Assembly: GCA_902798825.1 (NCBI GenBank)
Contig: CADBYI010000031.1
Coordinates: 1 to 60,592 of the forward strand
Direction of reading: 5' to 3'
Length of the DNA stretch: 60,592 bases
DNA from: an uncultured Eubacteriales bacterium
Lineage (GTDB): Bacteria > Bacillota > Clostridia > Christensenellales > CAG-138
Part shown: positions 1 through 60,592 of the stretch, one piece after another
How positions within the stretch are numbered: position 1 is the first letter of the stretch
Layout: every line of letters begins with the position of its first letter
Notes under the pieces: model-generated
Seen by the model: the letters and a program-made list of their open reading frames with translations, nothing else
Database searches by the model: none
What the model was told of the DNA's origin: nothing
Made by a program: the position numbers and the translations under genes

Positions 1-337
1 AGATTGGACAGGGTATCGTTGACCCCGCCCTCCGCCGCGTCCAGATTGGTATGGGCGGCATAATGGCCGATGCCGCGGCGCAAAAGCAGGGCCGCCGCCC
101 CCGTATGGGGAGAGGAAAAGCCGATGCTCTTCACGCCGTGGAAGAACTGGGGATGGTGGGTCACCAGCAGATCGACCCCCAGATCGACGGCCTCCCGGGC
201 CGTGGTCGTGGTGCAGTCCAGGGCCAGCAGCACCTTTTTGATCTCCCGATGATCCGGCTCCACCAGCAGACCCACGTTGTCGTACTCTAAGGCCAGTCCC
301 TTCGGGGCGATCTGCTCCATGCAATCGCAAAACCTGT

Positions 338-347
<10 letters not shown>
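1..347 (-). CDS. Nif3-like dinuclear metal-centre protein, 5' part only
   Basis: This is the N-terminal part, about 115 codons, of a Nif3/YqfO-family protein; the rest lies beyond the left edge. Such proteins fold around a two-metal centre and their cellular role is unsettled. The THHPQFFHG motif near residues 63-71 supplies the first paired metal-binding histidines, and AHTNLDAAEGG follows about 40 residues later, as in the family. The start overlaps the end of trmK by ten bases, so the two are translationally coupled. The mnmA-trmK-nif3 order suggests one operon; the trmK-nif3 pair is common in Firmicutes. The family call is secure, the function is not. Confidence 0.85.
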
Positions 348-2157
<1,810 letters not shown>

Positions 2158-2167
2158 CTATACAGGA

Positions 2168-2196
2168 AGTATACCACAGGAAGCCGCTAAAATCAA
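2168..2196 (-). promoter_or_regulatory. Sigma-A promoter for mnmA operon
   Basis: On the minus strand TTGATT and TATACT are separated by 17 bases. The predicted transcript would begin within or just before an 8-bp hairpin (CTTCCTGT with ACAGGAAG) at 2149-2169, directly ahead of the mnmA ribosome site. A third copy of the CTTCCTGT arm lies in the promoter spacer. Confidence 0.65.
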
Positions 2197-2225
2197 TTCC
2201 GCCGCAGGCTGTCGGCCTCTATCTA

Positions 2226-2417
2226 TCAGACACCGCAGCTCCGGCCGATGGTGCTGCCGCCGCCGCAGCCGCAGCCCATGTCGTTGCCGCCGCAATAGCG
2301 GGACAGGAGCAGCAGCCAGATGAAGGTGTCGCAGCTGGCGCAGCCGCCGTTGTTGCCGTCGCCCAGGATGAGCAAAAGAAGCAGGATCCACATCATGTTA
2401 TTGCTGCCAAAGTTCAT
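2226..2417 (-). CDS. Small Gly/Cys-rich membrane protein
   Basis: A 63-residue protein with hydrophobic stretches at about residues 9-18 and 32-38 and six cysteines (26, 29, 42, 49, 51, 61). It ends in a CGCGGG cluster. A very strong AAGGAGG site seven bases before the ATG argues that it is translated. The composition resembles the small Cys/Gly-rich proteins often annotated in Clostridia as chorion-like high-cysteine proteins; that likeness is from memory and gives no function. It is a stand-alone gene transcribed away from glyS. It could bind metal or be cross-linked in spore or envelope material, but nothing here tests that. Confidence 0.6.
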   Translation of the reverse strand: MNFGSNNMMWILLLLLILGDGNNGGCASCDTFIWLLLLSRYCGGNDMGCGCGGGSTIGRSCGV

Positions 2418-2507
2418 GTTTATATCCTCCTTTTTTTCGGGCGTTTTTCATGCCCGTATACATCATAGTACGTTCTTTGGCGGCATTTTGTGCTTCCCGC
2501 CTTTTCC

Positions 2508-2535
2508 TTGACAAATCGGACCCGCTGCATATAAT
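2508..2535 (+). promoter_or_regulatory. Sigma-A promoter for glycyl-tRNA synthetase
   Basis: A perfect TTGACA and a perfect TATAAT are separated by 16 bases and lie 39 bases before the start codon. The leader is too short to hold a T-box, so this synthetase appears to be constitutively expressed. Confidence 0.85.
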
Positions 2536-2574
2536 GGAAAGGAATACTGTGCCCAGAGGAAGAAGGAGGGCAAA

Positions 2575-3966
2575 ATGAGCGAATTGACGATGGATAAACT
2601 GGTTTCCCTGTGCAAAGGCAGAGGGTTCATATTTGCGGGCAGCGAAATCTACGGGGGCCTGGCCAACACCTGGGATTACGGTCCCCTTGGTGTGGAGCTG
2701 AAAAACAACATCAAGAAGGCCTGGTGGAAGAAGTTCGTACAGGAAAGCCCCTACAACGTGGGCCTGGACGCGGCCATTTTGATGAACCCCCAGACCTGGC
2801 AGGCTTCCGGGCATCTGGGCGGCTTTGCCGATCCCCTCATGGACTGCCGCGCCTGCAAGGAGCGGTTTAGGGCCGACAAGCTCATCGAGGACTGGTCCGC
2901 GGAGCATGGCGTGACATTGGAAAAGCCCCTGGACGCCTTCACTCAGGCGGAGATGAAGGACTTCATCGAAACCAACAACATTCCCTGCCCTTCCTGCGGC
3001 AAGCACGATTTCACGGATATCCGTCAGTTCAACCTGATGTTCAAAACCTTCCAGGGCGTCACGGAGGACGCCAAGAACACCGTGTATCTGCGGCCCGAAA
3101 CGGCCCAGGGCATCTTCGTGAACTTTGCCAACGTCCAGCGGACCACCCGTAAAAAGCTGCCCTTCGGCATCGGCCAGATCGGCAAGTCCTTCCGCAACGA
3201 GATCACCCCCGGGAACTTCATCTTCCGGGTCCGGGAGTTCGAGCAGATGGAGCTGGAATTCTTCTGCGAGCCCGGCACCGACCTTGAGTGGTTCGATTAC
3301 TGGCGCGCCTACTGCCACAACTTCCTCCTGTCCCTGGGCATCCGGGACGAAAAGCTGCGGCTGCGGGACCACGATCCCGAGGAGCTGGTGTTCTACTCCA
3401 AGGCCACCACGGATTTCGAGTTCCTCTTCCCCTTCGGCTGGGGCGAGCTGTGGGGCGTGGCCGATCGAACGGATTACGATCTCACCCAGCATCAGAACGC
3501 CTCCGGGAAGGACCTTAGCTACTTCGACACCGAGAAGAACACCCGCTATATCCCCTATGTCATCGAACCCTCTTTGGGCGTGGAGCGCACGTTCCTGGCG
3601 GTCCTGTGCAACGCCTATGAGGAGCAGGAGCTGGACAAGGGCGACACCCGGGTGGTGCTCCACCTGCACCCCGCCCTCGCGCCTTTCAAGGCGGCCGTTT
3701 TGCCCTTAAGCAAGAAGCTGGGCCAGCAGGCCTCCGCCATCCACGCCGAGCTTTCCAAGTATTTCCCCGTGGACTACGACGAGACCGGCTCCATCGGCAA
3801 GCGCTATCGCCGGGAGGACGAGATCGGCACGCCCCTTTGCGTCACCTACGACTTCGACTCCGAGAATGACGGCTGCGTCACCGTCCGGGATCGGGACACC
3901 ATGGAGCAGGTCCGGCTCCCCATCGCGGAATTGAAGGCATATATCGACAGCAAGCTCGTATTCTAA
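2575..3966 (+). CDS. glyQS: Glycyl-tRNA synthetase, homodimeric type
   Basis: This is the single-chain alpha2 glycyl-tRNA synthetase (463 residues), a class II enzyme that charges tRNA-Gly, rather than the two-subunit GlyQ/GlyS form. Motif 1 includes [13 protein letters not shown] near residue 25. The motif 2 region has RPETAQGIF and [14 protein letters not shown], and motif 3 has PSLGVERTF. CxxC pairs (CRAC, CPSC) lie in the inserted domain near residues 90-145. The ATG follows AAGGAGG at ideal spacing. It has its own promoter and a terminator after it, so it is probably monocistronic. Confidence 0.96.
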
Positions 3967-3983
3967 GGATAGCATCGAACCCC

Positions 3984-4014
3984 ATGCCCGCCCTCCCTTC
4001 GGCGGGCATATTTT
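3984..4014 (+). terminator. Rho-independent terminator after glycyl-tRNA synthetase
   Basis: A 9-bp stem of ATGCCCGCC with GGCGGGCAT is followed by ATTTT. It lies in the short gap before the next gene on the same strand, and may only partly stop transcription. Confidence 0.75.
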
Positions 4015-4029
4015 GAAAGGATTGTATCT

Positions 4030-4881
4030 ATGGCTTTTTGGGAACTGGTATGGGACGTATTCTATGAGGATTGCCTGATCCTCTTTCCCATCCTGTTTTT
4101 GACCTTCTTTTTCATCGAGTATCTGGAGCACCGGGCCGGTGAACGGTTTTTGAGCCGGGTAGAGCGGGCCGAGAAGACGGGTCCCCTCTGGGGCGCCCTC
4201 ATCGGCTGCGTTCCCCAGTGCGGGTTCAGCGTGTCCTGCGCCCATCTGTTCAACGGAGGCATCGTCACCGCAGGAACCCTGATCGCCGTGTTCCTTTCAA
4301 CCTCCGACGAGGCGTTGCCTGTGCTTCTCTCCCACCGCAGCGCTCTTCCTGTCATCTGGAAGCTGCTGCTCGTCAAGGTTGTGTTGGCCGTGGCGGCGGG
4401 CTATCTGGTGGATTACCTGTGGAAGCGGGAGAAGCAGCACCAGAGCTTCGCCAAAAAGAACATAGAGCACGCGTGCCACATCAAGGAGAGCTCCACCGGC
4501 GAGCTTTTGTGGGAGGCCTTCAAGCGGACGCTGGAGGTGTGGATCGCTTTGTTCATCGTGTCCATCGTGCTGACCTTCGTCATGGAGAACGTGCCCAAGG
4601 AAAGCATACAGCGCTTTTTGCTGAGCGGCCCGGCCCAGCCCTTTTTGGCGGCCCTGTTCGGCTTCATCCCCAACTGTGCCGTCAGCGTGGTGTTGGTGGA
4701 GCTGTATCTGTCGGATCTCATCAGCTTCGGCGCGGTGGTGGCCGGTCTCTCCTCTGCGGCGGGGCTAGGGATCATCGCTTTGCTTCGGGGCAAGCGGGGT
4801 ATCAAGACCTATGCCGCCATCCTGGGCGCCTGCTATATAGCCGCGTCATTGGCGGGACTTATTCTGCAGCTATTTGAATGA
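4030..4881 (+). CDS. Putative heavy-metal/manganese exporter, ArsP_2-like membrane protein
   Basis: A 283-residue polytopic membrane protein resembling the ArsP_2 family (putative ten-helix metal exporters, often labelled manganese transporters). Two internal repeats are visible: GCVPQCGFSV near residue 59 and GFIPNCAVSV near residue 215. Each has a Pro-x-Cys in a membrane segment, consistent with a duplicated transport core. A charged linker (WKREKQHQ to KESSTGE) separates the halves. Its stop is adjacent to the recD2 start, so the two are probably co-transcribed. The substrate is unproven; manganese, arsenic or another soft metal are all possible. Confidence 0.75.
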   Translation: MAFWELVWDVFYEDCLILFPILFLTFFFIEYLEHRAGERFLSRVERAEKTGPLWGALIGCVPQCGFSVSCAHLFNGGIVTAGTLIAVFLSTSDEALPVLLSHRSALPVIWKLLLVKVVLAVAAGYLVDYLWKREKQHQSFAKKNIEHACHIKESSTGELLWEAFKRTLEVWIALFIVSIVLTFVMENVPKESIQRFLLSGPAQPFLAALFGFIPNCAVSVVLVELYLSDLISFGAVVAGLSSAAGLGIIALLRGKRGIKTYAAILGACYIAASLAGLILQLFE

Positions 4882-4882
4882 T

Positions 4883-7072
4883 ATGGAGATCACGGGCATC
4901 GTCGACAGGATCATATATCGAAACACCGACAACGGGTACACCGTTCTGTCGCTGCGCACCGAATCCGCCGACGGCTTCGTGACATTGTGCGGCACCCTGC
5001 CCCTTGCCTCCCCCGGAGAGCAGCTTCGGGCGGAGGGCAACATCAAGTATCACCCCAAATACGGCCAGCAGTTCGTCGTCTCCTTTGCCGAGACCCTGGC
5101 CCCTTCCACCCAGCTGGCCATCGAGAACTACCTGTCCGGCGGCACCGTAAAGGGCATCGGTCCCGCCATGGCCCGCCTCATCGTGGCCCGGTTCGGCATG
5201 GACACCCTGCAGATCATGGAGAAGGAGCCGGAACGATTGCTGGAGATCCCCGGCATCGGCAAGAAGAAGCTGGAGATGATCACCGGCTCCTTCAACGAAA
5301 ACCGATCCATGCGGGACATTCTCATGGCCCTGGCCCCCTACGGCATCACGGTGAACCAGGCCTATCGCATGTACAAAACCTATGGGGATCTGGCCCTGGG
5401 CAAGGTCCAGGAGAACCCCTATCAGCTCATAGACGACATCGACGGCATCGGCTTCATGACCGCCGACGCCATCGCTCAGCGGGTAGCTGGCTTCGAGACC
5501 AACTCCGCCGCCCGGCTGTTTGCGGGCATCAAGTACGCTCTCCAGGACGCCCGGGTGGAATACGGGCACACCTATCTGCCCTATGAGAAGCTTGTCCTCA
5601 AGGCCAGCACCCTGCTGGGCGTGGATCAGGAGCTCCTCTGTGACGCTGTGGACGCCATGATCGCCGAAGGCGCCCTCATGGAGCAGCTGGTGGGCGAGCA
5701 GCGGGGCATCTTTCAGCCCTTCGTGGCCCGGATGGAGTCCGCCATCGCCCAAAAGCTGATGGACCTCTCGGAGCCGCCGGTGGCGAATCCCTTCTGGGAC
5801 GTGGAAAAATACGAGCGGGAGCTGGGACTAACCCTGTCCGAAAGCCAACGGATGGCGGTGACCCGGGCCCTGGACGCCGGGGTCATGATCATCACCGGCG
5901 GCCCCGGCACCGGCAAGACCACCATCATCCGCTGCATCACCCACGCCTTCACCGGCATGGGCATGACTTTCGCCCTGGCCGCCCCCACGGGACGGGCGGC
6001 AAAGCGCATGACCGAGGCCACCGGTTCCGACGCCAAAACCATCCATAGGCTCCTGGAATACAACCCCCAGGAGGGCTTCGTTCGCAACAAGGACAATCCC
6101 CTCATCTATGATCTTGTCATCGTGGACGAGATGAGCATGGTGGACGTGCCGTTGATGCACGCCCTCTTGAACGCCCTGCCCCGAGGCACGCGGCTGCTGC
6201 TGGTGGGAGACGCGGATCAGCTGCCCCCCGTGGGCTGCGGCGACGTGCTGCGGGACTGCATGGACAGCGGACGGCTGCCCGTGATCAGGCTCACGGAGAT
6301 TTTCCGTCAGGCCGCCAAGAGCCGCATTATCACCAACGCCCATCGGATCAACCAGGGACATATGCCCCTGCTGAGCAGCGAGGAGTCCGACTTCATCTTC
6401 GAGGAGATCCTGCCCCCCGAGCGGATACTGGACCGAGTGAAGGCCCTGTGTCTGCAGGAATGCGTGCGGCTGGGCACTTCGGAGCCCTTGATGGACGTGC
6501 AGGTGTTGGCCCCCATGAAGAAGGGCATGCTGGGGGTCGAAAATCTGAACAAGGTCCTGCAGGAAGCCCTGAACCCCCCCGCCTTGGGCAAGCCGGAATA
6601 CGCCTTTGGGGAGACCCTGTTCCGGCAGGGAGACAAGATCATGCAGATCAAGAACGATTATAAGGTCGCCTGGTATAAAACCGATCGAGGCGGCGCCCTT
6701 CAGGAAGGGACCGGGGTCTTCAACGGGGATCTGGGGACCCTCTATCGGCTGGACACCGCGAATCGGATTATGCACGTGCTTTTCGACGACGGGCGGCTGG
6801 CGGAATATACCTTCACCCAGAGCGACGAGCTGGATTTGGCCTATTGCATCAGCATCCACAAGAGCCAGGGCAGCGAATTCCCCACGGTGCTCCTGCCTCT
6901 GGCCGGGGGGCCGGCCATGCTGCTGAACCGGAATCTGCTCTACACCGCCGTCACCCGGGCCAAGGGATTGGTCTATTGCCTGGGCCACAGGGACACCGTG
7001 GCCCGGATGGTGCGCACCGTCCAGTCCCGGCGCCGGTACACCTCCCTGTCCGTTCGCCTGCAGGAGGTGTGA
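4883..7072 (+). CDS. recD2: ATP-dependent DNA helicase RecD2
   Basis: A 729-residue SF1B 5'-3' helicase of the RecD2 family, found in bacteria lacking RecBCD and active in repair and replication-fork maintenance. The N-terminal OB-like region (GYTVLSL, KYHPKYGQQF) is followed by helix-hairpin-helix segments (GIGPAMARL, IPGIGKKKL). Walker A GGPGTGKTT is at about 338-346 and motif II DEMS near 414. C-terminal motifs include GDADQLPPVG and the SIHKSQGSEF and NLLYTAVTRA segments. A TTG nine bases upstream could also start translation, but I prefer this ATG because the family begins close to MEITG. It overlaps nothing and is followed closely by comF. Confidence 0.94.
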   Translation: MEITGIVDRIIYRNTDNGYTVLSLRTESADGFVTLCGTLPLASPGEQLRAEGNIKYHPKYGQQFVVSFAETLAPSTQLAIENYLSGGTVKGIGPAMARLIVARFGMDTLQIMEKEPERLLEIPGIGKKKLEMITGSFNENRSMRDILMALAPYGITVNQAYRMYKTYGDLALGKVQENPYQLIDDIDGIGFMTADAIAQRVAGFETNSAARLFAGIKYALQDARVEYGHTYLPYEKLVLKASTLLGVDQELLCDAVDAMIAEGALMEQLVGEQRGIFQPFVARMESAIAQKLMDLSEPPVANPFWDVEKYERELGLTLSESQRMAVTRALDAGVMIITGGPGTGKTTIIRCITHAFTGMGMTFALAAPTGRAAKRMTEATGSDAKTIHRLLEYNPQEGFVRNKDNPLIYDLVIVDEMSMVDVPLMHALLNALPRGTRLLLVGDADQLPPVGCGDVLRDCMDSGRLPVIRLTEIFRQAAKSRIITNAHRINQGHMPLLSSEESDFIFEEILPPERILDRVKALCLQECVRLGTSEPLMDVQVLAPMKKGMLGVENLNKVLQEALNPPALGKPEYAFGETLFRQGDKIMQIKNDYKVAWYKTDRGGALQEGTGVFNGDLGTLYRLDTANRIMHVLFDDGRLAEYTFTQSDELDLAYCISIHKSQGSEFPTVLLPLAGGPAMLLNRNLLYTAVTRAKGLVYCLGHRDTVARMVRTVQSRRRYTSLSVRLQEV

Positions 7073-7073
7073 G

Positions 7074-7712
7074 ATGGATCGGATCAAAGACCTGCTCCTC
7101 TCCCTCGTGGCCCCAAATAACCACCGATGCTATCTTTGTGATCAGGAGTGTCCCGCCAGTGAGGACGGCCTGTGCGAAAACTGTCGGCAGACCATGAAGC
7201 TGGCCATCTCCCCCGCGCCGCCCGCCGGACTGGACGGCCTCACGGCCGGGCTCCAGTACAGCGACGCCCTCTCCACCGTCTTTTATCGATTCAAAAAGAA
7301 GGAGCGCACGGACTACACTCCCTTCCTGGCCCAGTTCATCTCCATTCCCCAGGAATGGCACGCCGAGATGCTGCTGCCGGTGCCGCTGCACTGGCTGCGG
7401 GAATACTATCGCACCTATAACCAGAGCTATCTTCTGTCCCAATATGTTTCTGCCCGGGACGGCATTCCCATCTGCCGGGACCTTCTCGTCCGCACCCGGC
7501 CCACGCCCCAGCAGAAGCTGCTGAACGAAAAGCAGCGCCGGCGCAATCTGAAGGGTGCCTTTCAGGCCGCTCCCGAGTGCAAGGGTCGGTCCATCGTCCT
7601 CATCGACGACGTGGTCACCACCGGCTCCACTCTGAGCGAATGCGCCAAAGCATTAAAAAAGGCCGGCGCCCATCGGGTATACGCCGCCTGTGTGGCCTGT
7701 ACGGAAAGATAG
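7074..7712 (+). CDS. ComF family phosphoribosyltransferase-like protein
   Basis: A 212-residue ComF-family protein. In Bacillus, ComFC helps move transforming DNA inward; in non-competent bacteria the role is unclear. The N-terminal zinc motif is C19xxC22 and C34xxC37. The C-terminal type I PRTase motif VLIDDVVTTGST is at about 173-184, and the usual RTRPTPQQ and RRRNLKGAF motifs sit between. The ATG lies one base beyond the recD2 stop with AGGAGG inside the recD2 end, so the two are translationally linked. No other competence genes are in the window. Confidence 0.9.
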   Translation: MDRIKDLLLSLVAPNNHRCYLCDQECPASEDGLCENCRQTMKLAISPAPPAGLDGLTAGLQYSDALSTVFYRFKKKERTDYTPFLAQFISIPQEWHAEMLLPVPLHWLREYYRTYNQSYLLSQYVSARDGIPICRDLLVRTRPTPQQKLLNEKQRRRNLKGAFQAAPECKGRSIVLIDDVVTTGSTLSECAKALKKAGAHRVYAACVACTER

Positions 7713-7970
7713 CTATCGTTCCCGTTCATGCAGATACTTCTCTTTGGTGGCCTGACCGCCCCGGATATGGCGCTCGGCCTTGTTGGTGTCCAACACCAGC
7801 CGCACCCGGCCATAGAGGGCGGGGTCGATCTGCTTCAGGCGCCCCGTGACCAGCTTATGGACCGTGGACTTGGAGGTGCCGAAGAAGTGGGCGGTCTCCC
7901 GCACCGTGGCCCCGTTTTGCACCATGTATCGACCGTACAAGCAGGCCCTTTCCGTCCGATCTTTTTTCAT
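7713..7970 (-). CDS. spoIIID: Sporulation transcriptional regulator SpoIIID
   Basis: An 85-residue HTH protein matching SpoIIID, the mother-cell regulator that changes gene expression after engulfment in endospore formers. The helix-turn-helix TVRETAHFFGTSKSTVHK covers about residues 22-39, and the conserved tail RHIRGGQATKEKY is present. Its stop abuts the comF stop (convergent genes). A large hairpin occupies the short gap to murI, immediately ahead of the start codon. This gene is the main evidence that the organism can form spores. Confidence 0.95.
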   Translation of the reverse strand: MKKDRTERACLYGRYMVQNGATVRETAHFFGTSKSTVHKLVTGRLKQIDPALYGRVRLVLDTNKAERHIRGGQATKEKYLHERER

Positions 7971-7973
7971 GCG

Positions 7974-8028
7974 ATACCCCCGCTGTTCTGCCGTTTGCTC
8001 ATGTATATGCAGGCAGAAGCGGGGGTAT
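7974..8028 (-). promoter_or_regulatory. Long hairpin in the spoIIID 5' region
   Basis: A 17-bp stem (ATACCCCCGC plus TTCTGCC against GGCAGAA plus GCGGGGGTAT, with a two-base bulge) fills the murI-spoIIID gap and ends four bases before the spoIIID ATG. No U-run follows on the minus strand, so it is not a normal terminator. Its GGGGG run is the only ribosome-site-like sequence and would be base-paired. The loop contains CATATACAT, loosely like a sigma-E -10 element. Confidence 0.5.
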
Positions 8029-8033
8029 GTGCT

Positions 8034-8834
8034 TTAGAATTGGTCGATGTTCACCTTTTGCACGTTCTCGGCCGAGACCGCGTCCAGATACCGGCGGGCG
8101 ATATCCAAAAAGCCAGTGTCTTCGTCGCTGACGAAATAGGAGACCCGGTTGGGAGAATCGTCCCTCGGCAGATCGAAGCTCTCCCTAAGGCCGAAGGACA
8201 AAGCTTTCCCTACGTTGATGAAGGTCACCTCCGGCATATGCTTTTGCAGCGTCCTCGCCAAAAACGGGTAGTGGGTGCACCCCATGATGATGGTGTCCAC
8301 CCCCGTCCCCTTGAATTCGCCCAGATACCGGGCGACGGTCATCTCCGTAATGGGGTCGTCCGGCGCGAACCCGTTTTCGATCAGCGGCACGAACAGAGGG
8401 CATTCCACCCCCCAGGTCAGGGCCTCAGGGCACAGCTCCCGTATCCGCCGTTCATAGGCCCGGGAGTTGACGGTGGCTCTGGTGCCGATGATGCCGATGC
8501 GCTTGGACCTGGAAGCCTGCAGGGCCGCCTGACAGCCGGCGTCGATGACCCCCACGATGGGGAGACGAAAGCTGTTCTTAAGCGCAGGCAGGCAGTTGGT
8601 GCTCACCGTGCCGCAGGCGATCAAAATGGCCTCCACCCCCTTGGAGAGCAGAAAGCGCACGTCCTGCTCGGCGTAGCGGGTGATGGTCTCCACCGTCCGA
8701 GAGCCGTAGGGGACCCGGGCCGTGTCGCCGAAGTAGATCACGTCCAGGCCCGTGTTGTATTTGCAAATCTCGTTCAGGACGGTCAGGCCGCCCAGACCGC
8801 TGTCGAATACGCCCAATCGTTTCAGGGTGCCCAT
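8034..8834 (-). CDS. murI: Glutamate racemase
   Basis: Converts L- to D-glutamate for peptidoglycan. The protein has 266 residues with the family N-terminus GVFDSGLGGLTVL and the two catalytic cysteines, C74 in IACGTVST and C186 in GCTHYP. The first motif has Gly where many racemases have Asn (ACNT). I chose the internal ATG at 8834, preceded by GGGAG, because the family starts a few residues before GVFDSG; a longer upstream frame would overlap the neighbouring gene. It is followed by spoIIID and preceded by a small acidic protein gene on the same strand. Confidence 0.94.
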   Translation of the reverse strand: MGTLKRLGVFDSGLGGLTVLNEICKYNTGLDVIYFGDTARVPYGSRTVETITRYAEQDVRFLLSKGVEAILIACGTVSTNCLPALKNSFRLPIVGVIDAGCQAALQASRSKRIGIIGTRATVNSRAYERRIRELCPEALTWGVECPLFVPLIENGFAPDDPITEMTVARYLGEFKGTGVDTIIMGCTHYPFLARTLQKHMPEVTFINVGKALSFGLRESFDLPRDDSPNRVSYFVSDEDTGFLDIARRYLDAVSAENVQKVNIDQF

Positions 8835-8856
8835 GAAACTCTCCCTTTGTCTTTTC

Positions 8857-9174
8857 CTATTCCCAATCGATGAGGCCCGCGCTCTCCAGATATGCCTCGT
8901 CATACTCCATGTAATCCTCCACGAACCGCATGGCGTACATCTTCTGCTCCGGAAAAGCGGCCTGGAGCTTCTCCATCATGTAATCGAAGGCCCGATCGTC
9001 GTCATAGACGGCCCCTTCGTCCACCCCGGACTCCGCCATAAAGCTTTCGTCCAGTTCCATGACCTTGTCCAGCATCCTGTCGAACACGTCCTTGGGAAGG
9101 ATGGCGAAATCTCCTTGCTGAGCAAACTTATCCGCGATATAGGCCCGTGCCTCGACCTGATTGTATTCTTCCAT
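8857..9174 (-). CDS. Hypothetical small acidic protein
   Basis: A 105-residue, strongly acidic soluble protein with no signal peptide, membrane segment or family I recognise. It is rich in Asp, Glu, Met and Tyr (FDRMLDKVMELDESF, EDYMEYDEAYLE) and is probably largely helical. The ATG at 9174 is preceded by AGGAGG at good spacing, which rules out the longer in-frame start 14 codons upstream. It lies 22 bases upstream of murI on the same strand and may be co-transcribed with it. No function can be assigned. Confidence 0.65.
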   Translation of the reverse strand: MEEYNQVEARAYIADKFAQQGDFAILPKDVFDRMLDKVMELDESFMAESGVDEGAVYDDDRAFDYMMEKLQAAFPEQKMYAMRFVEDYMEYDEAYLESAGLIDWE

Positions 9175-9320
9175 AGTATGCCTCCTGGTGTTTTCATTTG
9201 CTGTATAGTATATCATCCATAGGGCCTGCCGTCCATGAACCGGGTATGAATTTTTCAGTTTCCTAAAATTTCACGCCCATTTCACTTGCCATCCGGGCCG
9301 ATCCCATATACACTGTTGGT

Positions 9321-10130
9321 ATGAAAACGATCCTATCCCTTCTATTGTGCCTGACCACCCTGGCCGGCTGCACCCCTGCCCCCGAAAACGGCATGGACAT
9401 CTACACCTTCTCCATCGGCAAGGCCGACTGCTCCCTCCTGTCCTTCGACGGGATGAACGTGCTCATCGACACCGGCGAGGAGGACGACGGCGACGAGATC
9501 ACAGAGGCCCTAAGCGAGCTGCAGGTGGAAAAGCTGGATTTGGTGATCCTCACCCACTTCGACAAGGATCATATCGGCGGCTTTGCCGAGATCGCCGGGA
9601 GCCTGCCCATCGAGAAGGTCCTTTTGCCCGACTATGTCCGGGACAGCGATTATTACCGATCCATGGCCGACGCCCTCTCATTCTATGATATACCGTCCCA
9701 GCGCCTGACGGCGGAAACGACCTTCGAGCTGGGCCGGGCCCGGTTCACCCTATGGGCCTCCACCAAGACCTATGATCCGGAGAAGGAAAACGACAATCAG
9801 ATGTCCTTGGTGACCGCCGTCGCCTTTGGGCAGACCCGGCTGCTGTTCATGGCCGACGCGGAGGGCGGCTGGCTCAAGGACCTGTGCTATGAGGGCTATG
9901 AGCTGGGCTGCGACGTCCTAAAGTTTCCCTGTCACGGCAAATGGCAAAAGCACGTGCCCGCCCTGCTGGCCCTGACCCTTCCCTCCTACGCCATTGTGAC
10001 GGATTCCGCCAAGAATCCCGCCGATGAAAAGACCCTGAGCGCCCTTGACACCATGGATGTCACCACCCTTCGGACCATAGACGGCGACGTGCATCTGTTC
10101 ACCGACGGGACCAAGGTGACGATCCGCTGA
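9321..10130 (+). CDS. ComEC-like metallo-beta-lactamase-fold lipoprotein
   Basis: A 269-residue exported protein. The signal peptide ends in the lipobox LAGC with C17 as the predicted lipidated residue. The mature part is a metallo-beta-lactamase fold like the isolated C-terminal domain of ComEC: VLIDTGEE, the metal motif THFDKDHIGG at about 78-87, and a later PCHGKW histidine. Hydrolysis of extracellular nucleic acid or a phosphodiester is plausible but unproven. No Shine-Dalgarno sequence precedes the ATG. A TATACA at 9307-9312 would place the transcript start almost at the start codon, so a leaderless mRNA is possible. Confidence 0.8.
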   Translation: MKTILSLLLCLTTLAGCTPAPENGMDIYTFSIGKADCSLLSFDGMNVLIDTGEEDDGDEITEALSELQVEKLDLVILTHFDKDHIGGFAEIAGSLPIEKVLLPDYVRDSDYYRSMADALSFYDIPSQRLTAETTFELGRARFTLWASTKTYDPEKENDNQMSLVTAVAFGQTRLLFMADAEGGWLKDLCYEGYELGCDVLKFPCHGKWQKHVPALLALTLPSYAIVTDSAKNPADEKTLSALDTMDVTTLRTIDGDVHLFTDGTKVTIR

Positions 10131-10180
10131 ATCCTTCGAATATAATAAAAGGTGGCGGCACAGGCCGTCACCTTTATGTT

Positions 10181-11206
10181 TTACTGATCCTTTTTCTTGG
10201 GTTTCTTTGCCGTGCGGACGATCTGGATGGGGGGCTCGTCCTCCTCGTCCTCGTACTCCACCGGCTTCTTCTTTTTCTTGGAACGCTTGGGCTTCTCCTC
10301 CTCGTAGTCCTCGTATCCCCTCCGATAGGCCCGCTCGTCCGCCTCTTCCTCGGGGTATTCATAGTCCTCGTAGGGCTCATCCTGCTCGTCGAAGGACGCC
10401 TCGTCCTCGTCGTCCCCCAGGAGCTCCGCCTGCATCTTGTTCCGGCCCCGGCGCACGATCATCAGCGTCAGCACCACACAGATCATGATGGCCACCACGA
10501 TGAACAGGCCGAAGACGATATAGGCCAGGATATCGCTGTCCCCTTCCTCCACAGGCTCCTCCGTGGGACTGGCGCCGGGCTCCAAGGTGACCTCCGTCAC
10601 GGGGAACCGGGGCTGATCAGTGGGCTGGAAGGACGGGCTCTCCTCCGGGGAGAAGGTTTCGGGCGCATAGGTGGCGGGCGCCACGGTGGCCGGGGCGCTC
10701 TGCCCCGTGACCCGGCCCAGATTGACGGTGCCGCCGGTGTAGCCCCGCTGGCTGCCGGAGCTGGTGGTCACAAAGGAATAGGCCACCTTCTTCATCACCA
10801 GCATGGTGCTGACGGCGGACAGGATCTTGAACCGGACGTGCATGAGCACGCCGCTGCCCGTGCCGCCGCCGGAAGCCGCGGCGGCGAAGGCCACCGCGCC
10901 GGTGTTGGTGGTCACGTTACAGTTGTACTGGGCGCCCAGGATGGTGATCCGATCCTGGGACACCTCCTGGATGCTCACATACTCCAGCGCCGCGCTGTCA
11001 TACTCCAGCACGAACTGCAGGGAGTCCATGGTCTGGCCCAGCTTGGGAGCCTCCACGTTGATGTGGATGGCCACCGAAACCGTGTCCCCCACGTTCCCCT
11101 GTACGTCGTCCGAGGTGAGGGTCACCGGAACGGTCGCCCCATGGGCAAGGGAGGCGGGCAGCAACATCAGCGCCAACATGAGTAAAGATAATATCCTGCG
11201 TTTCAT
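10181..11206 (-). CDS. Membrane-anchored cohesin-domain surface protein
   Basis: A 341-residue surface protein. A signal peptide (MKRRILSLLMLALMLL) precedes a cohesin-like beta-sandwich at about residues 25-150, with GDTVSVAIHINV, QFVLEYDSAALEY and VLMHVRFKI. Next come a Pro/Thr/Ser/Glu linker, a transmembrane helix near 220-242, and a cytoplasmic tail that is first acidic (DDEDEASFDEQ) and then Lys-rich. Cohesin domains bind dockerins in cellulosomes, but isolated ones are common in Clostridia and no dockerin is visible here. The ATG is preceded by AAAGGAG. The charged tail is unusual and may contact cytoplasmic partners. Confidence 0.7.
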   Translation of the reverse strand: MKRRILSLLMLALMLLPASLAHGATVPVTLTSDDVQGNVGDTVSVAIHINVEAPKLGQTMDSLQFVLEYDSAALEYVSIQEVSQDRITILGAQYNCNVTTNTGAVAFAAAASGGGTGSGVLMHVRFKILSAVSTMLVMKKVAYSFVTTSSGSQRGYTGGTVNLGRVTGQSAPATVAPATYAPETFSPEESPSFQPTDQPRFPVTEVTLEPGASPTEEPVEEGDSDILAYIVFGLFIVVAIMICVVLTLMIVRRGRNKMQAELLGDDEDEASFDEQDEPYEDYEYPEEEADERAYRRGYEDYEEEKPKRSKKKKKPVEYEDEEDEPPIQIVRTAKKPKKKDQ

Positions 11207-11317
11207 CCAAAGCTCCTTTAGCATGCATTTATGTTTCCACGGTCCGTGGGATTGTACCGATTTTGTCTTAGTATATCCAGTATTGTACTATCCTTCCGAC
11301 CATAAGTCAAATTCGGA

Positions 11318-11346
11318 TTGACAACGTCATGCAAATTTCATATAAT
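11318..11346 (+). promoter_or_regulatory. Sigma-A promoter for cysS
   Basis: A perfect TTGACA and a perfect TATAAT are separated by 17 bases, 36 bases before the cysS start codon. The leader is too short for a T-box. Confidence 0.88.
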
Positions 11347-11382
11347 TTTCTAAATTTGACAACAAAGAAAGGCAAGTCATCC

Positions 11383-12774
11383 ATGTATATCTATAACACC
11401 ATGACCCGGAAGAAGGAGCTGTTCGTGCCTCAGCAGGAGGGAAAGGTCTCCATGTATGCCTGCGGCCCCACGGTCTACAACTTCTTCCACATCGGCAACG
11501 CCCGCCCCTTCATTGTCTTCGATACCCTGCGCCGGTATCTCGAATACCGGGGCTATCAGGTCACCTTCGTCCAGAACTTCACCGATATCGACGACAAGAT
11601 GATCCGCCGAGCCAACGAGGAGGGCATCACTGTCAAGGAGTTGGGCGACAGGTTCATCAAGGAATATTACACCGATGCGGACGCCCTGGGCGTGAAGCGG
11701 GCCACCGTGAATCCACGGGCCACGGAGCATATCCAGGACATCATCGACCTGGTCCAGACCCTGATCGAAAAGGGCCACGCCTACCCCGCCTCCAACGGGG
11801 ACGTGTATTTCTCCGTCCGCAGCTGGCCCGGCTATGGGAAGCTGTCCGGTCAGAACATAGACGATCTGGAAAACGGGGCCCGGGTGGACCCCACCGAGGA
11901 GAAGCGGGACCCCTTGGACTTTGCCCTCTGGAAGGGGCAGAAGCCCGGCGAGCCCGCCTGGCCCTCCCCCTGGGGCATGGGCCGTCCCGGCTGGCATATC
12001 GAGTGCTCCGCCATGAGCATGGCCATCCTGGGCCAGAGCTTCGACATCCACGGCGGCGGACAGGATCTGATCTTCCCCCACCATGAGAACGAGATCGCCC
12101 AGTCCGAGGCTGCCACGGGCAAGCCCTTTGCCCACTACTGGATGCACAACGGCTTCATCAACGTGGACAACCAGAAGATGAGCAAGTCCCTGGGCAACTT
12201 CTTCACCGTCCGGGACATCGCCAAGGAGTTCGATCTGGATGTGGTCCGGCTGTTCATGCTCAGCGTCCAGTATCGGAACCCCATCAACTTCTCCCGGGAC
12301 CTGATCCAGCAGGCTGCCACCGCCCTGCAGCGGCTTCGCACCGCCCTGGATCGTCTGAAGGAGGCCCCCATCGCCCAGGAAGCCGCCCCGGACGAACAGG
12401 CGTTCCTCGATTCCTTGGAGGACTATCGCACCCGGTTCAACGAGGCCATGGACGACGACCTCAACACGGCGGACGCATTGGGCGTGCTGTTCGACTTGGC
12501 CCGCGGGGCCAACACCTTTGTCACCGTTCCCCGGACGAAGCAGGCCATAGAAGCGGTGACAAAGATGTATACGGAGCTTATGGACGTGCTGGGTCTCATG
12601 CCCCGGGAAAAGGCTGACGAATTCCCCGCCGAAGTCCTGGCCCTTCTCGACGAGCGGCAGGCCGCCCGCAAGGCGAAGGATTACGCCCGGGCCGACCAGA
12701 TCCGGGAGCAGCTTAAGGGCCTGGGCTACGCCATCGAGGACTCCCGTCAGGGCGCCAAGCTGAAGAAGCTCTGA
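11383..12774 (+). CDS. cysS: Cysteinyl-tRNA synthetase
   Basis: A class I aminoacyl-tRNA synthetase of 463 residues that charges tRNA-Cys. It shows the CGPTVY and HIGNARPF signature near the N-terminus, the zinc-site elements around IECSAMS and [15 protein letters not shown], and KMSKSLGNF near residue 266. The upstream in-frame ATG overlaps the -10 element of the promoter, so I start at MYIYNT, where the family begins; a modest AAAGG lies upstream. It is followed by a membrane-protein gene with its own strong ribosome site and no terminator between, so the two are probably co-transcribed. Confidence 0.96.
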
Positions 12775-12805
12775 TCCGATTTGGACGCAAACAAGGAGGT
12801 ACGCT

Positions 12806-13495
12806 ATGTTTTTCTCTCTGCTGATGGTGGTCGTGGCCGTGGTGCTGGCCATCCCCGTGATCACCGGCAAGGGCAAGCTCCTGGCCACGGAGAACATCAA
12901 AAAGGACAAGATCGCCACCTATAAGAAGGGGCTGCGCATCCTGTACGCCATCCTTATCCTGGTGGTGCTGTGCATGGCCTTCTTCAACTTCGTGGAGCGG
13001 GTGGCCTATGTCCAGGACTATTTCTATGAGTTCACCGAGGACTATCTGGGAGCCGACGGACAGACCCACCCGGCCGGGGAATCCCACAACGTGGCCGAGA
13101 TGCGGGAGATCCTGATCCCCACCGAGGAGACCACCGGGAGCCTGTGCAGCCCGGCGGACCCCGCCACCCTGCCCTATAAGTACACCGGTTCTACCACCAC
13201 TTTGGACCCGCGGTACGCCTTCGTCGGCTTCATGCCCTATGAGACCGCCCGCATCATGAACTTTGTGGGCCTGGGCCTCGCCATGGTCGTGGTGCTGATT
13301 CTGTTCATCTTCATCAACAGGATGACTGACAAGGAGGCCCAGAAGCGGAACGCCCAAAAGAAGACCGCCGCCAAGGGCCCCGTCCGCCCCTCCATGCCCA
13401 AGGGCGCCTTCGACTTCTCCGACTATCAGGACGAGGTGGAGGCTCCCGCCGACTTTGCCGACGAGCCCCAGCAGATCCCGTCCAAGAAGAAATAA
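12806..13495 (+). CDS. Hypothetical membrane protein
   Basis: A 229-residue protein with three likely membrane helices at about residues 3-20, 44-62 and 150-172. A 75-residue loop between the second and third contains WPG-free, acidic sequence and is probably extracellular. The C-terminal tail is basic and then acidic, ending in KKK. The ATG has a good AAGGAGG site 31 bases after cysS. I recognise no family. Because no terminator separates them, it is likely read through from the cysS promoter, but a role in tRNA charging is not implied. Confidence 0.65.
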   Translation: MFFSLLMVVVAVVLAIPVITGKGKLLATENIKKDKIATYKKGLRILYAILILVVLCMAFFNFVERVAYVQDYFYEFTEDYLGADGQTHPAGESHNVAEMREILIPTEETTGSLCSPADPATLPYKYTGSTTTLDPRYAFVGFMPYETARIMNFVGLGLAMVVVLILFIFINRMTDKEAQKRNAQKKTAAKGPVRPSMPKGAFDFSDYQDEVEAPADFADEPQQIPSKKK

Positions 13496-13511
13496 GATAC
13501 TGCAGCCTATG

Positions 13512-13540
13512 GAGGATCGGCTATGCCGGTCCTCTTTTTT
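13512..13540 (+). terminator. Terminator after the cysS operon
   Basis: A 10-bp stem (GAGGATCGGC with GCCGGTCCTC, one G-T pair) is followed by six T residues. Confidence 0.85.
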
Positions 13541-13551
13541 CTGCCCATAGG

Positions 13552-13584
13552 AAAAGGCCCATCGGCGGGACCGACGGGCCTTTT
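13552..13584 (-). terminator. Terminator after gap, bidirectional
   Basis: AAAAGGCCCATCGG pairs with CCGACGGGCCTTTT (one mismatch), with A and T runs on both sides. It can therefore end both the gap transcript and any read-through from cysS. Confidence 0.8.
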
Positions 13585-13596
13585 GTGCAGCTTAGC

Positions 13597-14621
<1,025 letters not shown>

Positions 14622-14637
14622 TTATTTTTTCGCAGCT

Positions 14638-14666
14638 ATTATATACTACGATGGTCCCCTTTTCAA
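14638..14666 (-). promoter_or_regulatory. Sigma-A promoter for gap
   Basis: On the minus strand TTGAAA and TATAAT are separated by 17 bases, 28 bases before the gap start codon, and an AGGAGG ribosome site follows. Confidence 0.82.
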
Positions 14667-14704
14667 CAGAAAAGATATAATATTTTTGCCTTAGAGAATA
14701 TCAA

Positions 14705-15634
14705 TTATGTATTGAGTTTTTCGGCGACGATATACAGGGGCCGCTGCTTCGCTTCCTCGAAAATCCGGCCCATATAGGCCCCCTGGATGCCCAGGAACAG
14801 CAGGACGATCCCCTGCAGGAGCGCCACGCCGCATAGCCCCCACAGCCAGGGGGCCGCCCCCACGGTGCAGGCGCATATGAGCACAGCAAGAAAGCCCAAA
14901 AGGGACAGGCCGATCACCGCCCCGCCGATGCCCAAAGGCAGGGTCAAGGGCTTGGTGGAAAAGCCCGTAATGCCGTCCAGGGCCAGCTTCAGCATCTTCT
15001 TCAGGGTATACTTGGTCTTCCCCGCCGCACGCTCCTGGCGGATGTATTCGAGAGGTACGCTCTCAAAGCCCATCCAGGCTGACATGCCCCGGAGGAACCG
15101 GGCGTGCTCCCGCATCTTCAAAAACACGTCCGCCACGTTCCGCCCGATGAGACGAAAATCCCCGGTGTCCAATGGGATCGGGTAGGCGCTCATGGAGGTG
15201 AGCAGCCGATAGTAGCAGGCGGCGGTGAACTTTTTGAGGAAGGTCTCCCCCTCCCGCTTCTTCCGCTTGCCGTAGACGATGTCCGCCCCCTGCTCCCAGA
15301 GCTTCACCATGTCGGGGATCAGCTCCGGCGGGTCCTGCAGATCCGCGTCGATGATGACCAAGGCGTCGCCGGTGGCCTCATCCATGCCGGCGGTGACGGC
15401 CAGCTGGTGGCCGAAATTCCGTGAGAAGGACAGCACCTTCACCCGTTTGTCCTGGGCGGCGATCTTCCGCAGCACCCCCATGGTGCCGTCCCGGCTGCCG
15501 TCGTTGACGAAGATGATCTCATAGTCATACCCGGTGGCTTCCAAAGACGCCTTCATCCGAGGATAGGCTATGGGCAGCACCTCCTCCTCGTAGTACACCG
15601 GAACGATCAGGGATATGCGCTTTTCCTCTGCCAT
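14705..15634 (-). CDS. Family 2 glycosyltransferase, GtrB/bactoprenol glucosyltransferase type
   Basis: A 309-residue membrane-linked GT2 enzyme of the DPM1/GtrB type that likely transfers a sugar from a nucleotide donor to undecaprenyl phosphate. The GT-A domain has IVPVYYEEEVLP near residue 10, FVNDGSRDGT, and the DADLQDPPEL metal-binding segment near 95. The QERAAGKTKYTLKKM motif precedes two C-terminal membrane helices (about 230-255 and 260-285). No flippase or acceptor glycosyltransferase lies next to it. The ATG has an AGGAGG site. It is transcribed divergently from fba. Confidence 0.88.
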   Translation of the reverse strand: MAEEKRISLIVPVYYEEEVLPIAYPRMKASLEATGYDYEIIFVNDGSRDGTMGVLRKIAAQDKRVKVLSFSRNFGHQLAVTAGMDEATGDALVIIDADLQDPPELIPDMVKLWEQGADIVYGKRKKREGETFLKKFTAACYYRLLTSMSAYPIPLDTGDFRLIGRNVADVFLKMREHARFLRGMSAWMGFESVPLEYIRQERAAGKTKYTLKKMLKLALDGITGFSTKPLTLPLGIGGAVIGLSLLGFLAVLICACTVGAAPWLWGLCGVALLQGIVLLFLGIQGAYMGRIFEEAKQRPLYIVAEKLNT

Positions 15635-15668
15635 GCGCGAGGCCTCCTGTTTCTTTCTGATTGATAGT

Positions 15669-15698
15669 AGTATACCAGATATACGCCGGATAAAGCAA
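15669..15698 (-). promoter_or_regulatory. Probable promoter for the glycosyltransferase gene
   Basis: On the minus strand TTGCTT and TATACT are separated by 18 bases, 35 bases before the start codon. Confidence 0.5.
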
Positions 15699-15742
15699 AT
15701 CCCAGGACCAGGTTTCGCAGAGTTTTTGCAGTTTTGTTACAG

Positions 15743-15771
15743 TTGCTTTTTTTCGCCGTTGTTGATATAAT
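15743..15771 (+). promoter_or_regulatory. Sigma-A promoter for fba
   Basis: TTGCTT and a perfect TATAAT are separated by 17 bases, 38 bases before the fba start codon; a good AAGGAG site follows. Confidence 0.75.
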
Positions 15772-15809
15772 AAGCCGAATCCATAAAAACGCAAAAAGGA
15801 GAATAATTT

Positions 15810-16793
15810 ATGGCAATCGTCACCACCAAAGACATGTTCGAAAAAGCCTATAAGGGCGGTTACGCCATCGGCGCTTTCAACGTGAACAACATGGAGATCA
15901 TCCAGGGCATCACCGAGGCCGCCATTGAGCAGCACGCCCCCCTGATCCTCCAGGTCAGCAAGGGCGCCCGGGCCTATGCCAAGCACGTCTATCTCATGAA
16001 GCTCATCGAGGCCGCCATCGAGGACGCCGAGCAGACCGCCGGCTTCGATCTGCCCATCGCCGTCCATCTGGACCACGGCGATACCTTTGAGCTGTGCAAG
16101 AGCTGCATCGACGGCGGCTTCTCCTCCGTCATGATCGACGGCTCCAGCAAGCCCTATGAGGAGAATGTGGCCCTGACCCGCAAGGTGGTGGAATACGCCC
16201 ACGACCACGGCGTGGTGGTGGAAGGCGAGCTGGGCACCCTGGCCGGCATCGAGGACGAGGTCAACGTGTCCGCCGAGGATTCCTCCTACACCCGCCCCGA
16301 GGAAGTGGAGGACTTCGTCACCCGCACGGGCGTGGACTCCCTGGCCATCGCCATCGGCACCAGCCACGGCGCCTACAAGTTCACCGCCGCCCAGTGCACC
16401 CGGGACGCCGACGGCAAGCTGGTGCCCCCGCCCCTGCGCTTCGACATCCTGCGCGAAGTGGAAAAGCGCCTGCCCGGCTTCCCCATCGTGCTCCACGGCT
16501 CCTCCTCCGTGCCCCAGGAGTTCGTGAAGATCATCAACGAGTGCGGCGGCAAGATGCCTGACGCCGTGGGCATCCCCGAGGAGCAGCTTCGGGAAGCGGC
16601 CCGGATGGCGGTCTGCAAGATCAACATCGACTCCGATCTTCGTCTGGCCCTCACCGCCTGCATCCGCAAGCACTTCGTAGAGCACCCCGATCATTTCGAT
16701 CCCCGGCAGTACCTGAAGCCCGGCCGCGAGGCCATCAAGGCCATGGTCGCCCACAAGCTGATCAACGTCCTGGGCTGCAACGGCAAGGAGTAA
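15810..16793 (+). CDS. fba: Class II fructose-bisphosphate aldolase
   Basis: A zinc-dependent aldolase of 327 residues that splits fructose 1,6-bisphosphate in glycolysis. Visible motifs are GAFNVNNMEI near residue 21, the metal and catalytic HLDHGD at about 86-91, and the EGELGTLAG segment near 135. GTSHGAYKF and LHGSSSVP carry further metal and phosphate ligands, and CKINIDSDLR lies near the end. It has its own promoter and terminator. GAPDH is only 1.2 kb away on the other strand, so two glycolytic genes are close but separately transcribed. Confidence 0.96.
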   Translation: MAIVTTKDMFEKAYKGGYAIGAFNVNNMEIIQGITEAAIEQHAPLILQVSKGARAYAKHVYLMKLIEAAIEDAEQTAGFDLPIAVHLDHGDTFELCKSCIDGGFSSVMIDGSSKPYEENVALTRKVVEYAHDHGVVVEGELGTLAGIEDEVNVSAEDSSYTRPEEVEDFVTRTGVDSLAIAIGTSHGAYKFTAAQCTRDADGKLVPPPLRFDILREVEKRLPGFPIVLHGSSSVPQEFVKIINECGGKMPDAVGIPEEQLREAARMAVCKINIDSDLRLALTACIRKHFVEHPDHFDPRQYLKPGREAIKAMVAHKLINVLGCNGKE

Positions 16794-16812
16794 TCGATCC
16801 CATATCCTCTCG

Positions 16813-16844
16813 GCGCAGCCTGCTTTTCGCGGGCTGCGCTTTTT
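16813..16844 (+). terminator. Terminator after fba
   Basis: An 8-bp GC-rich stem of GCGCAGCC with GGCTGCGC is followed by five T residues. Confidence 0.85.
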
Positions 16845-16889
16845 CATCCCTTCCTGCAACCAATTGCCCTTCTTCCCCCTCTATATGGA

Positions 16890-16903
16890 TGTAAGCGCTT
16901 ACA
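16890..16903 (+). promoter_or_regulatory. Perfect 14-bp palindrome resembling a catabolite-response (cre) site
   Basis: TGTAAGCGCTTACA is a perfect palindrome and fits the LacI/CcpA operator pattern with a central CG. It lies just ahead of the ribosome site of the ECF sigma gene and next to a CTATAT that could be its -10 element. Repression by a LacI-family regulator is an inference. Confidence 0.5.
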
Positions 16904-16918
16904 GAAAGAGAAGGAAGC

Positions 16919-17449
16919 ATGGATCAACAGTATTTTGATCGAGTCTACGAAACCACATATGGTTCCCTGCTCAAATACGCCATCGTGCACCTCAGCGACC
17001 CTACGGACGCGGAGGACGCGGTGCAAAACGTGTACCTCGCCTTCTATCGCCGCATCCAGCGGTACGGGCATCTGGATGTACTGTTCCCCCGGGCGTTCCT
17101 GCTGAAGATGCTCAAGAGGGAGATCATCGAGCAGTACACTGAACGGGAAAAGCGCAGCTTCAGCGCCCTGGAGGACGTTCCCCAGGAGCGTCTGCGGGAC
17201 GAGATAGTCTTTGAGGACGGGGTGCTGGACAGGGCCCTGGCGAAGGACATCCTGGCAGAGGCGAAGAAGCTGCCCCAAGAGACCTACCGGGTGTTCGTGC
17301 TCTATTACGGCTACGAAATGACCGTTTCGGAGATCGCGAAGGAGCTGGGTCTGGGGACCGAGGCGGTCAAGAGCCGCCTGTTTCGGGGGCGAAAGGCCAT
17401 CCGGCAATATCTGACGGCGGACGATGTGGATGCGGATGCAGGGAGGTAA
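16919..17449 (+). CDS. ECF-type RNA polymerase sigma factor
   Basis: A 176-residue sigma-70 family protein with region 2 (YGSLLKYAIVHLSDPTDAEDAVQNVYLAFYR, read in short pieces near residues 14-44) and region 4 (KLPQETYRVFVLYYGYEMTVSEIA, near 119-142, followed by KSRLFRGRKAI). There is no region 1.1 or 3, as is usual for ECF factors. The next gene is a DUF4179-like membrane protein, the usual anti-sigma partner, six bases downstream. A perfect palindrome overlaps the leader. The signal and regulon cannot be read from the window. Confidence 0.9.
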   Translation: MDQQYFDRVYETTYGSLLKYAIVHLSDPTDAEDAVQNVYLAFYRRIQRYGHLDVLFPRAFLLKMLKREIIEQYTEREKRSFSALEDVPQERLRDEIVFEDGVLDRALAKDILAEAKKLPQETYRVFVLYYGYEMTVSEIAKELGLGTEAVKSRLFRGRKAIRQYLTADDVDADAGR

Positions 17450-17454
17450 GGAAT

Positions 17455-19115
17455 ATGAAGGAGTCGAAATTCTATCATAAAGCGTTAGATATGGCCCTGC
17501 TGAACGGGCAGGAAGTGAAAACGGCGCTGGATACTCGGATCGGTAGGATGCCCAGGGAATCCAGGGAACGAAGTATCTTCCCCTGGCAACGGTTCGCTAT
17601 GACGGCGGTGGCCTGCCTGCTGTTGCTATTGACCGTGGTCATCGCCATTCCCTCCGCCCGGGCGGAGGTGCTCTCCTGGCTGGGAATCATCGCCCGGCCT
17701 CAGGACTATCTGACCGCCGACCCCTCGGAGCGACCCTCCATCGAAGCCCTGGACAGCATGATCGCCGCGGCCCAGCCCGAGGATACGGAGGTGAAGGTCA
17801 TCGAGATCGACCGAACGGATTCAGAGGCGTTGAACAGCAAAGAGGCTCTCAAGGTGGCGGAGCTGCTCAACCAGGATGTGCGCATCACCCTGGGCGACAC
17901 CCTGTTCGACGGGACCACGACCTATGTGAGTTTGCGCCTGGGCGGCACGGCAGCCCTGCCCCTGTTGGAGGACCATACCGGCGGCAACCTGACGAAAGTG
18001 CAGGTGGACCCCCAGCGGGTGTGGTTCTTCTTTGAGGGCGGCCCCGGGGAGGAATACATGTCCGGCGAAAAGAAGCTGTACATGAGCCCGTCCGACGAGC
18101 TCATTCTGGAATTCGGCGACGGCACAACCGTCTCCCAGTTCCCGAACCTGGTGGAGACGGAGGCCTACAAGGCCCTTTGGGCCCAGATCGAAAGCAAGAA
18201 CTTCCATTGGGATCAGTACGGCCCCCTGCCCGAGGAACGGGAGGAGATCAACCGGCTGAACCAGGCTTTTCTGGAAAAGAACGAGGTCGTCGCCGCCGCG
18301 GAGTTCGCCTCCCTACGGCCCATTTTCGAACGGAATGCGGACGAAACCGGCGAGGTGAAAGCCAAAGCCTTCTTCAAAGTGTTCGTAGAGGAGGACGACG
18401 ACCTGCCCGCCACGGAACTTTTGCACGTGGAGGTGGGCACGGTGCGGTTCAACGTCAACGGCTATCAGGCCATGGAGACCCGGACCGCGGCAGCGGACGG
18501 AAACAAGGTCACCTGGCAGGGGTCACCTGGCAGGGGGACGCCGTCATCACCTATATGGAGCTGGTGGACCCGGCGGATCACGACAGGGAGGCCACGGACT
18601 GGAACACCGCCCTGCAGATGTTCACCAACTACCCCGTCTCCCTGGACGGCATGACCTTGGAGGCCCTGTCCGGCGCAAAGGCCAACGCCGTGGGCATCTA
18701 TGATCTGGATGTCCGGATCACGCTGCCTGACAGCGTCCAGGACAACGCCCGGGCCGCCTGGACCGGATTTCCCGGCGCCTACCCAATCGACTTCAACATC
18801 CTGATCAACGGTCAGGCAGGCCAGTGGTATCCAGGGGGCTTCGGCATGACAGAGAACGGCGACGGCACGTTTACCTATCACATCGTGGAGGTCCGGGGTC
18901 TGGATCTGGAGACTATCGATCAAATCAGGACCGTCACCCTGGTCCCCGTGCTGCGCTACGTGAAGGGGTTCCAGGACCCGGCGGGGGCGCCCATCCTGGA
19001 ATTGCCTCTCGAAACGCGCACGCCCCAGCCCCAAACGGCGGACGGCACCTGGTTAGGAGCACAATTTGAGCGAACCGAGTACCCCGAGTATGCACTATCC
19101 TTCACCCTGGGGTAA
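17455..19115 (+). CDS. DUF4179-like membrane anti-sigma factor, frameshifted
   Basis: A probable anti-sigma factor for the ECF gene six bases upstream. A short cytoplasmic N-terminus (about 45 residues) is followed by one membrane helix at about residues 48-68 and a long extracellular part. The frame is open from 17455 to about 18530 and continues in another frame to 19115, with GDAVITYMELVDP after the break. The cause is an exact 14-bp tandem duplication at 18507-18534. Removing one copy gives a continuous protein through KVTWQGDAV. As read, translation would end at 18654 with about 40 foreign residues, leaving the cytoplasmic and membrane parts intact. It may be a real truncation or an assembly artefact. 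Confidence 0.72.
18507..18534 (+). repeat. 14-bp tandem duplication that breaks the anti-sigma gene
   Basis: GGTCACCTGGCAGG occurs twice with no bases between. The extra 14 bases shift the frame by two. Confidence 0.9.
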
Positions 19116-19129
19116 ATAATCGGATAACA

Positions 19130-19158
19130 AAGGAGCCGGGCTTCTCCCCCGGCTCCTT
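19130..19158. terminator. Bidirectional terminator between anti-sigma gene and nrdD
   Basis: An 11-bp stem of AAGGAGCCGGG with CCCGGCTCCTT lies between two convergent genes. The T-tract is short on both strands. Confidence 0.65.
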
Positions 19159-19175
19159 GCGTATGTTTGCGTGGT

Positions 19176-21287
19176 TCAGCAGGCTTTCTGCTCGTGGACC
19201 AGCTCCTGCTCGTCCAGCACGAACTTCTTGCGGAGCACGTATTCCTCCTTCTTGCCGGCGTTGAAGTTCTGCACCGGGCGAAGGTAGCCCACCACCCGGC
19301 TCCACACCTCCGTGGGCAGGCCGCACTCCGGGCAGGTGAAGTGCTCGCCGGCGATATAGCCGTGCTCCTCGCAGATGGAGAAGGTGGGCGTGATGGAGAT
19401 GTAGGGCATCTTGTATTTCGTGAAGATGGTGCGGATCAGGTCCTTCACCGTCTCCACGTCGTTGATGCGCTCCCCCAGATACAGGTGCTGGACCGTGCCG
19501 CCGGTGTACAGGAACTGAAGCTCGTCCTGCAGGTCCATGCACTCGAAGATGTCGTCTGTATAGGTCACGGGCAGCTGGGTGCTGTTGGTATACTGGGGCT
19601 CGTCATGGCCGCTCTGGATGATGTGGGGGTACTTCTCCTTATCGAGGCGCGCCAGCCGATAGCTGGTGCCCTCGGCGGGGGTGGCCTCCAGGTTGTAGCT
19701 GTGGCCCGTCTCCTCCTGGAATTCCACCATCAGATCCCGCAGAAAATGCATGACCTCCAGGGAGAAGGCCAGGCCCTCTTTGCTTCCGATATCCTTCCCC
19801 AGGAAGTTCAGGCACGCCTCGTTCATGCCCACCAGGCCGATGGTGTTGAAGTGGTTGAACCAGTACTCCCCGGTGCGCGATTTTACGTTCCTGAGATAGT
19901 GGGCGGAATAGGGATAGAGGCCCCGGTCCGTCTGATGCTCGATGATCTTCCGCTTGATCTCCAAAGAGACCTTGCCCAGCTCCGCCACGCGGCGCAGGCG
20001 GGCGAAGAAGTCGGCCTTGTCCGTGGCCAGATACCCGATCCTGGGCAGGTTCACGGTATACACGCCGATACTGCCCGTCATGGGGTTGCTGCCGAAGAGG
20101 CCGCCACCCCGCTTTCTCAGCTCCCGCTTGTCCAGGCGCAGCCGGCAGCACATGCTCACCGCGTCCTCCGGGGACAGGTCGGAGTTCACGTAGTTGGCGA
20201 AGTATGGGATGCCGTACTTGCAGGTGATCTCCATGAAGCTGTTGACCACCGGGCTGTTCCAGTCGAAGTCACGGGTGATGTTGATGGTGGGAATGGGGAA
20301 CGTGAACACCCGGCCCTTGGAGTCCCCTTCCAGCATGACGGCGCAGAAGGCCTGGTTGAACAGGTCCATCTCCTTCTGGAAGTCGCCGTAGGTCTTGTCC
20401 ATATACTCCCCGCCGATGATGACGGGCTCCTCCCGAAGGGTCCTGGGCACCTTGATATCGAAGGTCAGGTTGGAGAAGGGGCACTGGAACCCCACCCGGG
20501 TGGGCACGTTGATGTTGAAAACGAACTCCTGCAGACACTGCTTGACCTCGTCGAAGGTCATGTGGTCATAGCGGATGAAGGGAGCGCAGTAGGTGTCGAA
20601 GGAGGACCAGGCCTGGGCGCCGGCGGTCTCTCCCTGGGTGGTGAAGGTGGAGTTGACCACCTGGCCCAGGAAGGAGCGAAGGTGCCTGGCAGGGCTGCTT
20701 TCCACCTTTCCCTCCACGCCGCCGAAACCGTCCATCAACAGCTGTCTAAGGTCCCAGCCCGCACAGTAGGGGCCGAAGAAGCCCAGATCGTGGATGTGGG
20801 CGTCGCCGGATTCGTGGGCCTGACGCACGTCCTCGGGATAGACCTTGTAGAGCCAGTATTTCTTGGTGAAGGACTCCCGGACGTAGTTGTTGAGGCCGTT
20901 GACGCTGCGCTGCATGTTGGCATTTTCCTTGGTGCCCCAGTCCTTGTCGTCCAGATAGTCCCCGAACATATCGATGGTGGCGCCGATCATGGCGTTGATC
21001 TCCCGGGTGGCCCGCCGCTTCTCCCGATAGAGGATGTAGGCCTTGGCGGTCTTGGCGTGGCCGTTTTCGATGAGGACCTTCTCCACGGCGTCCTGAATAT
21101 CCTCCACCTCGGGGACGGCATCGGTGAAGCGGGCGGAAACCATCTCCACCACCTGGTTGCAGAGCTCCTCGGCGATGGCCTCGTTGGTGCCGCCCACGGC
21201 CTTGGCCGCTTTCCAGATGGCGTTCTTGATCTTCTCCTGGTCGAAGGACTCGATGCGTCCATCCCTTTTTTTGATCTGTCGGATCAT
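19176..21287 (-). CDS. nrdD: Anaerobic ribonucleoside-triphosphate reductase
   Basis: Class III reductase making dNTPs without oxygen, using a glycyl radical. The 703-residue protein has an N-terminal ATP-cone (IRQIKKRDGRIESF) and the catalytic barrel. Its C-terminal zinc site is CEEH...CPECG, followed by RVVGYLRPVQNFNAGKK, whose glycine is the expected radical site. I chose the ATG at 21287 for its GGGAGGGG site; the longer frame includes the promoter. The NrdG activase is not in the window. Dependence on this enzyme fits a strict anaerobe. A perfect TTGACA promoter lies upstream. Confidence 0.95.
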   Translation of the reverse strand: MIRQIKKRDGRIESFDQEKIKNAIWKAAKAVGGTNEAIAEELCNQVVEMVSARFTDAVPEVEDIQDAVEKVLIENGHAKTAKAYILYREKRRATREINAMIGATIDMFGDYLDDKDWGTKENANMQRSVNGLNNYVRESFTKKYWLYKVYPEDVRQAHESGDAHIHDLGFFGPYCAGWDLRQLLMDGFGGVEGKVESSPARHLRSFLGQVVNSTFTTQGETAGAQAWSSFDTYCAPFIRYDHMTFDEVKQCLQEFVFNINVPTRVGFQCPFSNLTFDIKVPRTLREEPVIIGGEYMDKTYGDFQKEMDLFNQAFCAVMLEGDSKGRVFTFPIPTINITRDFDWNSPVVNSFMEITCKYGIPYFANYVNSDLSPEDAVSMCCRLRLDKRELRKRGGGLFGSNPMTGSIGVYTVNLPRIGYLATDKADFFARLRRVAELGKVSLEIKRKIIEHQTDRGLYPYSAHYLRNVKSRTGEYWFNHFNTIGLVGMNEACLNFLGKDIGSKEGLAFSLEVMHFLRDLMVEFQEETGHSYNLEATPAEGTSYRLARLDKEKYPHIIQSGHDEPQYTNSTQLPVTYTDDIFECMDLQDELQFLYTGGTVQHLYLGERINDVETVKDLIRTIFTKYKMPYISITPTFSICEEHGYIAGEHFTCPECGLPTEVWSRVVGYLRPVQNFNAGKKEEYVLRKKFVLDEQELVHEQKAC

Positions 21288-21317
21288 AGGCCCCTCCCGG
21301 TTTTTCTTGCTGATGGA

Positions 21318-21346
21318 AGTATAGCCATTGGCATATTTTGTGTCAA
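21318..21346 (-). promoter_or_regulatory. Sigma-A promoter for nrdD
   Basis: On the minus strand TTGACA and TATACT are separated by 17 bases, 31 bases before the start codon. Confidence 0.85.
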
Positions 21347-21632
21347 CCGCTGAAAATGAATACAACATCTTGACCGCATTTTGGGTATGCGCTGAATAAA
21401 GGGTGTGGACAAATCAAAGGGCGGCCCCCAAAGGGCGGACCGCCGCGATTTTGGATATTCAATTGTCTGAGGATATATTCACTCCCGGTTGCATAGGATT
21501 TGAATGGGCGTGAGTATCTATAAATATTGTTTAAGGAGCGTTCATATTCGATTCATGGCCCATTCAATTCTCCTTCACGGCTCATTCAACATCTTGTGAC
21601 GGCCATGTGAACGGGTCACAAGGGGCTGTGGC
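21347..21632 (-). other. Intergenic region upstream of nrdD with direct and inverted repeats
   Basis: No gene is seen here. It holds an inverted repeat (CTTGTGAC at 21593-21600 with GTCACAAG at 21615-21622) just after the amidohydrolase stop. It also holds two imperfect 14-base direct repeats (TTCATGGCCCATTC at 21552 and TTCACGGCTCATTC at 21574) spaced 22 bases, about two helical turns. A GC-rich hairpin lies near 21418-21450. The spacing of the direct repeats suggests a regulator site for nrdD. I do not see a convincing NrdR-box pair or a cobalamin riboswitch. Confidence 0.4.
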
Positions 21633-22979
21633 TTATCCCAGCAATCGCTCAATCTCCTCTTTCCCCTGCCGATACAGACGCTCCTCGTCCACCTTCATCA
21701 GATGCCCGTCCTTCACGGTGAGCTGTCCGTTGACGAAGACCATATCGCAGGGCCTGTGATACCCCACGTTCCCGAACAGGTCCCGGGGGTCCAGCTCTGC
21801 ACACAGCAGGTCCGGCTGTTCCTTTCGGATCAGGAAGCAGTCGGCCCCCATGCCCTCCTGTATGCTCCCGATGTCCCTTCGTCCCAGGAGGGATGCGCTG
21901 CCCACGGTGGCCATCTTCAGCAATTGGTAACCGGTTGGCGCCTGTTCCCCCCAGGTGAGCCGATGGAGCAGGAAGGCCGTCCGTATCTCGTCCATCATGT
22001 TGCTGCCGTCGTTGCTGGCGGAGCCGTCCACGGCCAGGCCCACCTTCACCCCTCTCTTCAGCATATCCGGTACCCGGCAGACGCCGCTGTGGAGCTTCAT
22101 GTTGGAGTTGGGACAATGGGCCACGCCGGTGCCCGTAGCGGCCAGCAAGTCCAGCTCCGCATCGTTCATATGGATGCCGTGGGCGTACCACACGTCGTCC
22201 CCCACCCAGCCCAAGGACTCCATATAGGCCACCGGCCGCCTGCCGAACCGGGACAGGGTGTAGTTCTCCTCGTCCATGGTCTCCCCCACGTGGGTGTGGA
22301 GCCGGACGCCGTAGGCCCGGGCCAGGCTGGCGCTTTCCCGCATCAGATCCCCGCTGACGGAGAAGGGCGAGCAGGGGGCCAGGACGATGTCGTGCATACG
22401 GTCCGTTTCGGGGTGATGGTATGCTTCGATGAGCCGCCGGCTGTCCGCCAGTATCTCGTCGATGGTCTGCACCACGGAATCCGGCGGCAGGCCCCCGTCC
22501 TTTTTGGACAGGTCCATGCTGCCACGGGAAGCCACGAAGCGGATGCCCAGCCTGTCCGCCGCCTCCATCTGCCGGACGATCAGGTCCCCGGCGCCCTTGG
22601 GGAACACATAGTGATGGTCGAAGCAGGTGGTGCAGCCGTAGCGCATGAGCTCCCCCATGGCGGCCAGGGAGGAAAGATACACCGTGTCCCCGTTCAGGTT
22701 CTTCCATATCTCATAGAGGGTCCTGAGCCAATCGAACAGCTCCATTCCCTGGACGAGCTCCAAGCTTCGGGTGAAGTATTGATACAGATGATGGTGGGTG
22801 TTGACGAAGCCGGGATAGAGGAGCATCCCGGAGCAGTCGAAGACCCGGTCCGCCTGCCGGTCGGAGGGGCCGATCCTCTCTATCCTGCCATCCGAAAACC
22901 ACAGGTCCGTGTTTTTGTATATCCTGTCCTCCCCGTCGCAGGAAACGATGGTGTCCACATTTTTCAGCAGTGTGCGCAT
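21633..22979 (-). CDS. Amidohydrolase, 8-oxoguanine deaminase type
   Basis: A 448-residue metal-dependent deaminase of the amidohydrolase superfamily. It has the first metal motif NTHHHLYQ near residue 62, then MRYGCTTCFDHHY, LHTHVGETMDEE and a YAHGIHM histidine. VAHCPNSNMKLHSG and the metal-binding aspartate in GLAVDGSASNDGSNM complete the set. This pattern matches 8-oxoguanine/hydroxyatrazine-type deaminases, so purine salvage is the best guess; substrate assignment is an inference. The ATG was chosen for its AAGGAGG site. It stands alone, divergent from the ECF transporter genes. Confidence 0.82.
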   Translation of the reverse strand: MRTLLKNVDTIVSCDGEDRIYKNTDLWFSDGRIERIGPSDRQADRVFDCSGMLLYPGFVNTHHHLYQYFTRSLELVQGMELFDWLRTLYEIWKNLNGDTVYLSSLAAMGELMRYGCTTCFDHHYVFPKGAGDLIVRQMEAADRLGIRFVASRGSMDLSKKDGGLPPDSVVQTIDEILADSRRLIEAYHHPETDRMHDIVLAPCSPFSVSGDLMRESASLARAYGVRLHTHVGETMDEENYTLSRFGRRPVAYMESLGWVGDDVWYAHGIHMNDAELDLLAATGTGVAHCPNSNMKLHSGVCRVPDMLKRGVKVGLAVDGSASNDGSNMMDEIRTAFLLHRLTWGEQAPTGYQLLKMATVGSASLLGRRDIGSIQEGMGADCFLIRKEQPDLLCAELDPRDLFGNVGYHRPCDMVFVNGQLTVKDGHLMKVDEERLYRQGKEEIERLLG

Positions 22980-23123
22980 CCGTTCCACCTCCTTATGTAT
23001 GGCAGTATACCACCTTTCCCCCGTTCGGTCATCCTTTTTCCATCCAAATCCCAAAAGGGGGCAGCCTTTCTTTTTTCTCCCCGCCCACAGACTGGTCCCC
23101 CTCCTGAGAAAAAAGAAATGTCT

Positions 23124-23189
23124 TTGTCCTTTTCTTTGTCATTGTCATTTTCTTTGTCGTTGTCCTTGTCATTGTCATTGTCCTTGTCT
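23124..23189 (+). repeat. Degenerate hexanucleotide tandem repeat
   Basis: Eleven consecutive hexamers of the form TTGTCN, two of them TTTTCT, make a 66-base low-complexity tract. On the other strand they would encode alternating Asp/Glu-Asn/Lys, but no start or ribosome site supports a gene. Confidence 0.8.
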
Positions 23190-23288
23190 TGGCCATGTTT
23201 GCCACACAGAAAATGGCCTCCCCATCCTCCTCCACAGAAAGTCAAACAATTGCCATGGCGCCATGACCAGGCCATTGGGATTTTAGGC

Positions 23289-23317
23289 TTGTTTATTCCC
23301 GCTTCCCTTGCTATAAT
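23289..23317 (+). promoter_or_regulatory. Sigma-A promoter for the ecfA1 operon
   Basis: TTGTTT and a perfect TATAAT are separated by 17 bases, 24 bases before the ecfA1 start codon. Confidence 0.75.
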
Positions 23318-23340
23318 AAAATAGTTTTGGAGGCGAAAAC

Positions 23341-24162
23341 ATGATCGAATTCAAAGGTGTCCGATTCAGATATGACGAAGAGGCTCCGGAGGCTCTCAAG
23401 GGCATCGACCTTGAGATTCCCGACGGCATCTTTTTGGTGGTGGCAGGCCACAACGGCAGCGGCAAGAGCACCCTGTCCAAGCACATCAACGGCCTGCTGC
23501 TCCCCAGCGAGGGGCAGGTGCTGGTGAACGGCCTCGACACGAAGAGCGAGCAGGATCTACTCGCCATCCGGCAGCAGGTGGGCATGGTCTTCCAGAACCC
23601 GGACAACCAGCTGGTCACCACCATCGTGGAGGAGGACGTGGCCTTTGGGCCGGAGAATCTGGGCGTCCCCTCCCCCGAGATCCGCATCCGGGTGGACGAG
23701 GCCCTTCGGAAGGTGGGCATGTCCGCCTACGCCGGCAGCGCCGCCCATCGGCTGTCCGGCGGTCAGAAGCAGCGCATCGCTATCGCCGGCATGCTGGCCA
23801 TGGAGCCCCGCATCCTGGTACTGGACGAAGCCACCGCCATGCTGGACCCCAAGGGCCGGGAGGAGCTTCTGTCCACGGTGTACGAACTGAACCGGAAGAA
23901 CGGCATGACCGTGATCATGATCACCCAGTATATGGAGGAGGCCGTCATGGCCGATCGGCTGGTGGTCATGAGTGGGGGCGAGATCGTCATGGACGGCGTC
24001 CCGGCTGAGATATTCACCCGTGCGGAGGAGCTGCGTTCCCTTGGCCTGGACGTGCCGGAGATCGTGCGCATCCGCCAGGACCTTGCCGCAGCCGGCGTCT
24101 CCCTCTCCCCCTCCCTTTTGACCGACACAGCGCTTGCGGAGGCCCTATGCCCATTGTTATAG
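23341..24162 (+). CDS. ecfA1: Energy-coupling factor transporter ATPase A1
   Basis: One of two ATPases of a group II ECF module that powers several vitamin-binding S components. Walker A GHNGSGKST lies near residue 38, the Q-loop MVFQNPDNQL near 85, the signature RLSGGQKQR near 140, and Walker B ILVLDEATAMLDP near 160. In ECF pairs EcfA1 commonly has this LDEATAMLDP form, while EcfA2 has LDEPMAGLDP as in the next gene. It overlaps ecfA2 by 16 bases and heads the operon ecfA1-ecfA2-ecfT-truA-tadA. Confidence 0.94.
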   Translation: MIEFKGVRFRYDEEAPEALKGIDLEIPDGIFLVVAGHNGSGKSTLSKHINGLLLPSEGQVLVNGLDTKSEQDLLAIRQQVGMVFQNPDNQLVTTIVEEDVAFGPENLGVPSPEIRIRVDEALRKVGMSAYAGSAAHRLSGGQKQRIAIAGMLAMEPRILVLDEATAMLDPKGREELLSTVYELNRKNGMTVIMITQYMEEAVMADRLVVMSGGEIVMDGVPAEIFTRAEELRSLGLDVPEIVRIRQDLAAAGVSLSPSLLTDTALAEALCPLL

Positions 24163-24992
24163 ATCATCTGTCCCATACCTATTTCGACGGTGCCACCTCC
24201 GTCCCCGCCGTGAATGACGTATGCTTTGAGGTCCGTGAAGGGGAGTTTTTGGCCATCATCGGCCACACGGGCTGCGGCAAGACCACCCTGGTCCAGCATC
24301 TCAACGGTCTCTTGCTCCCCAGCTCCGGCCGGGTGCTGGTGGATGGGCTGGACACGGCGGACAAGAAGCAGCGCATCACCCTCCGTTCCCTGGTGGGCAT
24401 GGTGTTCCAGTATCCGGAGTATCAGCTGTTTGCGGATACGGTCCGGGAGGACGTGGCCTTCGGGCCCCGAAACATGAAGCTATCTGAGGGCGAAATCGCC
24501 CTGCGGGTCAGCGAAGCCATGTCCATGGTGGGCCTTTCCATGGAACGGTTCGCGGATAAATCCCCCTTTGAGCTGTCCGGCGGCGAAAAGCGGCGGGCGG
24601 CCCTGGCGGGCACGCTGGCCATGCGGCCCAAGTATCTGGTGCTGGACGAGCCCATGGCCGGATTGGACCCCCAGGGGCGTCAGAGCATCCTGGGCATGCT
24701 GGAAAATCTGCGACAGGAGACCGGCTGCAGCATCCTCATGGTCTCACATTCCATGGAGGACGTGGCCCGGCACGCGGACCGTATCCTGGTCATGGACCAC
24801 GGGAAGGTACAGTATCTCGACACCCCCAAGGCCGTCTTTTCCCACAGCGAGGAGCTGGAGGCCATGGGCCTGTCCCTGCCCGCCCCCTGTCGAGTGGCCG
24901 CCCTGCTGCGGAAGAGGGGCGTGGACGCCCCGGCGGACGTGTGCACCCGGGAGGATCTGGAAGCGTATCTTTTGGGGAGGCTGAAAGCATGA
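24147..24992 (+). CDS. ecfA2: Energy-coupling factor transporter ATPase A2
   Basis: Second ATPase of the ECF module, 281 residues. Walker A GHTGCGKTT lies near residue 37, MVFQYPEYQLF near 89, signature LSGGEKRR near 142, and Walker B LVLDEPMAGLDP near 165. The C-terminal extension after the H-loop (SHSMEDVARHADR) is typical for contact with EcfT coupling helices. It begins inside ecfA1 and its stop forms an ATGA overlap with ecfT, so the three are translated together at near-equal levels. Confidence 0.94.
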   Translation: MPIVIDHLSHTYFDGATSVPAVNDVCFEVREGEFLAIIGHTGCGKTTLVQHLNGLLLPSSGRVLVDGLDTADKKQRITLRSLVGMVFQYPEYQLFADTVREDVAFGPRNMKLSEGEIALRVSEAMSMVGLSMERFADKSPFELSGGEKRRAALAGTLAMRPKYLVLDEPMAGLDPQGRQSILGMLENLRQETGCSILMVSHSMEDVARHADRILVMDHGKVQYLDTPKAVFSHSEELEAMGLSLPAPCRVAALLRKRGVDAPADVCTREDLEAYLLGRLKA

Positions 24993-25801
24993 CGGACATC
25001 ACCTTGGGCCAATTCATCCCCGGCAACTCCTGCATCCACCGGCTGGACCCCAGGACGAAGATCGTGCTGATGCTGATCTATATCGTCATGGTGTTCCTGG
25101 TGAAGTCCCTGGTTCTGTTCCTGGCGCCGCTGGTCTATGTGCTCCTGAGTTTGTGGCTGGGCAATATCTCCTTCAGCTATTTCGGCAAAGCCATCAAGCC
25201 CATCCGCTTTCTGCTGGTGCTCATGTTCCTGCTGAATATGTTCATCACCCCCGGGGAAAAGGTCGTCTTCACCTGGAAGTTCATCACCATCACACAGGAA
25301 GGGCTGCTGCAGGCGGTCTATATCTCCCTGCGCCTCATTCTGTTGGTGACCGGGGCTTCCCTAATGACCCTGACCACCTCCCCCATCGCCCTGACGGACG
25401 GCCTTGAACGGATGCTCTCCCCTCTCAAGGTGTTCAAGTTTCCCGCCCACGAGCTGGCCATGATGATGACCATCGCCCTTCGGTTCATCCCCACCCTCAT
25501 GGAGGAGGCGGACAAGATCCGCAAGGCCCAGATGGCCCGGGGCGCGGACTTCGAATCCGGGAACATCATCGCCCGGGCCAAGGCCATGATCCCCATCCTG
25601 ATCCCCCTGTTCGTGTCCGCATTCCGGCGGGCGGACGAGCTGGCCATGGCCATGGAGTCCCGCTGTTATCACGGGGGCGAGGGGCGGACCAAACTCCATC
25701 AGCTGCGGTTCAGGCTGGCCGATTTGGTGGCGCTGCTGGTGACGGTGGCCTTCATGGCTTTCATTCTGATCATCCAGCGACTCTTTCCGGGGCTGATCTG
25801 A
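24989..25801 (+). CDS. ecfT: Energy-coupling factor transporter transmembrane protein
   Basis: The membrane scaffold joining EcfA1A2 to substrate-binding S proteins. The 270-residue protein has an N-terminal LDPRTKI motif, several membrane helices (about 22-60, 70-90, 110-130 and 245-265), and the coupling-helix signatures ARGADF and MESRCYHG. I start at the ATG overlapping the ecfA2 stop; the longer in-frame start lies deep inside ecfA2. No S component is in the window, so S genes must lie elsewhere, as is normal for group II systems. Confidence 0.92.
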   Translation: MTDITLGQFIPGNSCIHRLDPRTKIVLMLIYIVMVFLVKSLVLFLAPLVYVLLSLWLGNISFSYFGKAIKPIRFLLVLMFLLNMFITPGEKVVFTWKFITITQEGLLQAVYISLRLILLVTGASLMTLTTSPIALTDGLERMLSPLKVFKFPAHELAMMMTIALRFIPTLMEEADKIRKAQMARGADFESGNIIARAKAMIPILIPLFVSAFRRADELAMAMESRCYHGGEGRTKLHQLRFRLADLVALLVTVAFMAFILIIQRLFPGLI

Positions 25802-25802
25802 T

Positions 25803-26576
25803 ATGCGGCGCATCCGGACCATAATCGCATACGACGGCACGGACTACGTGGGCTGGCAGACCCAACCCAACGGCCTGGCTGTCCAGGAAGTGATCGAGGG
25901 GGCCATTCGAGAGGTCACCGGGGAACAGACCAGCCTTCAGGGCAGCGGCCGTACAGACTCCGGCGTCCACGCCCGGGCCCAGGTCGCTCACTTCGACACG
26001 GACGCCCGCATGGCTGCGGACAAGTTCGCCATCGCTCTCAACACCCATCTGCCCGCAGATATTCGGGTGCTGTATTCCGAGGAGGCTGATCCTGAATTTC
26101 ACGCCCGTTTCTCCGCCAAGGAGAAGCAGTATCGCTATTTCGTCCAGACCGGCCCCCACGGGGACGTGTTCGCCCGCAAGTATGCCCTTCACGCCTATAT
26201 GCCCCTGGATCTCGACCTCATGAACGAGGCCGCCGCTCTAGTGGTGGGCACCCATGACTTCTCCGCCTTCATGTCCACGGGCCGGGAGGTGGAGACCGCC
26301 GTGCGCACCGTGAGCCTATCCCGGTGGGAGCGCCAGGGAAAGTTCCTGGTCTACACCGTTCAGGGAAACGGGTTTTTATACAACATGGTCCGCATTTTGG
26401 TCGGCACTATGGTGGGCATGGGCAGCGGCCGCATCCCGGCGGACAGCATGGAAAAGGCCCTCTCCACCCTCTCCCGGAAGGACGCCGGCCCCACAGCCCC
26501 CCCTCACGGGTTGATCCTGTGGCGGGTGAAGTATCCGAACTTCGACACGGAGGAGGTGCTTTCCCGTGACGGCTGA
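25803..26576 (+). CDS. truA: tRNA pseudouridine synthase A
   Basis: Makes pseudouridine at positions 38-40 of the anticodon arm. The 257-residue protein has the TruA N-terminus (RTIIAYDGTDYVGWQ) and the catalytic aspartate D52 in GSGRTDSGVHA. LRxD-like and YRYFV elements, and NGFLYNMVRILVGT near residue 184, are also present. It starts one base after the ecfT stop. The ecfA1-ecfA2-ecfT-truA order is widely conserved in Firmicutes, here without the ribosomal protein genes that usually follow. tadA overlaps its end. Confidence 0.95.
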   Translation: MRRIRTIIAYDGTDYVGWQTQPNGLAVQEVIEGAIREVTGEQTSLQGSGRTDSGVHARAQVAHFDTDARMAADKFAIALNTHLPADIRVLYSEEADPEFHARFSAKEKQYRYFVQTGPHGDVFARKYALHAYMPLDLDLMNEAAALVVGTHDFSAFMSTGREVETAVRTVSLSRWERQGKFLVYTVQGNGFLYNMVRILVGTMVGMGSGRIPADSMEKALSTLSRKDAGPTAPPHGLILWRVKYPNFDTEEVLSRDG

Positions 26577-27006
26577 TGAGCGTTGGATGCAGGAAGCACT
26601 GACGGAAGCCCGGGCGGCGTTTGACGCGGACGAGGTCCCGGTGGGCGCCGTGGTGGTCAGGGACGACAGCATCGTCGCCAAAGCCCACAACCTGTCCCGA
26701 CAGCAGAACGATCCCACACGCCACGCGGAGCTGCTAGCCCTTCAGGAAGCGCAGCAAAAGCTCGGCTCCCTTGCCGGCTGCACCCTGTATGTGACCATGG
26801 AGCCCTGCGCCATGTGCGCCGGGGCCATGGTGCTGCTGAAGCTCCCCAAACTGGTGTTCGGCGCCTTCGATGAAAGCTGCGGCTGCACCGGTTCAAGGGT
26901 GGATCTCACCGACCACTGGTTCTATCACTCCGTGGAGACCTGGGGGGGCGTCCGCGAGAAGGAATGCGCCCAGCTGCTCACAGACTTCTTTCAAAGAAAG
27001 CGTTGA
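26566..27006 (+). CDS. tadA: tRNA-specific adenosine deaminase
   Basis: Deaminates adenosine 34 to inosine in tRNA-Arg. The zinc deaminase motif is H53-A-E55 with PCAMCAG (C81 and C84), and the 146-residue length is normal. Translation probably starts at a GTG at 26566, 13 bases after an AGGAGG and overlapping the truA stop; no better ATG exists before WMQEAL. Together with truA and the tRNA-Ser gene 36 bases downstream, this end of the operon is devoted to tRNA. Confidence 0.94.
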   Translation: MTADERWMQEALTEARAAFDADEVPVGAVVVRDDSIVAKAHNLSRQQNDPTRHAELLALQEAQQKLGSLAGCTLYVTMEPCAMCAGAMVLLKLPKLVFGAFDESCGCTGSRVDLTDHWFYHSVETWGGVREKECAQLLTDFFQRKR

Positions 27007-27042
27007 TTTTTTCAAACCGATACGGTATACTACCCTCTGCCT

Positions 27043-27131
27043 GGAGACGTATCGAAGTGGTCATAACGGGGCTGACTCGAAATCAGTTGAACAGCGATGT
27101 TCCGTGGGTTCGAATCCCACCGTCTCCGCCA
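27043..27131 (+). tRNA. tRNA-Ser(CGA), with encoded CCA
   Basis: A class II tRNA with acceptor GGAGACG pairing with CGTCTCC. The anticodon loop is CTCGAAA (anticodon CGA, reads UCG), the variable arm is long as expected for serine, the T arm contains GTTCGAATC, and CCA is encoded. It follows tadA closely. Its CCA lies inside the stem of the hairpin that follows, and copies of its 3' end recur downstream. Confidence 0.95.
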
Positions 27132-27168
27132 AAAACAAAGCCACCAAATGGTGGCTTTTGTTTTTGGC
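27128..27168 (+). terminator. Terminator hairpin that includes the tRNA-Ser CCA end
   Basis: GCCAAAAACAAA plus GCCACC pairs with GGTGGC plus TTTTGTTTTTGGC around an AAAT loop. The first four bases are the discriminator and CCA of tRNA-Ser, so the 3' end would be paired in the primary transcript. Confidence 0.8.
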
Positions 27169-27172
27169 TATT

Positions 27173-27281
27173 GGAGACGGTTGGGATTCGAACGGGCTCG
27201 GTAGTGAATGAGGCGCCTGTGGCGCTTCAGAGCCGAGCCCATGGCCCGCCGCGCACGGCGGGTCGAATCCCACCCCGGCGG
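27173..27281 (+). repeat. tRNA-Ser-matched palindromic repeat, unit A
   Basis: The left arm GGAGACGGTTGGGATTCGAA is the reverse complement of the tRNA-Ser 3' end with one extra T. The right arm TCGAATCCCACCCCGG repeats the T-arm sequence directly. Between them lies a GC-rich insert with two inverted repeats (CGGGCTCGG/CCGAGCCC and CCCGCCG/CGGCGGG). A 40-base segment ending in the left arm recurs at 27307-27346 with one mismatch. Confidence 0.8.
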
Positions 27282-27326
27282 ACACACAAGTATTGTGGGG
27301 GCGGATGGCTTTTGTTTTTGGCTTTT

Positions 27327-27410
27327 GGAGACGGTTGGGATTCGAAGCCGCGTCAAGAAAAAGCCACAGTGTGGCTTTTTCAGCGGCAAGGGCAGAATCC
27401 CACCCCGGCG
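27327..27410 (+). repeat. tRNA-Ser-matched palindromic repeat, unit B
   Basis: It has the same left arm as unit A and a right arm AATCCCACCCCGGCG. The 47-base core (27347-27393) is a hairpin, AAAAAGCCACA with TGTGGCTTTTT, flanked by GCCGC and GCGGC and ending AAGGGC. This core aligns without gaps to the cores of the two units beside tRNA-Leu. Confidence 0.82.
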
Positions 27411-27444
27411 TGCACGCAACATCCCAGTGTCCTTGCCCTCCCCC

Positions 27445-27473
27445 TTGACTTTTTCCCCCGCCCCAGGTATACT
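27445..27473 (+). promoter_or_regulatory. Sigma-A promoter for the ABC-F gene
   Basis: TTGACT and TATACT are separated by 17 bases. The start codon of the next full gene is about 170 bases further on, leaving a long leader. Confidence 0.8.
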
Positions 27474-27588
27474 TGTCCCAACAACTAAAGGAGCATTTCA
27501 ACGAAGGCATGCGCAACTGATCGATTTTGAACGCAACACCATTTCCCTCGGCACGAAGGTGCCGCTTCATGTGTGCGCTCAAAGGATC

Positions 27589-27630
27589 ATGACCGCAGGC
27601 TTTTTCTATTCTGCCGGCTGTGCTTTTTGA
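27589..27630 (+). CDS. Possible leader peptide upstream of the ABC-F gene
   Basis: ATG plus 12 further codons encode MTAGFFYSAGCAF, stopping 22 bases before the ABC-F start codon. An AAAGGA lies just ahead, though its spacing is short. The frame covers TCTGCC (27610-27615), which can pair with GGCAGA (27646-27651) across the ABC-F ribosome site. It is also enclosed by CGCTCAAA/TTTGAGCG (27576-27583 and 27625-27632). A ribosome here would open those stems. Leader peptides control several known ABC-F genes, but this one is an inference. Confidence 0.4.
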   Translation: MTAGFFYSAGCAF

Positions 27631-27652
27631 GCGTGGAAAACAGGAGGCAGAT

Positions 27653-29140
27653 ATGCTGCAAATCAAAAACGTGACCATACGTTCGAGGAAGGACGATCGC
27701 CTGCTGGCGGACGGCCTCTCCTTCACGCTGCACAAAGGCGAACGGGCCGCCCTCATCGGCGAGGAGGGCAACGGCAAATCCACCCTGCTCAGGTGGATAT
27801 ACGATCCCGCTCTGGTGAAGGCGTATGCGGACGTACAGGGGCAACGGATAGTCGAGGGCAAGATGGGGTACCTGCCCCAGGAGCTTCCTTCGGAAGAAAA
27901 GTCCCTGCCTGTCTGCGCCTTTATGGAGGGAGCTTGTGGGTTCTATGCCCTGTCCCCCCGGGAGATCGACCAGGTCGCCCGGCGTCTGGGCCTCTCCCCC
28001 GATCTTTTCGAGGAGCCACGGCCCATGGAAACTCTCTCCGGCGGGGAGCGGGTAAAGGTCCAGCTGGCCGCCCTGCTCCTAAGCCGCTGCGATATCCTGC
28101 TGTTGGACGAGCCCTCCAACGATCTGGATATCGAGACACTGGAATGGCTGTCCGGGTTTATGAACGGCTTTCCCGGGGCGATCCTCTATATCTCCCATGA
28201 CGAGGTGCTGCTGGAGGAGACGGCGGACGTGATCATCCATCTGGAGCAGGTGCGTCGCAAGACCATCTGTCGCTCCACCGTGTCCCGAGAGGGGTATCGG
28301 GCCTATATGGACCGGCGGGCCCGGCAGTTTGAGCACCAGGAGCAGGTGGCCCGGTTCGAAAAGGCGGACTTTCAAAAGAAGAAGGACCGATACCTGTCCA
28401 TCTACAACGCGGTGGAGCACGCCCAGGGCAGTCTGACCCGGCAGGACCCGTCCACCGGCAGGCTGCTGAAAAAGAAGATGCACGCGGTGAAGTCCATGGG
28501 CCGGCGCCTGGACAGGGAGGAGGAGAATCTGACCCAGCTCCCGGAGGCGGAATGGGCCATCCTGCCCAAGTGGGAACCGGGCATCGAGCTTAGCCGGGGC
28601 AAGGTGGCTTTAGACTATGCTCTGGACGAACTTTGCGTCGATGATAGGGTGCTGTCCCGAGACGTGCGGCTGAAGATGAGCACCCTTATGGATCGGATCG
28701 CCGAGGAGCTGCTGCAGCGGAAGGATATCCGCGTCACCTATATGCCCCAGCGCTACGGCGAGGGGGTGGATTACGGCATGCGGCCGGAGGAGTTCCTGGC
28801 TCCGGACGGGGACAAGGACAGCGTAACGAAGGCCCGGATCTATCTGGGCAGCATGAAGTATACCACTGACGAAATGAGCCACCCGGTCAGGGACCTTAGC
28901 GGTGGCCAGCGGGCCAAGCTCCTGCTGCTCAAGGCCATATTGGACAAAAGCAACGTGCTGCTGCTGGATGAGCCCACCCGAAATTTCAGTCCCCTCTCCT
29001 GCCCCGCCGTCCGAAAGCTTCTATCCGTGTTCCCCGGCTGCATCCTGTCCGTGTCTCACGACCGCCGGTTCATAGAGGAGGTCACCCCGATCCTCTATTC
29101 CCTGTCGGAAAAGGGACTGACGCGCATTTACCGAAACTAA
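27653..29140 (+). CDS. ABC-F family ATPase with degenerate second domain
   Basis: ABC-F proteins act on ribosomes, some giving antibiotic protection. The 495-residue protein has no membrane segments. Domain 1 is complete: Walker A GEEGNGKST (residues 36-44), LSGGERVKV and LLLDEPSNDLD. A basic linker follows (about 205-300). Domain 2 has the signature DLSGGQRAK and LLLDEPTRNFSPLS, but no P-loop: DRVLSRDVRLKM runs straight into STLMDRIAEEL where GxxGxGK(T/S) is expected, as if some 16 residues were deleted in frame. The ATG follows an AGGAGG. A 170-base leader with hairpins and a possible leader peptide suggests regulated expression. The antibiotic, if any, cannot be named. Confidence 0.85.
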   Translation: MLQIKNVTIRSRKDDRLLADGLSFTLHKGERAALIGEEGNGKSTLLRWIYDPALVKAYADVQGQRIVEGKMGYLPQELPSEEKSLPVCAFMEGACGFYALSPREIDQVARRLGLSPDLFEEPRPMETLSGGERVKVQLAALLLSRCDILLLDEPSNDLDIETLEWLSGFMNGFPGAILYISHDEVLLEETADVIIHLEQVRRKTICRSTVSREGYRAYMDRRARQFEHQEQVARFEKADFQKKKDRYLSIYNAVEHAQGSLTRQDPSTGRLLKKKMHAVKSMGRRLDREEENLTQLPEAEWAILPKWEPGIELSRGKVALDYALDELCVDDRVLSRDVRLKMSTLMDRIAEELLQRKDIRVTYMPQRYGEGVDYGMRPEEFLAPDGDKDSVTKARIYLGSMKYTTDEMSHPVRDLSGGQRAKLLLLKAILDKSNVLLLDEPTRNFSPLSCPAVRKLLSVFPGCILSVSHDRRFIEEVTPILYSLSEKGLTRIYRN

Positions 29141-29171
29141 AAGGAAGGCGTCGTCATGACGCCTTCCTTTT
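29139..29171. terminator. Bidirectional terminator between ABC-F and alcohol dehydrogenase genes
   Basis: A perfect 14-bp stem, AAAAGGAAGGCGTC with GACGCCTTCCTTTT, separates two convergent genes. Confidence 0.9.
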
Positions 29172-29185
29172 ATGTAGTGTAGGAT

Positions 29186-30370
29186 TTATTTATTTGCCAT
29201 GCGGTAGATGTTGGCCATGTCCGCCTCGTAGAGGACCATGGCGCTGCCCACCTTTCCGCCGGTGGCCAAGGCGCAGTTATGAGCGAGGGTTTGTATCTCC
29301 TCCTCCGAAACGGTCCTGCCAAGGAGCTCCGAAAGGGTCACCGGCATACCGATGGACCGGAAGTAGTTTTCCATGGCGGCGATACCCAGAAGAGCCGTCT
29401 CCTCGTCGGTGGCAGCGGGAACAACGCCCATGACGTTCACGGCGAACTGCACGAACCGGGGCAGGCAGTTTCTATACACGTACCGAGCCCAGCTGGGCCA
29501 TACGGCGGTAAGCCCCGCCCCGTGGGTCACGTCATAGAGAGCGCCCAGCTCGTGCTCCAGCCGATGGGAGGCAAAGTCGTTCCCGTCGTTGCCGCAGCCG
29601 GTGAGTCCGTTGTGGGACAGGCTGCTACACCACATGACCTCCGCCCGGGCCTGATAGTTCTGGGGATCGCGGTGGAGAACGGCGGCGTTCTTCATGACCG
29701 TCCGCAGCAGCCCCTCCGCCAGGGCATCCGTGATCTGCATCTTGCTGCCGTTGGTGAAGTACCGCTCCATGGTGTGCATCAGGATATCGGAGCAGCCTGC
29801 GCAGGTCTGATAATCCGGCAGCGTCAGCGTCAGCTCCGGGTCCATGACGGCGAACCTGGGCCGGCACAGATCGCTGTTGTAGCCCCGCTTTTTTCCCTCG
29901 TAGGAGATGACGCTGCTGTCGCTCATCTCGCTCCCTGCGGCGGCGATGGTCAGCACCGCCCCCAAAGGATAGGACGCCTTGGCCGTGCGGGTGTGCTCAT
30001 ACAGCTCCTTCACGTCGTATTCCGGCTCCCCCAGGGCATAGGCAATGGCCTTGGAGGAATCGATGACGGAGCCGCCGCCCACCGCCAGGATGAAGTCCAC
30101 CCGGTTGACCTTGGCCAGCTCGATCCCTTCATACACCTTAGAAAGCTGAGGATTAGGCACCACGCCGCCCAGCTCCACATAAAAGAGACCCGCTTTTTCC
30201 AGCGACGCCTTGACCCGGTCCAATAGTCCCGAGCGGACGACGCTGCCGCCGCCATAGTGGATTAGGACCCGACTGCCGCCGAAGGCGCAAACCAGCTCCC
30301 CCACCTTCTCCTCCGCTTTGTGCCCAAAAACCACCTTCGTGGGTGTATACAGTGTGAAATCGCCGTTCAT
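29186..30370 (-). CDS. Iron-containing alcohol dehydrogenase, butanol dehydrogenase type
   Basis: A 394-residue group III alcohol dehydrogenase, likely reducing an aldehyde with NAD(P)H. The nucleotide-binding GGGSVIDSSK is at residues 98-107. The metal ligands are expected at D195 and H199 (SDILMHTMERY), a His in FASHRLEHEL (near 269-273), and H283 in DVTHGAGL. Overall it resembles BdhA/YqhD enzymes of clostridia. It is monocistronic by position, with terminators on both sides of the locus. The exact substrate is not determinable. Confidence 0.9.
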   Translation of the reverse strand: MNGDFTLYTPTKVVFGHKAEEKVGELVCAFGGSRVLIHYGGGSVVRSGLLDRVKASLEKAGLFYVELGGVVPNPQLSKVYEGIELAKVNRVDFILAVGGGSVIDSSKAIAYALGEPEYDVKELYEHTRTAKASYPLGAVLTIAAAGSEMSDSSVISYEGKKRGYNSDLCRPRFAVMDPELTLTLPDYQTCAGCSDILMHTMERYFTNGSKMQITDALAEGLLRTVMKNAAVLHRDPQNYQARAEVMWCSSLSHNGLTGCGNDGNDFASHRLEHELGALYDVTHGAGLTAVWPSWARYVYRNCLPRFVQFAVNVMGVVPAATDEETALLGIAAMENYFRSIGMPVTLSELLGRTVSEEEIQTLAHNCALATGGKVGSAMVLYEADMANIYRMANK

Positions 30371-30676
30371 AGGTCGCCTCCCTGTTCAAGATAGAAACAG
30401 TATACTCCATTTGTGCCGTCTTTGGAAGAAATAATTGTGTTCTCGGCCGTAAATATTCAAGTATTCACGGGATTTATCGATATAGAGTCATCCTCTTTTG
30501 AACAGGAAAAGAAAATCAAGTCTGTACAAATTCATTTTTTTCTGATAAAATGCAGATGTACCATTAAGATTGGGTGATAATTTTCGTTTGCAGATCAAAC
30601 GTCTATCATCCCACGAACAGGATTGTCAGGCCCAAAACGGCCTTGCAATAAACAAAGTATAGGAGGAAGAAACTAA
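30371..30676 (+). other. Structured leader region of the BMP transporter operon
   Basis: There is no gene. A candidate promoter at 30523-30551 is followed by a 120-base leader with a nested hairpin at 30571-30613 (TGGGTGATA with TATCATCCCA outside, CGTTTG with CAAACG inside). A smaller AGGC/GCCT hairpin lies near 30629. It does not match the purine riboswitch consensus as I know it. Confidence 0.45.
30523..30551 (+). promoter_or_regulatory. Probable promoter for the BMP transporter operon
   Basis: TGTACA and TAAAAT are separated by 17 bases. The match is moderate. Confidence 0.5.
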
Positions 30677-31870
30677 ATGAAACGCTTTTTGGCTGTTGTG
30701 ATGTGCCTGCTCATGGTGTTCGCCCTCGTTGGCAATGCCAAGGTCGCCAAAGCGGAAGAGAAAGTCAAGGTTGGCTTCATCTGCCTGCATGATGAGCAGT
30801 CCACCTATGACCTCAACTTCATCAACGCTGCCAAGGCCGCCTGCGAGAAGCTGGGCGTTGAGATGGTCCTCAAGACCGGCATCAATGAGGACAATGCCTG
30901 CTACGAGACCGCTGCCGATATGGCCGATTCCGGCTGCATCGCCGTCTTCGCCGACAGCTTCGGCCATGAGGATTACATGATCCAGGCCGCCCAGGAGTAT
31001 CCCAACGTTCAGTTCTGCCACTCCACCGGCACCAAAGCCCACACCGTGAATCTGCCCAACTACCACAACGCCTTCGCCGCCATCTATGAGGGCCGGTATC
31101 TGGCCGGTGTGGTCGCTGGCATGAAGCTCAACGAGATGATCGAGGCCGGCAAGTTCACCGCTGAGGAAGCCAAGGTCGGTTACGTCGGCGCCTTCACCTA
31201 CGCCGAGGTTATCTCCGGTTACACCTCCTTCTTCCTGGGTGTCCGTTCCGTGTGCCCCACCGCCACCATGGAAGTCACCTTCACCGGTTCCTGGTATGAT
31301 CCCACCGCCGAGAAGGAAGGCGCTCAGAAGCTGATTCAGGACGGCTGCAAGCTCATCAGCCAGCACGCCGACTCTCTGGGTGCCCCCTCCGCCTGCGAGG
31401 AAGCCGGTGTCCCCGACGTTTCCTACAACGGCAGCACCAAGGAAGCTGGTCCCAACACCTACCTGATCTCCTCTCGTATCGATTGGGAGCCCTACTATGA
31501 GTACGCCATCACCGCTGCCATGAACGGCACCCCCATCGATGCTGATTGGACCGGCACCATCGCCACCGGCTCCGTGAAGCTCACCGACCTGAACGACACC
31601 GAGGGCGTCGTGGCCGCCGGCACCGCGGAGAAGCTGGCCGAGGTACAGGCTGCTCTGGAAGCCGGCACGCTCCACGTGTTTGACACCGCCAACTTCACCG
31701 TCAACGGTGAGACCCTCACCACCTACCTGGCCGACGTGGATACCGACGCCGCCTACACCCCCGACACCGAGGTCATCGCGGACGGTTACTTCCATGAGTC
31801 TGAGTTCCGCAGCGCCCCCTACTTCGATCTGCAGATCGACGGCATCACGCTGCTGGATACCAAGTTCTAA
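30677..31870 (+). CDS. BMP-family substrate-binding protein of a nucleoside-type ABC importer
   Basis: A 397-residue periplasmic-binding-fold protein of the BmpA/Med family, which generally binds nucleosides. The signal sequence MKRFLAVVMCLLMVFAL ends in AKAEEK rather than a lipobox. Cleavage by signal peptidase I after AKA is therefore predicted and no lipid anchor is seen, which is unusual for a Gram-positive binding protein. Mature motifs include VGFICLHDEQSTYDL, YEGRYLAGVVAGM and VGAFTYAEV. A strong AGGAGG precedes the ATG. An internal terminator downstream likely makes it the most abundant product of the operon. Confidence 0.88.
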   Translation: MKRFLAVVMCLLMVFALVGNAKVAKAEEKVKVGFICLHDEQSTYDLNFINAAKAACEKLGVEMVLKTGINEDNACYETAADMADSGCIAVFADSFGHEDYMIQAAQEYPNVQFCHSTGTKAHTVNLPNYHNAFAAIYEGRYLAGVVAGMKLNEMIEAGKFTAEEAKVGYVGAFTYAEVISGYTSFFLGVRSVCPTATMEVTFTGSWYDPTAEKEGAQKLIQDGCKLISQHADSLGAPSACEEAGVPDVSYNGSTKEAGPNTYLISSRIDWEPYYEYAITAAMNGTPIDADWTGTIATGSVKLTDLNDTEGVVAAGTAEKLAEVQAALEAGTLHVFDTANFTVNGETLTTYLADVDTDAAYTPDTEVIADGYFHESEFRSAPYFDLQIDGITLLDTKF

Positions 31871-31891
31871 TCTGACAGGAATCGACCCCCC

Positions 31892-31921
31892 GCGGGCTGT
31901 CTTCGGGCAGCCCGCCTTTTT
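31892..31921 (+). terminator. Terminator between binding protein and ABC ATPase
   Basis: An 8-bp stem of GCGGGCTG with CAGCCCGC is followed by a short T-run. It probably limits transcription into the downstream transporter genes. Confidence 0.8.
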
Positions 31922-31949
31922 ATATATTTTGTGCCCTTCCAAATAATTT

Positions 31950-31977
31950 TTGATTTACAAAAACCGCGCTATATGAT
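31950..31977 (+). promoter_or_regulatory. Possible internal promoter before the ABC ATPase
   Basis: TTGATT and TATGAT are separated by 16 bases, downstream of the internal terminator. Confidence 0.45.
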
Positions 31978-32042
31978 ACTATTTTCATAAGATCGAGCAA
32001 TAGTATCCACGTCCAAAAGCTCGGTGGAAAGGATGCCCTGCC

Positions 32043-33584
32043 TTGGAAGCTGTAAGGAACGCCATCAGAATGGAGGGGATCACAAAGCGATTCGGCAGCG
32101 TGGTCGCCAACAATGCCATCCATCTGGAGCTGCACGAGGGTGAGATCCTGTCCCTGCTGGGAGAGAACGGCAGTGGGAAGACCACCCTGATGAATATGCT
32201 TTCCGGCATATACTATCCGGATGAGGGCCAGATCTACATCCACGACAAGCCCGTGACCATCTCCTCCCCCAAGGATGCCTTCGACAACGGCATCGGCATG
32301 ATCCATCAGCACTTTAAGCTGGTGGATGTGTTCACCGCCACGGAGAATATCATCCTTGGCCTGAACGAGGACGGGAAGATGAATCTGAAGGAGGCCGGAA
32401 AGCGGATCAAGGAGATCAGCCAGAAATACGGCTTTGAGATCGATCCGGATCAGAAGATCTACAATATGTCCGTCTCCCAGAAACAGACCGTGGAGATCGT
32501 GAAGGTTCTGTACCGGGGCGCGGACATCCTGATCCTGGACGAGCCCACCGCGGTGCTGACGCCACAGGAGACGGACCGGCTCTTCGCCGTCATGCGAAAC
32601 ATGCAAAAGGACGGCAAGTCCCTCATCATCATCACCCACAAGCTGCACGAGGTGCTGGAGGTTTCCGACCGGGTGGCCATCCTGCGCAAAGGGGAATACA
32701 TTGGCGACGTGCTCACCAAGAACGCGGATCAGCAGAGCCTGACGGACATGATGGTGGGCCGGGCGGTGAGTCTGAACATCGACCGTCCCCTTCCCGTGGA
32801 CCCGAAGCCCCGGCTGGAGGTCAAGGATCTGACGGTGCACGATGAGCTGGGCGTGAAACGGCTCAAGGACATCTCTTTCACCGCCTACAGCGGCGAGATA
32901 TTGGGTATAGCGGGCGTGGCCGGTTCTGGACAGCGGGAGCTTTTGGAAGCCATCTCCGGTCTCTACCCCATCGCCAAAGGCTCCATCATCTATCACAACC
33001 CCAAGACCAACACCACCGGGAATCTGGCCGGAAAGGACCCTCTGGAAATCCAAAAAGCCGGTATCTCCATGGCTTTCGTCCCCGAGGATCGACTGGGCAT
33101 GGGCCTGGTGGGGTCCATGGGTATGACGGGCAACATGATGCTCCGTTCCTGGCGCAACAACAAGGGCCCCTTCCTGGACAAGAAGGAGCCGGAGCGGGTG
33201 GCCAACGAGGTTTGGAAAGAGCTGGAGGTGGTGACCCCCAGCGTGGATTTCCCCGTGCGGCGTATGTCCGGCGGCAACGTGCAGAAGGTTCTGGTTGGCC
33301 GGGAGATCGCCCAGGACCCGGCGGTGCTCATGACAGCCTATGCTGTCAGGGGCCTCGACATCAACACCTCATACACCATCTACAACCTGCTCACCGCCGA
33401 AAAGATGAAGGGCGTGGCCGTGATTTATGTGGGCGAGGATTTGGACGTGCTGCTGGAGCTGTGCGACAGGCTTCTGGTCCTCTGCGGCGGCCAGGTTTCC
33501 GGCGTGGTGGATGCCCGGACCACGGATAAGCGAGAAGTCGGCATGCTGATGACCCGTGTGGGAGGAAATACCAATGAAAAATAA
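32043..33584 (+). CDS. Nucleoside-type ABC importer, double ATPase subunit
   Basis: A 513-residue protein with two ABC domains in tandem, as in NupO/RfuB/RbsA-type importers. Domain 1 has GENGSGKTT (residues 40-48), a non-standard signature NMSVSQKQ and LDEPTAVLTPQE. Domain 2 lacks a true Walker A lysine (AGVAGSGQREL) and has MSGGNVQKVL. Its Walker B region reads MTAYAVRGLDI where APTRGLD is usual, so only the first site is likely to hydrolyse ATP. Translation appears to start at TTG with AAAGGA upstream; the ATG nine codons later is an alternative. It overlaps the first permease gene by 11 bases. Confidence 0.9.
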   Translation: MEAVRNAIRMEGITKRFGSVVANNAIHLELHEGEILSLLGENGSGKTTLMNMLSGIYYPDEGQIYIHDKPVTISSPKDAFDNGIGMIHQHFKLVDVFTATENIILGLNEDGKMNLKEAGKRIKEISQKYGFEIDPDQKIYNMSVSQKQTVEIVKVLYRGADILILDEPTAVLTPQETDRLFAVMRNMQKDGKSLIIITHKLHEVLEVSDRVAILRKGEYIGDVLTKNADQQSLTDMMVGRAVSLNIDRPLPVDPKPRLEVKDLTVHDELGVKRLKDISFTAYSGEILGIAGVAGSGQRELLEAISGLYPIAKGSIIYHNPKTNTTGNLAGKDPLEIQKAGISMAFVPEDRLGMGLVGSMGMTGNMMLRSWRNNKGPFLDKKEPERVANEVWKELEVVTPSVDFPVRRMSGGNVQKVLVGREIAQDPAVLMTAYAVRGLDINTSYTIYNLLTAEKMKGVAVIYVGEDLDVLLELCDRLLVLCGGQVSGVVDARTTDKREVGMLMTRVGGNTNEK

Positions 33585-34665
33585 AGCGATGTTCCACATT
33601 GTAAAGCGGGAAGCCCTTCCCTGGTATCAGGCATGGCTGATCCGGGGTGCAGCCATCCTCCTGGCACTGGTGGCATGTTCCCTGGTCACCGTCATCGTCA
33701 CCGGGCTGAATCCACTTTCTCTCTACAAAACCATGCTCTACGGAACCTTCGGCACCAATCGAAAGACCTGGGTCCTGTTCCAGAAGCTGGCCATATTGCT
33801 GGGCATCTCCCTGGCGGTGACCCCCGCCTTCAAGATGCGGTTCTGGAACATCGGCGCTGAAGGACAGGTCATGGCCGGTGGCCTTGCCTGCGCCGCCGTG
33901 ATGATCACGCTGGGGGAAACCATCAAGTCCAACGCCGTGATGCTCCTGCTCATGCTGGTGGTCAGCGTGGCCGCAGGGGCCCTCTGGGGCTTTTTACCCG
34001 CCTTCTTCAAGGCCCACTGGAACACCAACGAGACACTGTTCACCCTGATGATGAACTACATCGCCATTCAGCTGGCCGCTTATTTCATCATCATCTGGGA
34101 GGTGCCCAAGGGCTCCGGCAAGATCGGCATGATCAACCAGAGCACCCGCATGGGCTGGCTTCCCTATCTGGGCGGCAAGCAGTATGCCATCATCATCCTC
34201 ATCGTGGCCATCCTGACCATCCTGCTGCACATCTACCTGAAGTACAGCAAGCACGGCTATGAGATCGCCGTGGTGGGCGAAAGCGAGCGCACCGCCCGGT
34301 ACGCCGGTATCAAGGTGGAATGGGTCATCATCCGGACCATGGTCCTCTCCGGCGCCCTGTGCGGCTTCATGGGTATGCTGCTGGTGGGCGGCACGGACCA
34401 CACCCTTTCCACGGACATCGTGGGAGGCCGGGGCTTCACCGCCGTCATGGTTTCCTGGCTGGCCAAGTTCAACCCCATCGTCATGGTCCTCACCAGCTTC
34501 CTGCTGGTGTTCATGCAGCTGGGCGCCAAGGAGGTGGCCACCAACTTCTATCTCAACGAGTCCTTCTCGGAGATCTTGACGGGCATCATCCTGTTCTTCA
34601 TCATCGGCTGCGAGTTCTTCATCACCTATAAGATCCAATTCGCCAAGAGCGGCAAGGAGGCATAA
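33574..34665 (+). CDS. Nucleoside-type ABC importer permease 1
   Basis: A 363-residue BPD_transp_2-family permease with about ten membrane helices, like NupP/YufP. Conserved pieces are PAFKMRFWNIGAEGQ near residue 88 and VVGESERTARYAGI near 230, which is the coupling region facing the ATPase. A long hydrophilic N-terminus (about 22 residues) precedes the first helix. It starts inside the ATPase gene and ends two bases before the second permease, so all three subunits are coupled. Substrate is inferred to be nucleosides from the BMP partner. Confidence 0.9.
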   Translation: MKNKAMFHIVKREALPWYQAWLIRGAAILLALVACSLVTVIVTGLNPLSLYKTMLYGTFGTNRKTWVLFQKLAILLGISLAVTPAFKMRFWNIGAEGQVMAGGLACAAVMITLGETIKSNAVMLLLMLVVSVAAGALWGFLPAFFKAHWNTNETLFTLMMNYIAIQLAAYFIIIWEVPKGSGKIGMINQSTRMGWLPYLGGKQYAIIILIVAILTILLHIYLKYSKHGYEIAVVGESERTARYAGIKVEWVIIRTMVLSGALCGFMGMLLVGGTDHTLSTDIVGGRGFTAVMVSWLAKFNPIVMVLTSFLLVFMQLGAKEVATNFYLNESFSEILTGIILFFIIGCEFFITYKIQFAKSGKEA

Positions 34666-34667
34666 CG

Positions 34668-35657
34668 ATGTTGAATTTTCTTGTGACCTTTATCCCGCGG
34701 GCGATCATGCAGGGCATTCCCCTGCTCTACGGTAGCACCGGTGAGATTTTGACGGAGAAATCCGGCAATCTGAATCTGGGCATCCCGGGCATCATGTACA
34801 TGGGCGCCATCTCCAGCGTCATCGGCGCCTTCTATTATGAGACCTTCCGCACCTCCATGAATCCCATCCTGGCGGTGTTGATCCCCCTGGTATGCTGCTT
34901 GCTGGGATCGTTCCTCACGGGGCTTCTCTACTGCTTTTTGACGGTCTCCCTGCGAGCCAATCAGAACGTGACCGGCCTTGCCATCACCACCTTTGGCGTG
35001 GGCTTCGGCAACTTCTTCGGCGGGTCGTTGATCAAGCTGAGCAACGCCGAGGTACCGGCCATCGTTCTGGGCGGCACCAGCGGCTACATCAAGACTACCC
35101 TGCCCTTTGCCAACACCACGGGCTGGTTCGGCCAGGTATTCCTGTCCTACGGGTTTTTGGCGTATCTTGCCATCATCATCGCCCTGGTGGCCTCCTATGT
35201 GCTCAAGCGAACCCGGGTGGGCCTTCACCTTAGGGCTGTGGGCGAAAGCCCGGCCACGGCAGACGCCGCCGGTATCAACGTGGTCAAATACAAGTATGTT
35301 GCCACCTGCGTAGGCAGCATGATCGCCGGGTTGGGCGGTCTCTACTACGTGCTGGACTATTCCAACGGCATCTGGTCCCACAACGCCTTCGGCGACAGAG
35401 GGTGGCTGGCCATCGCCCTGGTCATCTTCACCATCTGGCGTCCCAGCGTCAGCATCCTGGCCTCCATCCTCTTCGGCGGCTTGTACATCCTGTATTTGTA
35501 CATCCCCACGGGTACGGAGATGGCCATCAAGGAGATCTACAAGATGTTCCCCTATGTCATCACTCTGCTGGTGCTGATCATCGTCTCCCTCCGCAAAAAG
35601 CGGGAGGATCAGCCCCCCATGTCCCTAGGCCTTCCCTACTTCCGCGAGGAGCGGTAA
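34668..35657 (+). CDS. Nucleoside-type ABC importer permease 2
   Basis: The second permease, 329 residues, like NupQ/YufQ. It has the family segments GEILTEKSGNLNLG near residue 25, LTVSLRANQNVTGLAI near 88 and LRAVGESPATADAAGI near 186, and about nine membrane helices. It forms a heterodimer with permease 1. The C-terminus is short and basic (SLRKKREDQ). A terminator follows, closing the operon. The binding protein, ATPase and two permeases make a complete importer. Confidence 0.9.
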   Translation: MLNFLVTFIPRAIMQGIPLLYGSTGEILTEKSGNLNLGIPGIMYMGAISSVIGAFYYETFRTSMNPILAVLIPLVCCLLGSFLTGLLYCFLTVSLRANQNVTGLAITTFGVGFGNFFGGSLIKLSNAEVPAIVLGGTSGYIKTTLPFANTTGWFGQVFLSYGFLAYLAIIIALVASYVLKRTRVGLHLRAVGESPATADAAGINVVKYKYVATCVGSMIAGLGGLYYVLDYSNGIWSHNAFGDRGWLAIALVIFTIWRPSVSILASILFGGLYILYLYIPTGTEMAIKEIYKMFPYVITLLVLIIVSLRKKREDQPPMSLGLPYFREER

Positions 35658-35671
35658 TCTGATTATACATG

Positions 35672-35702
35672 AAAACAGCAGGTCGAAAACCTGCTGTTTT
35701 TT
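35672..35702. terminator. Bidirectional terminator after the importer operon
   Basis: AAAACAGCAGGT pairs with ACCTGCTGTTTT around a short loop, with T residues on both outer sides, between convergent genes. Confidence 0.88.
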
Positions 35703-35705
35703 GTG

Positions 35706-36551
35706 TTACTCGCCGTCGAGGACTTGGAACCCTTTTTCCCGTAGAAACCGGATCGCCAGCTCCGGCCAGTCCCTGACCCCGTCGCTGACCGGCGGCAGGG
35801 CGTCCTGCCGATACACCAACTCGTCCGCCGTGGCAAGACCGTGCTTGCCGGCGGCAAACACATGGAGGGCAAAGGGCACGTCCTTCTCCGCCAGAGCCGA
35901 CGCCAGTTTCAGCGTCCCGTCCACGGGGACGGATTCGTCCGTGCGGGTGTGCCACAAAAAGACGGGCATCATATCCGCTCGGACCAGCCTGTCCAGGGAC
36001 AGCCGGTCCATCAGTCCTCTATCCGCCCCGCAGAGATTGCAAAAGCTCTCCTCATGGGTCCTGCCATGGGACACGGATACAGGGTAGCACAGGATCAGGG
36101 CATCCGGCCGTATCGTCGCCCCGTCGGCGATATCAATCAGCTCCGGCCCGTCATACAAGGTGCCCAACGTGCCGCACAGATGACCCCCGGCTGAAAAACC
36201 CAACGCCACCACCTGATGGGGGTCCACATACAGATCGTCAGAGTGGCTGCGGATATACTTCATGGCCATGGCCGCCTCCCGCAAAGCCACAGGAAACCGG
36301 GCCGGCGCGCAGGAATAGTTCAGCACGAAGCAGGAGAACCCACGGCTCAAGAAGCGCATGGCTACCGGCTCCGCCTCCCGGGGTGACACCCACCGATAGG
36401 CGCCGCCGGGCAGGATCAGCATGGCAGGAAACCGCCTGTTTGGGTCCACCTTTTGGATGGGTCGAAGGGCGTAGACCGTCAACTCTCCCCCGGTTCCCCG
36501 TTCCTTTTGGGGATACTGCTCGTATAGGTCGATCGTTTCGATACGTATCAT
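35706..36551 (-). CDS. Alpha/beta hydrolase, acetyl-esterase/lipase type
   Basis: A 281-residue alpha/beta hydrolase resembling the acetyl-xylan-esterase-like/BD-FAE group. The nucleophile serine lies in GFSAGGHL, the oxyanion segment is ILPGGAYRWVSPRE, and the acid and base are expected in WHTRTDESVP and GKHGLA. No signal peptide is present, so it acts in the cytoplasm, perhaps deacetylating imported sugars. Its ribosome site (GGAGG) sits unusually close to the ATG. It is separated from the importer by a terminator and is not clearly part of an operon. Confidence 0.85.
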   Translation of the reverse strand: MIRIETIDLYEQYPQKERGTGGELTVYALRPIQKVDPNRRFPAMLILPGGAYRWVSPREAEPVAMRFLSRGFSCFVLNYSCAPARFPVALREAAMAMKYIRSHSDDLYVDPHQVVALGFSAGGHLCGTLGTLYDGPELIDIADGATIRPDALILCYPVSVSHGRTHEESFCNLCGADRGLMDRLSLDRLVRADMMPVFLWHTRTDESVPVDGTLKLASALAEKDVPFALHVFAAGKHGLATADELVYRQDALPPVSDGVRDWPELAIRFLREKGFQVLDGE

Positions 36552-36631
36552 GCCATGCCTCCGCTATCGTTTGCTGCATCCAGTGTACTTGTTCGGAGGC
36601 GCACTGTCAAATGAAAAAGAGAGACGACCTT

Positions 36632-37222
36632 TTACTCCATCCATCCGATGCTGCCCAGGGGCCAGATCCGGGCCACCACCTGGCCCATGACCTGATTCGT
36701 CTGCACACAGCCGATGAGGTTGCTGCGGCTGTCGATGCTGGTCTCCCGATGATCCCCCAGCACGAACAGGCTGTCCTCCGGCACGGTATAGGGAAAGGAC
36801 AGATCGCAGGTGCCCAGAGCTTTTCGGGACACGTATGGCTCCTCCAATCGGACCTCGTTCACATATACGTTTCCCATCTCGTCCATGTCCACCACGTCCC
36901 CCGGCAGGCCGATGATGCGCTTGAGGATCAGCCGCCCCTTGGCGTACATGCCGCACAGTTCACCGGATTGTAAGGCGCCCGGCTTCGACAGCACCAGGAT
37001 GTCCCCATCCTGCAAGGTAGGCTCCATGCTGCTTCCCGACACCTCCAGCACCGGCAGAAACAGCAGCAACAGCACGGCCCCGCTCATGATCGTCACCAGG
37101 AAGGATATCAGGACCGAAAGGGCCGCCCGCCGACGTCGGTACCGCCTGTCCAGCTTTCGCTTTTCCCGCTCTACCTGGGCCAAAGTGGGGATGGCCTGTC
37201 CCCGCTGGGTTTGAAAGATCAT
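36632..37222 (-). CDS. lepB: Signal peptidase I
   Basis: A type I signal peptidase of 196 residues, anchored by one helix at about residues 34-57. The catalytic serine is S65 in SGSSMEPTL and the general base is K101 in LKRIIGLPGD. Box E reads LGDHRETSIDSRSNLIG. The 33-residue Arg/Lys-rich cytoplasmic N-terminus is longer than in many homologues. Its start overlaps the stop of a coiled-coil protein gene in an ATGA, so the two are translated together. Confidence 0.94.
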   Translation of the reverse strand: MIFQTQRGQAIPTLAQVEREKRKLDRRYRRRRAALSVLISFLVTIMSGAVLLLLFLPVLEVSGSSMEPTLQDGDILVLSKPGALQSGELCGMYAKGRLILKRIIGLPGDVVDMDEMGNVYVNEVRLEEPYVSRKALGTCDLSFPYTVPEDSLFVLGDHRETSIDSRSNLIGCVQTNQVMGQVVARIWPLGSIGWME

Positions 37223-37512
37223 GACACCTTTTCCTCCCCGTCCGGCAAGCTCATCACGGATCGCCCCGCCGCCTGCTCCCGTATGTCGTGTAGATACCGC
37301 TGGGCCGTCTCGTCCGCCGCCTCAAATAGACCGGACAGCACGGCCGCCACCTCCGCCAGGGATCCGGCCCTGGCCATGCGCTCCGTCCGGATCTTCAGCT
37401 TGCCCCGGGTCTTCTCCAGCTTCCGCTCCAGCCGCGCCTCCCGTTGCTCCAGCTCATAGATGATCTCGATCAGCTCCCGTCTCGAATAGTGGCGACAGTC
37501 CTTGCTCCTCAT
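37219..37512 (-). CDS. Coiled-coil hypothetical protein coupled to signal peptidase
   Basis: A 97-residue soluble protein, almost entirely predicted helix. A basic N-terminus with MRSKDCRHYSRRELIEI is followed by a charged coiled coil (residues 15-45) and an Ala-rich amphipathic part (GSLAEVAAVLSGLFEAAD). I have seen similar proteins beside signal peptidase genes in gut Firmicutes, but know no proven function. The ATG follows GGGGAGG and its stop overlaps the peptidase start. Coupling suggests a partner or regulator of that peptidase. No export signal is present. Confidence 0.75.
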   Translation of the reverse strand: MRSKDCRHYSRRELIEIIYELEQREARLERKLEKTRGKLKIRTERMARAGSLAEVAAVLSGLFEAADETAQRYLHDIREQAAGRSVMSLPDGEEKVS

Positions 37513-37695
37513 GAAACACCTCCCCTTTTCAAAATGAACACCCCCACTATAGCAACCCGGTCCCCTCTCATAAACGGTAAACTTATCCTGACTCCTGCCG
37601 CACGGTGACGAAAACAGGGCCCACATCCACCTATCGACAGCAAGCAAATGAAAGTCCCACGGTGTGAACGAGGAGGAAAGATTTGATCGGATGAC

Positions 37696-37723
37696 TTGCA
37701 AAATCGATCATATATGATACTAT
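37696..37723 (+). promoter_or_regulatory. Promoter with internal operator palindrome for the DtxR-type gene
   Basis: TTGCAA and TACTAT are separated by 16 bases. The spacer and the first base of the -10 element contain ATCATATATGAT (37707-37718), a perfect 12-bp palindrome. A repressor bound there would block RNA polymerase. Autorepression by the downstream regulator is the simplest idea. Confidence 0.5.
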
Positions 37724-37750
37724 AAAGATATAAACGAAGGAGGCAGGATC

Positions 37751-38119
37751 ATGCGCTTACAGGAATCCGGGGAGATGTATTTGGAGACCATCCTCATTCT
37801 CTCCGAAAAATTGGAGCACGTGCGCTCGCTGGACGTGGCCTCATACATGGGGTTCAGCAAACCCAGCATTTCCCGCGCCGTGAGTCTTTTGAAGAACGCC
37901 GGGTATCTGCTGATGGATCAGGCCGGGTATCTGACCCTGACGGAATCCGGTCGGGCCGAGGCCGAAAAGATATATGAGCGGCACAAAGTCCTGTCCCGAT
38001 TCCTGATCGGCATCGGCGTGGACGAGAAGACCGCCCAGGATGACGCCTGCAAGGTGGAGCATTACATCAGCGACGTCACCTTCCAGCGAATCAAGGCCTT
38101 CACCAAGGATCATTTTTGA
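37751..38119 (+). CDS. DtxR/MntR-family metal-dependent transcriptional regulator
   Basis: A 122-residue protein with the winged helix-turn-helix of the DtxR family (VASYMGFSKPSISRAVSLLK near residues 30-50) and the dimerisation/metal-binding segment (ERHKVLSRFL, DDACKVEHYIS). The SH3-like third domain is absent, as in MntR. The length favours a manganese or iron sensor of the MntR type, but the metal is not certain. The promoter holds a palindrome suited to autoregulation. A CDF exporter and an ArsP_2-like exporter elsewhere in the window are possible targets, not shown. Confidence 0.88.
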   Translation: MRLQESGEMYLETILILSEKLEHVRSLDVASYMGFSKPSISRAVSLLKNAGYLLMDQAGYLTLTESGRAEAEKIYERHKVLSRFLIGIGVDEKTAQDDACKVEHYISDVTFQRIKAFTKDHF

Positions 38120-38171
38120 CGCAGGAACGAGGGCAGCCAAGGGTTGTCCTTTTCCCTAACAAGGAGCCGCC

Positions 38172-39791
38172 ATGGAACATATTCTCGATTACGTCCGCTG
38201 GTACGCAGACCTTCCCTTCTCAATCCTCCCCTTCAACGAGGTGGACAATCTGGTGCTGTGCGGCCTGTCCTATTGGCAGTTTCCCCAGATGGACTCGACC
38301 TGCGGCCCCCACTCTCTGAAAGCCTGCTTCGAGGCCTTGCAGGACAAACAAATAGAGATGATGACCACCGACACGGACCAGACCATGTCGGATTTCGTGC
38401 GGCAGGCGGCCCAGTCCAAACGGTTCGGAACGCTGCTGGTCAGCGACTATGTGGACGAATTCTTTCCCGAGGTCCCCATCCAATTCTCCGCCGTCACCTT
38501 CCATCTGGACGAGGGCACCCGCTACATCGCCTTCCGCGGCACGGACAGCTCCATCGCCGGCTGGAAGGAGGATTTCATGATCAGCTTCACCGAGACCCGG
38601 GCCCAGGAGCTGAGCTTACAATATCTCAAGGAACATGTGAAGAAGGGTCTATCCTACTATGTGGGGGGCCACAGCAAGGGAGCAAACGAGGTCCTCTACG
38701 CCGCCGCCCTGCTGCCTGCTAAGCAGCAGGCCCTGCTGAAGCGCCTCTTTATCAACGACGGGCCGGGCTTCTGCAAGGAGGTCTTGGACCCGACGCTCAT
38801 CGACACCATCGATCCCATCTGCACGGCCATTCGCCCGGAATACTGCGTCATCGGTAAAATCTTCGAACCCAAGATCACCGATTGCCGCATCGTGAAGAGC
38901 TCTCAAAAGGGGGCCATGCAGCACTCCATCTTCTCCTGGGGCATCGATTGCGGGCGTTTGGCTCTCGCCGAAGCCTACGATCCCCAATGTCTGGCTGTGG
39001 AGGCCATTCTGGACAAGTGGCTGGAGAACGTGTCCACGGAGGAGCGGCGGGCGTTCACCGACAGCGTCTTCGAAGCCCTGGCCAAGGACGGCTCCCAGAC
39101 CCTCTTTGACGTGCTGAAGAAGTGGCCCGCCTCCATCGAGAACGTCATCGTGTCCATGCTGGACGCGGACCCGGTCACCAAGGAGACCATCCGAAAGCTC
39201 CCCGAGGCTGCCGCCGCCATACAGCAGGAACGGAAGGCCGCCGACAAGGTCACCGTGCTGGTGAAAAAAGAGGTGGACCACCAGCCCTATCTGCTGGATG
39301 CGGCCATCGCCCTGGTGGGCATCCTGCTGCTGCTTCTGCCGGTCTATTTCTTCGATCTGGTCATGGCCGGCGGCCTATTCCTTCTTTTTGCAGCGGAGAC
39401 GGCCTATACCCTTCGGCGACTTTTGCGGAACCATTGGAACACCAAGGAGGAGCGGACGCGCATCACCCTGTGCATCGTGCTGTTGGTCATCTTTTTGCTG
39501 ATCCTGGTGAAAGAGCAGGCCCTCTTCGTGCTAAGCTCCGCCCTCTTCGGCGGCGGCCTGCTGTATTATGCCTACTACACCGCCTCCAAGCTGAAACAGG
39601 ATCGTCGCCGGGGGACCTTCTACTGGCTCCACCTGGCGGAGGCCGTCATATTCGCGCTGTGCGGCCTGTTTATCCTGGTGGCACCCCAGTGGGCCATCCG
39701 CTGGTATGCTGTCAGCGTGGGCATCATCCTGATACTGGATGCTCTGGCTCACGCCGCCATCCGTCTGTTGAAGATCAAGAACGAAACCTGA
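38172..39791 (+). CDS. Mbeg1-like lipase/esterase domain fused to membrane domain
   Basis: A 539-residue two-part protein. Residues 1 to about 270 form a DUF2974/Mbeg1-like alpha/beta hydrolase with YIAFRGTDSSIAGWKED and the serine motif GGHSKGANE (S168). Residues about 360-539 carry six or so membrane helices resembling the HdeD/DUF308 type. The family usually has the hydrolase part alone, so the fusion is noteworthy. It starts 53 bases after the DtxR-type regulator with an AAGGAG site and may be co-transcribed. A lipid substrate is plausible but unproven. Confidence 0.78.
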   Translation: MEHILDYVRWYADLPFSILPFNEVDNLVLCGLSYWQFPQMDSTCGPHSLKACFEALQDKQIEMMTTDTDQTMSDFVRQAAQSKRFGTLLVSDYVDEFFPEVPIQFSAVTFHLDEGTRYIAFRGTDSSIAGWKEDFMISFTETRAQELSLQYLKEHVKKGLSYYVGGHSKGANEVLYAAALLPAKQQALLKRLFINDGPGFCKEVLDPTLIDTIDPICTAIRPEYCVIGKIFEPKITDCRIVKSSQKGAMQHSIFSWGIDCGRLALAEAYDPQCLAVEAILDKWLENVSTEERRAFTDSVFEALAKDGSQTLFDVLKKWPASIENVIVSMLDADPVTKETIRKLPEAAAAIQQERKAADKVTVLVKKEVDHQPYLLDAAIALVGILLLLLPVYFFDLVMAGGLFLLFAAETAYTLRRLLRNHWNTKEERTRITLCIVLLVIFLLILVKEQALFVLSSALFGGGLLYYAYYTASKLKQDRRRGTFYWLHLAEAVIFALCGLFILVAPQWAIRWYAVSVGIILILDALAHAAIRLLKIKNET

Positions 39792-39815
39792 CTCATCGAT
39801 CCGGAGGAAAGCGAT

Positions 39816-41420
39816 ATGAAGATCACATTCATCGGCGCCACTCACGAGGTGACCGGCAGCTGCACCCTGTTGGAGATCGGCGGCAGATACTACCTGGTGG
39901 ACAGGGGTATGGAGCAAGGAGTGGATATGTTCGAAAACGTACCCCTCCCCCTTTCCCCTGGGGATATCAGCGCCGTTTTCATCACCCACGCCCACATCCA
40001 CCACACGTGCATGCTGCCCAAGCTCTATAAGGACGGATTCCGGGGACCGGTCTATGCCACAGCCGCCACCGTCAACCTTTGCCGCATCATGCTGCTGGAC
40101 TCTGCCCATATCCAAGAATCCGAAGCGGAATGGAAAAACCGCAAGGCCGAACGCTCCGGGGACGAGATCGTCGAACCCCTGTACACCACAGAGGACGTGA
40201 TGGGCCTCATGCCCCTGTTTCATCCCTGCAGCTATGGGGAGATCGTATCCGTAACGGAAGGGATCGACCTTCGCTTCACCGACATCGGCCATCTGCTGGG
40301 CTCCGCCTGCATCGAGATATGGATGCGGGAGGGGGACGTATCCAAGAAGATCGTTTTCAGCGGCGACGTGGGCAACACGGATCAGCCCATCATCCGGGAC
40401 CCGCAGAGCGTGGCGGAAGCCGATTATCTCGTCATCGAATCCACCTATGGGGACAGGCTCCATGAGCCATCCGACGGGGTGGACGTCCTGGCGGACTTTG
40501 CCGCCCATATGCAGCGCACGCTGGATCGGGGCGGCAATCTGGTCATCCCCGCTTTCGCCGTGGGACGCACCCAGGAGCTCCTTTACGGCATACGGGAGAT
40601 CAAGGCCATGGGCCTGGTCCACGGCCACGACGACGCGCCCATCTTTCTGGACAGTCCCTTGGCCCAGGAGGCTACGGCCATCTTCCGGGATACGGACCCG
40701 TCCTATCTCGACCAGGAGGCCCAGGAGATCCTGCAGCGGGGCGAGAACCCTGTGTGGTTCGACGGGCTGACGCTGTCCGTGACCACGGAGGATTCCATCG
40801 CCATCAACACCGATCCGCGGCCCAAGGTCATCATCTCTGCCAGCGGTATGTGCGACGCGGGCCGCATCCGCCACCATCTGAAGCACAACCTTTGGGACCC
40901 CAAAAATATGATCCTCTTCGTGGGCTACCAGACCGTGGGTACCCTGGGCCACGCCCTGCTCAACGGAGCAAAGAAGGTGAAGCTCTTCGGGGAGACCGTG
41001 GCCGTCAACGCCGAGATCCGCTCCCTCCACGGCACCAGCGGCCACGCCGACCAGCAGGGCCTGCTGCGCTGGGTCAAGGGGTTCACCGCCTGCCCCGGGA
41101 CCGTCTTCGTGAACCACGGGGACGAGGTGGCCTGCGAGACCTTTGCGGAGCTGCTGCGAACCACCTTCCCCGCCGCCACGGTGTATGCCCCCTACTCCGG
41201 CATGTCGTATGACCTGGCCGCGGGCGAAGTCCTGTTCGAGCCGGAGGGAAAGCGGATCGAAAAGCCGAAACAGGCGAAAACCAATCCCCTCTTCGAAACC
41301 CTCAAGGCTGTGGTCCAGCGGTTGGTCCAGCTGGTGGAGACCATGGGCGGCCGCAGCAACCAGGAGCTGAAAGCCGCTGCCAAGGCGATTTCAGACGTCA
41401 TAGAGCAGCATCAGCTGTAA
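39816..41420 (+). CDS. Metallo-beta-lactamase/beta-CASP hydrolase with altered metal motif
   Basis: A 534-residue protein of the beta-CASP group, which includes RNA-processing nucleases. The architecture is complete: the MBL core, SGDVGNTDQPIIRDP, ESTYGDRLH, a beta-CASP insert with PAFAVGRTQELLY, VIISASGMCDAGR and GTSGHADQ. Two key positions are changed. The HxHxDH motif reads H58-A-H60-I-H62-H63, with His for the zinc-2 aspartate, and LVDCG reads LVDRG (R30). The first could still bind metal. The gene is otherwise intact and translated from a good GGAGG site. Activity as a nuclease should not be assumed. Confidence 0.82.
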   Translation: MKITFIGATHEVTGSCTLLEIGGRYYLVDRGMEQGVDMFENVPLPLSPGDISAVFITHAHIHHTCMLPKLYKDGFRGPVYATAATVNLCRIMLLDSAHIQESEAEWKNRKAERSGDEIVEPLYTTEDVMGLMPLFHPCSYGEIVSVTEGIDLRFTDIGHLLGSACIEIWMREGDVSKKIVFSGDVGNTDQPIIRDPQSVAEADYLVIESTYGDRLHEPSDGVDVLADFAAHMQRTLDRGGNLVIPAFAVGRTQELLYGIREIKAMGLVHGHDDAPIFLDSPLAQEATAIFRDTDPSYLDQEAQEILQRGENPVWFDGLTLSVTTEDSIAINTDPRPKVIISASGMCDAGRIRHHLKHNLWDPKNMILFVGYQTVGTLGHALLNGAKKVKLFGETVAVNAEIRSLHGTSGHADQQGLLRWVKGFTACPGTVFVNHGDEVACETFAELLRTTFPAATVYAPYSGMSYDLAAGEVLFEPEGKRIEKPKQAKTNPLFETLKAVVQRLVQLVETMGGRSNQELKAAAKAISDVIEQHQL

Positions 41421-41647
41421 ACAACAAGCAAACGGCGGTCCCCCACTATCTCGTAGACCCTTTCCACATCCTCGTCCATCTGCTCCAGGCAGGGCCCCTG
41501 GGCCGCATACACAACGCAGGTGCCGCAGGAGGAGCTAAGCTTCCGAAACACGGGCATCATGCGTGCGTCCACACCGATGCCTTTTAGGTTTCGGCTGGTC
41601 ATCAGGGCAGACAGGTGGGTGTGAAAGGTGGCTACATATTGCCTCAT
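41411..41647 (-). CDS. DUF3343 protein, putative sulfur/selenium carrier
   Basis: A 78-residue DUF3343 protein. It carries a conserved-looking SSCGTCVVY segment with two cysteines near residues 41-44. DUF3343 proteins co-occur with yedE and tusA-like genes and have been proposed as sulfur or selenium carriers. Its start overlaps the stop of the TusA-like gene (ATGA), which places it third in a yedE-tusA-DUF3343 operon. Its end overlaps the end of the convergent beta-CASP gene by ten bases. The carrier function is an inference from context. Confidence 0.82.
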   Translation of the reverse strand: MRQYVATFHTHLSALMTSRNLKGIGVDARMMPVFRKLSSSCGTCVVYAAQGPCLEQMDEDVERVYEIVGDRRLLVVYS

Positions 41648-41847
41648 TTCTTCAGTTCCATCCGATAGTCTTCCCCGTCACGGGTGACGGTAACCTTGTA
41701 GCCGGAAGCGTTGGCAAACCGGGTCACGTTCTCCACGCACACCTGCTCGTCCACCAGCACCGTCAAGCTATCCGGGTTCTCCGCTTTCACGGCACGCTGC
41801 ACCATGACCACCGGAATGGGACAGGAATATCCACGCGCGTCTACCAT
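41644..41847 (-). CDS. TusA-like sulfurtransferase, YedF-type
   Basis: A 67-residue TusA/SirA-fold protein with the signature DARGYSCPIPVV, in which C9 is the active cysteine of the CPxP motif. TusA-like proteins relay persulfide sulfur, and the YedF group linked to YedE is associated with selenium. The ATG follows AAGGAGG. It lies 13 bases after yedE and overlaps the DUF3343 gene. In this setting, delivery of selenium or sulfur from the YedE channel to SelD or a desulfurase is the most economical reading. Confidence 0.88.
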   Translation of the reverse strand: MVDARGYSCPIPVVMVQRAVKAENPDSLTVLVDEQVCVENVTRFANASGYKVTVTRDGEDYRMELKK

Positions 41848-41860
41848 ATTTATATCCTCC

Positions 41861-42964
41861 TTATGCCTTTTGCTTTGCCGCCTTGGGCAGGTTGACCAGG
41901 GAGATGACCAGCAGGATCACGAAGCCGCAGCAAAGGACCACCTTGGCGTTGGTGGTGACGGCTTCCGCGGCGGCCACGCCCGCCTTACCCGCCAGGCCGA
42001 AGTTATGGGCGATGGCAGCGCCGGCGATCATGCCGAACACGGTCACGGCAGAGTCGCCGTTACCTTCACCGGCCAGGATCAGCTGGCGCAGGGGGCAGCC
42101 GCCCAGCAGCACGGAACCCCATCCGGCAAGGGACATGCCCAGGAAATTCCAGACATGGTTGCTGTGGGCCACAGGCTGACCGTCGAACCCCAGGTTGAAG
42201 GGGGTGAGCTTGCCCCAGCCCATGCCGCCCAGGAGGAGCTTGCCGATCACCGTTACGGCGAAGATGGCCACAAAGCCGTAGAGGAGTTTGAAGTCCTTGA
42301 ACATCATGGCGTCGCGAAGACCGCCCACCATGCACAGGCGGGACCGCTGGGCCAGAGCACCGACCACAACGGCGATGAGAAGGGCGATGAAGAAGGGCGC
42401 GTGCATGGAGCCGGGGCCCTCGGTGCTGATCTTGAACAGCGCCGGGAACAGGACGAAAGCCACGCCTGCCACGACCAGGACCAGGGGCAGGATGGCCCCC
42501 TCCGCCGCGCTCAAGGTGTAGGTCCGCTTCAGGGAAAACCCCTTCTTGAGGAACAGGGTGCCCACGAAGATGCCGCAGGCAAAGCCGCACAGGGCCACCA
42601 GGGCGTTGAGATCGCCGCCGCCCAGACGCAGGATCATGCGCAGGGGGCAGCCCAGGAACACCAGCGCGCCGATCATGACCAAAGCGCCCAGCAAAAAGCG
42701 AGTGGCCGGAGAGGAACCGCCCTTGGCCCTAAACTCACCCTTCACAAGGGACATGCACAGGGCGCCCAGCACAAGACCGATGATCTCGGGCCGCATATAC
42801 TGGACCAAGGCCGCAGAATGAAAGCCCAGGGTGCCTGCGATATCCCGCTCGAAGCAGGCGATGCAGAAACCCATGTTGGCAGGGTTCCCCAAAGCGCTCA
42901 ACGCCAGAGCGGCAACGCCCACCAGCACACCGGCCAACACGACCAGCCAATTCACTTTCTTCAT
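41861..42964 (-). CDS. yedE: YedE-type putative selenium transporter
   Basis: A 367-residue membrane protein of the YeeE/YedE family with about ten helices and repeated small-residue motifs. Internal cysteines lie in CIACFERD, VFLGCPLRMILRLGGGD and VLLGGCPLRQLILAGEGN. The two GCPLR repeats match the thiosulfate-channel fold, where cysteines pass the substrate. YedE members beside TusA-like, DUF3343 and SelD genes are proposed selenium importers. I start at the ATG with GGAGG six bases upstream rather than the ATG inside that site. A -10 TATAAT and operator-like palindromes precede it. Confidence 0.86.
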   Translation of the reverse strand: MKKVNWLVVLAGVLVGVAALALSALGNPANMGFCIACFERDIAGTLGFHSAALVQYMRPEIIGLVLGALCMSLVKGEFRAKGGSSPATRFLLGALVMIGALVFLGCPLRMILRLGGGDLNALVALCGFACGIFVGTLFLKKGFSLKRTYTLSAAEGAILPLVLVVAGVAFVLFPALFKISTEGPGSMHAPFFIALLIAVVVGALAQRSRLCMVGGLRDAMMFKDFKLLYGFVAIFAVTVIGKLLLGGMGWGKLTPFNLGFDGQPVAHSNHVWNFLGMSLAGWGSVLLGGCPLRQLILAGEGNGDSAVTVFGMIAGAAIAHNFGLAGKAGVAAAEAVTTNAKVVLCCGFVILLVISLVNLPKAAKQKA

Positions 42965-42979
42965 ACATACCTCCAAATA

Positions 42980-43078
42980 CCGAATGATTCGGTTTTCTCC
43001 TCTCCATTATAGGGTTTGGATCGACAAAAATCGAATGGGAAATATCAATGGATCGGTTCAAGTATCGGTTATTCCGAT
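42980..43078 (-). promoter_or_regulatory. yedE promoter region with LysR-type palindromes
   Basis: A TATAAT on the minus strand (43006-43011) has no good -35, which suits an activator. Upstream, ATCGG-TTATT-CCGAT (43064-43078) is a 15-bp interrupted palindrome of LysR type with a further ATCGG half-site at 43052. A second palindrome, CCGAATGATTCGG (42980-42992), lies in the leader. Confidence 0.55.
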
Positions 43079-43983
43079 AAAAGAATAGCGCTTGTCTGGG
43101 TCCTGACGTATTGTATGAATTTGAGTTCGTCGGAGCTCAGCAGATCGTCCTTTCGCCAGACGATATAGAGCTTTCGCTCCTCCGGCTCCGGCGCGAAGGG
43201 GAAGGCAAGGAGCTTCCCCGCCCTGACCTCGGCGGACACGGCAAGGTCCGAGATCAATGATATCCCCATGCCCTCCGCCACGCTGATCTTGATGCTCTCC
43301 GGGTTGTCCATCCGGGCCACGATTTGGGGCGTCTCCACGCCCGCCCGCCGCAAAAAAGCATCGGCGGCGTGCTGGGTCCCGGAGCTCTCCTCCCGGGCGA
43401 TCATGGGCAAATGCAGCAGATCCTGTCCCCTCTTTCCCTCCGCCTGCAGGGCCCGAAAGGTCTTGCTGTTCTCGGTGATCAGCACCAGATGATCCCGAGC
43501 GATCTCCTGAAACACAAGGGACCGATCTCCGTTTTTGTATCCCGTGAGGCCTATACGAACTTCACCCCGCCCGATGCAGTCCAGCACCTGCTCGCTGTCC
43601 CCCCGGCGCAGGATATAGCGGATGGAGGGATGCTTTTTTAAAAACCCCGACAGAAGCTTGGGCAGCAGATATTGGGCCGGCACGGTGGATGTGCCGATGC
43701 GCAAAGGCTCCTCCCTCTCCCCGGTCCGCCCCTCCTGAAGGGCGTCCATCCGGCCGAGAATGTCCTTGGCGATGGAGTAAACCCGTTTCCCCTCCTCCGT
43801 CAGGATAACCTTTTTGCGGGCGCCGCGCTCGATGAGGCAGGTGCCCAGCACCTCCTCCAGGGTCCTGATATGCATACTGACCGTGGACTGGGTCAGATGC
43901 AGCTCCTCCGCCGCCCGGGTGAAGCTGCAGTATTCCGCCGTGGCCACGAAGACCTCCAGCTGTCGAATGCTGATGTCCAGCAT
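43069..43983 (-). CDS. LysR-family transcriptional regulator
   Basis: A 304-residue LysR-type regulator. The N-terminal winged HTH reads RQLEVFVATAEYCSFTRAAEELHLTQ (given in the family from residue 6 on). The C-terminal part is a substrate-binding fold with IGTSTVPAQYLLP and REESSGTQHAADAFLRRAG. The family resembles CysL/CbbR-type regulators of sulfur or nitrogen genes. It lies directly upstream of yedE on the same strand and divergent from the class V aminotransferase, so control of both sides is likely. The ATG at 43983 follows AAGGAAGGAG. Confidence 0.9.
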   Translation of the reverse strand: MLDISIRQLEVFVATAEYCSFTRAAEELHLTQSTVSMHIRTLEEVLGTCLIERGARKKVILTEEGKRVYSIAKDILGRMDALQEGRTGEREEPLRIGTSTVPAQYLLPKLLSGFLKKHPSIRYILRRGDSEQVLDCIGRGEVRIGLTGYKNGDRSLVFQEIARDHLVLITENSKTFRALQAEGKRGQDLLHLPMIAREESSGTQHAADAFLRRAGVETPQIVARMDNPESIKISVAEGMGISLISDLAVSAEVRAGKLLAFPFAPEPEERKLYIVWRKDDLLSSDELKFIQYVRTQTSAILLSE

Positions 43984-44017
43984 AGTTCTCCTTCCTTTCG
44001 CCATGGGAAAAATCTAT

Positions 44018-44046
44018 GTGACTTTTACCCGCAGCTGTGATATCCT
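44018..44046 (+). promoter_or_regulatory. Promoter for the class V aminotransferase, possibly leaderless
   Basis: GTGACT and TATCCT are separated by 17 bases. The -10 ends seven bases before the ATG, so transcription would start at or next to the start codon. No ribosome-binding site is visible. Confidence 0.5.
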
Positions 44047-44052
44047 GTATGT

Positions 44053-45195
44053 ATGAACACGATTTATCTCGACAACGCCGCCACCTCCTTCCCGAAGCCT
44101 GACGCCGTGGCCGATGCCATGGTCCGCTACCTTCGGGAGGTGGGTGCGCCTTTGAATCGTTCCGTCTATCAAAACGCCCAGGAGGCGGAGCTGGTCACTC
44201 TGTCGCTCCGGGAGGGGCTGAAGCGGTTTTTTCATTTTCCGGAGAAGGCCACCCATGTGATCCTGACCCCGGGCAATACCTATGGGCTGAACTTTCTGAT
44301 AAAGGGTCTTTTGCATCCCGGCGATCACGTGATCGTCAGCGCCATGGAGCACAACGCCGTCATGCGGCCTTTGCTGCAGCTATCCCAGGTCTCTTTCGAC
44401 CGGCTCCCTGCGGACAGTGACGGGTTCGTTGACCCGGGCGATATCCGCAAGCTGGTGCGCCAAAACACGAAGCTGATCCTGATGGCCCACGGGTCCAACG
44501 TATGCGGCTCGGTGCAGAACGCGTCGGCCATCGGTTCCATAGCGGCCCAGTACGGCATACCATTCGCCCTGGACGGGGCCCAGACCGCCGGCCATTTCCC
44601 CCTGGATTTCGAAGGATTACAGCTTAGCGCCCTGTCCGTTCCGGGCCACAAGGGGCTTTTGGGCCCCTCCGGCATCGGCGCCTTGCTGATGACGGAGGAA
44701 TTGGCTCAGCGACTCACCCCGCTGGTGGCCGGGGGCACGGGCAGCGCCTCCGACAGCGAGCTGTTGCCCGCGTATCTGCCGGATCGGTTCGAATCCGGCA
44801 CCCTGAACCTGCCTGGCATCTATGGCTGGGAAGCGGCTATGGGGTTCGTATACGCCCGGGGCGTGGACGCCCTGCGGGCCCACGAAATACAGCTGACGGG
44901 GAGGTTCATCGAGGGGCTTCGGGATATCCAAAGCGTCCGGCTGTGCGGGCCCACGTCCCTTGAAAACCGGGTGGGCGTCCTGTCCCTGGACTTTCTCCGC
45001 CAGGACAACGCCGCCGTGGCCTATGAGCTGGAGCAGCGTTTCGGCATTTTGACCCGCTGCGGTCTCCACTGCGCCCCCGCTGCCCACAGGAGCCTGGGCA
45101 CCTTCCCCAAAGGCACGGTGCGCTTCTCCCTTGGGTACGCCAACACCGAGGCGGACGTGGACGCGGCCCTCGCCGCCATCCGCGCCCTGGCCTGA
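44053..45195 (+). CDS. Class V aminotransferase, cysteine desulfurase-like
   Basis: A 380-residue PLP enzyme of the NifS/CsdA fold. Features are YLDNAATSFPKP at the start, the aspartate and histidine in FALDGAQTAGHFPLD, and the PLP lysine in SVPGHKGLLGPSG. A candidate catalytic cysteine lies in LTRCGLHCAPAAH near the end. Many homologues beside selD and yedE are annotated as selenium-linked desulfurases, so selenocysteine lyase or cysteine desulfurase activity is plausible. Its stop and the selD stop share a TGATCA and abut exactly. No ribosome site precedes the ATG. Confidence 0.85.
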   Translation: MNTIYLDNAATSFPKPDAVADAMVRYLREVGAPLNRSVYQNAQEAELVTLSLREGLKRFFHFPEKATHVILTPGNTYGLNFLIKGLLHPGDHVIVSAMEHNAVMRPLLQLSQVSFDRLPADSDGFVDPGDIRKLVRQNTKLILMAHGSNVCGSVQNASAIGSIAAQYGIPFALDGAQTAGHFPLDFEGLQLSALSVPGHKGLLGPSGIGALLMTEELAQRLTPLVAGGTGSASDSELLPAYLPDRFESGTLNLPGIYGWEAAMGFVYARGVDALRAHEIQLTGRFIEGLRDIQSVRLCGPTSLENRVGVLSLDFLRQDNAAVAYELEQRFGILTRCGLHCAPAAHRSLGTFPKGTVRFSLGYANTEADVDAALAAIRALA

Positions 45196-46236
45196 TCAGC
45201 GCAGGAAGATGCGCTTCCCCCCCTCGTATGCCTGTACCGTTCCGATGCGCTGGGCGCTGGGAACGGTCTTTTTTAGTTCCTCAAACAATGCATCCGCGTC
45301 CTGCGGCCCGCAGGCGATGAGCAGCCCCCCGGATGTCTGGGGATCGAACAGCATATCCTGCACCTCAATGTCTATGTGGGAGAGTTCCACGGCCTTCTCG
45401 GCGAAGGTGCGGTTGCGATAGGCTCCCGCGGGGATCAGACCGAATCGGGCCAGCTCCCGGGCCTCCGGGATCAAATCCAGGGCCCTTGTATCGATGACGG
45501 CCTGGACGTTGCTGCCCTCCATCATCTCGAAGGCGTGACCCATAAGCCCGAAGCCCGTCACGTCCGTACAGGCGTGGACGTCGTACTTCACCATCGCGTC
45601 CCGAGCGGAACGGTTGAGGGTGGTCATGAGCTCAAACATACGCTTCTGCCCCGCCTCGCTGACCATGTCCGCCTTAGCCGCCGTGCTCAAGATACCGATG
45701 CCCAAAGGTTTGGTGAGGAACAGCACGTCCCCCGACCTTGCCCCGGAGTTGGTCAGCACCCGATCCGGGTGCACGAAGCCCGTGACCGCCAGGCCGTACT
45801 TGGGTTCGTCGTCATGGATGCTGTGGCCGCCGGTGATCAGGGCACCTGCCTCATAGACCTTGTCGTACCCACCCCGGAGAATGTCGTGGACTGCCTCCAT
45901 GGGCATCTTCTCCGGCACAGCCATGATGTTCAAACAGAGTTTGGGCTCCCCTCCCATGGCGTACACGTCGGACAGGGCGTTGGTGGCCGCGATCTGACCG
46001 AACAAGTAGGGATCGTCGGCGATGGGCGGAAAGAAATCCACGGTCTGGACGAGCGCCAGATCGTCGGAGATCCTGTAAACGGACGCGTCGTCGCTGTGGT
46101 CAAATCCCACCAGCAGATTCGGGTCGGAATGGACCTTGATATCCTTCAGCAGTTGAGCCAGAACGCCGGCGCCCACCTTAGCGCCGCAGCCCGCACATTT
46201 GCTAAGCTTGGTCAGCTTGACCGGTTCCTGTTCCAT
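45196..46236 (-). CDS. selD: Selenide, water dikinase (selenophosphate synthase)
   Basis: Makes selenophosphate from selenide and ATP for selenocysteine, selenouridine or selenium-cofactor synthesis. The 346-residue protein keeps the catalytic C17 and K20 of CAGCGAK at the same numbers as the E. coli enzyme. Cysteine, not selenocysteine, is encoded. ATP-binding motifs include FDHSDDASVY, TVDFFPPI and TGGHSIHDDEPKYG. The ATG at 46236 has a AAGAAGG site and a strong promoter upstream. SelA, SelB and tRNA-Sec are not in this window, so the final selenium product cannot be decided here. Confidence 0.95.
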   Translation of the reverse strand: MEQEPVKLTKLSKCAGCGAKVGAGVLAQLLKDIKVHSDPNLLVGFDHSDDASVYRISDDLALVQTVDFFPPIADDPYLFGQIAATNALSDVYAMGGEPKLCLNIMAVPEKMPMEAVHDILRGGYDKVYEAGALITGGHSIHDDEPKYGLAVTGFVHPDRVLTNSGARSGDVLFLTKPLGIGILSTAAKADMVSEAGQKRMFELMTTLNRSARDAMVKYDVHACTDVTGFGLMGHAFEMMEGSNVQAVIDTRALDLIPEARELARFGLIPAGAYRNRTFAEKAVELSHIDIEVQDMLFDPQTSGGLLIACGPQDADALFEELKKTVPSAQRIGTVQAYEGGKRIFLR

Positions 46237-46267
46237 CGTTTCACCTTCTTTAATCGGAATTATCGAT

Positions 46268-46296
46268 AGTATAGCACGATCCCATCCGCTTGTAAA
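46268..46296 (-). promoter_or_regulatory. Sigma-A promoter for selD
   Basis: On the minus strand TTTACA and TATACT are separated by 17 bases, 32 bases before the start codon. Confidence 0.82.
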
Positions 46297-46506
46297 CCTT
46301 ATATATCGTCCGTCTTTCAACCCGTTATTCTATTGTCAGAATTTCTCGCTCCCGTGGTTGGTCGCGCAGAGTATACACTTCACGACACATTCTGTTTGCA
46401 TTGTTTACAAGAATCAACGATCCCCTTTTAGGTTAACTTAAACTTACCCAAGTATAGTCTGTTTATCAAAGATAACTTCAGATAAACCGGAAGGAGCGAT
46501 TTAGAT
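46297..46506 (+). promoter_or_regulatory. Upstream region of the NAGPA-domain gene
   Basis: This AT-rich stretch has no gene. TATAGT at 46451-46456 is a candidate -10 element. An inverted repeat GTTTATC/GATAAAC (46459-46465 and 46479-46485) would lie in the first transcribed bases. A GGAAGGAG ribosome site ends the region. Confidence 0.4.
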
Positions 46507-47505
46507 ATGAAAAACAAAAGAAGGATACTGAGCTATATATGGACGGCGCTGCTGTTCGGCTTCACCGTCTTCGCCGCCCTGGATACCTTCGTGTTTGAGC
46601 ACGCCTATGCGGTGGTGGAGGAAAACGCGCCCACGGAGCAGGTCAACGAAACCGATACGGAGCCTACCGTGGAAACCGTCGTCCCCGAGACGCCCACCGC
46701 CACAGCGGTACAGACGGCCGCCGTCACATCCACCCCAGAGAGTACCGCCGTTCCAACGGCAGAAGCCCAGGTGGTGTCCACGGAGAACATGTATTCCGAC
46801 GGGAACGTGACCATCACCATCCAGGAGATCCGGGCCTACGATTCCACCGTCTATGTGGCTGACGTGGTCCTCTCCTCCCCCGACTATCTCAAGACCGCCT
46901 TCGCCAACAGCACCTATGGCCGCAACGTGACCGCCAAGACCAGCAGCATCGCCGAGACCGCCAACGCCATCCTGGCCGTCAATGGGGATTACTATGGGGC
47001 CAGAAACGCCGGGTACGTGATACGAAACGGGGTCCTCTACCGCAGCAAGGCCAACAAGGATGCCGAGGATCTGGTGATCTACCAGGACGGCTCCTTCGGT
47101 ATCATCAACGAGTCCCAGATCAGTGCCCAGGAGCTTTTGGACAGCGGCGCCTGGAACGTGTTCTCCTTCGGGCCTGCCCTGTTGGTGGACGGGGAGATCG
47201 CCGTGGAAACGGACGAGGAGGTGGGACGGGCCATGGCCAGCAATCCCCGGACCGCAATCGGCGTTGTGGATGAGCTCCATTACCTCTTCGTGGTGTCTGA
47301 CGGGCGGACCAAGACAAGCGAGGGCTTGTCCTTGCGGGAGCTGGCGGAAGTCCTTCAGGAATTGGGGGCCAGGACGGCCTATAATCTGGACGGCGGCGGC
47401 TCATCCACCATGGTCTTCCAGGGCCAGGTGGTCAACAACCCCACTACCAACGGAAAACGAATCACAGAAAGGAGCGTGAGCGACATTGTTTGCATCACCT
47501 GTTGA
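46507..47505 (+). CDS. NAGPA-domain (phosphodiester glycosidase family) exported protein
   Basis: A 332-residue protein anchored by an N-terminal membrane segment (about residues 10-30), then a Thr/Val/Pro/Glu-rich linker of about 65 residues and a NAGPA domain. Conserved elements are NGDYYGARNAGYVIRNG, SFGPALLVDGE, NPRTAIGV and the hallmark NLDGGGSSTMVFQG near residue 295. Bacterial members are thought to cleave glycosyl phosphodiesters at the cell surface, possibly in wall polymers. The following membrane-protein gene begins inside its 3' end, so the two are co-translated. Confidence 0.85.
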   Translation: MKNKRRILSYIWTALLFGFTVFAALDTFVFEHAYAVVEENAPTEQVNETDTEPTVETVVPETPTATAVQTAAVTSTPESTAVPTAEAQVVSTENMYSDGNVTITIQEIRAYDSTVYVADVVLSSPDYLKTAFANSTYGRNVTAKTSSIAETANAILAVNGDYYGARNAGYVIRNGVLYRSKANKDAEDLVIYQDGSFGIINESQISAQELLDSGAWNVFSFGPALLVDGEIAVETDEEVGRAMASNPRTAIGVVDELHYLFVVSDGRTKTSEGLSLRELAEVLQELGARTAYNLDGGGSSTMVFQGQVVNNPTTNGKRITERSVSDIVCITC

Positions 47506-47902
47506 GTCCTCTCGGGACGTTTGTGTGCGGATCGCCTTTCGGTATCTGCTCGTTGCCATCCTCTGTGCCCTCTTCGGCGCGGTGTATGAGCTGTTCAGCC
47601 ATGGAGTATATGCCCTGGGCATGGTGTACGGGTTCGGCTTCCCCCTGATCGGCGGCGTCCTCCCCGCCCTGCTCCTTTTGAAGCATGGTGCGAAGCTCCC
47701 CTCCGATGCTTCCCGTCAACTGTGGCATTTCGGGATCTCCGCTTTGACGGTGGGCAGCCTCTTCTCCGGAGCGCTGGAAATCTACGGCACCTCCAGCCCC
47801 CTCACTTCCGTCTATTGGTTGGCAGGCGGCGCATGTTTGCTGCTGTCGGTGCTGACGGCGCTGCTGCTGCCCAATAAACCGAAAGCTATTACCGCTCAAT
47901 GA
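47486..47902 (+). CDS. Hypothetical four-helix membrane protein
   Basis: A 138-residue protein with four predicted membrane helices (about residues 18-38, 45-65, 82-100 and 108-128) and no family I recognise. It appears to start at a TTG that overlaps the NAGPA gene by 20 bases. AAAGGAG lies ten bases upstream of it, and no ATG occurs before the first helix. Overlap with the surface glycosidase suggests a shared function at the membrane. A strong terminator follows. Start and product are less certain than for its neighbours. Confidence 0.65.
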   Translation: MFASPVESSRDVCVRIAFRYLLVAILCALFGAVYELFSHGVYALGMVYGFGFPLIGGVLPALLLLKHGAKLPSDASRQLWHFGISALTVGSLFSGALEIYGTSSPLTSVYWLAGGACLLLSVLTALLLPNKPKAITAQ

Positions 47903-47911
47903 TAATCTAAT

Positions 47912-47941
47912 AGGGGCTGCTCACTCAAAGCAGCCCCTTTC
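47912..47941. terminator. Bidirectional terminator after the NAGPA operon
   Basis: AGGGGCTGCT pairs with AGCAGCCCCT, a perfect 10-bp stem, between convergent genes. Confidence 0.82.
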
Positions 47942-47944
47942 CTG

Positions 47945-49534
47945 CTATCCCAATGTCACTACCCCATCGAATCGGGAAAGCTTGTCCAGTGTGAACGTAT
48001 GAGATACGACCAGCAGAAGCTTCCCGCGGATAGCCAACAGCATATCCTCTACCCTGCTTGCGGTATCCTCGTCTAGGTTGGCCAGCGGTTCATCCAAAAT
48101 CAGTATATCCGTATCCCGTAGCAAGGCGCGCGCCAGACAGATGCGCTTCTTTTCACCACCGGACAGATTGCCGCCGCCCTCCATGATCTCCGTATCCAGC
48201 GCCTCCCGGCTGGCGAACGAGTCGAGGCGCAGGTTCTTCAACAACTCAATCAACCTTTCATCCGGCACCTCTTGATACATGGTCAGATTGTTCCTAAGCG
48301 TATCGTGGAACAGAATAGCCTCCTGCCGCATGACGGTCATGCAGTCGTAGGTAGTATTATAGGCGCCGATGGGCGTTCCGTCCACCACAATCTCCCCTTC
48401 GTCAGCATCGTAATACCGAAGCAGCAGGTTGACCGCCGTGGTCTTTCCGCAGCCGCTGGGACCCTGGATCAGGTATCGTTTCCCAACTTCCGCCCGAAAG
48501 TTGAACTGTTGCAGAATGGGTACACCTTTTTGATACGCGAAGGAGACCTGGCGATAGCAAATCCCCTGGTGCACCCGTTGCAGTCGCTTATCTGAGGGAA
48601 CTGCCGCCTCTTTCCCTATGAACTGCTCCATTTCCCTGCAGGCAGGCTGAATCGCCACCAGCTGCCGTATGATCTCAGCCAATGAGATCAGTGGATAGGA
48701 CAGCAGATCGATCATGCCGATAGCCACAAAGAAATCCCCGGCGCTGAACTCACCCCGCAGCACTAGCCAGCTGGCGCATGCCAGTACAATGAAGTAGGAC
48801 AGATAGGACATCAGCGTGGTGATGAGCTGCGATACGGCACCCAGCATACTGTCCTGAAGGAGCTTATCCATGGCAAGGCCATTGGAATCCCGGAACTGCC
48901 GCAGGATATGCCCCTCAATAGAGAAGTTCTTGATGATTTCGAATCCATTCAACCAGTTGTTGACCCTGGAGATGTTTTGCTCCACTGCCTTAAGATATTC
49001 CGACTGTGCTTTCTGCAAGCGCTTTTCGATCAATTTCGGCAGATAAAGGGGCGTGGTCAGCAGTACGATGGTCAGTGCGGCTAATCGCCAGTCCAAAAGA
49101 AACAGCGCCGCGCTGACGAAGGCGATGGTGCATACCACGTCAAAAAACATGGGCATCATACGAAACCTTCGGTCCCGAATAGCGTCGATGTCGTTGGTCA
49201 GCTTCGCAATGTAGGCGCCCTGCGGCTGCTCTTTAAACGAAACGTAGGTCCGACGTAAAATGCCTTCGAAGATATCGCTTTTCAAAAGCCCTGTGCACCC
49301 CACGACGAACCTGGCGCTGCAGCGCTTGTACAGAAAAAAGGATAGACACTCGCCCAGGATAAATGAGATCAACAGGATAGTGTATCTGATCGTTGACGTC
49401 GTATCTCCGGCAATAGCGTGATCCAGCACATCGCCCTTGAAGAATTGCAGCGCCACTCCGAAAGCGTGGCTGATGAGGATGCAAACGAGTGCGCCAATAA
49501 AGCCGGCGCGATTGCGCTTTTCGTATTCTTTCAT
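47945..49534 (-). CDS. ABC exporter half-transporter with attenuator leader
   Basis: A 529-residue fused permease-ATPase of the MsbA/LmrA/bacteriocin-exporter type, expected to work as a homodimer. Six membrane helices fill about residues 1-300. The ATPase has GPSGCGKTT near 365, GGGNLSGGEKKR near 457 and ILILDEPLANLDED near 480. Base composition is visibly less GC-rich than in its neighbours, hinting at acquisition. Its AGGAGG site is the fourth arm of an erm-like attenuator with an 8-residue leader peptide. That makes drug-induced expression the leading hypothesis; the exported compound is unknown. Confidence 0.88.
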   Translation of the reverse strand: MKEYEKRNRAGFIGALVCILISHAFGVALQFFKGDVLDHAIAGDTTSTIRYTILLISFILGECLSFFLYKRCSARFVVGCTGLLKSDIFEGILRRTYVSFKEQPQGAYIAKLTNDIDAIRDRRFRMMPMFFDVVCTIAFVSAALFLLDWRLAALTIVLLTTPLYLPKLIEKRLQKAQSEYLKAVEQNISRVNNWLNGFEIIKNFSIEGHILRQFRDSNGLAMDKLLQDSMLGAVSQLITTLMSYLSYFIVLACASWLVLRGEFSAGDFFVAIGMIDLLSYPLISLAEIIRQLVAIQPACREMEQFIGKEAAVPSDKRLQRVHQGICYRQVSFAYQKGVPILQQFNFRAEVGKRYLIQGPSGCGKTTAVNLLLRYYDADEGEIVVDGTPIGAYNTTYDCMTVMRQEAILFHDTLRNNLTMYQEVPDERLIELLKNLRLDSFASREALDTEIMEGGGNLSGGEKKRICLARALLRDTDILILDEPLANLDEDTASRVEDMLLAIRGKLLLVVSHTFTLDKLSRFDGVVTLG

Positions 49535-49539
49535 ATGTA

Positions 49540-49618
49540 CCTCCTATGCTCTGTGCGATAGAAGGAATGCAAGATATTTTCCTTCTATCGTTTAGAAGGA
49601 AAAGCGCCGTTTGACCAT
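49540..49618 (-). promoter_or_regulatory. Erm-type translational attenuator of the ABC exporter
   Basis: Reading the minus strand 5' to 3', arm 1 (49603-49593, TTTTCCTTCTA) lies in the leader reading frame. Arm 2 (49587-49577, TAGAAGGAAAA) pairs with it over 11 bp. Arm 3 (49567-49556, TTCCTTCTATCG) can instead pair with arm 2 extended (CGATAGAAGGAA) over 12 bp. Arm 4 (49547-49540, ATAGGAGG), which is the exporter ribosome site, pairs with CCTTCTAT of arm 3 over 8 bp with one G-U. Forms 1:2 plus 3:4 hide the ribosome site; form 2:3 frees it. Confidence 0.65.
49592..49618 (-). CDS. Leader peptide MVKRRFSF of the exporter attenuator
   Basis: Eight codons and a TAA stop, with GAGGAG (49625-49630) six bases before the ATG, the best spacing possible. 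Codons 6-8 and the stop form arm 1 of the attenuator. K3-R4-R5 fits the Arg/Lys-x-Arg/Lys pattern at which macrolide-bound ribosomes are known to stall, as in the ErmD leader. A ribosome halted there would cover arm 1. The peptide is too short for similarity evidence; support comes from its ribosome site, its position and the alternative pairing. Confidence 0.55.
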   Translation of the reverse strand: MVKRRFSF

Positions 49619-49642
49619 GAAAGACTCCTCTATGACTTTGAT

Positions 49643-49648
49643 AGTATA
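49643..49648 (-). promoter_or_regulatory. Probable -10 element for the attenuator transcript
   Basis: TATACT on the minus strand lies 25 bases before the leader ATG. No good -35 hexamer is present at 16-18 bases; the upstream sequence is T-rich. Confidence 0.45.
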
Positions 49649-49685
49649 AGTTTACTATATGTGGTGAAAAAACGCAACCGCAGAT

Positions 49686-50504
49686 TCAAAGCGCTTCTTT
49701 GGGACAGTGTTTGACGCATTCCATGCAAAGGATACACTCCGTACCGTTTATCCTGTTTCTTGAATTGTCGGTGACGTCCACGTCCATGGGGCACACGCGC
49801 TTGCACTTGCCGCAGGACACGCATTTTGTCGTATCGCATTTGATCCTGAAAAGGGAGAAATAGCTCATGGGCTTCAGAAACACGGTGATGGGGCAGATAT
49901 ATTTGCAGAACGCCCTATTGTCCTTCATCACGAACGCAAGGAGAATGCCAACGGCATAATAGAGGGCGTTGCCGACGATGAAAGCCCAGAACATGATCCG
50001 TTCGATGTTCCCAACATGGGCGAAAAACAGGGCTCCAACAAACAGCAGCGAAACGGCAAATGTGATATATCGAATCCACCCTATTTTTTTTCGGGGCTGC
50101 TTCGGCACCGTATAGGGGAGAAAATCAAGGACCATGGCGGTCCAGCAGGCATAGCCGCACCAGCCCCTTCCGAACAGTAGGGGCCCACCTATCTTGGCTA
50201 CCGCATAATGGATGGTGGCGGCTTCAAAGACACCGGTGAACAGATAATACCAAAAGCCTTCGATCTGCATATTTTCCCCGCAGATCAAGCCCAAATACAC
50301 CAACATATATAGGCCGACCAGCAATTGGACGATACGTCGGGCGTGCTTGTATTGGCGGATAAACAGAAAGATGCCTAGCGCGATCGAACAGCCGATATAG
50401 CTGAAGTTGATGAGATAGAAGACATTTCCCTTGGTCAGCCATAACACAATGGCAATCGTTTCGAAAACGACAAGCATCAGGATCGGCAAGCGGTATTTTT
50501 TCAT
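49686..50504 (-). CDS. NapH/YccM-like membrane 4Fe-4S protein
   Basis: A 272-residue membrane electron carrier. About six helices are interrupted by GRGWCGYACW near residue 115 and NRAFCKYICPI near 200, the paired cysteine motifs of the NapH/NosR/RdxA group. Two C-terminal ferredoxin clusters follow: CVSCGKCKRVCP near 230 and CILCMECVKHCP near 258. It probably moves electrons between a quinone or flavin pool and an unknown partner. No partner reductase is next to it. It ends 68 bases before the exporter leader on the same strand, with no clear terminator. Confidence 0.87.
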   Translation of the reverse strand: MKKYRLPILMLVVFETIAIVLWLTKGNVFYLINFSYIGCSIALGIFLFIRQYKHARRIVQLLVGLYMLVYLGLICGENMQIEGFWYYLFTGVFEAATIHYAVAKIGGPLLFGRGWCGYACWTAMVLDFLPYTVPKQPRKKIGWIRYITFAVSLLFVGALFFAHVGNIERIMFWAFIVGNALYYAVGILLAFVMKDNRAFCKYICPITVFLKPMSYFSLFRIKCDTTKCVSCGKCKRVCPMDVDVTDNSRNRINGTECILCMECVKHCPKEAL

Positions 50505-50550
50505 ATTCGAAGCTCCACAAAGGTAGTTTTTTTATCGACTCGTTGCTGCT

Positions 50551-50627
50551 ATGCGGCTGATGGGATTTGCGGCCCTTGCCGCGGGAAAAGCCCCACTGGG
50601 GCTTTTCCTGATCGCGGCTTCAAATCC
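50551..50627 (-). repeat. tRNA-Leu-matched palindromic repeat, distal unit C
   Basis: Seventy-seven bases matching unit D with one mismatch, 105 bases further from the tRNA. It contains the copy of the tRNA-Leu 3' end and the 47-base hairpin core (50572-50618), but its far arm is degraded (AATCCTCAAATCG). Confidence 0.82.
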
Positions 50628-50655
50628 TCAAATCGCCCCTGTACCCTTTAGCACC

Positions 50656-50740
50656 ATGCGGCTGATGGGATTTGCGGCCCTTGCCGCGGGAAAAGCCCCA
50701 CCGGGGCTTTTCCTGATCGCGGCTTCAAATCCCACAGCCG
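50656..50740 (-). repeat. tRNA-Leu-matched palindromic repeat, proximal unit D
   Basis: Read in the tRNA direction: an arm CGGCTGTGGGATTTGAA (near-complement of the tRNA-Leu 3' end), then a 47-base core (50677-50723) with hairpin GAAAAGCCCC/GGGGCTTTTC. An arm CAAATCCCATCAGCCGCA follows, identical over 18 bases to the tRNA 3' end including the discriminator. The core is homologous to that of the tRNA-Ser unit B. Confidence 0.85.
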
Positions 50741-50746
50741 TCCTTT

Positions 50747-50791
50747 ACCAAAAGGATGACCACCCCGCAGAGGGGTGGTCATCCTTTTGGT
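50747..50791 (-). terminator. Terminator hairpin that includes the tRNA-Leu CCA end
   Basis: A perfect 20-bp stem, ACCAAAAGGATGACCACCCC with its complement, begins with the discriminator A and CCA of tRNA-Leu. The descending arm ends in TTTTGG. Confidence 0.85.
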
Positions 50792-50870
50792 GCGGCTGAT
50801 GGGATTTGAACCCATAAGCTTTCGCCGACAGATTTTAAGTCTGTTGTGTATGCCGTTCCACCACAGCCGC
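50788..50870 (-). tRNA. tRNA-Leu(TAA), with encoded CCA
   Basis: Acceptor GCGGCTG pairs with CAGCCGC. The anticodon stem is ACAGA/TCTGT with loop CTTAAAA (anticodon TAA, reads UUA), there is a class II variable arm, the T arm contains GTTCAAATC, and CCA is encoded. It is followed by a 20-bp terminator hairpin and two repeat units that copy its 3' end. Confidence 0.96.
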
Positions 50871-50915
50871 GCTATGGAGGTATTGTACAGGCACGAAGCG
50901 CCCTTTGTCAAGGGA

Positions 50916-51494
50916 TCAAAGGCTCAACAGCGCCCCGATCAGGCCCCCGGCTGCCAGGAAGAGGACGGGATGGACCTTCTTGAGCTTGGGCAAAAGCATC
51001 AATGTGACCAGCACGCCATAGAGGATCAGCGACACCACATCCACATGGAACGGAGCCACGCTGATGCTAAGCGAAGAACGGATCACGGACCAGCCCGCCG
51101 CCGCCACCAGGCCCGCCGCCGCAGGCCGCAGAGCGTCGAAGGCGTCGTTCACCAGCTTGGATCTGCGATATTTCTCAAGGCCCTTGGCCACCATCACGAT
51201 CACCGCGATCTGGGGGGAGATCAGGGACAGAGTGGCGATGACCCCACCCAGCAGGGCCCACCCCTGGCCGTAGGGAGACAAAACGCTGTACCCCACATAG
51301 GTGGCCGCATTCACCCCGATGGGACCGGGGGTGGACTCCGCCACAGCGATGATGTTGGCCAGCTCCTCCCCCGTGAGCCAGCCGTATTTGGCGATCATAT
51401 CCTGCAAAAACCGGATGCAGGCCATGCCGCCGCCAACGGCCATAAGGCCAGTTTTCATAAATTCGTAGATCAGCAACAGGATGGTCTTGATCAT
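50916..51494 (-). CDS. Chromate transporter family protein, second half
   Basis: A 192-residue ChrA-family membrane protein of the short, half-size kind that works in pairs. The family hallmark GGGMACIRFLQDM lies near residue 22, and ESTPGPIGVNAATYVGYS near 53. About five membrane helices are predicted. Its start overlaps the stop of the other half by ATGA. Chromate efflux is the named activity for the family, but in anaerobic gut bacteria the real anion may differ. It is the last gene of the nfeD operon. The ATG at 51494 is preferred over an upstream GTG that overlaps its own ribosome site. Confidence 0.87.
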   Translation of the reverse strand: MIKTILLLIYEFMKTGLMAVGGGMACIRFLQDMIAKYGWLTGEELANIIAVAESTPGPIGVNAATYVGYSVLSPYGQGWALLGGVIATLSLISPQIAVIVMVAKGLEKYRRSKLVNDAFDALRPAAAGLVAAAGWSVIRSSLSISVAPFHVDVVSLILYGVLVTLMLLPKLKKVHPVLFLAAGGLIGALLSL

Positions 51495-52018
51495 GCCTTC
51501 TTCCACCTCCCGAACAGGATACCGAACACCGCCGCCATGAGCACCAGCCAGACGGAATCCAGCTTCACCACTGTCAGCAGCAGAAAGGCCACGATCACGA
51601 TGATCCAGCTGACGTAATCCTTGGCTGCCTTCTTGATCAGGCGCACGATGGTCACCGTCATCAGGGCGGCCACGGCCACCCGGACCCCGGCAAAGATGTG
51701 CTGGACCAAGGGGTATTCCATCAGATTCTGGAGAACGGCGGCGATGATCGTGATGACCAGCAGCGGCACCGTCACCACCCCCAAGGAGGCCACGATACCC
51801 CCCAGGGTCTTGCCCCGTTTATAGCCCACGAAGGTGGCGGAGTTGATGGCGATGACGCCGGGGGTACACTGAGCCAGGGAGAAATAGTCCAGTACCTCCT
51901 CCTCCGTACACCACTTCTTGTTGTCCACCAGCTCCCGTATGAGCAGCGGCAGCATGGAGTATCCGCCGCCAAACATGACGGCGCCGATCTTTACGAATGT
52001 CACATACAGCTCCAACAT
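51491..52018 (-). CDS. Chromate transporter family protein, first half
   Basis: A 175-residue ChrA-family protein, the partner of the next gene. It has the N-terminal signature FVKIGAVMFGGGYSMLPLL near residues 6-24 and SLAQCTPGVIAINSATFVG near 45, each matching the corresponding segment of its partner, as expected for a duplicated fold. About five helices are predicted. It starts right at the stop of the glycosyltransferase gene, so it is translationally coupled to it. The pair probably forms a heterodimeric anion transporter; the substrate is not established. Confidence 0.87.
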   Translation of the reverse strand: MLELYVTFVKIGAVMFGGGYSMLPLLIRELVDNKKWCTEEEVLDYFSLAQCTPGVIAINSATFVGYKRGKTLGGIVASLGVVTVPLLVITIIAAVLQNLMEYPLVQHIFAGVRVAVAALMTVTIVRLIKKAAKDYVSWIIVIVAFLLLTVVKLDSVWLVLMAAVFGILFGRWKKA

Positions 52019-52019
52019 A

Positions 52020-53420
52020 TCACACCACCGGCCAACCGGCCACATACATTCCCAAATAGACCATAGACCCCGCGATACATAGCAGGGACAGCAACAGATT
52101 GACGAATCGATTCCTCGTCAAACGCATCAGGGCAATTATGACGGGAAAACAGCAAAACATCTGTCGCGGCGCGTCCATGACCCCCGTCTGACTGTAGATC
52201 ACCGCAAAGCTGATCATAAAGTACGCCAGATAGCTGACCCGAATCTCCTGCCCCTTTGCGAGCATCAGCACCAGGCTGCCCAAGGCGAACAGGAGGCTGG
52301 GCAGATACAAGCCGAACGCCTGATCGAACCGAAACGTGCGGTAGGCATCGACGAGTCGTTCCGTTTGGGCGCCGCACACCCGATAGAACAGGGCAAACTC
52401 GCTGTCATACAGCTCTTCCAGATACTCCGCATAGGCAAAGAAGCTGCCCCCCACCACCCGATTTAGCACGAGGAACAGGATGAATCCCAGAGGAACCAGA
52501 ATGAATGTAGCACCGATCAGGGTCTTTTTCAAGTAGAATCGCCAGGTGACCTCCTTCAGCGATCGATACTCCTTGGTCATGGCGTTGAAAAACTCAAGCA
52601 GCAAAGGAATCACCAGAACTATTCCTATCCGATCCGTCAGCGCGGCCAGGGACCCAAAAAGGGCGCTGATGACGAACCGATGTCGCTGGGCACTGTAGAT
52701 GCTCAGGAGGGACAGCAGCAAAAAGGTGCTGGCAGGGATGGTGCAGGTGAGCAGAAAGCTGGGCGGCAGGATGGAATAGTACCACAGTGCGCGCACGGCG
52801 GACCGCCGATCCAAATCGTGCAGCACCAGCAGATATAGCACGATCCCGCTCGCTATGGCGTTGATGTTGGAAAGAAAGAACCCGGCTCGGATGCTGGACA
52901 GATACACCGGACTGATCAGGCGGACGATCAGCGGGTAGAAGGGCGGGAACAGAAGGTTGTAATACCGGCCGGCAGCCCCCACCGTTTCCACGGCGTACCC
53001 CTTGTTGGCGATGGAGATGATACGTCCGGCATAAAGATGGTCCGCCCATATGTGCTGAATCTCGAAAACGGTCTCGGCGAAGCCGTTGAGATACAGACTC
53101 CACAAAAAGGCCCCCAGCATAAAGAGGCCGCGGCCAACGGCCAGCAGAAGAACCAGCCGCAGCAGTTCCCTGGTGCCGATGGTGCTGGTCCGTTGAACGG
53201 TAGAAAGGGCTTTTTCCTGGTCCACTCCCAGCAGGAAATCGAAAACCTGGGGGACGAACCGAATGTACAGCAACGCAAACAGCAGCAGTACGAGGCCGCC
53301 TACGATCATGGATTCCAAGTAAAGGGGTGTATCCATGACGATCCACAGACCGTACAACACGCACAATACGGCCAGAGGAACGACGATGAATACACCCTTA
53401 GTTACATCGTTACGCTGCAT
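52020..53420 (-). CDS. Multi-pass membrane glycosyltransferase, PIG-V/GT-C type
   Basis: A 466-residue protein with about eleven membrane helices and the layout of GT-C glycosyltransferases that use polyprenyl-phosphate sugars. HIWADHLYAGRIISIANKGY near residue 143 and YNLLFPPFYPL near 175 fall in the first large loop, where catalytic residues of the PIG-V/mannosyltransferase group usually lie. It begins immediately after the stop of the preceding gene and abuts the first chromate-transporter half. A sugar donor might come from the GT2 enzyme at 14705-15634, though nothing links them directly. Confidence 0.7.
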   Translation of the reverse strand: MQRNDVTKGVFIVVPLAVLCVLYGLWIVMDTPLYLESMIVGGLVLLLFALLYIRFVPQVFDFLLGVDQEKALSTVQRTSTIGTRELLRLVLLLAVGRGLFMLGAFLWSLYLNGFAETVFEIQHIWADHLYAGRIISIANKGYAVETVGAAGRYYNLLFPPFYPLIVRLISPVYLSSIRAGFFLSNINAIASGIVLYLLVLHDLDRRSAVRALWYYSILPPSFLLTCTIPASTFLLLSLLSIYSAQRHRFVISALFGSLAALTDRIGIVLVIPLLLEFFNAMTKEYRSLKEVTWRFYLKKTLIGATFILVPLGFILFLVLNRVVGGSFFAYAEYLEELYDSEFALFYRVCGAQTERLVDAYRTFRFDQAFGLYLPSLLFALGSLVLMLAKGQEIRVSYLAYFMISFAVIYSQTGVMDAPRQMFCCFPVIIALMRLTRNRFVNLLLSLLCIAGSMVYLGMYVAGWPVV

Positions 53421-53966
53421 CTACTTCCTTTGAAGCGCTTTCGGCTTCCCCAGGATCTCCGCATAAAGGACCCCCTGGAGCACACTGTTGGGTTGAAAGT
53501 CCACCAGCGCCCCCGTGTTCTTTTGGGCAGCAGGCATCTTCTCCTCCGCCGGATTCCGGTGTGCAGCCTTCGGCGGCGGGCAGTCCTCCTCCCCCGTCAT
53601 GCTGGATTCCGTGTGGGTGTGTCCGCCCTCAAGGGTGCTTGTGACCACATGGATGTATCTGGGCGTGCCGCTATAGGCGGTGTCGGAGGCCTTCTTCTGC
53701 TTCTGCCCGGCGGACTGCTCCGGCCATGGCCATTTTGAGGTGCCGGGAGCCGACGGCGTCCGGGACAGGGTGGTGGACTTGGTGGAGGTGGACGCTTTTG
53801 GAGAAGTGGACCGGTTGTTCGGATTCCGCCCAGGCGCAGCGCCGGAAGCGGTTGTTCCCGGATCAGGGAACGAGGTCCGCTTCTTTTGCGCCTCGGCGGC
53901 TTTCTTCTTGTTCGCGATGGAGGTGGCGATGCCAAGTATCGCGATCATGAGTATGATTAGATCCAC
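53421..53966 (-). CDS. Hypothetical protein with N-terminal membrane helix
   Basis: A 181-residue protein. One helix (residues 2-17) is followed by a basic patch (NKKKAAEAQKKR), a long Pro/Ser/Thr-rich disordered stretch (about 30-140) and a short C-terminal segment (LVDFQPNSVLQGVLYAEILG). It probably starts at a GTG preceded by GTGAGG. Similar small proteins accompany floA in Clostridia as poorly conserved neighbours. It lies 19 bases after floA and directly before a glycosyltransferase gene. No function can be given; it could tether a partner to FloA-rich membrane. Confidence 0.6.
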   Translation of the reverse strand: MDLIILMIAILGIATSIANKKKAAEAQKKRTSFPDPGTTASGAAPGRNPNNRSTSPKASTSTKSTTLSRTPSAPGTSKWPWPEQSAGQKQKKASDTAYSGTPRYIHVVTSTLEGGHTHTESSMTGEEDCPPPKAAHRNPAEEKMPAAQKNTGALVDFQPNSVLQGVLYAEILGKPKALQRK

Positions 53967-53985
53967 AGCGCGACCTCACTCTCGC

Positions 53986-54960
53986 TTATTTCTTGGAGGC
54001 GTCCGGCTGCGCAGCATGGGAGATGGCGTTGCGCATCTCGGTGTCGGACATGACGTTCTTCATGTTGTAATAGTCCATGACCCCCAGCTGCCCTTCCTTG
54101 AAGGCATGGGCGATGGCGATGGGGATCTCGGCCTCCGCCTCGCTGACCTTGGCACGCATGCCGGCCACAGCAGCCACGTTCTCCTGCTCCTGGGCCACGG
54201 CCATGGCCCGGCGCTCCTCCGCCTTGGCCTGGGCAATGCGTTTGTCGGCTTCCGCCTGATCGATCTGGAGCTGGGCGCCCACGTTGCGGCCCACGTCCAC
54301 ATCCGCGATATCGATGGACAGGATCTCAAAGGCGGTGCCGGCATCCAGACCCTTATCGAGGACCGTGCGGGAGATGGAATCCGGGTTCTCCAAAACCTCC
54401 TTATGGCTGCGGGAGGAGCCGACGGTGGTGACGATGCCCTCGCCGACACGGGCGATGATTGTCTCCTCACCGGCGCCGCCCACCAGACGATCGATGTTGG
54501 CCCGGACCGTGACCTTGGCCTTGGCCTTCAGCTCGATGCCGTCCATAGCCACGGCGGCGATGACGGGTGTTTCGATGACCCGGGGATTGACGCTCATCTG
54601 CACGGCTTCCAGCACGTTACGACCGGCCAGATCGATGGCGCAGGCCTGCTCGAAGTCCAGGGGAATGCCGGCGCGCATGGCGGCGATCAGGGCGTTTACC
54701 ACCCGATCCACGTTGCCGCCTGCCATATAGTGGGCTTCCAGCTTGTTGAGGGGCAGCTGGATGCCGGCCTTGGTGGCCTTGATAAGGGGGTTCACGATGC
54801 GGGCAGGGATGACCTTCCGAAGCCGCATACCCACCAGGGTGCTGATGTTCAGCTTGACGCCGGAGGCGCTGGCGGAGATCAGCAGGCCAAGGGGCACGAA
54901 GCTGAACAGCAGGGACAGAAAGATGACGATCAGGACGATGATGATAATTGCGGGAAGCAT
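53986..54960 (-). CDS. floA: Flotillin-like protein FloA
   Basis: A 324-residue flotillin-like protein that organises functional membrane microdomains. An N-terminal membrane-inserting hairpin (residues 2-31) precedes the SPFH/PHB-like domain with [26 protein letters not shown] and [17 protein letters not shown] coiled-coil EA-rich repeat region follows (about 225-290, [20 protein letters not shown]). Length and order match FloA/YqfA. It sits downstream of an NfeD gene and a small zinc-ribbon protein gene, as flotillins usually do. Confidence 0.94.
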
Positions 54961-54994
54961 TCGGTTTGTTCCTCCTATATAGAATGATTGGTCG

Positions 54995-55198
54995 TTAACC
55001 GCGGGCGTACAGAAGGTAGATCACCACATAGATGGCCATGATAAACACAGGTATGCCCACGAGCAATCCGATCCATTGATGGACCAGGGTCTTCTTATCG
55101 GGAGCCTCCGGCTCCGGTTGATTGTCCGGCGTCTCTATGCCGCATTTCGGACAGACGTCCGTGGCGTAGAGCACACCGCATTTCTTGCAGTACTTCAT
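54995..55198 (-). CDS. Small zinc-ribbon membrane protein
   Basis: A 67-residue protein with an N-terminal zinc ribbon ([17 protein letters not shown], residues 4-20), an acidic Pro-rich linker, and one membrane helix at about residues 44-63. Its start overlaps the nfeD stop by ATGA and it ends 34 bases before floA, so the three are one transcription unit. The ribbon faces the cytoplasm if the positive-inside pattern holds. Being placed exactly between NfeD and FloA, it may be an accessory of the microdomain, but this is an inference from position. Confidence 0.8.
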
Positions 55199-55689
55199 TT
55201 CACGAACACGTTCAGGCCTTCCACGGCGACCACGGTGACTTCCTTCCCGGCGTCGATAAAGTTGCCGTAGGTGGACACGTTCAGACGCTCCCCTTCGATC
55301 TGGGCGATGCCCGTGGGACGGAGGGCTGTTACGGCTGTACCTACCTTCCCCACCAGGCTCTTCCCCTTCTCCTTGACCACGGGAGAGGATTCGCCTTCCA
55401 GGGCCGTGTCGTTCACAATCCTGGATCGAGACAGAGCCCCCTTCTGGAAGGAGCGGATGAACAGCACGATGATGATCGCCAGCAGCAGCACCAGGACCGC
55501 GGTGACGATCAGGGCAGCCGTGACGGAGTTGGCCAGGAACTGCATCACTATTATGGCCGCAAAGGAAGCGATACCCAATCCGCCTGCCACGCCGAAGCCA
55601 GGCGTGAACATTTCCACAATGAACATCAGGATGCCGAACAGAAAACACAGGATGCAGGGTACCGCCAAATATCCAAGGGCTGTAAGCAT
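55195..55689 (-). CDS. NfeD family membrane protein
   Basis: A 164-residue short NfeD protein without the ClpP-like protease domain. It has an N-terminal helix and two further helices within residues 1-80 (FVEMFTPGFGVAGGLGI is the family element). A C-terminal OB-fold covers about 105-164 (GKVGTAVTALRPTGIAQIEGERLNV). NfeD and flotillin genes are almost always paired, and NfeD is thought to help FloA assemble. It is the first gene of a seven-gene operon with a clear promoter. Confidence 0.9.
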   Translation of the reverse strand: MLTALGYLAVPCILCFLFGILMFIVEMFTPGFGVAGGLGIASFAAIIVMQFLANSVTAALIVTAVLVLLLAIIIVLFIRSFQKGALSRSRIVNDTALEGESSPVVKEKGKSLVGKVGTAVTALRPTGIAQIEGERLNVSTYGNFIDAGKEVTVVAVEGLNVFVK

Positions 55690-55721
55690 AACTGACCTCC
55701 TTTTCAGCTTATTCCTCTTTT

Positions 55722-55750
55722 ATTATGCCCTATTCCTCTACAAATTGCAA
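55722..55750 (-). promoter_or_regulatory. Sigma-A promoter for the nfeD-floA operon
   Basis: On the minus strand TTGCAA and CATAAT are separated by 17 bases, 33 bases before the start codon. It is back-to-back with the CDF promoter, the two -35 elements being 13 bases apart. Confidence 0.72.
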
Positions 55751-55763
55751 GTGCTTTCCTTCG

Positions 55764-55792
55764 TTGCATATTTTTTACACCCGTGATATACT
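55764..55792 (+). promoter_or_regulatory. Sigma-A promoter for the CDF transporter gene
   Basis: TTGCAT and TATACT are separated by 17 bases, 32 bases before the start codon. Confidence 0.72.
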
Positions 55793-55824
55793 TTTAAATT
55801 AAGCTATGACTGTATGGAGGTCCT

Positions 55825-56982
55825 ATGATCGCCCTGCTTTTCAGTTTTTTCAAGCACAGATGGAAGGATGAAGAGGCTGTTCGCCACGGCTACGGCATTC
55901 TTTGCGGCGCCGTGGGCATCCTGCTCAACCTTGTTTTGAGCTGCTTCAAAATCATACTCGGCGCCATGATCGGTTCCCTGGCTATCCAGGCGGATGGATT
56001 CAACAATCTGGGCGATGCGGGTTCCTCCCTGGTCTCCCTGGGCGGCTTCCTTCTCTCCGGGAAAAAGCCGGATAGCGAACACCCCTTTGGGCACGGGCGG
56101 GCGGAATATCTTTCAGCTCTCATCATCGCCTTTTTGATCCTGCTCATGGGGGTGGAGCTGCTGAAAAGCTCCATTGAAAGCCTGATCCGGCGTGCGCCGG
56201 CGCCCATGTTCACCATGGCCGCCTTCGCCGTGCTGGTGTGCTCCATCGTCGTGAAGCTGTACATGGCCTTTTACAACACCAAATACGGTAAACGATATGG
56301 TTCCTCCGCCATGCTGGCCACCGCCAAGGACAGCCTCTTTGACTGCGCCACCTCGGCCGCTGTGCTGTTATCCATGGTCATGAACCGGCTCTGGGGATGG
56401 AACGTGGACGCCTGGTGCTCCCTGGCCGTCTCCTTCGTGATTCTCTGGGGCGGGTTCGGCACAGCCAAGGACACCGTGGATCTGCTGCTGGGGAAAAAGG
56501 CCGACCCGCAGTTTCTTGCTGCCATCGCCGATACGGTCACGGCCCATGAGGGGGTCTTGGGGGTCCACGACCTCATCGTTCACGACTACGGCCCCGGTCG
56601 GACCATGATCACCCTTCACGCGGAGGTGGACGAGGACGCCGATATGCTCTCCACCCACGACATGATCGACAACATCGAATGGGAGCTGAATAGAAAGTTC
56701 CACTGCCAGTCCACCATTCACATGGATCCCATCGCCGTCAACAATCCGGAGACCGATTCAGCCAAGGAGCTGGTGCAGGCGGCCCTCAAGGAGATCGATG
56801 ATCGGATCACCATCCATGATTTTCGCCTGGTACGGGGCCAGACCCACACCAATCTGGTGTTCGATATGTGCGCGCCATACGATATCGAGCTGACCGAAGG
56901 GGAGCTGCGGGCCAAGGCTATACAGCGGATCGCTGCCCTCAACGAAAACTTCAACCCCGTGATCACCATCGATCGACGCTGA
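55825..56982 (+). CDS. Cation diffusion facilitator (CDF) metal exporter
   Basis: A 385-residue CDF protein exporting a divalent metal in exchange for protons. The six-helix domain carries the metal-site segments QADGFNNLGDAGSS near residue 53 and TAKDSLFDCATS near 168, and the HPFGHGRAEYL loop. The first site is DxxxD/N-type rather than the His-containing zinc site, which favours manganese or iron. The C-terminal domain is followed by an unusually long second module (after about residue 300), so the tail is duplicated relative to short CDF proteins. It has a good GGAGG site and its own promoter. Confidence 0.9.
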   Translation: MIALLFSFFKHRWKDEEAVRHGYGILCGAVGILLNLVLSCFKIILGAMIGSLAIQADGFNNLGDAGSSLVSLGGFLLSGKKPDSEHPFGHGRAEYLSALIIAFLILLMGVELLKSSIESLIRRAPAPMFTMAAFAVLVCSIVVKLYMAFYNTKYGKRYGSSAMLATAKDSLFDCATSAAVLLSMVMNRLWGWNVDAWCSLAVSFVILWGGFGTAKDTVDLLLGKKADPQFLAAIADTVTAHEGVLGVHDLIVHDYGPGRTMITLHAEVDEDADMLSTHDMIDNIEWELNRKFHCQSTIHMDPIAVNNPETDSAKELVQAALKEIDDRITIHDFRLVRGQTHTNLVFDMCAPYDIELTEGELRAKAIQRIAALNENFNPVITIDRR

Positions 56983-56995
56983 AAGGAGATCGCTC

Positions 56996-57958
56996 ATGCT
57001 GCCCGTCCTTTGTTATGGAGATGTCTGCGCCGACCTGCTCATTCCCTATGGGCAGGCTATGCTGGCCCGGTCCAGCGCCGTGGACCCGGAGGCCCTGACC
57101 GTTCGTTTTTCCCACGGAGGGAGCGTGGCCAACACCGCCGTGACCCTGGCCCGGTTGGGCGCCCCCGCTCTGTTTTTGGGCACAGCCGGTCAGGACACCT
57201 TTGGTCGAGCGCTGAAGGAAGGGTTGGAGCGCGAGGGCGTGGATGCCTCCCTGCTGACGCTGAAGGAGGCGGCCATGACCACCATGGTCCTGCTGGTGCT
57301 GGACGAGAAGGGGGAACGGGTTCCCTTCGCCTTCCCAAGAATCAAGGCAAGTCAGCACCATATCACTACGGATCAGATACCGGACGACATTTTGAGCCGC
57401 ATCTCCTGGATGCATTCCTCCGGTATGACGCTGCGGGAGGACCCTGCCGCCACAAATCAGCTTTCCCTCATGCGTCGGTGTAAAGAGGCAGGCATCCCGG
57501 TGGCCTTGGATGTGAACGCACGGTTGGAGTCCCTGGCGGACAAGACCTTCGCCGACAACATCCACGCCGCCCTGAGCTTGTGCGATGTGCTGTTTGGCTC
57601 CGCAGAGGACGAGCTGTGTCCGCTGGTGAATGAAACTGACCCGGGTCGAGCGGCGAAAAAGCTCCTGGAGTCGGTGCCCATGGTGGTCTCCCGTCAGGGA
57701 GAAAAAGGGGCAACGGTGTATACCCGTCAAGGGATTTACCCCTCCCCCGCTTTCTCGGTTCCCATTCGTGACCGAGTGGGCGCCGGCGACGTATATGACG
57801 GGGCGTTCCTGGCGGCGCTGCTGGCTGGCTGTGAGATAGAGGAAGCGAATCGGCTGGCCTGCGCCGCCGGAGCCTGGTGTGTCTCCCATTTCGGCGGGCG
57901 AAGCGGCCCCACTGCCCAGGAGCAACGATCGATTCTTCTTTCAGGTCAAAGCTGCTGA
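56996..57958 (+). CDS. PfkB-family carbohydrate/nucleoside kinase
   Basis: A 320-residue ribokinase-fold kinase. It has the N-terminal GGSVANTAVTLARLG motif near residue 41 and the C-terminal ATP and catalytic motif DRVGAGDVYDGAFLAAL near 258-274, in which the aspartate of GAGD is the catalytic base. The substrate could be ribose, a deoxysugar acid, fructose or a nucleoside; no neighbour fixes it. The start lies 13 bases after the CDF stop with an AAAGGAG site, so the two share a transcript. A terminator follows. Confidence 0.87.
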   Translation: MLPVLCYGDVCADLLIPYGQAMLARSSAVDPEALTVRFSHGGSVANTAVTLARLGAPALFLGTAGQDTFGRALKEGLEREGVDASLLTLKEAAMTTMVLLVLDEKGERVPFAFPRIKASQHHITTDQIPDDILSRISWMHSSGMTLREDPAATNQLSLMRRCKEAGIPVALDVNARLESLADKTFADNIHAALSLCDVLFGSAEDELCPLVNETDPGRAAKKLLESVPMVVSRQGEKGATVYTRQGIYPSPAFSVPIRDRVGAGDVYDGAFLAALLAGCEIEEANRLACAAGAWCVSHFGGRSGPTAQEQRSILLSGQSC

Positions 57959-58019
57959 TAATACAGGCCCATTTCAACATTTTACATCAGAAATCACGCA
58001 GTGCCGTGCAATATCGCAC

Positions 58020-58048
58020 AGATGGAGCATCAAAAGCTCCATCTTTTT
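58020..58048 (+). terminator. Terminator after the PfkB kinase
   Basis: AGATGGAGC pairs with GCTCCATCT, a perfect 9-bp stem, followed by five T residues. Confidence 0.88.
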
Positions 58049-58136
58049 GTGTCGATAATAAAATTTGTATGGATCCTTCTCGCCAAAATGACACAAAAAA
58101 GACAGAATTTTATAGATAAACAGGCATTTTTATGTA

Positions 58137-58165
58137 TGGACAAGTGCAAACTAAGATGATATAAT
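58137..58165 (+). promoter_or_regulatory. Sigma-A promoter for the HU gene
   Basis: TGGACA and a perfect TATAAT are separated by 17 bases, 26 bases before the start codon. Confidence 0.82.
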
Positions 58166-58191
58166 GAGCCAAACTTGAAAGGAGTTTTGCC

Positions 58192-58461
58192 ATGAACAAG
58201 ACTGAATTTATAAAGGCTATCGCTGAGAAGACTGGCCTGTCCAAAAAGGATGCCGCGACAGCCGTTGCCGCTGCTTTAGAAACGATCACCGAGACCATCC
58301 AGAATGAAACCGTCTCCCTGTCCGGTTTCGGCACCTTCGGCTGCAAGCACCGTCAGGCCCGGGAGGGCAAGAATCCCCGGACCGGTGAGATGGTGACCAT
58401 CTCCGCCGCCAATGTGCCCTTCTTCAAGGCCAGCAAGGCCCTGAAGGATTCCGTGAAATAA
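58192..58461 (+). CDS. HU-family DNA-binding protein
   Basis: An 89-residue nucleoid protein. It begins with MNKTEFIKAIAEKTGLSKKD. The conserved GFGTFGCKHRQAREGKNPRTGE includes the flexible DNA-binding arm with its NPRTG tip, here with Cys in place of the usual Val or Glu after GTFG. The C-terminus FKASKALKDSV is canonical. It is a single gene with a strong promoter, an AAAGGAG site and a terminator, as expected for an abundant protein. Confidence 0.95.
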   Translation: MNKTEFIKAIAEKTGLSKKDAATAVAAALETITETIQNETVSLSGFGTFGCKHRQAREGKNPRTGEMVTISAANVPFFKASKALKDSVK

Positions 58462-58479
58462 GCAGTATATTCTCAACAT

Positions 58480-58510
58480 GAGGGTCGGGTCTTCCCCGGC
58501 TCTCTTTTTT
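58480..58510 (+). terminator. Terminator after the HU gene
   Basis: GAGGGTCGGG pairs with CCCGGCTCTC (two G-U pairs) and is followed by six T residues. Confidence 0.8.
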
Positions 58511-58538
58511 GTGGTATACTCTCCCCGGGAGGTACTAT

Positions 58539-59855
58539 ATGGAACAGTTTTCCCTCTTTCAGAAGGAGGTGCCCCAGCCGCTGGCGGCCCGCCTTCGCCC
58601 CCAAAATCTGGACGAATTCGTGGGCCAGACCCATCTGCTGGGGCCGGGAAAGGTCCTGCGGCGGCTGATCGAAAGCGACCAGGTCTCCTCCATGATCTTT
58701 TGGGGCCCGCCGGGCGTGGGCAAGACCACCCTGGCACGGATCATCGCCAACCGAACCAAATCCGCCTTCATCGACTTTTCCGCCGTGACCAGCGGCATCC
58801 GGGAGATCCGCACCGTCATGCAGCAGGCCGAAGAGAATCGGCGCTTCGGAGACAGGACCATCCTGTTCGTGGACGAAATCCATCGCTTCAACAAGGCCCA
58901 GCAGGACGCCTTCCTGCCCTTTGTGGAAAAGGGAAGCATCATCCTCATCGGCGCCACCACGGAGAACCCCTCCTTCGAGATAAACGGCGCCCTTCTATCC
59001 CGCTGCAAGGTGTTCGTCCTGCAGGCGCTGAAAACCGAGGAGCTGGTCGGGCTTCTGCGCCGGGCGGTGACGGACCCGCGCGGCTTCGGCAAGGAACAGG
59101 TGGATATCACCGACGAGATGCTGAACATGATCGCCGTCTTCTCCAACGGGGACGCCCGCAGCGCCCTCTCCACGTTGGAGATGGTGGTCCTGAACGGGGA
59201 CATGGACGAGAAAGGCGGCATCACCGTCACCATGGAAACCCTGGAGCAGTGCATCTCCAAGAAGTCTCTGCTATACGATAAAAACGGCGAGGAGCACTAC
59301 AACCTGATCTCCGCCCTCCATAAATCCATGCGCAATTCCGATCCCGACGCCGCCGTCTACTGGCTGGCCCGGATGCTGGAGGCCGGCGAGGACCCCCTGT
59401 ACATCGCGCGCCGGGTGACCCGGTTTGCCAGCGAGGATGTGGGGCTGGCGGACCCGCACGCCTTGGAGATCGCTGTGGCGGCCTATCAATCCTGCCACTT
59501 CATCGGTATGCCGGAGTGCAGCGTCCATCTGACGGAGGCGGTGGTCTATATGTCCATGGCCCCCAAGTCCAACGCCATGGACGTGGCGTACATGGAGGCG
59601 AAGCAGGACGCCCTCAAGCAGCTGGACGAGCCCGTACCTCTGAACATACGAAACGCACCCACCAATCTTATGAAGGACCTTGGATACGGCAAGGGATATC
59701 AGTACGCCCACGACTATGAAGCGAAGCTCACCAGTATGCAGTGCCTGCCGGACTCCCTGCTGGGACGGGAGTACTTCCGACCCACAGAGCAGGGCCTGGA
59801 AGCGAAATATAAGAAGCGGCTGGAGGAGATCAAAGCCTGGAAGAAGGAGCATTGA
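58539..59855 (+). CDS. rarA: Replication-associated recombination protein A
   Basis: A 438-residue AAA+ ATPase (RarA/MgsA) acting at stalled replication forks. It has the N-terminal FQKEVPQPLAARLRP element, Walker A GPPGVGKTT near residue 54, Walker B FVDEIHRFNKAQQD near 112, and sensor 1 GATTENPSFEIN near 139. The long C-terminal tetramerisation domain includes DVAYMEAK and a conserved GREYFRPTEQG near the end. I start at the ATG after GGGAGG, ten codons inside the longest frame. It follows the HU terminator and has its own short leader. Confidence 0.95.
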   Translation: MEQFSLFQKEVPQPLAARLRPQNLDEFVGQTHLLGPGKVLRRLIESDQVSSMIFWGPPGVGKTTLARIIANRTKSAFIDFSAVTSGIREIRTVMQQAEENRRFGDRTILFVDEIHRFNKAQQDAFLPFVEKGSIILIGATTENPSFEINGALLSRCKVFVLQALKTEELVGLLRRAVTDPRGFGKEQVDITDEMLNMIAVFSNGDARSALSTLEMVVLNGDMDEKGGITVTMETLEQCISKKSLLYDKNGEEHYNLISALHKSMRNSDPDAAVYWLARMLEAGEDPLYIARRVTRFASEDVGLADPHALEIAVAAYQSCHFIGMPECSVHLTEAVVYMSMAPKSNAMDVAYMEAKQDALKQLDEPVPLNIRNAPTNLMKDLGYGKGYQYAHDYEAKLTSMQCLPDSLLGREYFRPTEQGLEAKYKKRLEEIKAWKKEH

Positions 59856-59882
59856 TCCCTTCCTCCCTCCTCTCATAAAAGG

Positions 59883-59913
59883 AAAGCAGGAAGCCGTTAG
59901 GCTTCCTGCTTTT
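59883..59913. terminator. Bidirectional terminator between rarA and hydrogenase genes
   Basis: AAAGCAGGAAGCC pairs with GGCTTCCTGCTTT, a perfect 13-bp stem with a GTTA loop, between convergent genes. Confidence 0.9.
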
Positions 59914-59932
59914 GCTATACAGCTATTTGGTC

Positions 59933-60592
59933 TTATTTGTAGAGACCCCGATTCACATAGGTGGTGTGCAGGAGCTCATGGGCCTTATGGCTGCAGGGCT
60001 CGCCCAGGTACTCTTTATAGAGCTTCTGGACCTCGGGGTTCTCATGGGACTTCCGAAGGGGCATATTGGCGTCCTCGCCATAGAGGCCCGCGGCACGGAT
60101 GGCGCGCACGTCGTGGAAGTTCTTGAAGTTGCTGGGCACGATGGGCTGACCGCCGCCGTTGACGCAGCCGCCGGGGCAGGCCATGACTTCGATGAAGTGA
60201 TAGTCCTTCTGACCATGTCAAGGAGCTTGCTGGCGTTCTCAAGGCCGGAGGTGACAGCCACCCGGACCTTGGTGCCGTTCAGATCGTACTCGGCTTCCTT
60301 GATGGCTTCGACGCCGCGGACGGCCTCGAACTCCACTTTCTCCAGGGTCTTGCCGGTGACCACTTCGTACACGGTACGCAGGGCCGCTTCCATAACGCCG
60401 CCGGTGGCGCCGAAGATGTGGCCGGCACCGGAGGCTTCGCCCAGCAGATCGTCCGCCGTCTCGTCGGGCAGCTTGTCGAAGATGATGCCGGCTTTCTTGA
60501 TCATGCGGGCCAGCTCACGGGTGGTCAGGGACACATCCACATCGGGCAGACCGTTGCGGCCCAGCTCGGGACGGTTGCACTCGAACTTCTTA
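59933..60592 (-). CDS. [FeFe]-hydrogenase catalytic subunit, C-terminal part, frame broken by one base
   Basis: The C-terminal third of an iron-only hydrogenase; the N-terminal part lies beyond the right edge. KKFECNRPE is the second H-cluster motif, and MACPGGCVNGGGQP is the third, which supplies two of the four cluster-binding cysteines. GEASGAGHIFGATGGVMEAALRT and the small-subunit-like tail (HKAHELLHTTYV) also match. The frame breaks near 60207: adding one A to AGAAGG gives VRKDYHFIEVMACPGG, which the family requires. Because everything else is intact, a single-base error in a homopolymer is likely. It supports a hydrogen-producing fermentative lifestyle. Confidence 0.9.

Follow-up and report, generated by a model that had tools for sequence, protein, structure and literature searches.

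The ermC attenuator follows a four-arm scheme. In ermC and ermD, a ribosome arrested on a short leader brings about refolding that frees a ribosome-binding site downstream (PMC5418344). The gene that these attenuators control encodes a 23S rRNA methyltransferase. Macrolides and ketolides arrest the ribosome at the +X+ motif (Arg/Lys-X-Arg/Lys) when the P site is occupied by the X codon, and an intact +X+ is described as required for arrest by ketolides and dispensable for arrest by erythromycin (PMC8298421). ErmDL, the ErmD leader peptide, carries Arg-Leu-Arg at residues 6 to 8 (PMC8298421). The +X(+) sequence is enriched under erythromycin (PMC6238534), and in both sources +X+ marks arrest by erythromycin and especially by telithromycin (PMC6238534, PMC8298421). 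The locus that we describe here differs from ermC and ermD in its target, which is an ABC exporter, and in its leader, which is no longer than 8 codons and carries the motif at codons 3 to 5.

Mef(E) is a major-facilitator pump and not an ABC exporter, the exporters encoded by cmlA and fexA also belong to the major-facilitator family, and the ABC-F protein of lmo0919 acts on the ribosome and is not a membrane exporter. Like our locus, mef(E)/mel of Streptococcus has an eight-residue +X+ leader (MTASMRLR) before a macrolide efflux gene, but it is described as having a Rho-independent terminator and as working by transcription attenuation (PMC4335068). cmlA and fexA resemble our locus in the translational attenuation of a drug export gene (PMC5418344); they differ in that they encode phenicol exporters and respond to another inducer. 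The attenuators of vmlR, msrD, and lmo0919 provide leader-based, drug-induced control of an ABC-F protein (PMC9226507, PMC5418344), with transcription and translation attenuation combined at vmlR (PMC9226507). As these sources describe them, the vmlR and msrD products act on the ribosome and, unlike the exporter studied here, are not membrane exporters. The closest precedent is bmrB-bmrCD of Bacillus subtilis, which has, as is predicted for our locus, a translated leader and an ABC multidrug exporter that answers to ribosome-targeting drugs; there, control is ribosome-mediated but transcriptional, a terminator lies inside the 53-residue leader ORF, and two half-transporter genes follow (PMC4191407). 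In our locus, the leader is 8 codons long, no terminator-like site was found, and the half-transporter gene stands alone.

Among the open-access literature matches listed, we found no case that combined an erm-type translational switch, an eight-codon +X+ leader, and a lone ABC exporter. A sequence-only reading of the locus knew of no described attenuator of this kind on a stand-alone exporter half-transporter. Among the matches listed, that holds for the combination but not for the target, since attenuator control of an ABC drug exporter has been described before (bmrB-bmrCD, PMC4191407), and the novelty is therefore narrower than was suggested. The question of precedents is thus partly settled: the switch logic and the target class are each known already.

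The window, by which we mean the whole stretch of DNA analyzed, comprises 60,592 nucleotides of contig CADBYI010000031.1 (assembly GCA_902798825.1) from an uncultured Eubacteriales bacterium. Its relevant features are as follows.

47945..49534, minus strand: ABC exporter half-transporter of 529 amino acids (Pfam ABC_membrane and ABC_tran), with its ATG at 49534
49540..49547, minus strand: arm 4, ATAGGAGG, which forms an 8-bp helix with arm 3
49556..49567, minus strand: arm 3, which pairs with arm 2 (12 bp) or, through 49558-49565, with arm 4 (8 bp)
49577..49590, minus strand: arm 2, whose partners are arm 1 (49577-49587) or arm 3 (49579-49590), from folding and covariation
49592..49618, minus strand: leader ORF MVKRRFSF* (+X+ motif, Lys3-Arg4-Arg5), read from the sequence, of a leader type common to 18 genomes
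49593..49603, minus strand: arm 1, within codons 6 to 8 and the stop codon, which forms an 11-bp helix with arm 2
49625..49630, minus strand: leader ribosome-binding site GAGGAG, read from the sequence, six bases ahead of the leader ATG
49643..49670, minus strand: weak promoter-like site TTTTCA-16-TATACT (consensus scan, 9/12 matches)
50788-50870, minus strand: tRNA-Leu, about 1.3 kb from the exporter

The leader reads ATG GTC AAA CGG CGC TTT TCC TTC TAA (49618..49592, minus strand), and 84 bases separate its start from that of the exporter. The leader MVKRRFSF and its GAGGAG site, which the sequence-only reading had proposed, were borne out base for base, as was the placement of arm 1 in codons 6 to 8 plus the stop. 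The pairings that it had given, with AGGAGG buried, were recovered at the same lengths: the longest gapless helices in the window are 11 bp (1:2), 12 bp (2:3), and 8 bp (3:4), and arm 4 contains the exporter ribosome-binding site AGGAGG at 49545..49540 (minus strand). When we folded the leader, as the same reading had advised, a 131-nt stretch formed 1:2 plus 3:4 at -30 kcal/mol (z -2.62), which 1 of 200 shuffles equaled. Removal of arm 1 from the window RNA led to the 2:3 fold (z -3.57; 1 of 200 shuffles equal), in which arm 4 was released from arm 3. A search of Rfam 15 returned no family at gathering score; one match (up to E 1) fell below gathering and lay on the other strand.

To survey related genomes, we used protein searches for the exporter, which are blind to the leader. 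They found the exporter in 4/12 genus, 13/103 family, and 10/396 order genomes (overlapping sets), for a total of 16 loci, the window included. The sequence-only reading had pointed to homologous exporters as the place where the leader and arms should recur or else fail to; both were present upstream of the exporter in 15 of the 16 protein-search loci. No leader was found upstream in the remaining one, L021, whose exporter is 40% identical and which we left out of all structure counts. RNA-model searches of 103, 391, 299, and 297 genomes (overlapping sets, stricter filters) yielded 19 distinct genuine sites, of which 17 lie directly before an exporter start and 2 are relics; L035, L039, and L040 were added in this way. 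The 17 sites before an exporter, together with L024, make up the 18 intact leaders. At the family level, exporter and attenuator were each found in 13 genomes, and 12 genomes have both. When the L040 exporter was used to search the proteins of the whole class (E 1e-85), only the loci of L040 and the window were recovered, and the sole match in a separate scan of genome contigs was a distant ABC protein.

Fifteen of the 18 exporters are open over their full length. The exporter of L020 has a stop after residue 148 and that of L039 is missing an internal segment that corresponds to about residues 223-336 in the window protein, each behind an intact leader, and the L035 exporter is cut by the contig end. 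The arms also vary. Arm 4 is divergent in L022, L023, and L039, which have a weaker site of the AGAAAGGA/GAAGGA type, and the longest 3:4 helix of L022 and of L024 flanks the ribosome-binding site instead of covering it.

Several other sites were examined along the way. L038 (G043:C29:1287-1379) is its genome's second attenuator copy, with an intact leader (MTKRRLSF*); its exporter has decayed, and the remnant matches over a piece of 46 residues. L041 (about 1501-1575) is an attenuator relic, reading MVKYRLSF without a stop at codon 9; it has no exporter match and precedes the start of an unrelated gene. We rejected L052 to L054 as antisense echoes of the arms, and the weak RNA-model matches L044 and L047 to L050 proved on reading not to be this attenuator. 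In L044 (1501-1569), from another class of the phylum, an AAGGAG site accompanies a short ORF, MDKFRKPF..., that contains a Lys-Phe-Arg motif; this ORF overlaps a terminator-like hairpin before a der-like GTPase gene, possibly by chance. The idea that the attenuator also stands ahead of other genes was dropped, the RNA-model sites belonging to this exporter or being relics.

We then compared the leader peptides. The Lys3-Arg4-Arg5 of the window had been read beforehand as an Arg/Lys-X-Arg/Lys motif, and Lys/Arg-X-Arg is indeed kept at codons 3 to 5 in 18/18 intact leaders; these leaders are related by descent, and the count does not stand for 18 independent events. Codon 3 is Lys in 15 and Arg in 3, whereas codon 4 varies (Arg in 10, Tyr in 4, Leu in 4) and codon 6 takes nine different residues. 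Arg5, present in all 18, is written CGG (8 leaders), CGC (4), AGG (3), AGA (2), or CGT (1). Such codon changes with the residue kept are the stronger point, more so than the count of 18/18. Since codons 3 to 5 lie outside the arms, the constraint acts on the peptide. Codons 7 and 8, inside arm 1, encode Ser-Phe except for Ala7 in L024 and Leu8 in L018. Two leaders, those of L024 (MIRLRSAF*) and L040 (MNRLRKSF*), have Arg-Leu-Arg, as in ErmDL and Mef(E)L. By its position in the sequence, and with an assumed footprint, the +X+ motif is placed so that an arrested ribosome would cover arm 1.

Covariation of the arms, which the sequence-only reading had put forward as a check, was seen both for the OFF structure (1:2 plus 3:4) and for the ON helix 2:3. 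We used an alignment of 15 sequences (A2), including L035 and L040; L022, L023, and L039 were left out because MAFFT misregisters arm 4, as seen for L022 and L023 in an earlier alignment (A1) that includes those two and is without L035 and L040. In A2, 91.9% of the cells of the OFF structure are paired, and 6 pairs and 13 cells are changed on both sides, values reached by 3 and 0 of 500 shuffles that ignore the relatedness of the sequences. Slid controls gave at most 2 pairs and 2 cells. Helix 2:3 has 92.8% of cells paired, and both sides have changed in 3 of its pairs and in 6 cells (26 and 0 of 500 such shuffles) against at most 1 pair and 1 cell in the slid controls. In A1, such two-sided changes were seen in 6 pairs and 11 cells of the OFF structure (1 and 0 of 500) and in 2 pairs and 4 cells of helix 2:3 (79 and 0 of 500). 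In none of the four cases (A1 and A2, OFF and 2:3) did the count of further pair types rise above that of the shuffles.

Individual changes can be followed through the arms. Leader bases 26, 32, 60, and 73, one column per arm, read A-U-A-U in the window and G-C-G-C in L013, L014, L015, and L035, and the change at base 26 is that between the stop codons TAA and TGA. L013, L014, and L015 do not form a clade of their own in the exporter tree, where supports at that point are moderate and from which L035 is absent. In L024, two U-A pairs of 1:2 have become C-G and G-C, and arm 3 follows one of them; in L018, a U-A pair of 1:2 has become C-G. Bases 30 and 62 change from G-C to A-U in L040, and this pair supports 2:3 alone, because base 30 sits in the loop of 1:2.

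According to the sequence-only reading, a ribosome paused at codons 4 and 5 would mask arm 1. We folded each of the 18 loci under an assumed ribosome footprint: no base from -14 to +15, counted from the start of the codon in the P site, was allowed to pair. In the window, the mean openness of the exporter site was 0.30 for the naked RNA; it was 0.78 when codon 4 occupied the P site and 0.00 when codon 8 did. In agreement with the masking claim, a ribosome with codon 4 in its P site was predicted to open the site further than one with codon 8 there in 18/18 loci. Openness on codon 4 ranged from 0.20 to 0.94, and on codon 8 it was at most 0.17 in 17/18 loci. In a control with 100 linker shuffles per locus, at most 1 of 100 did equally well in 16/18 loci. 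The other two switch weakly: L014 reached an openness of 0.20 on codon 4 (10/100 shuffles equal), and L016 kept 0.51 on codon 8 (6/100 equal). When 25 exporter bases were included, the naked window RNA showed a competing fold in which bases of the exporter take part; the resting state would therefore depend mainly on ribosomes completing the leader.

We conclude that the attenuator is real and conserved and not a product of chance. We think it probable that the 84-base region is an erm-type translational attenuator in which macrolide or ketolide arrest at Lys/Arg-X-Arg opens the exporter site. Its working as a switch is strongly predicted, and the inducer is likely a macrolide or ketolide. Without drug, ribosomes would reach the leader stop, arms 1 and 2 would be covered or would re-form, and the 3:4 helix would hide AGGAGG. 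With drug, peptidyl transfer would fail once codon 4 has entered the P site, while the A site awaits Arg5. The arrested ribosome would then cover the RNA to roughly leader base 25-26, that is, arm 1; arm 2 would pair with arm 3, and AGGAGG would be freed. The exporter is predicted to expel the inducing drug or its relatives.

An identical switch could answer to another inducer, such as a lincosamide, a streptogramin, a pleuromutilin, a phenicol, or an unknown peptide. The anatomy by itself names no drug, and bmrB-bmrCD is described as answering several ribosome drugs, including lincomycin (PMC4191407). We regard this as rather unlikely, given that 18/18 leaders keep Lys/Arg-X-Arg while X and codon 6 vary and that the sources cited tie +X+ to arrest by erythromycin and especially telithromycin (PMC6238534, PMC8298421). 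Control might also be exerted on transcription, in the style of bmrB-bmrCD or mef(E)/mel, where the leader logic is equal and mef(E)L (MTASMRLR) has a +X+ too (PMC4335068). A run of four T lies between leader and exporter in 6/18 loci, the window not among them. A run of five T occurs there in 0/18, however, a simple scan of the window's minus strand found no terminator-like site, and the ribosome-binding site of the exporter itself serves as arm 4. Because no terminator was found, we predict control at translation, and we consider transcription attenuation very improbable.

Amino acid starvation would stall the ribosome at codons 3 to 5 for want of charged Arg or Lys tRNA and so open the exporter. 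The window codons there are all Lys or Arg, and a starved ribosome would mask arm 1 equally. Starvation attenuators usually bear runs of one residue, but here codon 4 is Tyr or Leu in 8/18 leaders, codon 3 is either Lys or Arg, and six leaders have a single Arg codon. Arg5 is written with five different codons, and the gene controlled is an ABC exporter and not an arginine gene. Starvation control therefore seems highly unlikely to us. That the arms are a plain stem-loop or a chance arrangement without regulatory role is hardly credible: the arms are short, and their core columns are nearly invariant, which leaves many pairs uninformative, but conservation in 18 genomes of several families, covariation across four arms, and the constrained leader codons contradict it. 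Induction of the exporter by macrolide or ketolide arrest remains the reading that we prefer.

The exporter carries Walker A, signature, and Walker B motifs. Among the best 25 of 175 NCBIfam models (MsbA, CydC, and others), all scored under cut-off. We found no partner half beside the gene, the next-nearest ABC match on the contig being about 15 kb off and an adjacent half-transporter pair being absent; for this reason the exporter likely acts as a homodimer. We infer that it pumps out the inducing drug. Relatives abound in public protein sets, with 698 at E up to 1e-60 among 7,998 scored. Clostridia bacterium and Lachnospiraceae bacterium were the two source names among the 120 listed, which makes an uncultured member of Clostridia the likely host.

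To trace how the unit has spread, we compared an exporter tree, built without L035, with the flanks of up to 1.5 kb at 16 loci (without L035, L039, and L040). Genera g1, g13, and g22 are intermixed in the tree, and L022, L023, and L039, from three other families, form one clade inside the family's exporters. Neighbors are common to L009 and L010 only; the flanks of L013 and L020 have one 26% match in common. In the window, the setting includes tRNA-Leu and low G+C: a dip to 0.48-0.53 at 48.5-51 kb, against 0.54-0.65 elsewhere in 44-54 kb (1-kb windows). Because of the tree intermixing, the unshared flanks, and this tRNA-Leu and low-G+C setting, the data suggest that leader and exporter may have moved together by horizontal transfer. 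No plasmid copies of the exporter were found at E 1e-60, and no viral-contig copies were found by two protein scans and one DNA pattern.

The surroundings of the exporter have features of their own. The G+C dip (48500-51000) spans part of the exporter and a NapH-like gene beside tRNA-Leu, which hints at acquired DNA. Between tRNA-Leu and this NapH-like ferredoxin gene, at 50551-50732, lie two 77-bp direct repeats, 99% identical and 105 bp apart from start to start, each of which holds a GGAAAAGCCCC-type palindrome. Two neighboring genes at 50916-52045 are of the chromate transporter type, under NCBIfam cut-offs.

If our reading is true, an erm-style translational switch has been joined to an ABC exporter, a pairing absent from the open-access matches listed. 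Bacteria that we know here chiefly through metagenomes would then be able to sense drugs in an inducible and sequence-specific way. The switch is small and self-contained and could be tested in the tube, and the conserved +X+ makes a sharp prediction of which drugs are active. If it is confirmed, searching for the leader would reveal inducible efflux where the exporter itself scored under cut-off in the best 25 of 175 NCBIfam models. More tentatively, and with doubt prevailing over confidence, we suggest that an old, horizontally traveling unit of leader and exporter in uncultured Clostridia may be a dedicated +X+ (ketolide-type) sensor, whose hosts would have been long exposed to a natural +X+-arresting ribosome inhibitor exported by the lone, translationally controlled ABC exporter. 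The strict upkeep of +X+ would point to such exposure because arrest by ketolides requires the motif and arrest by erythromycin does not.
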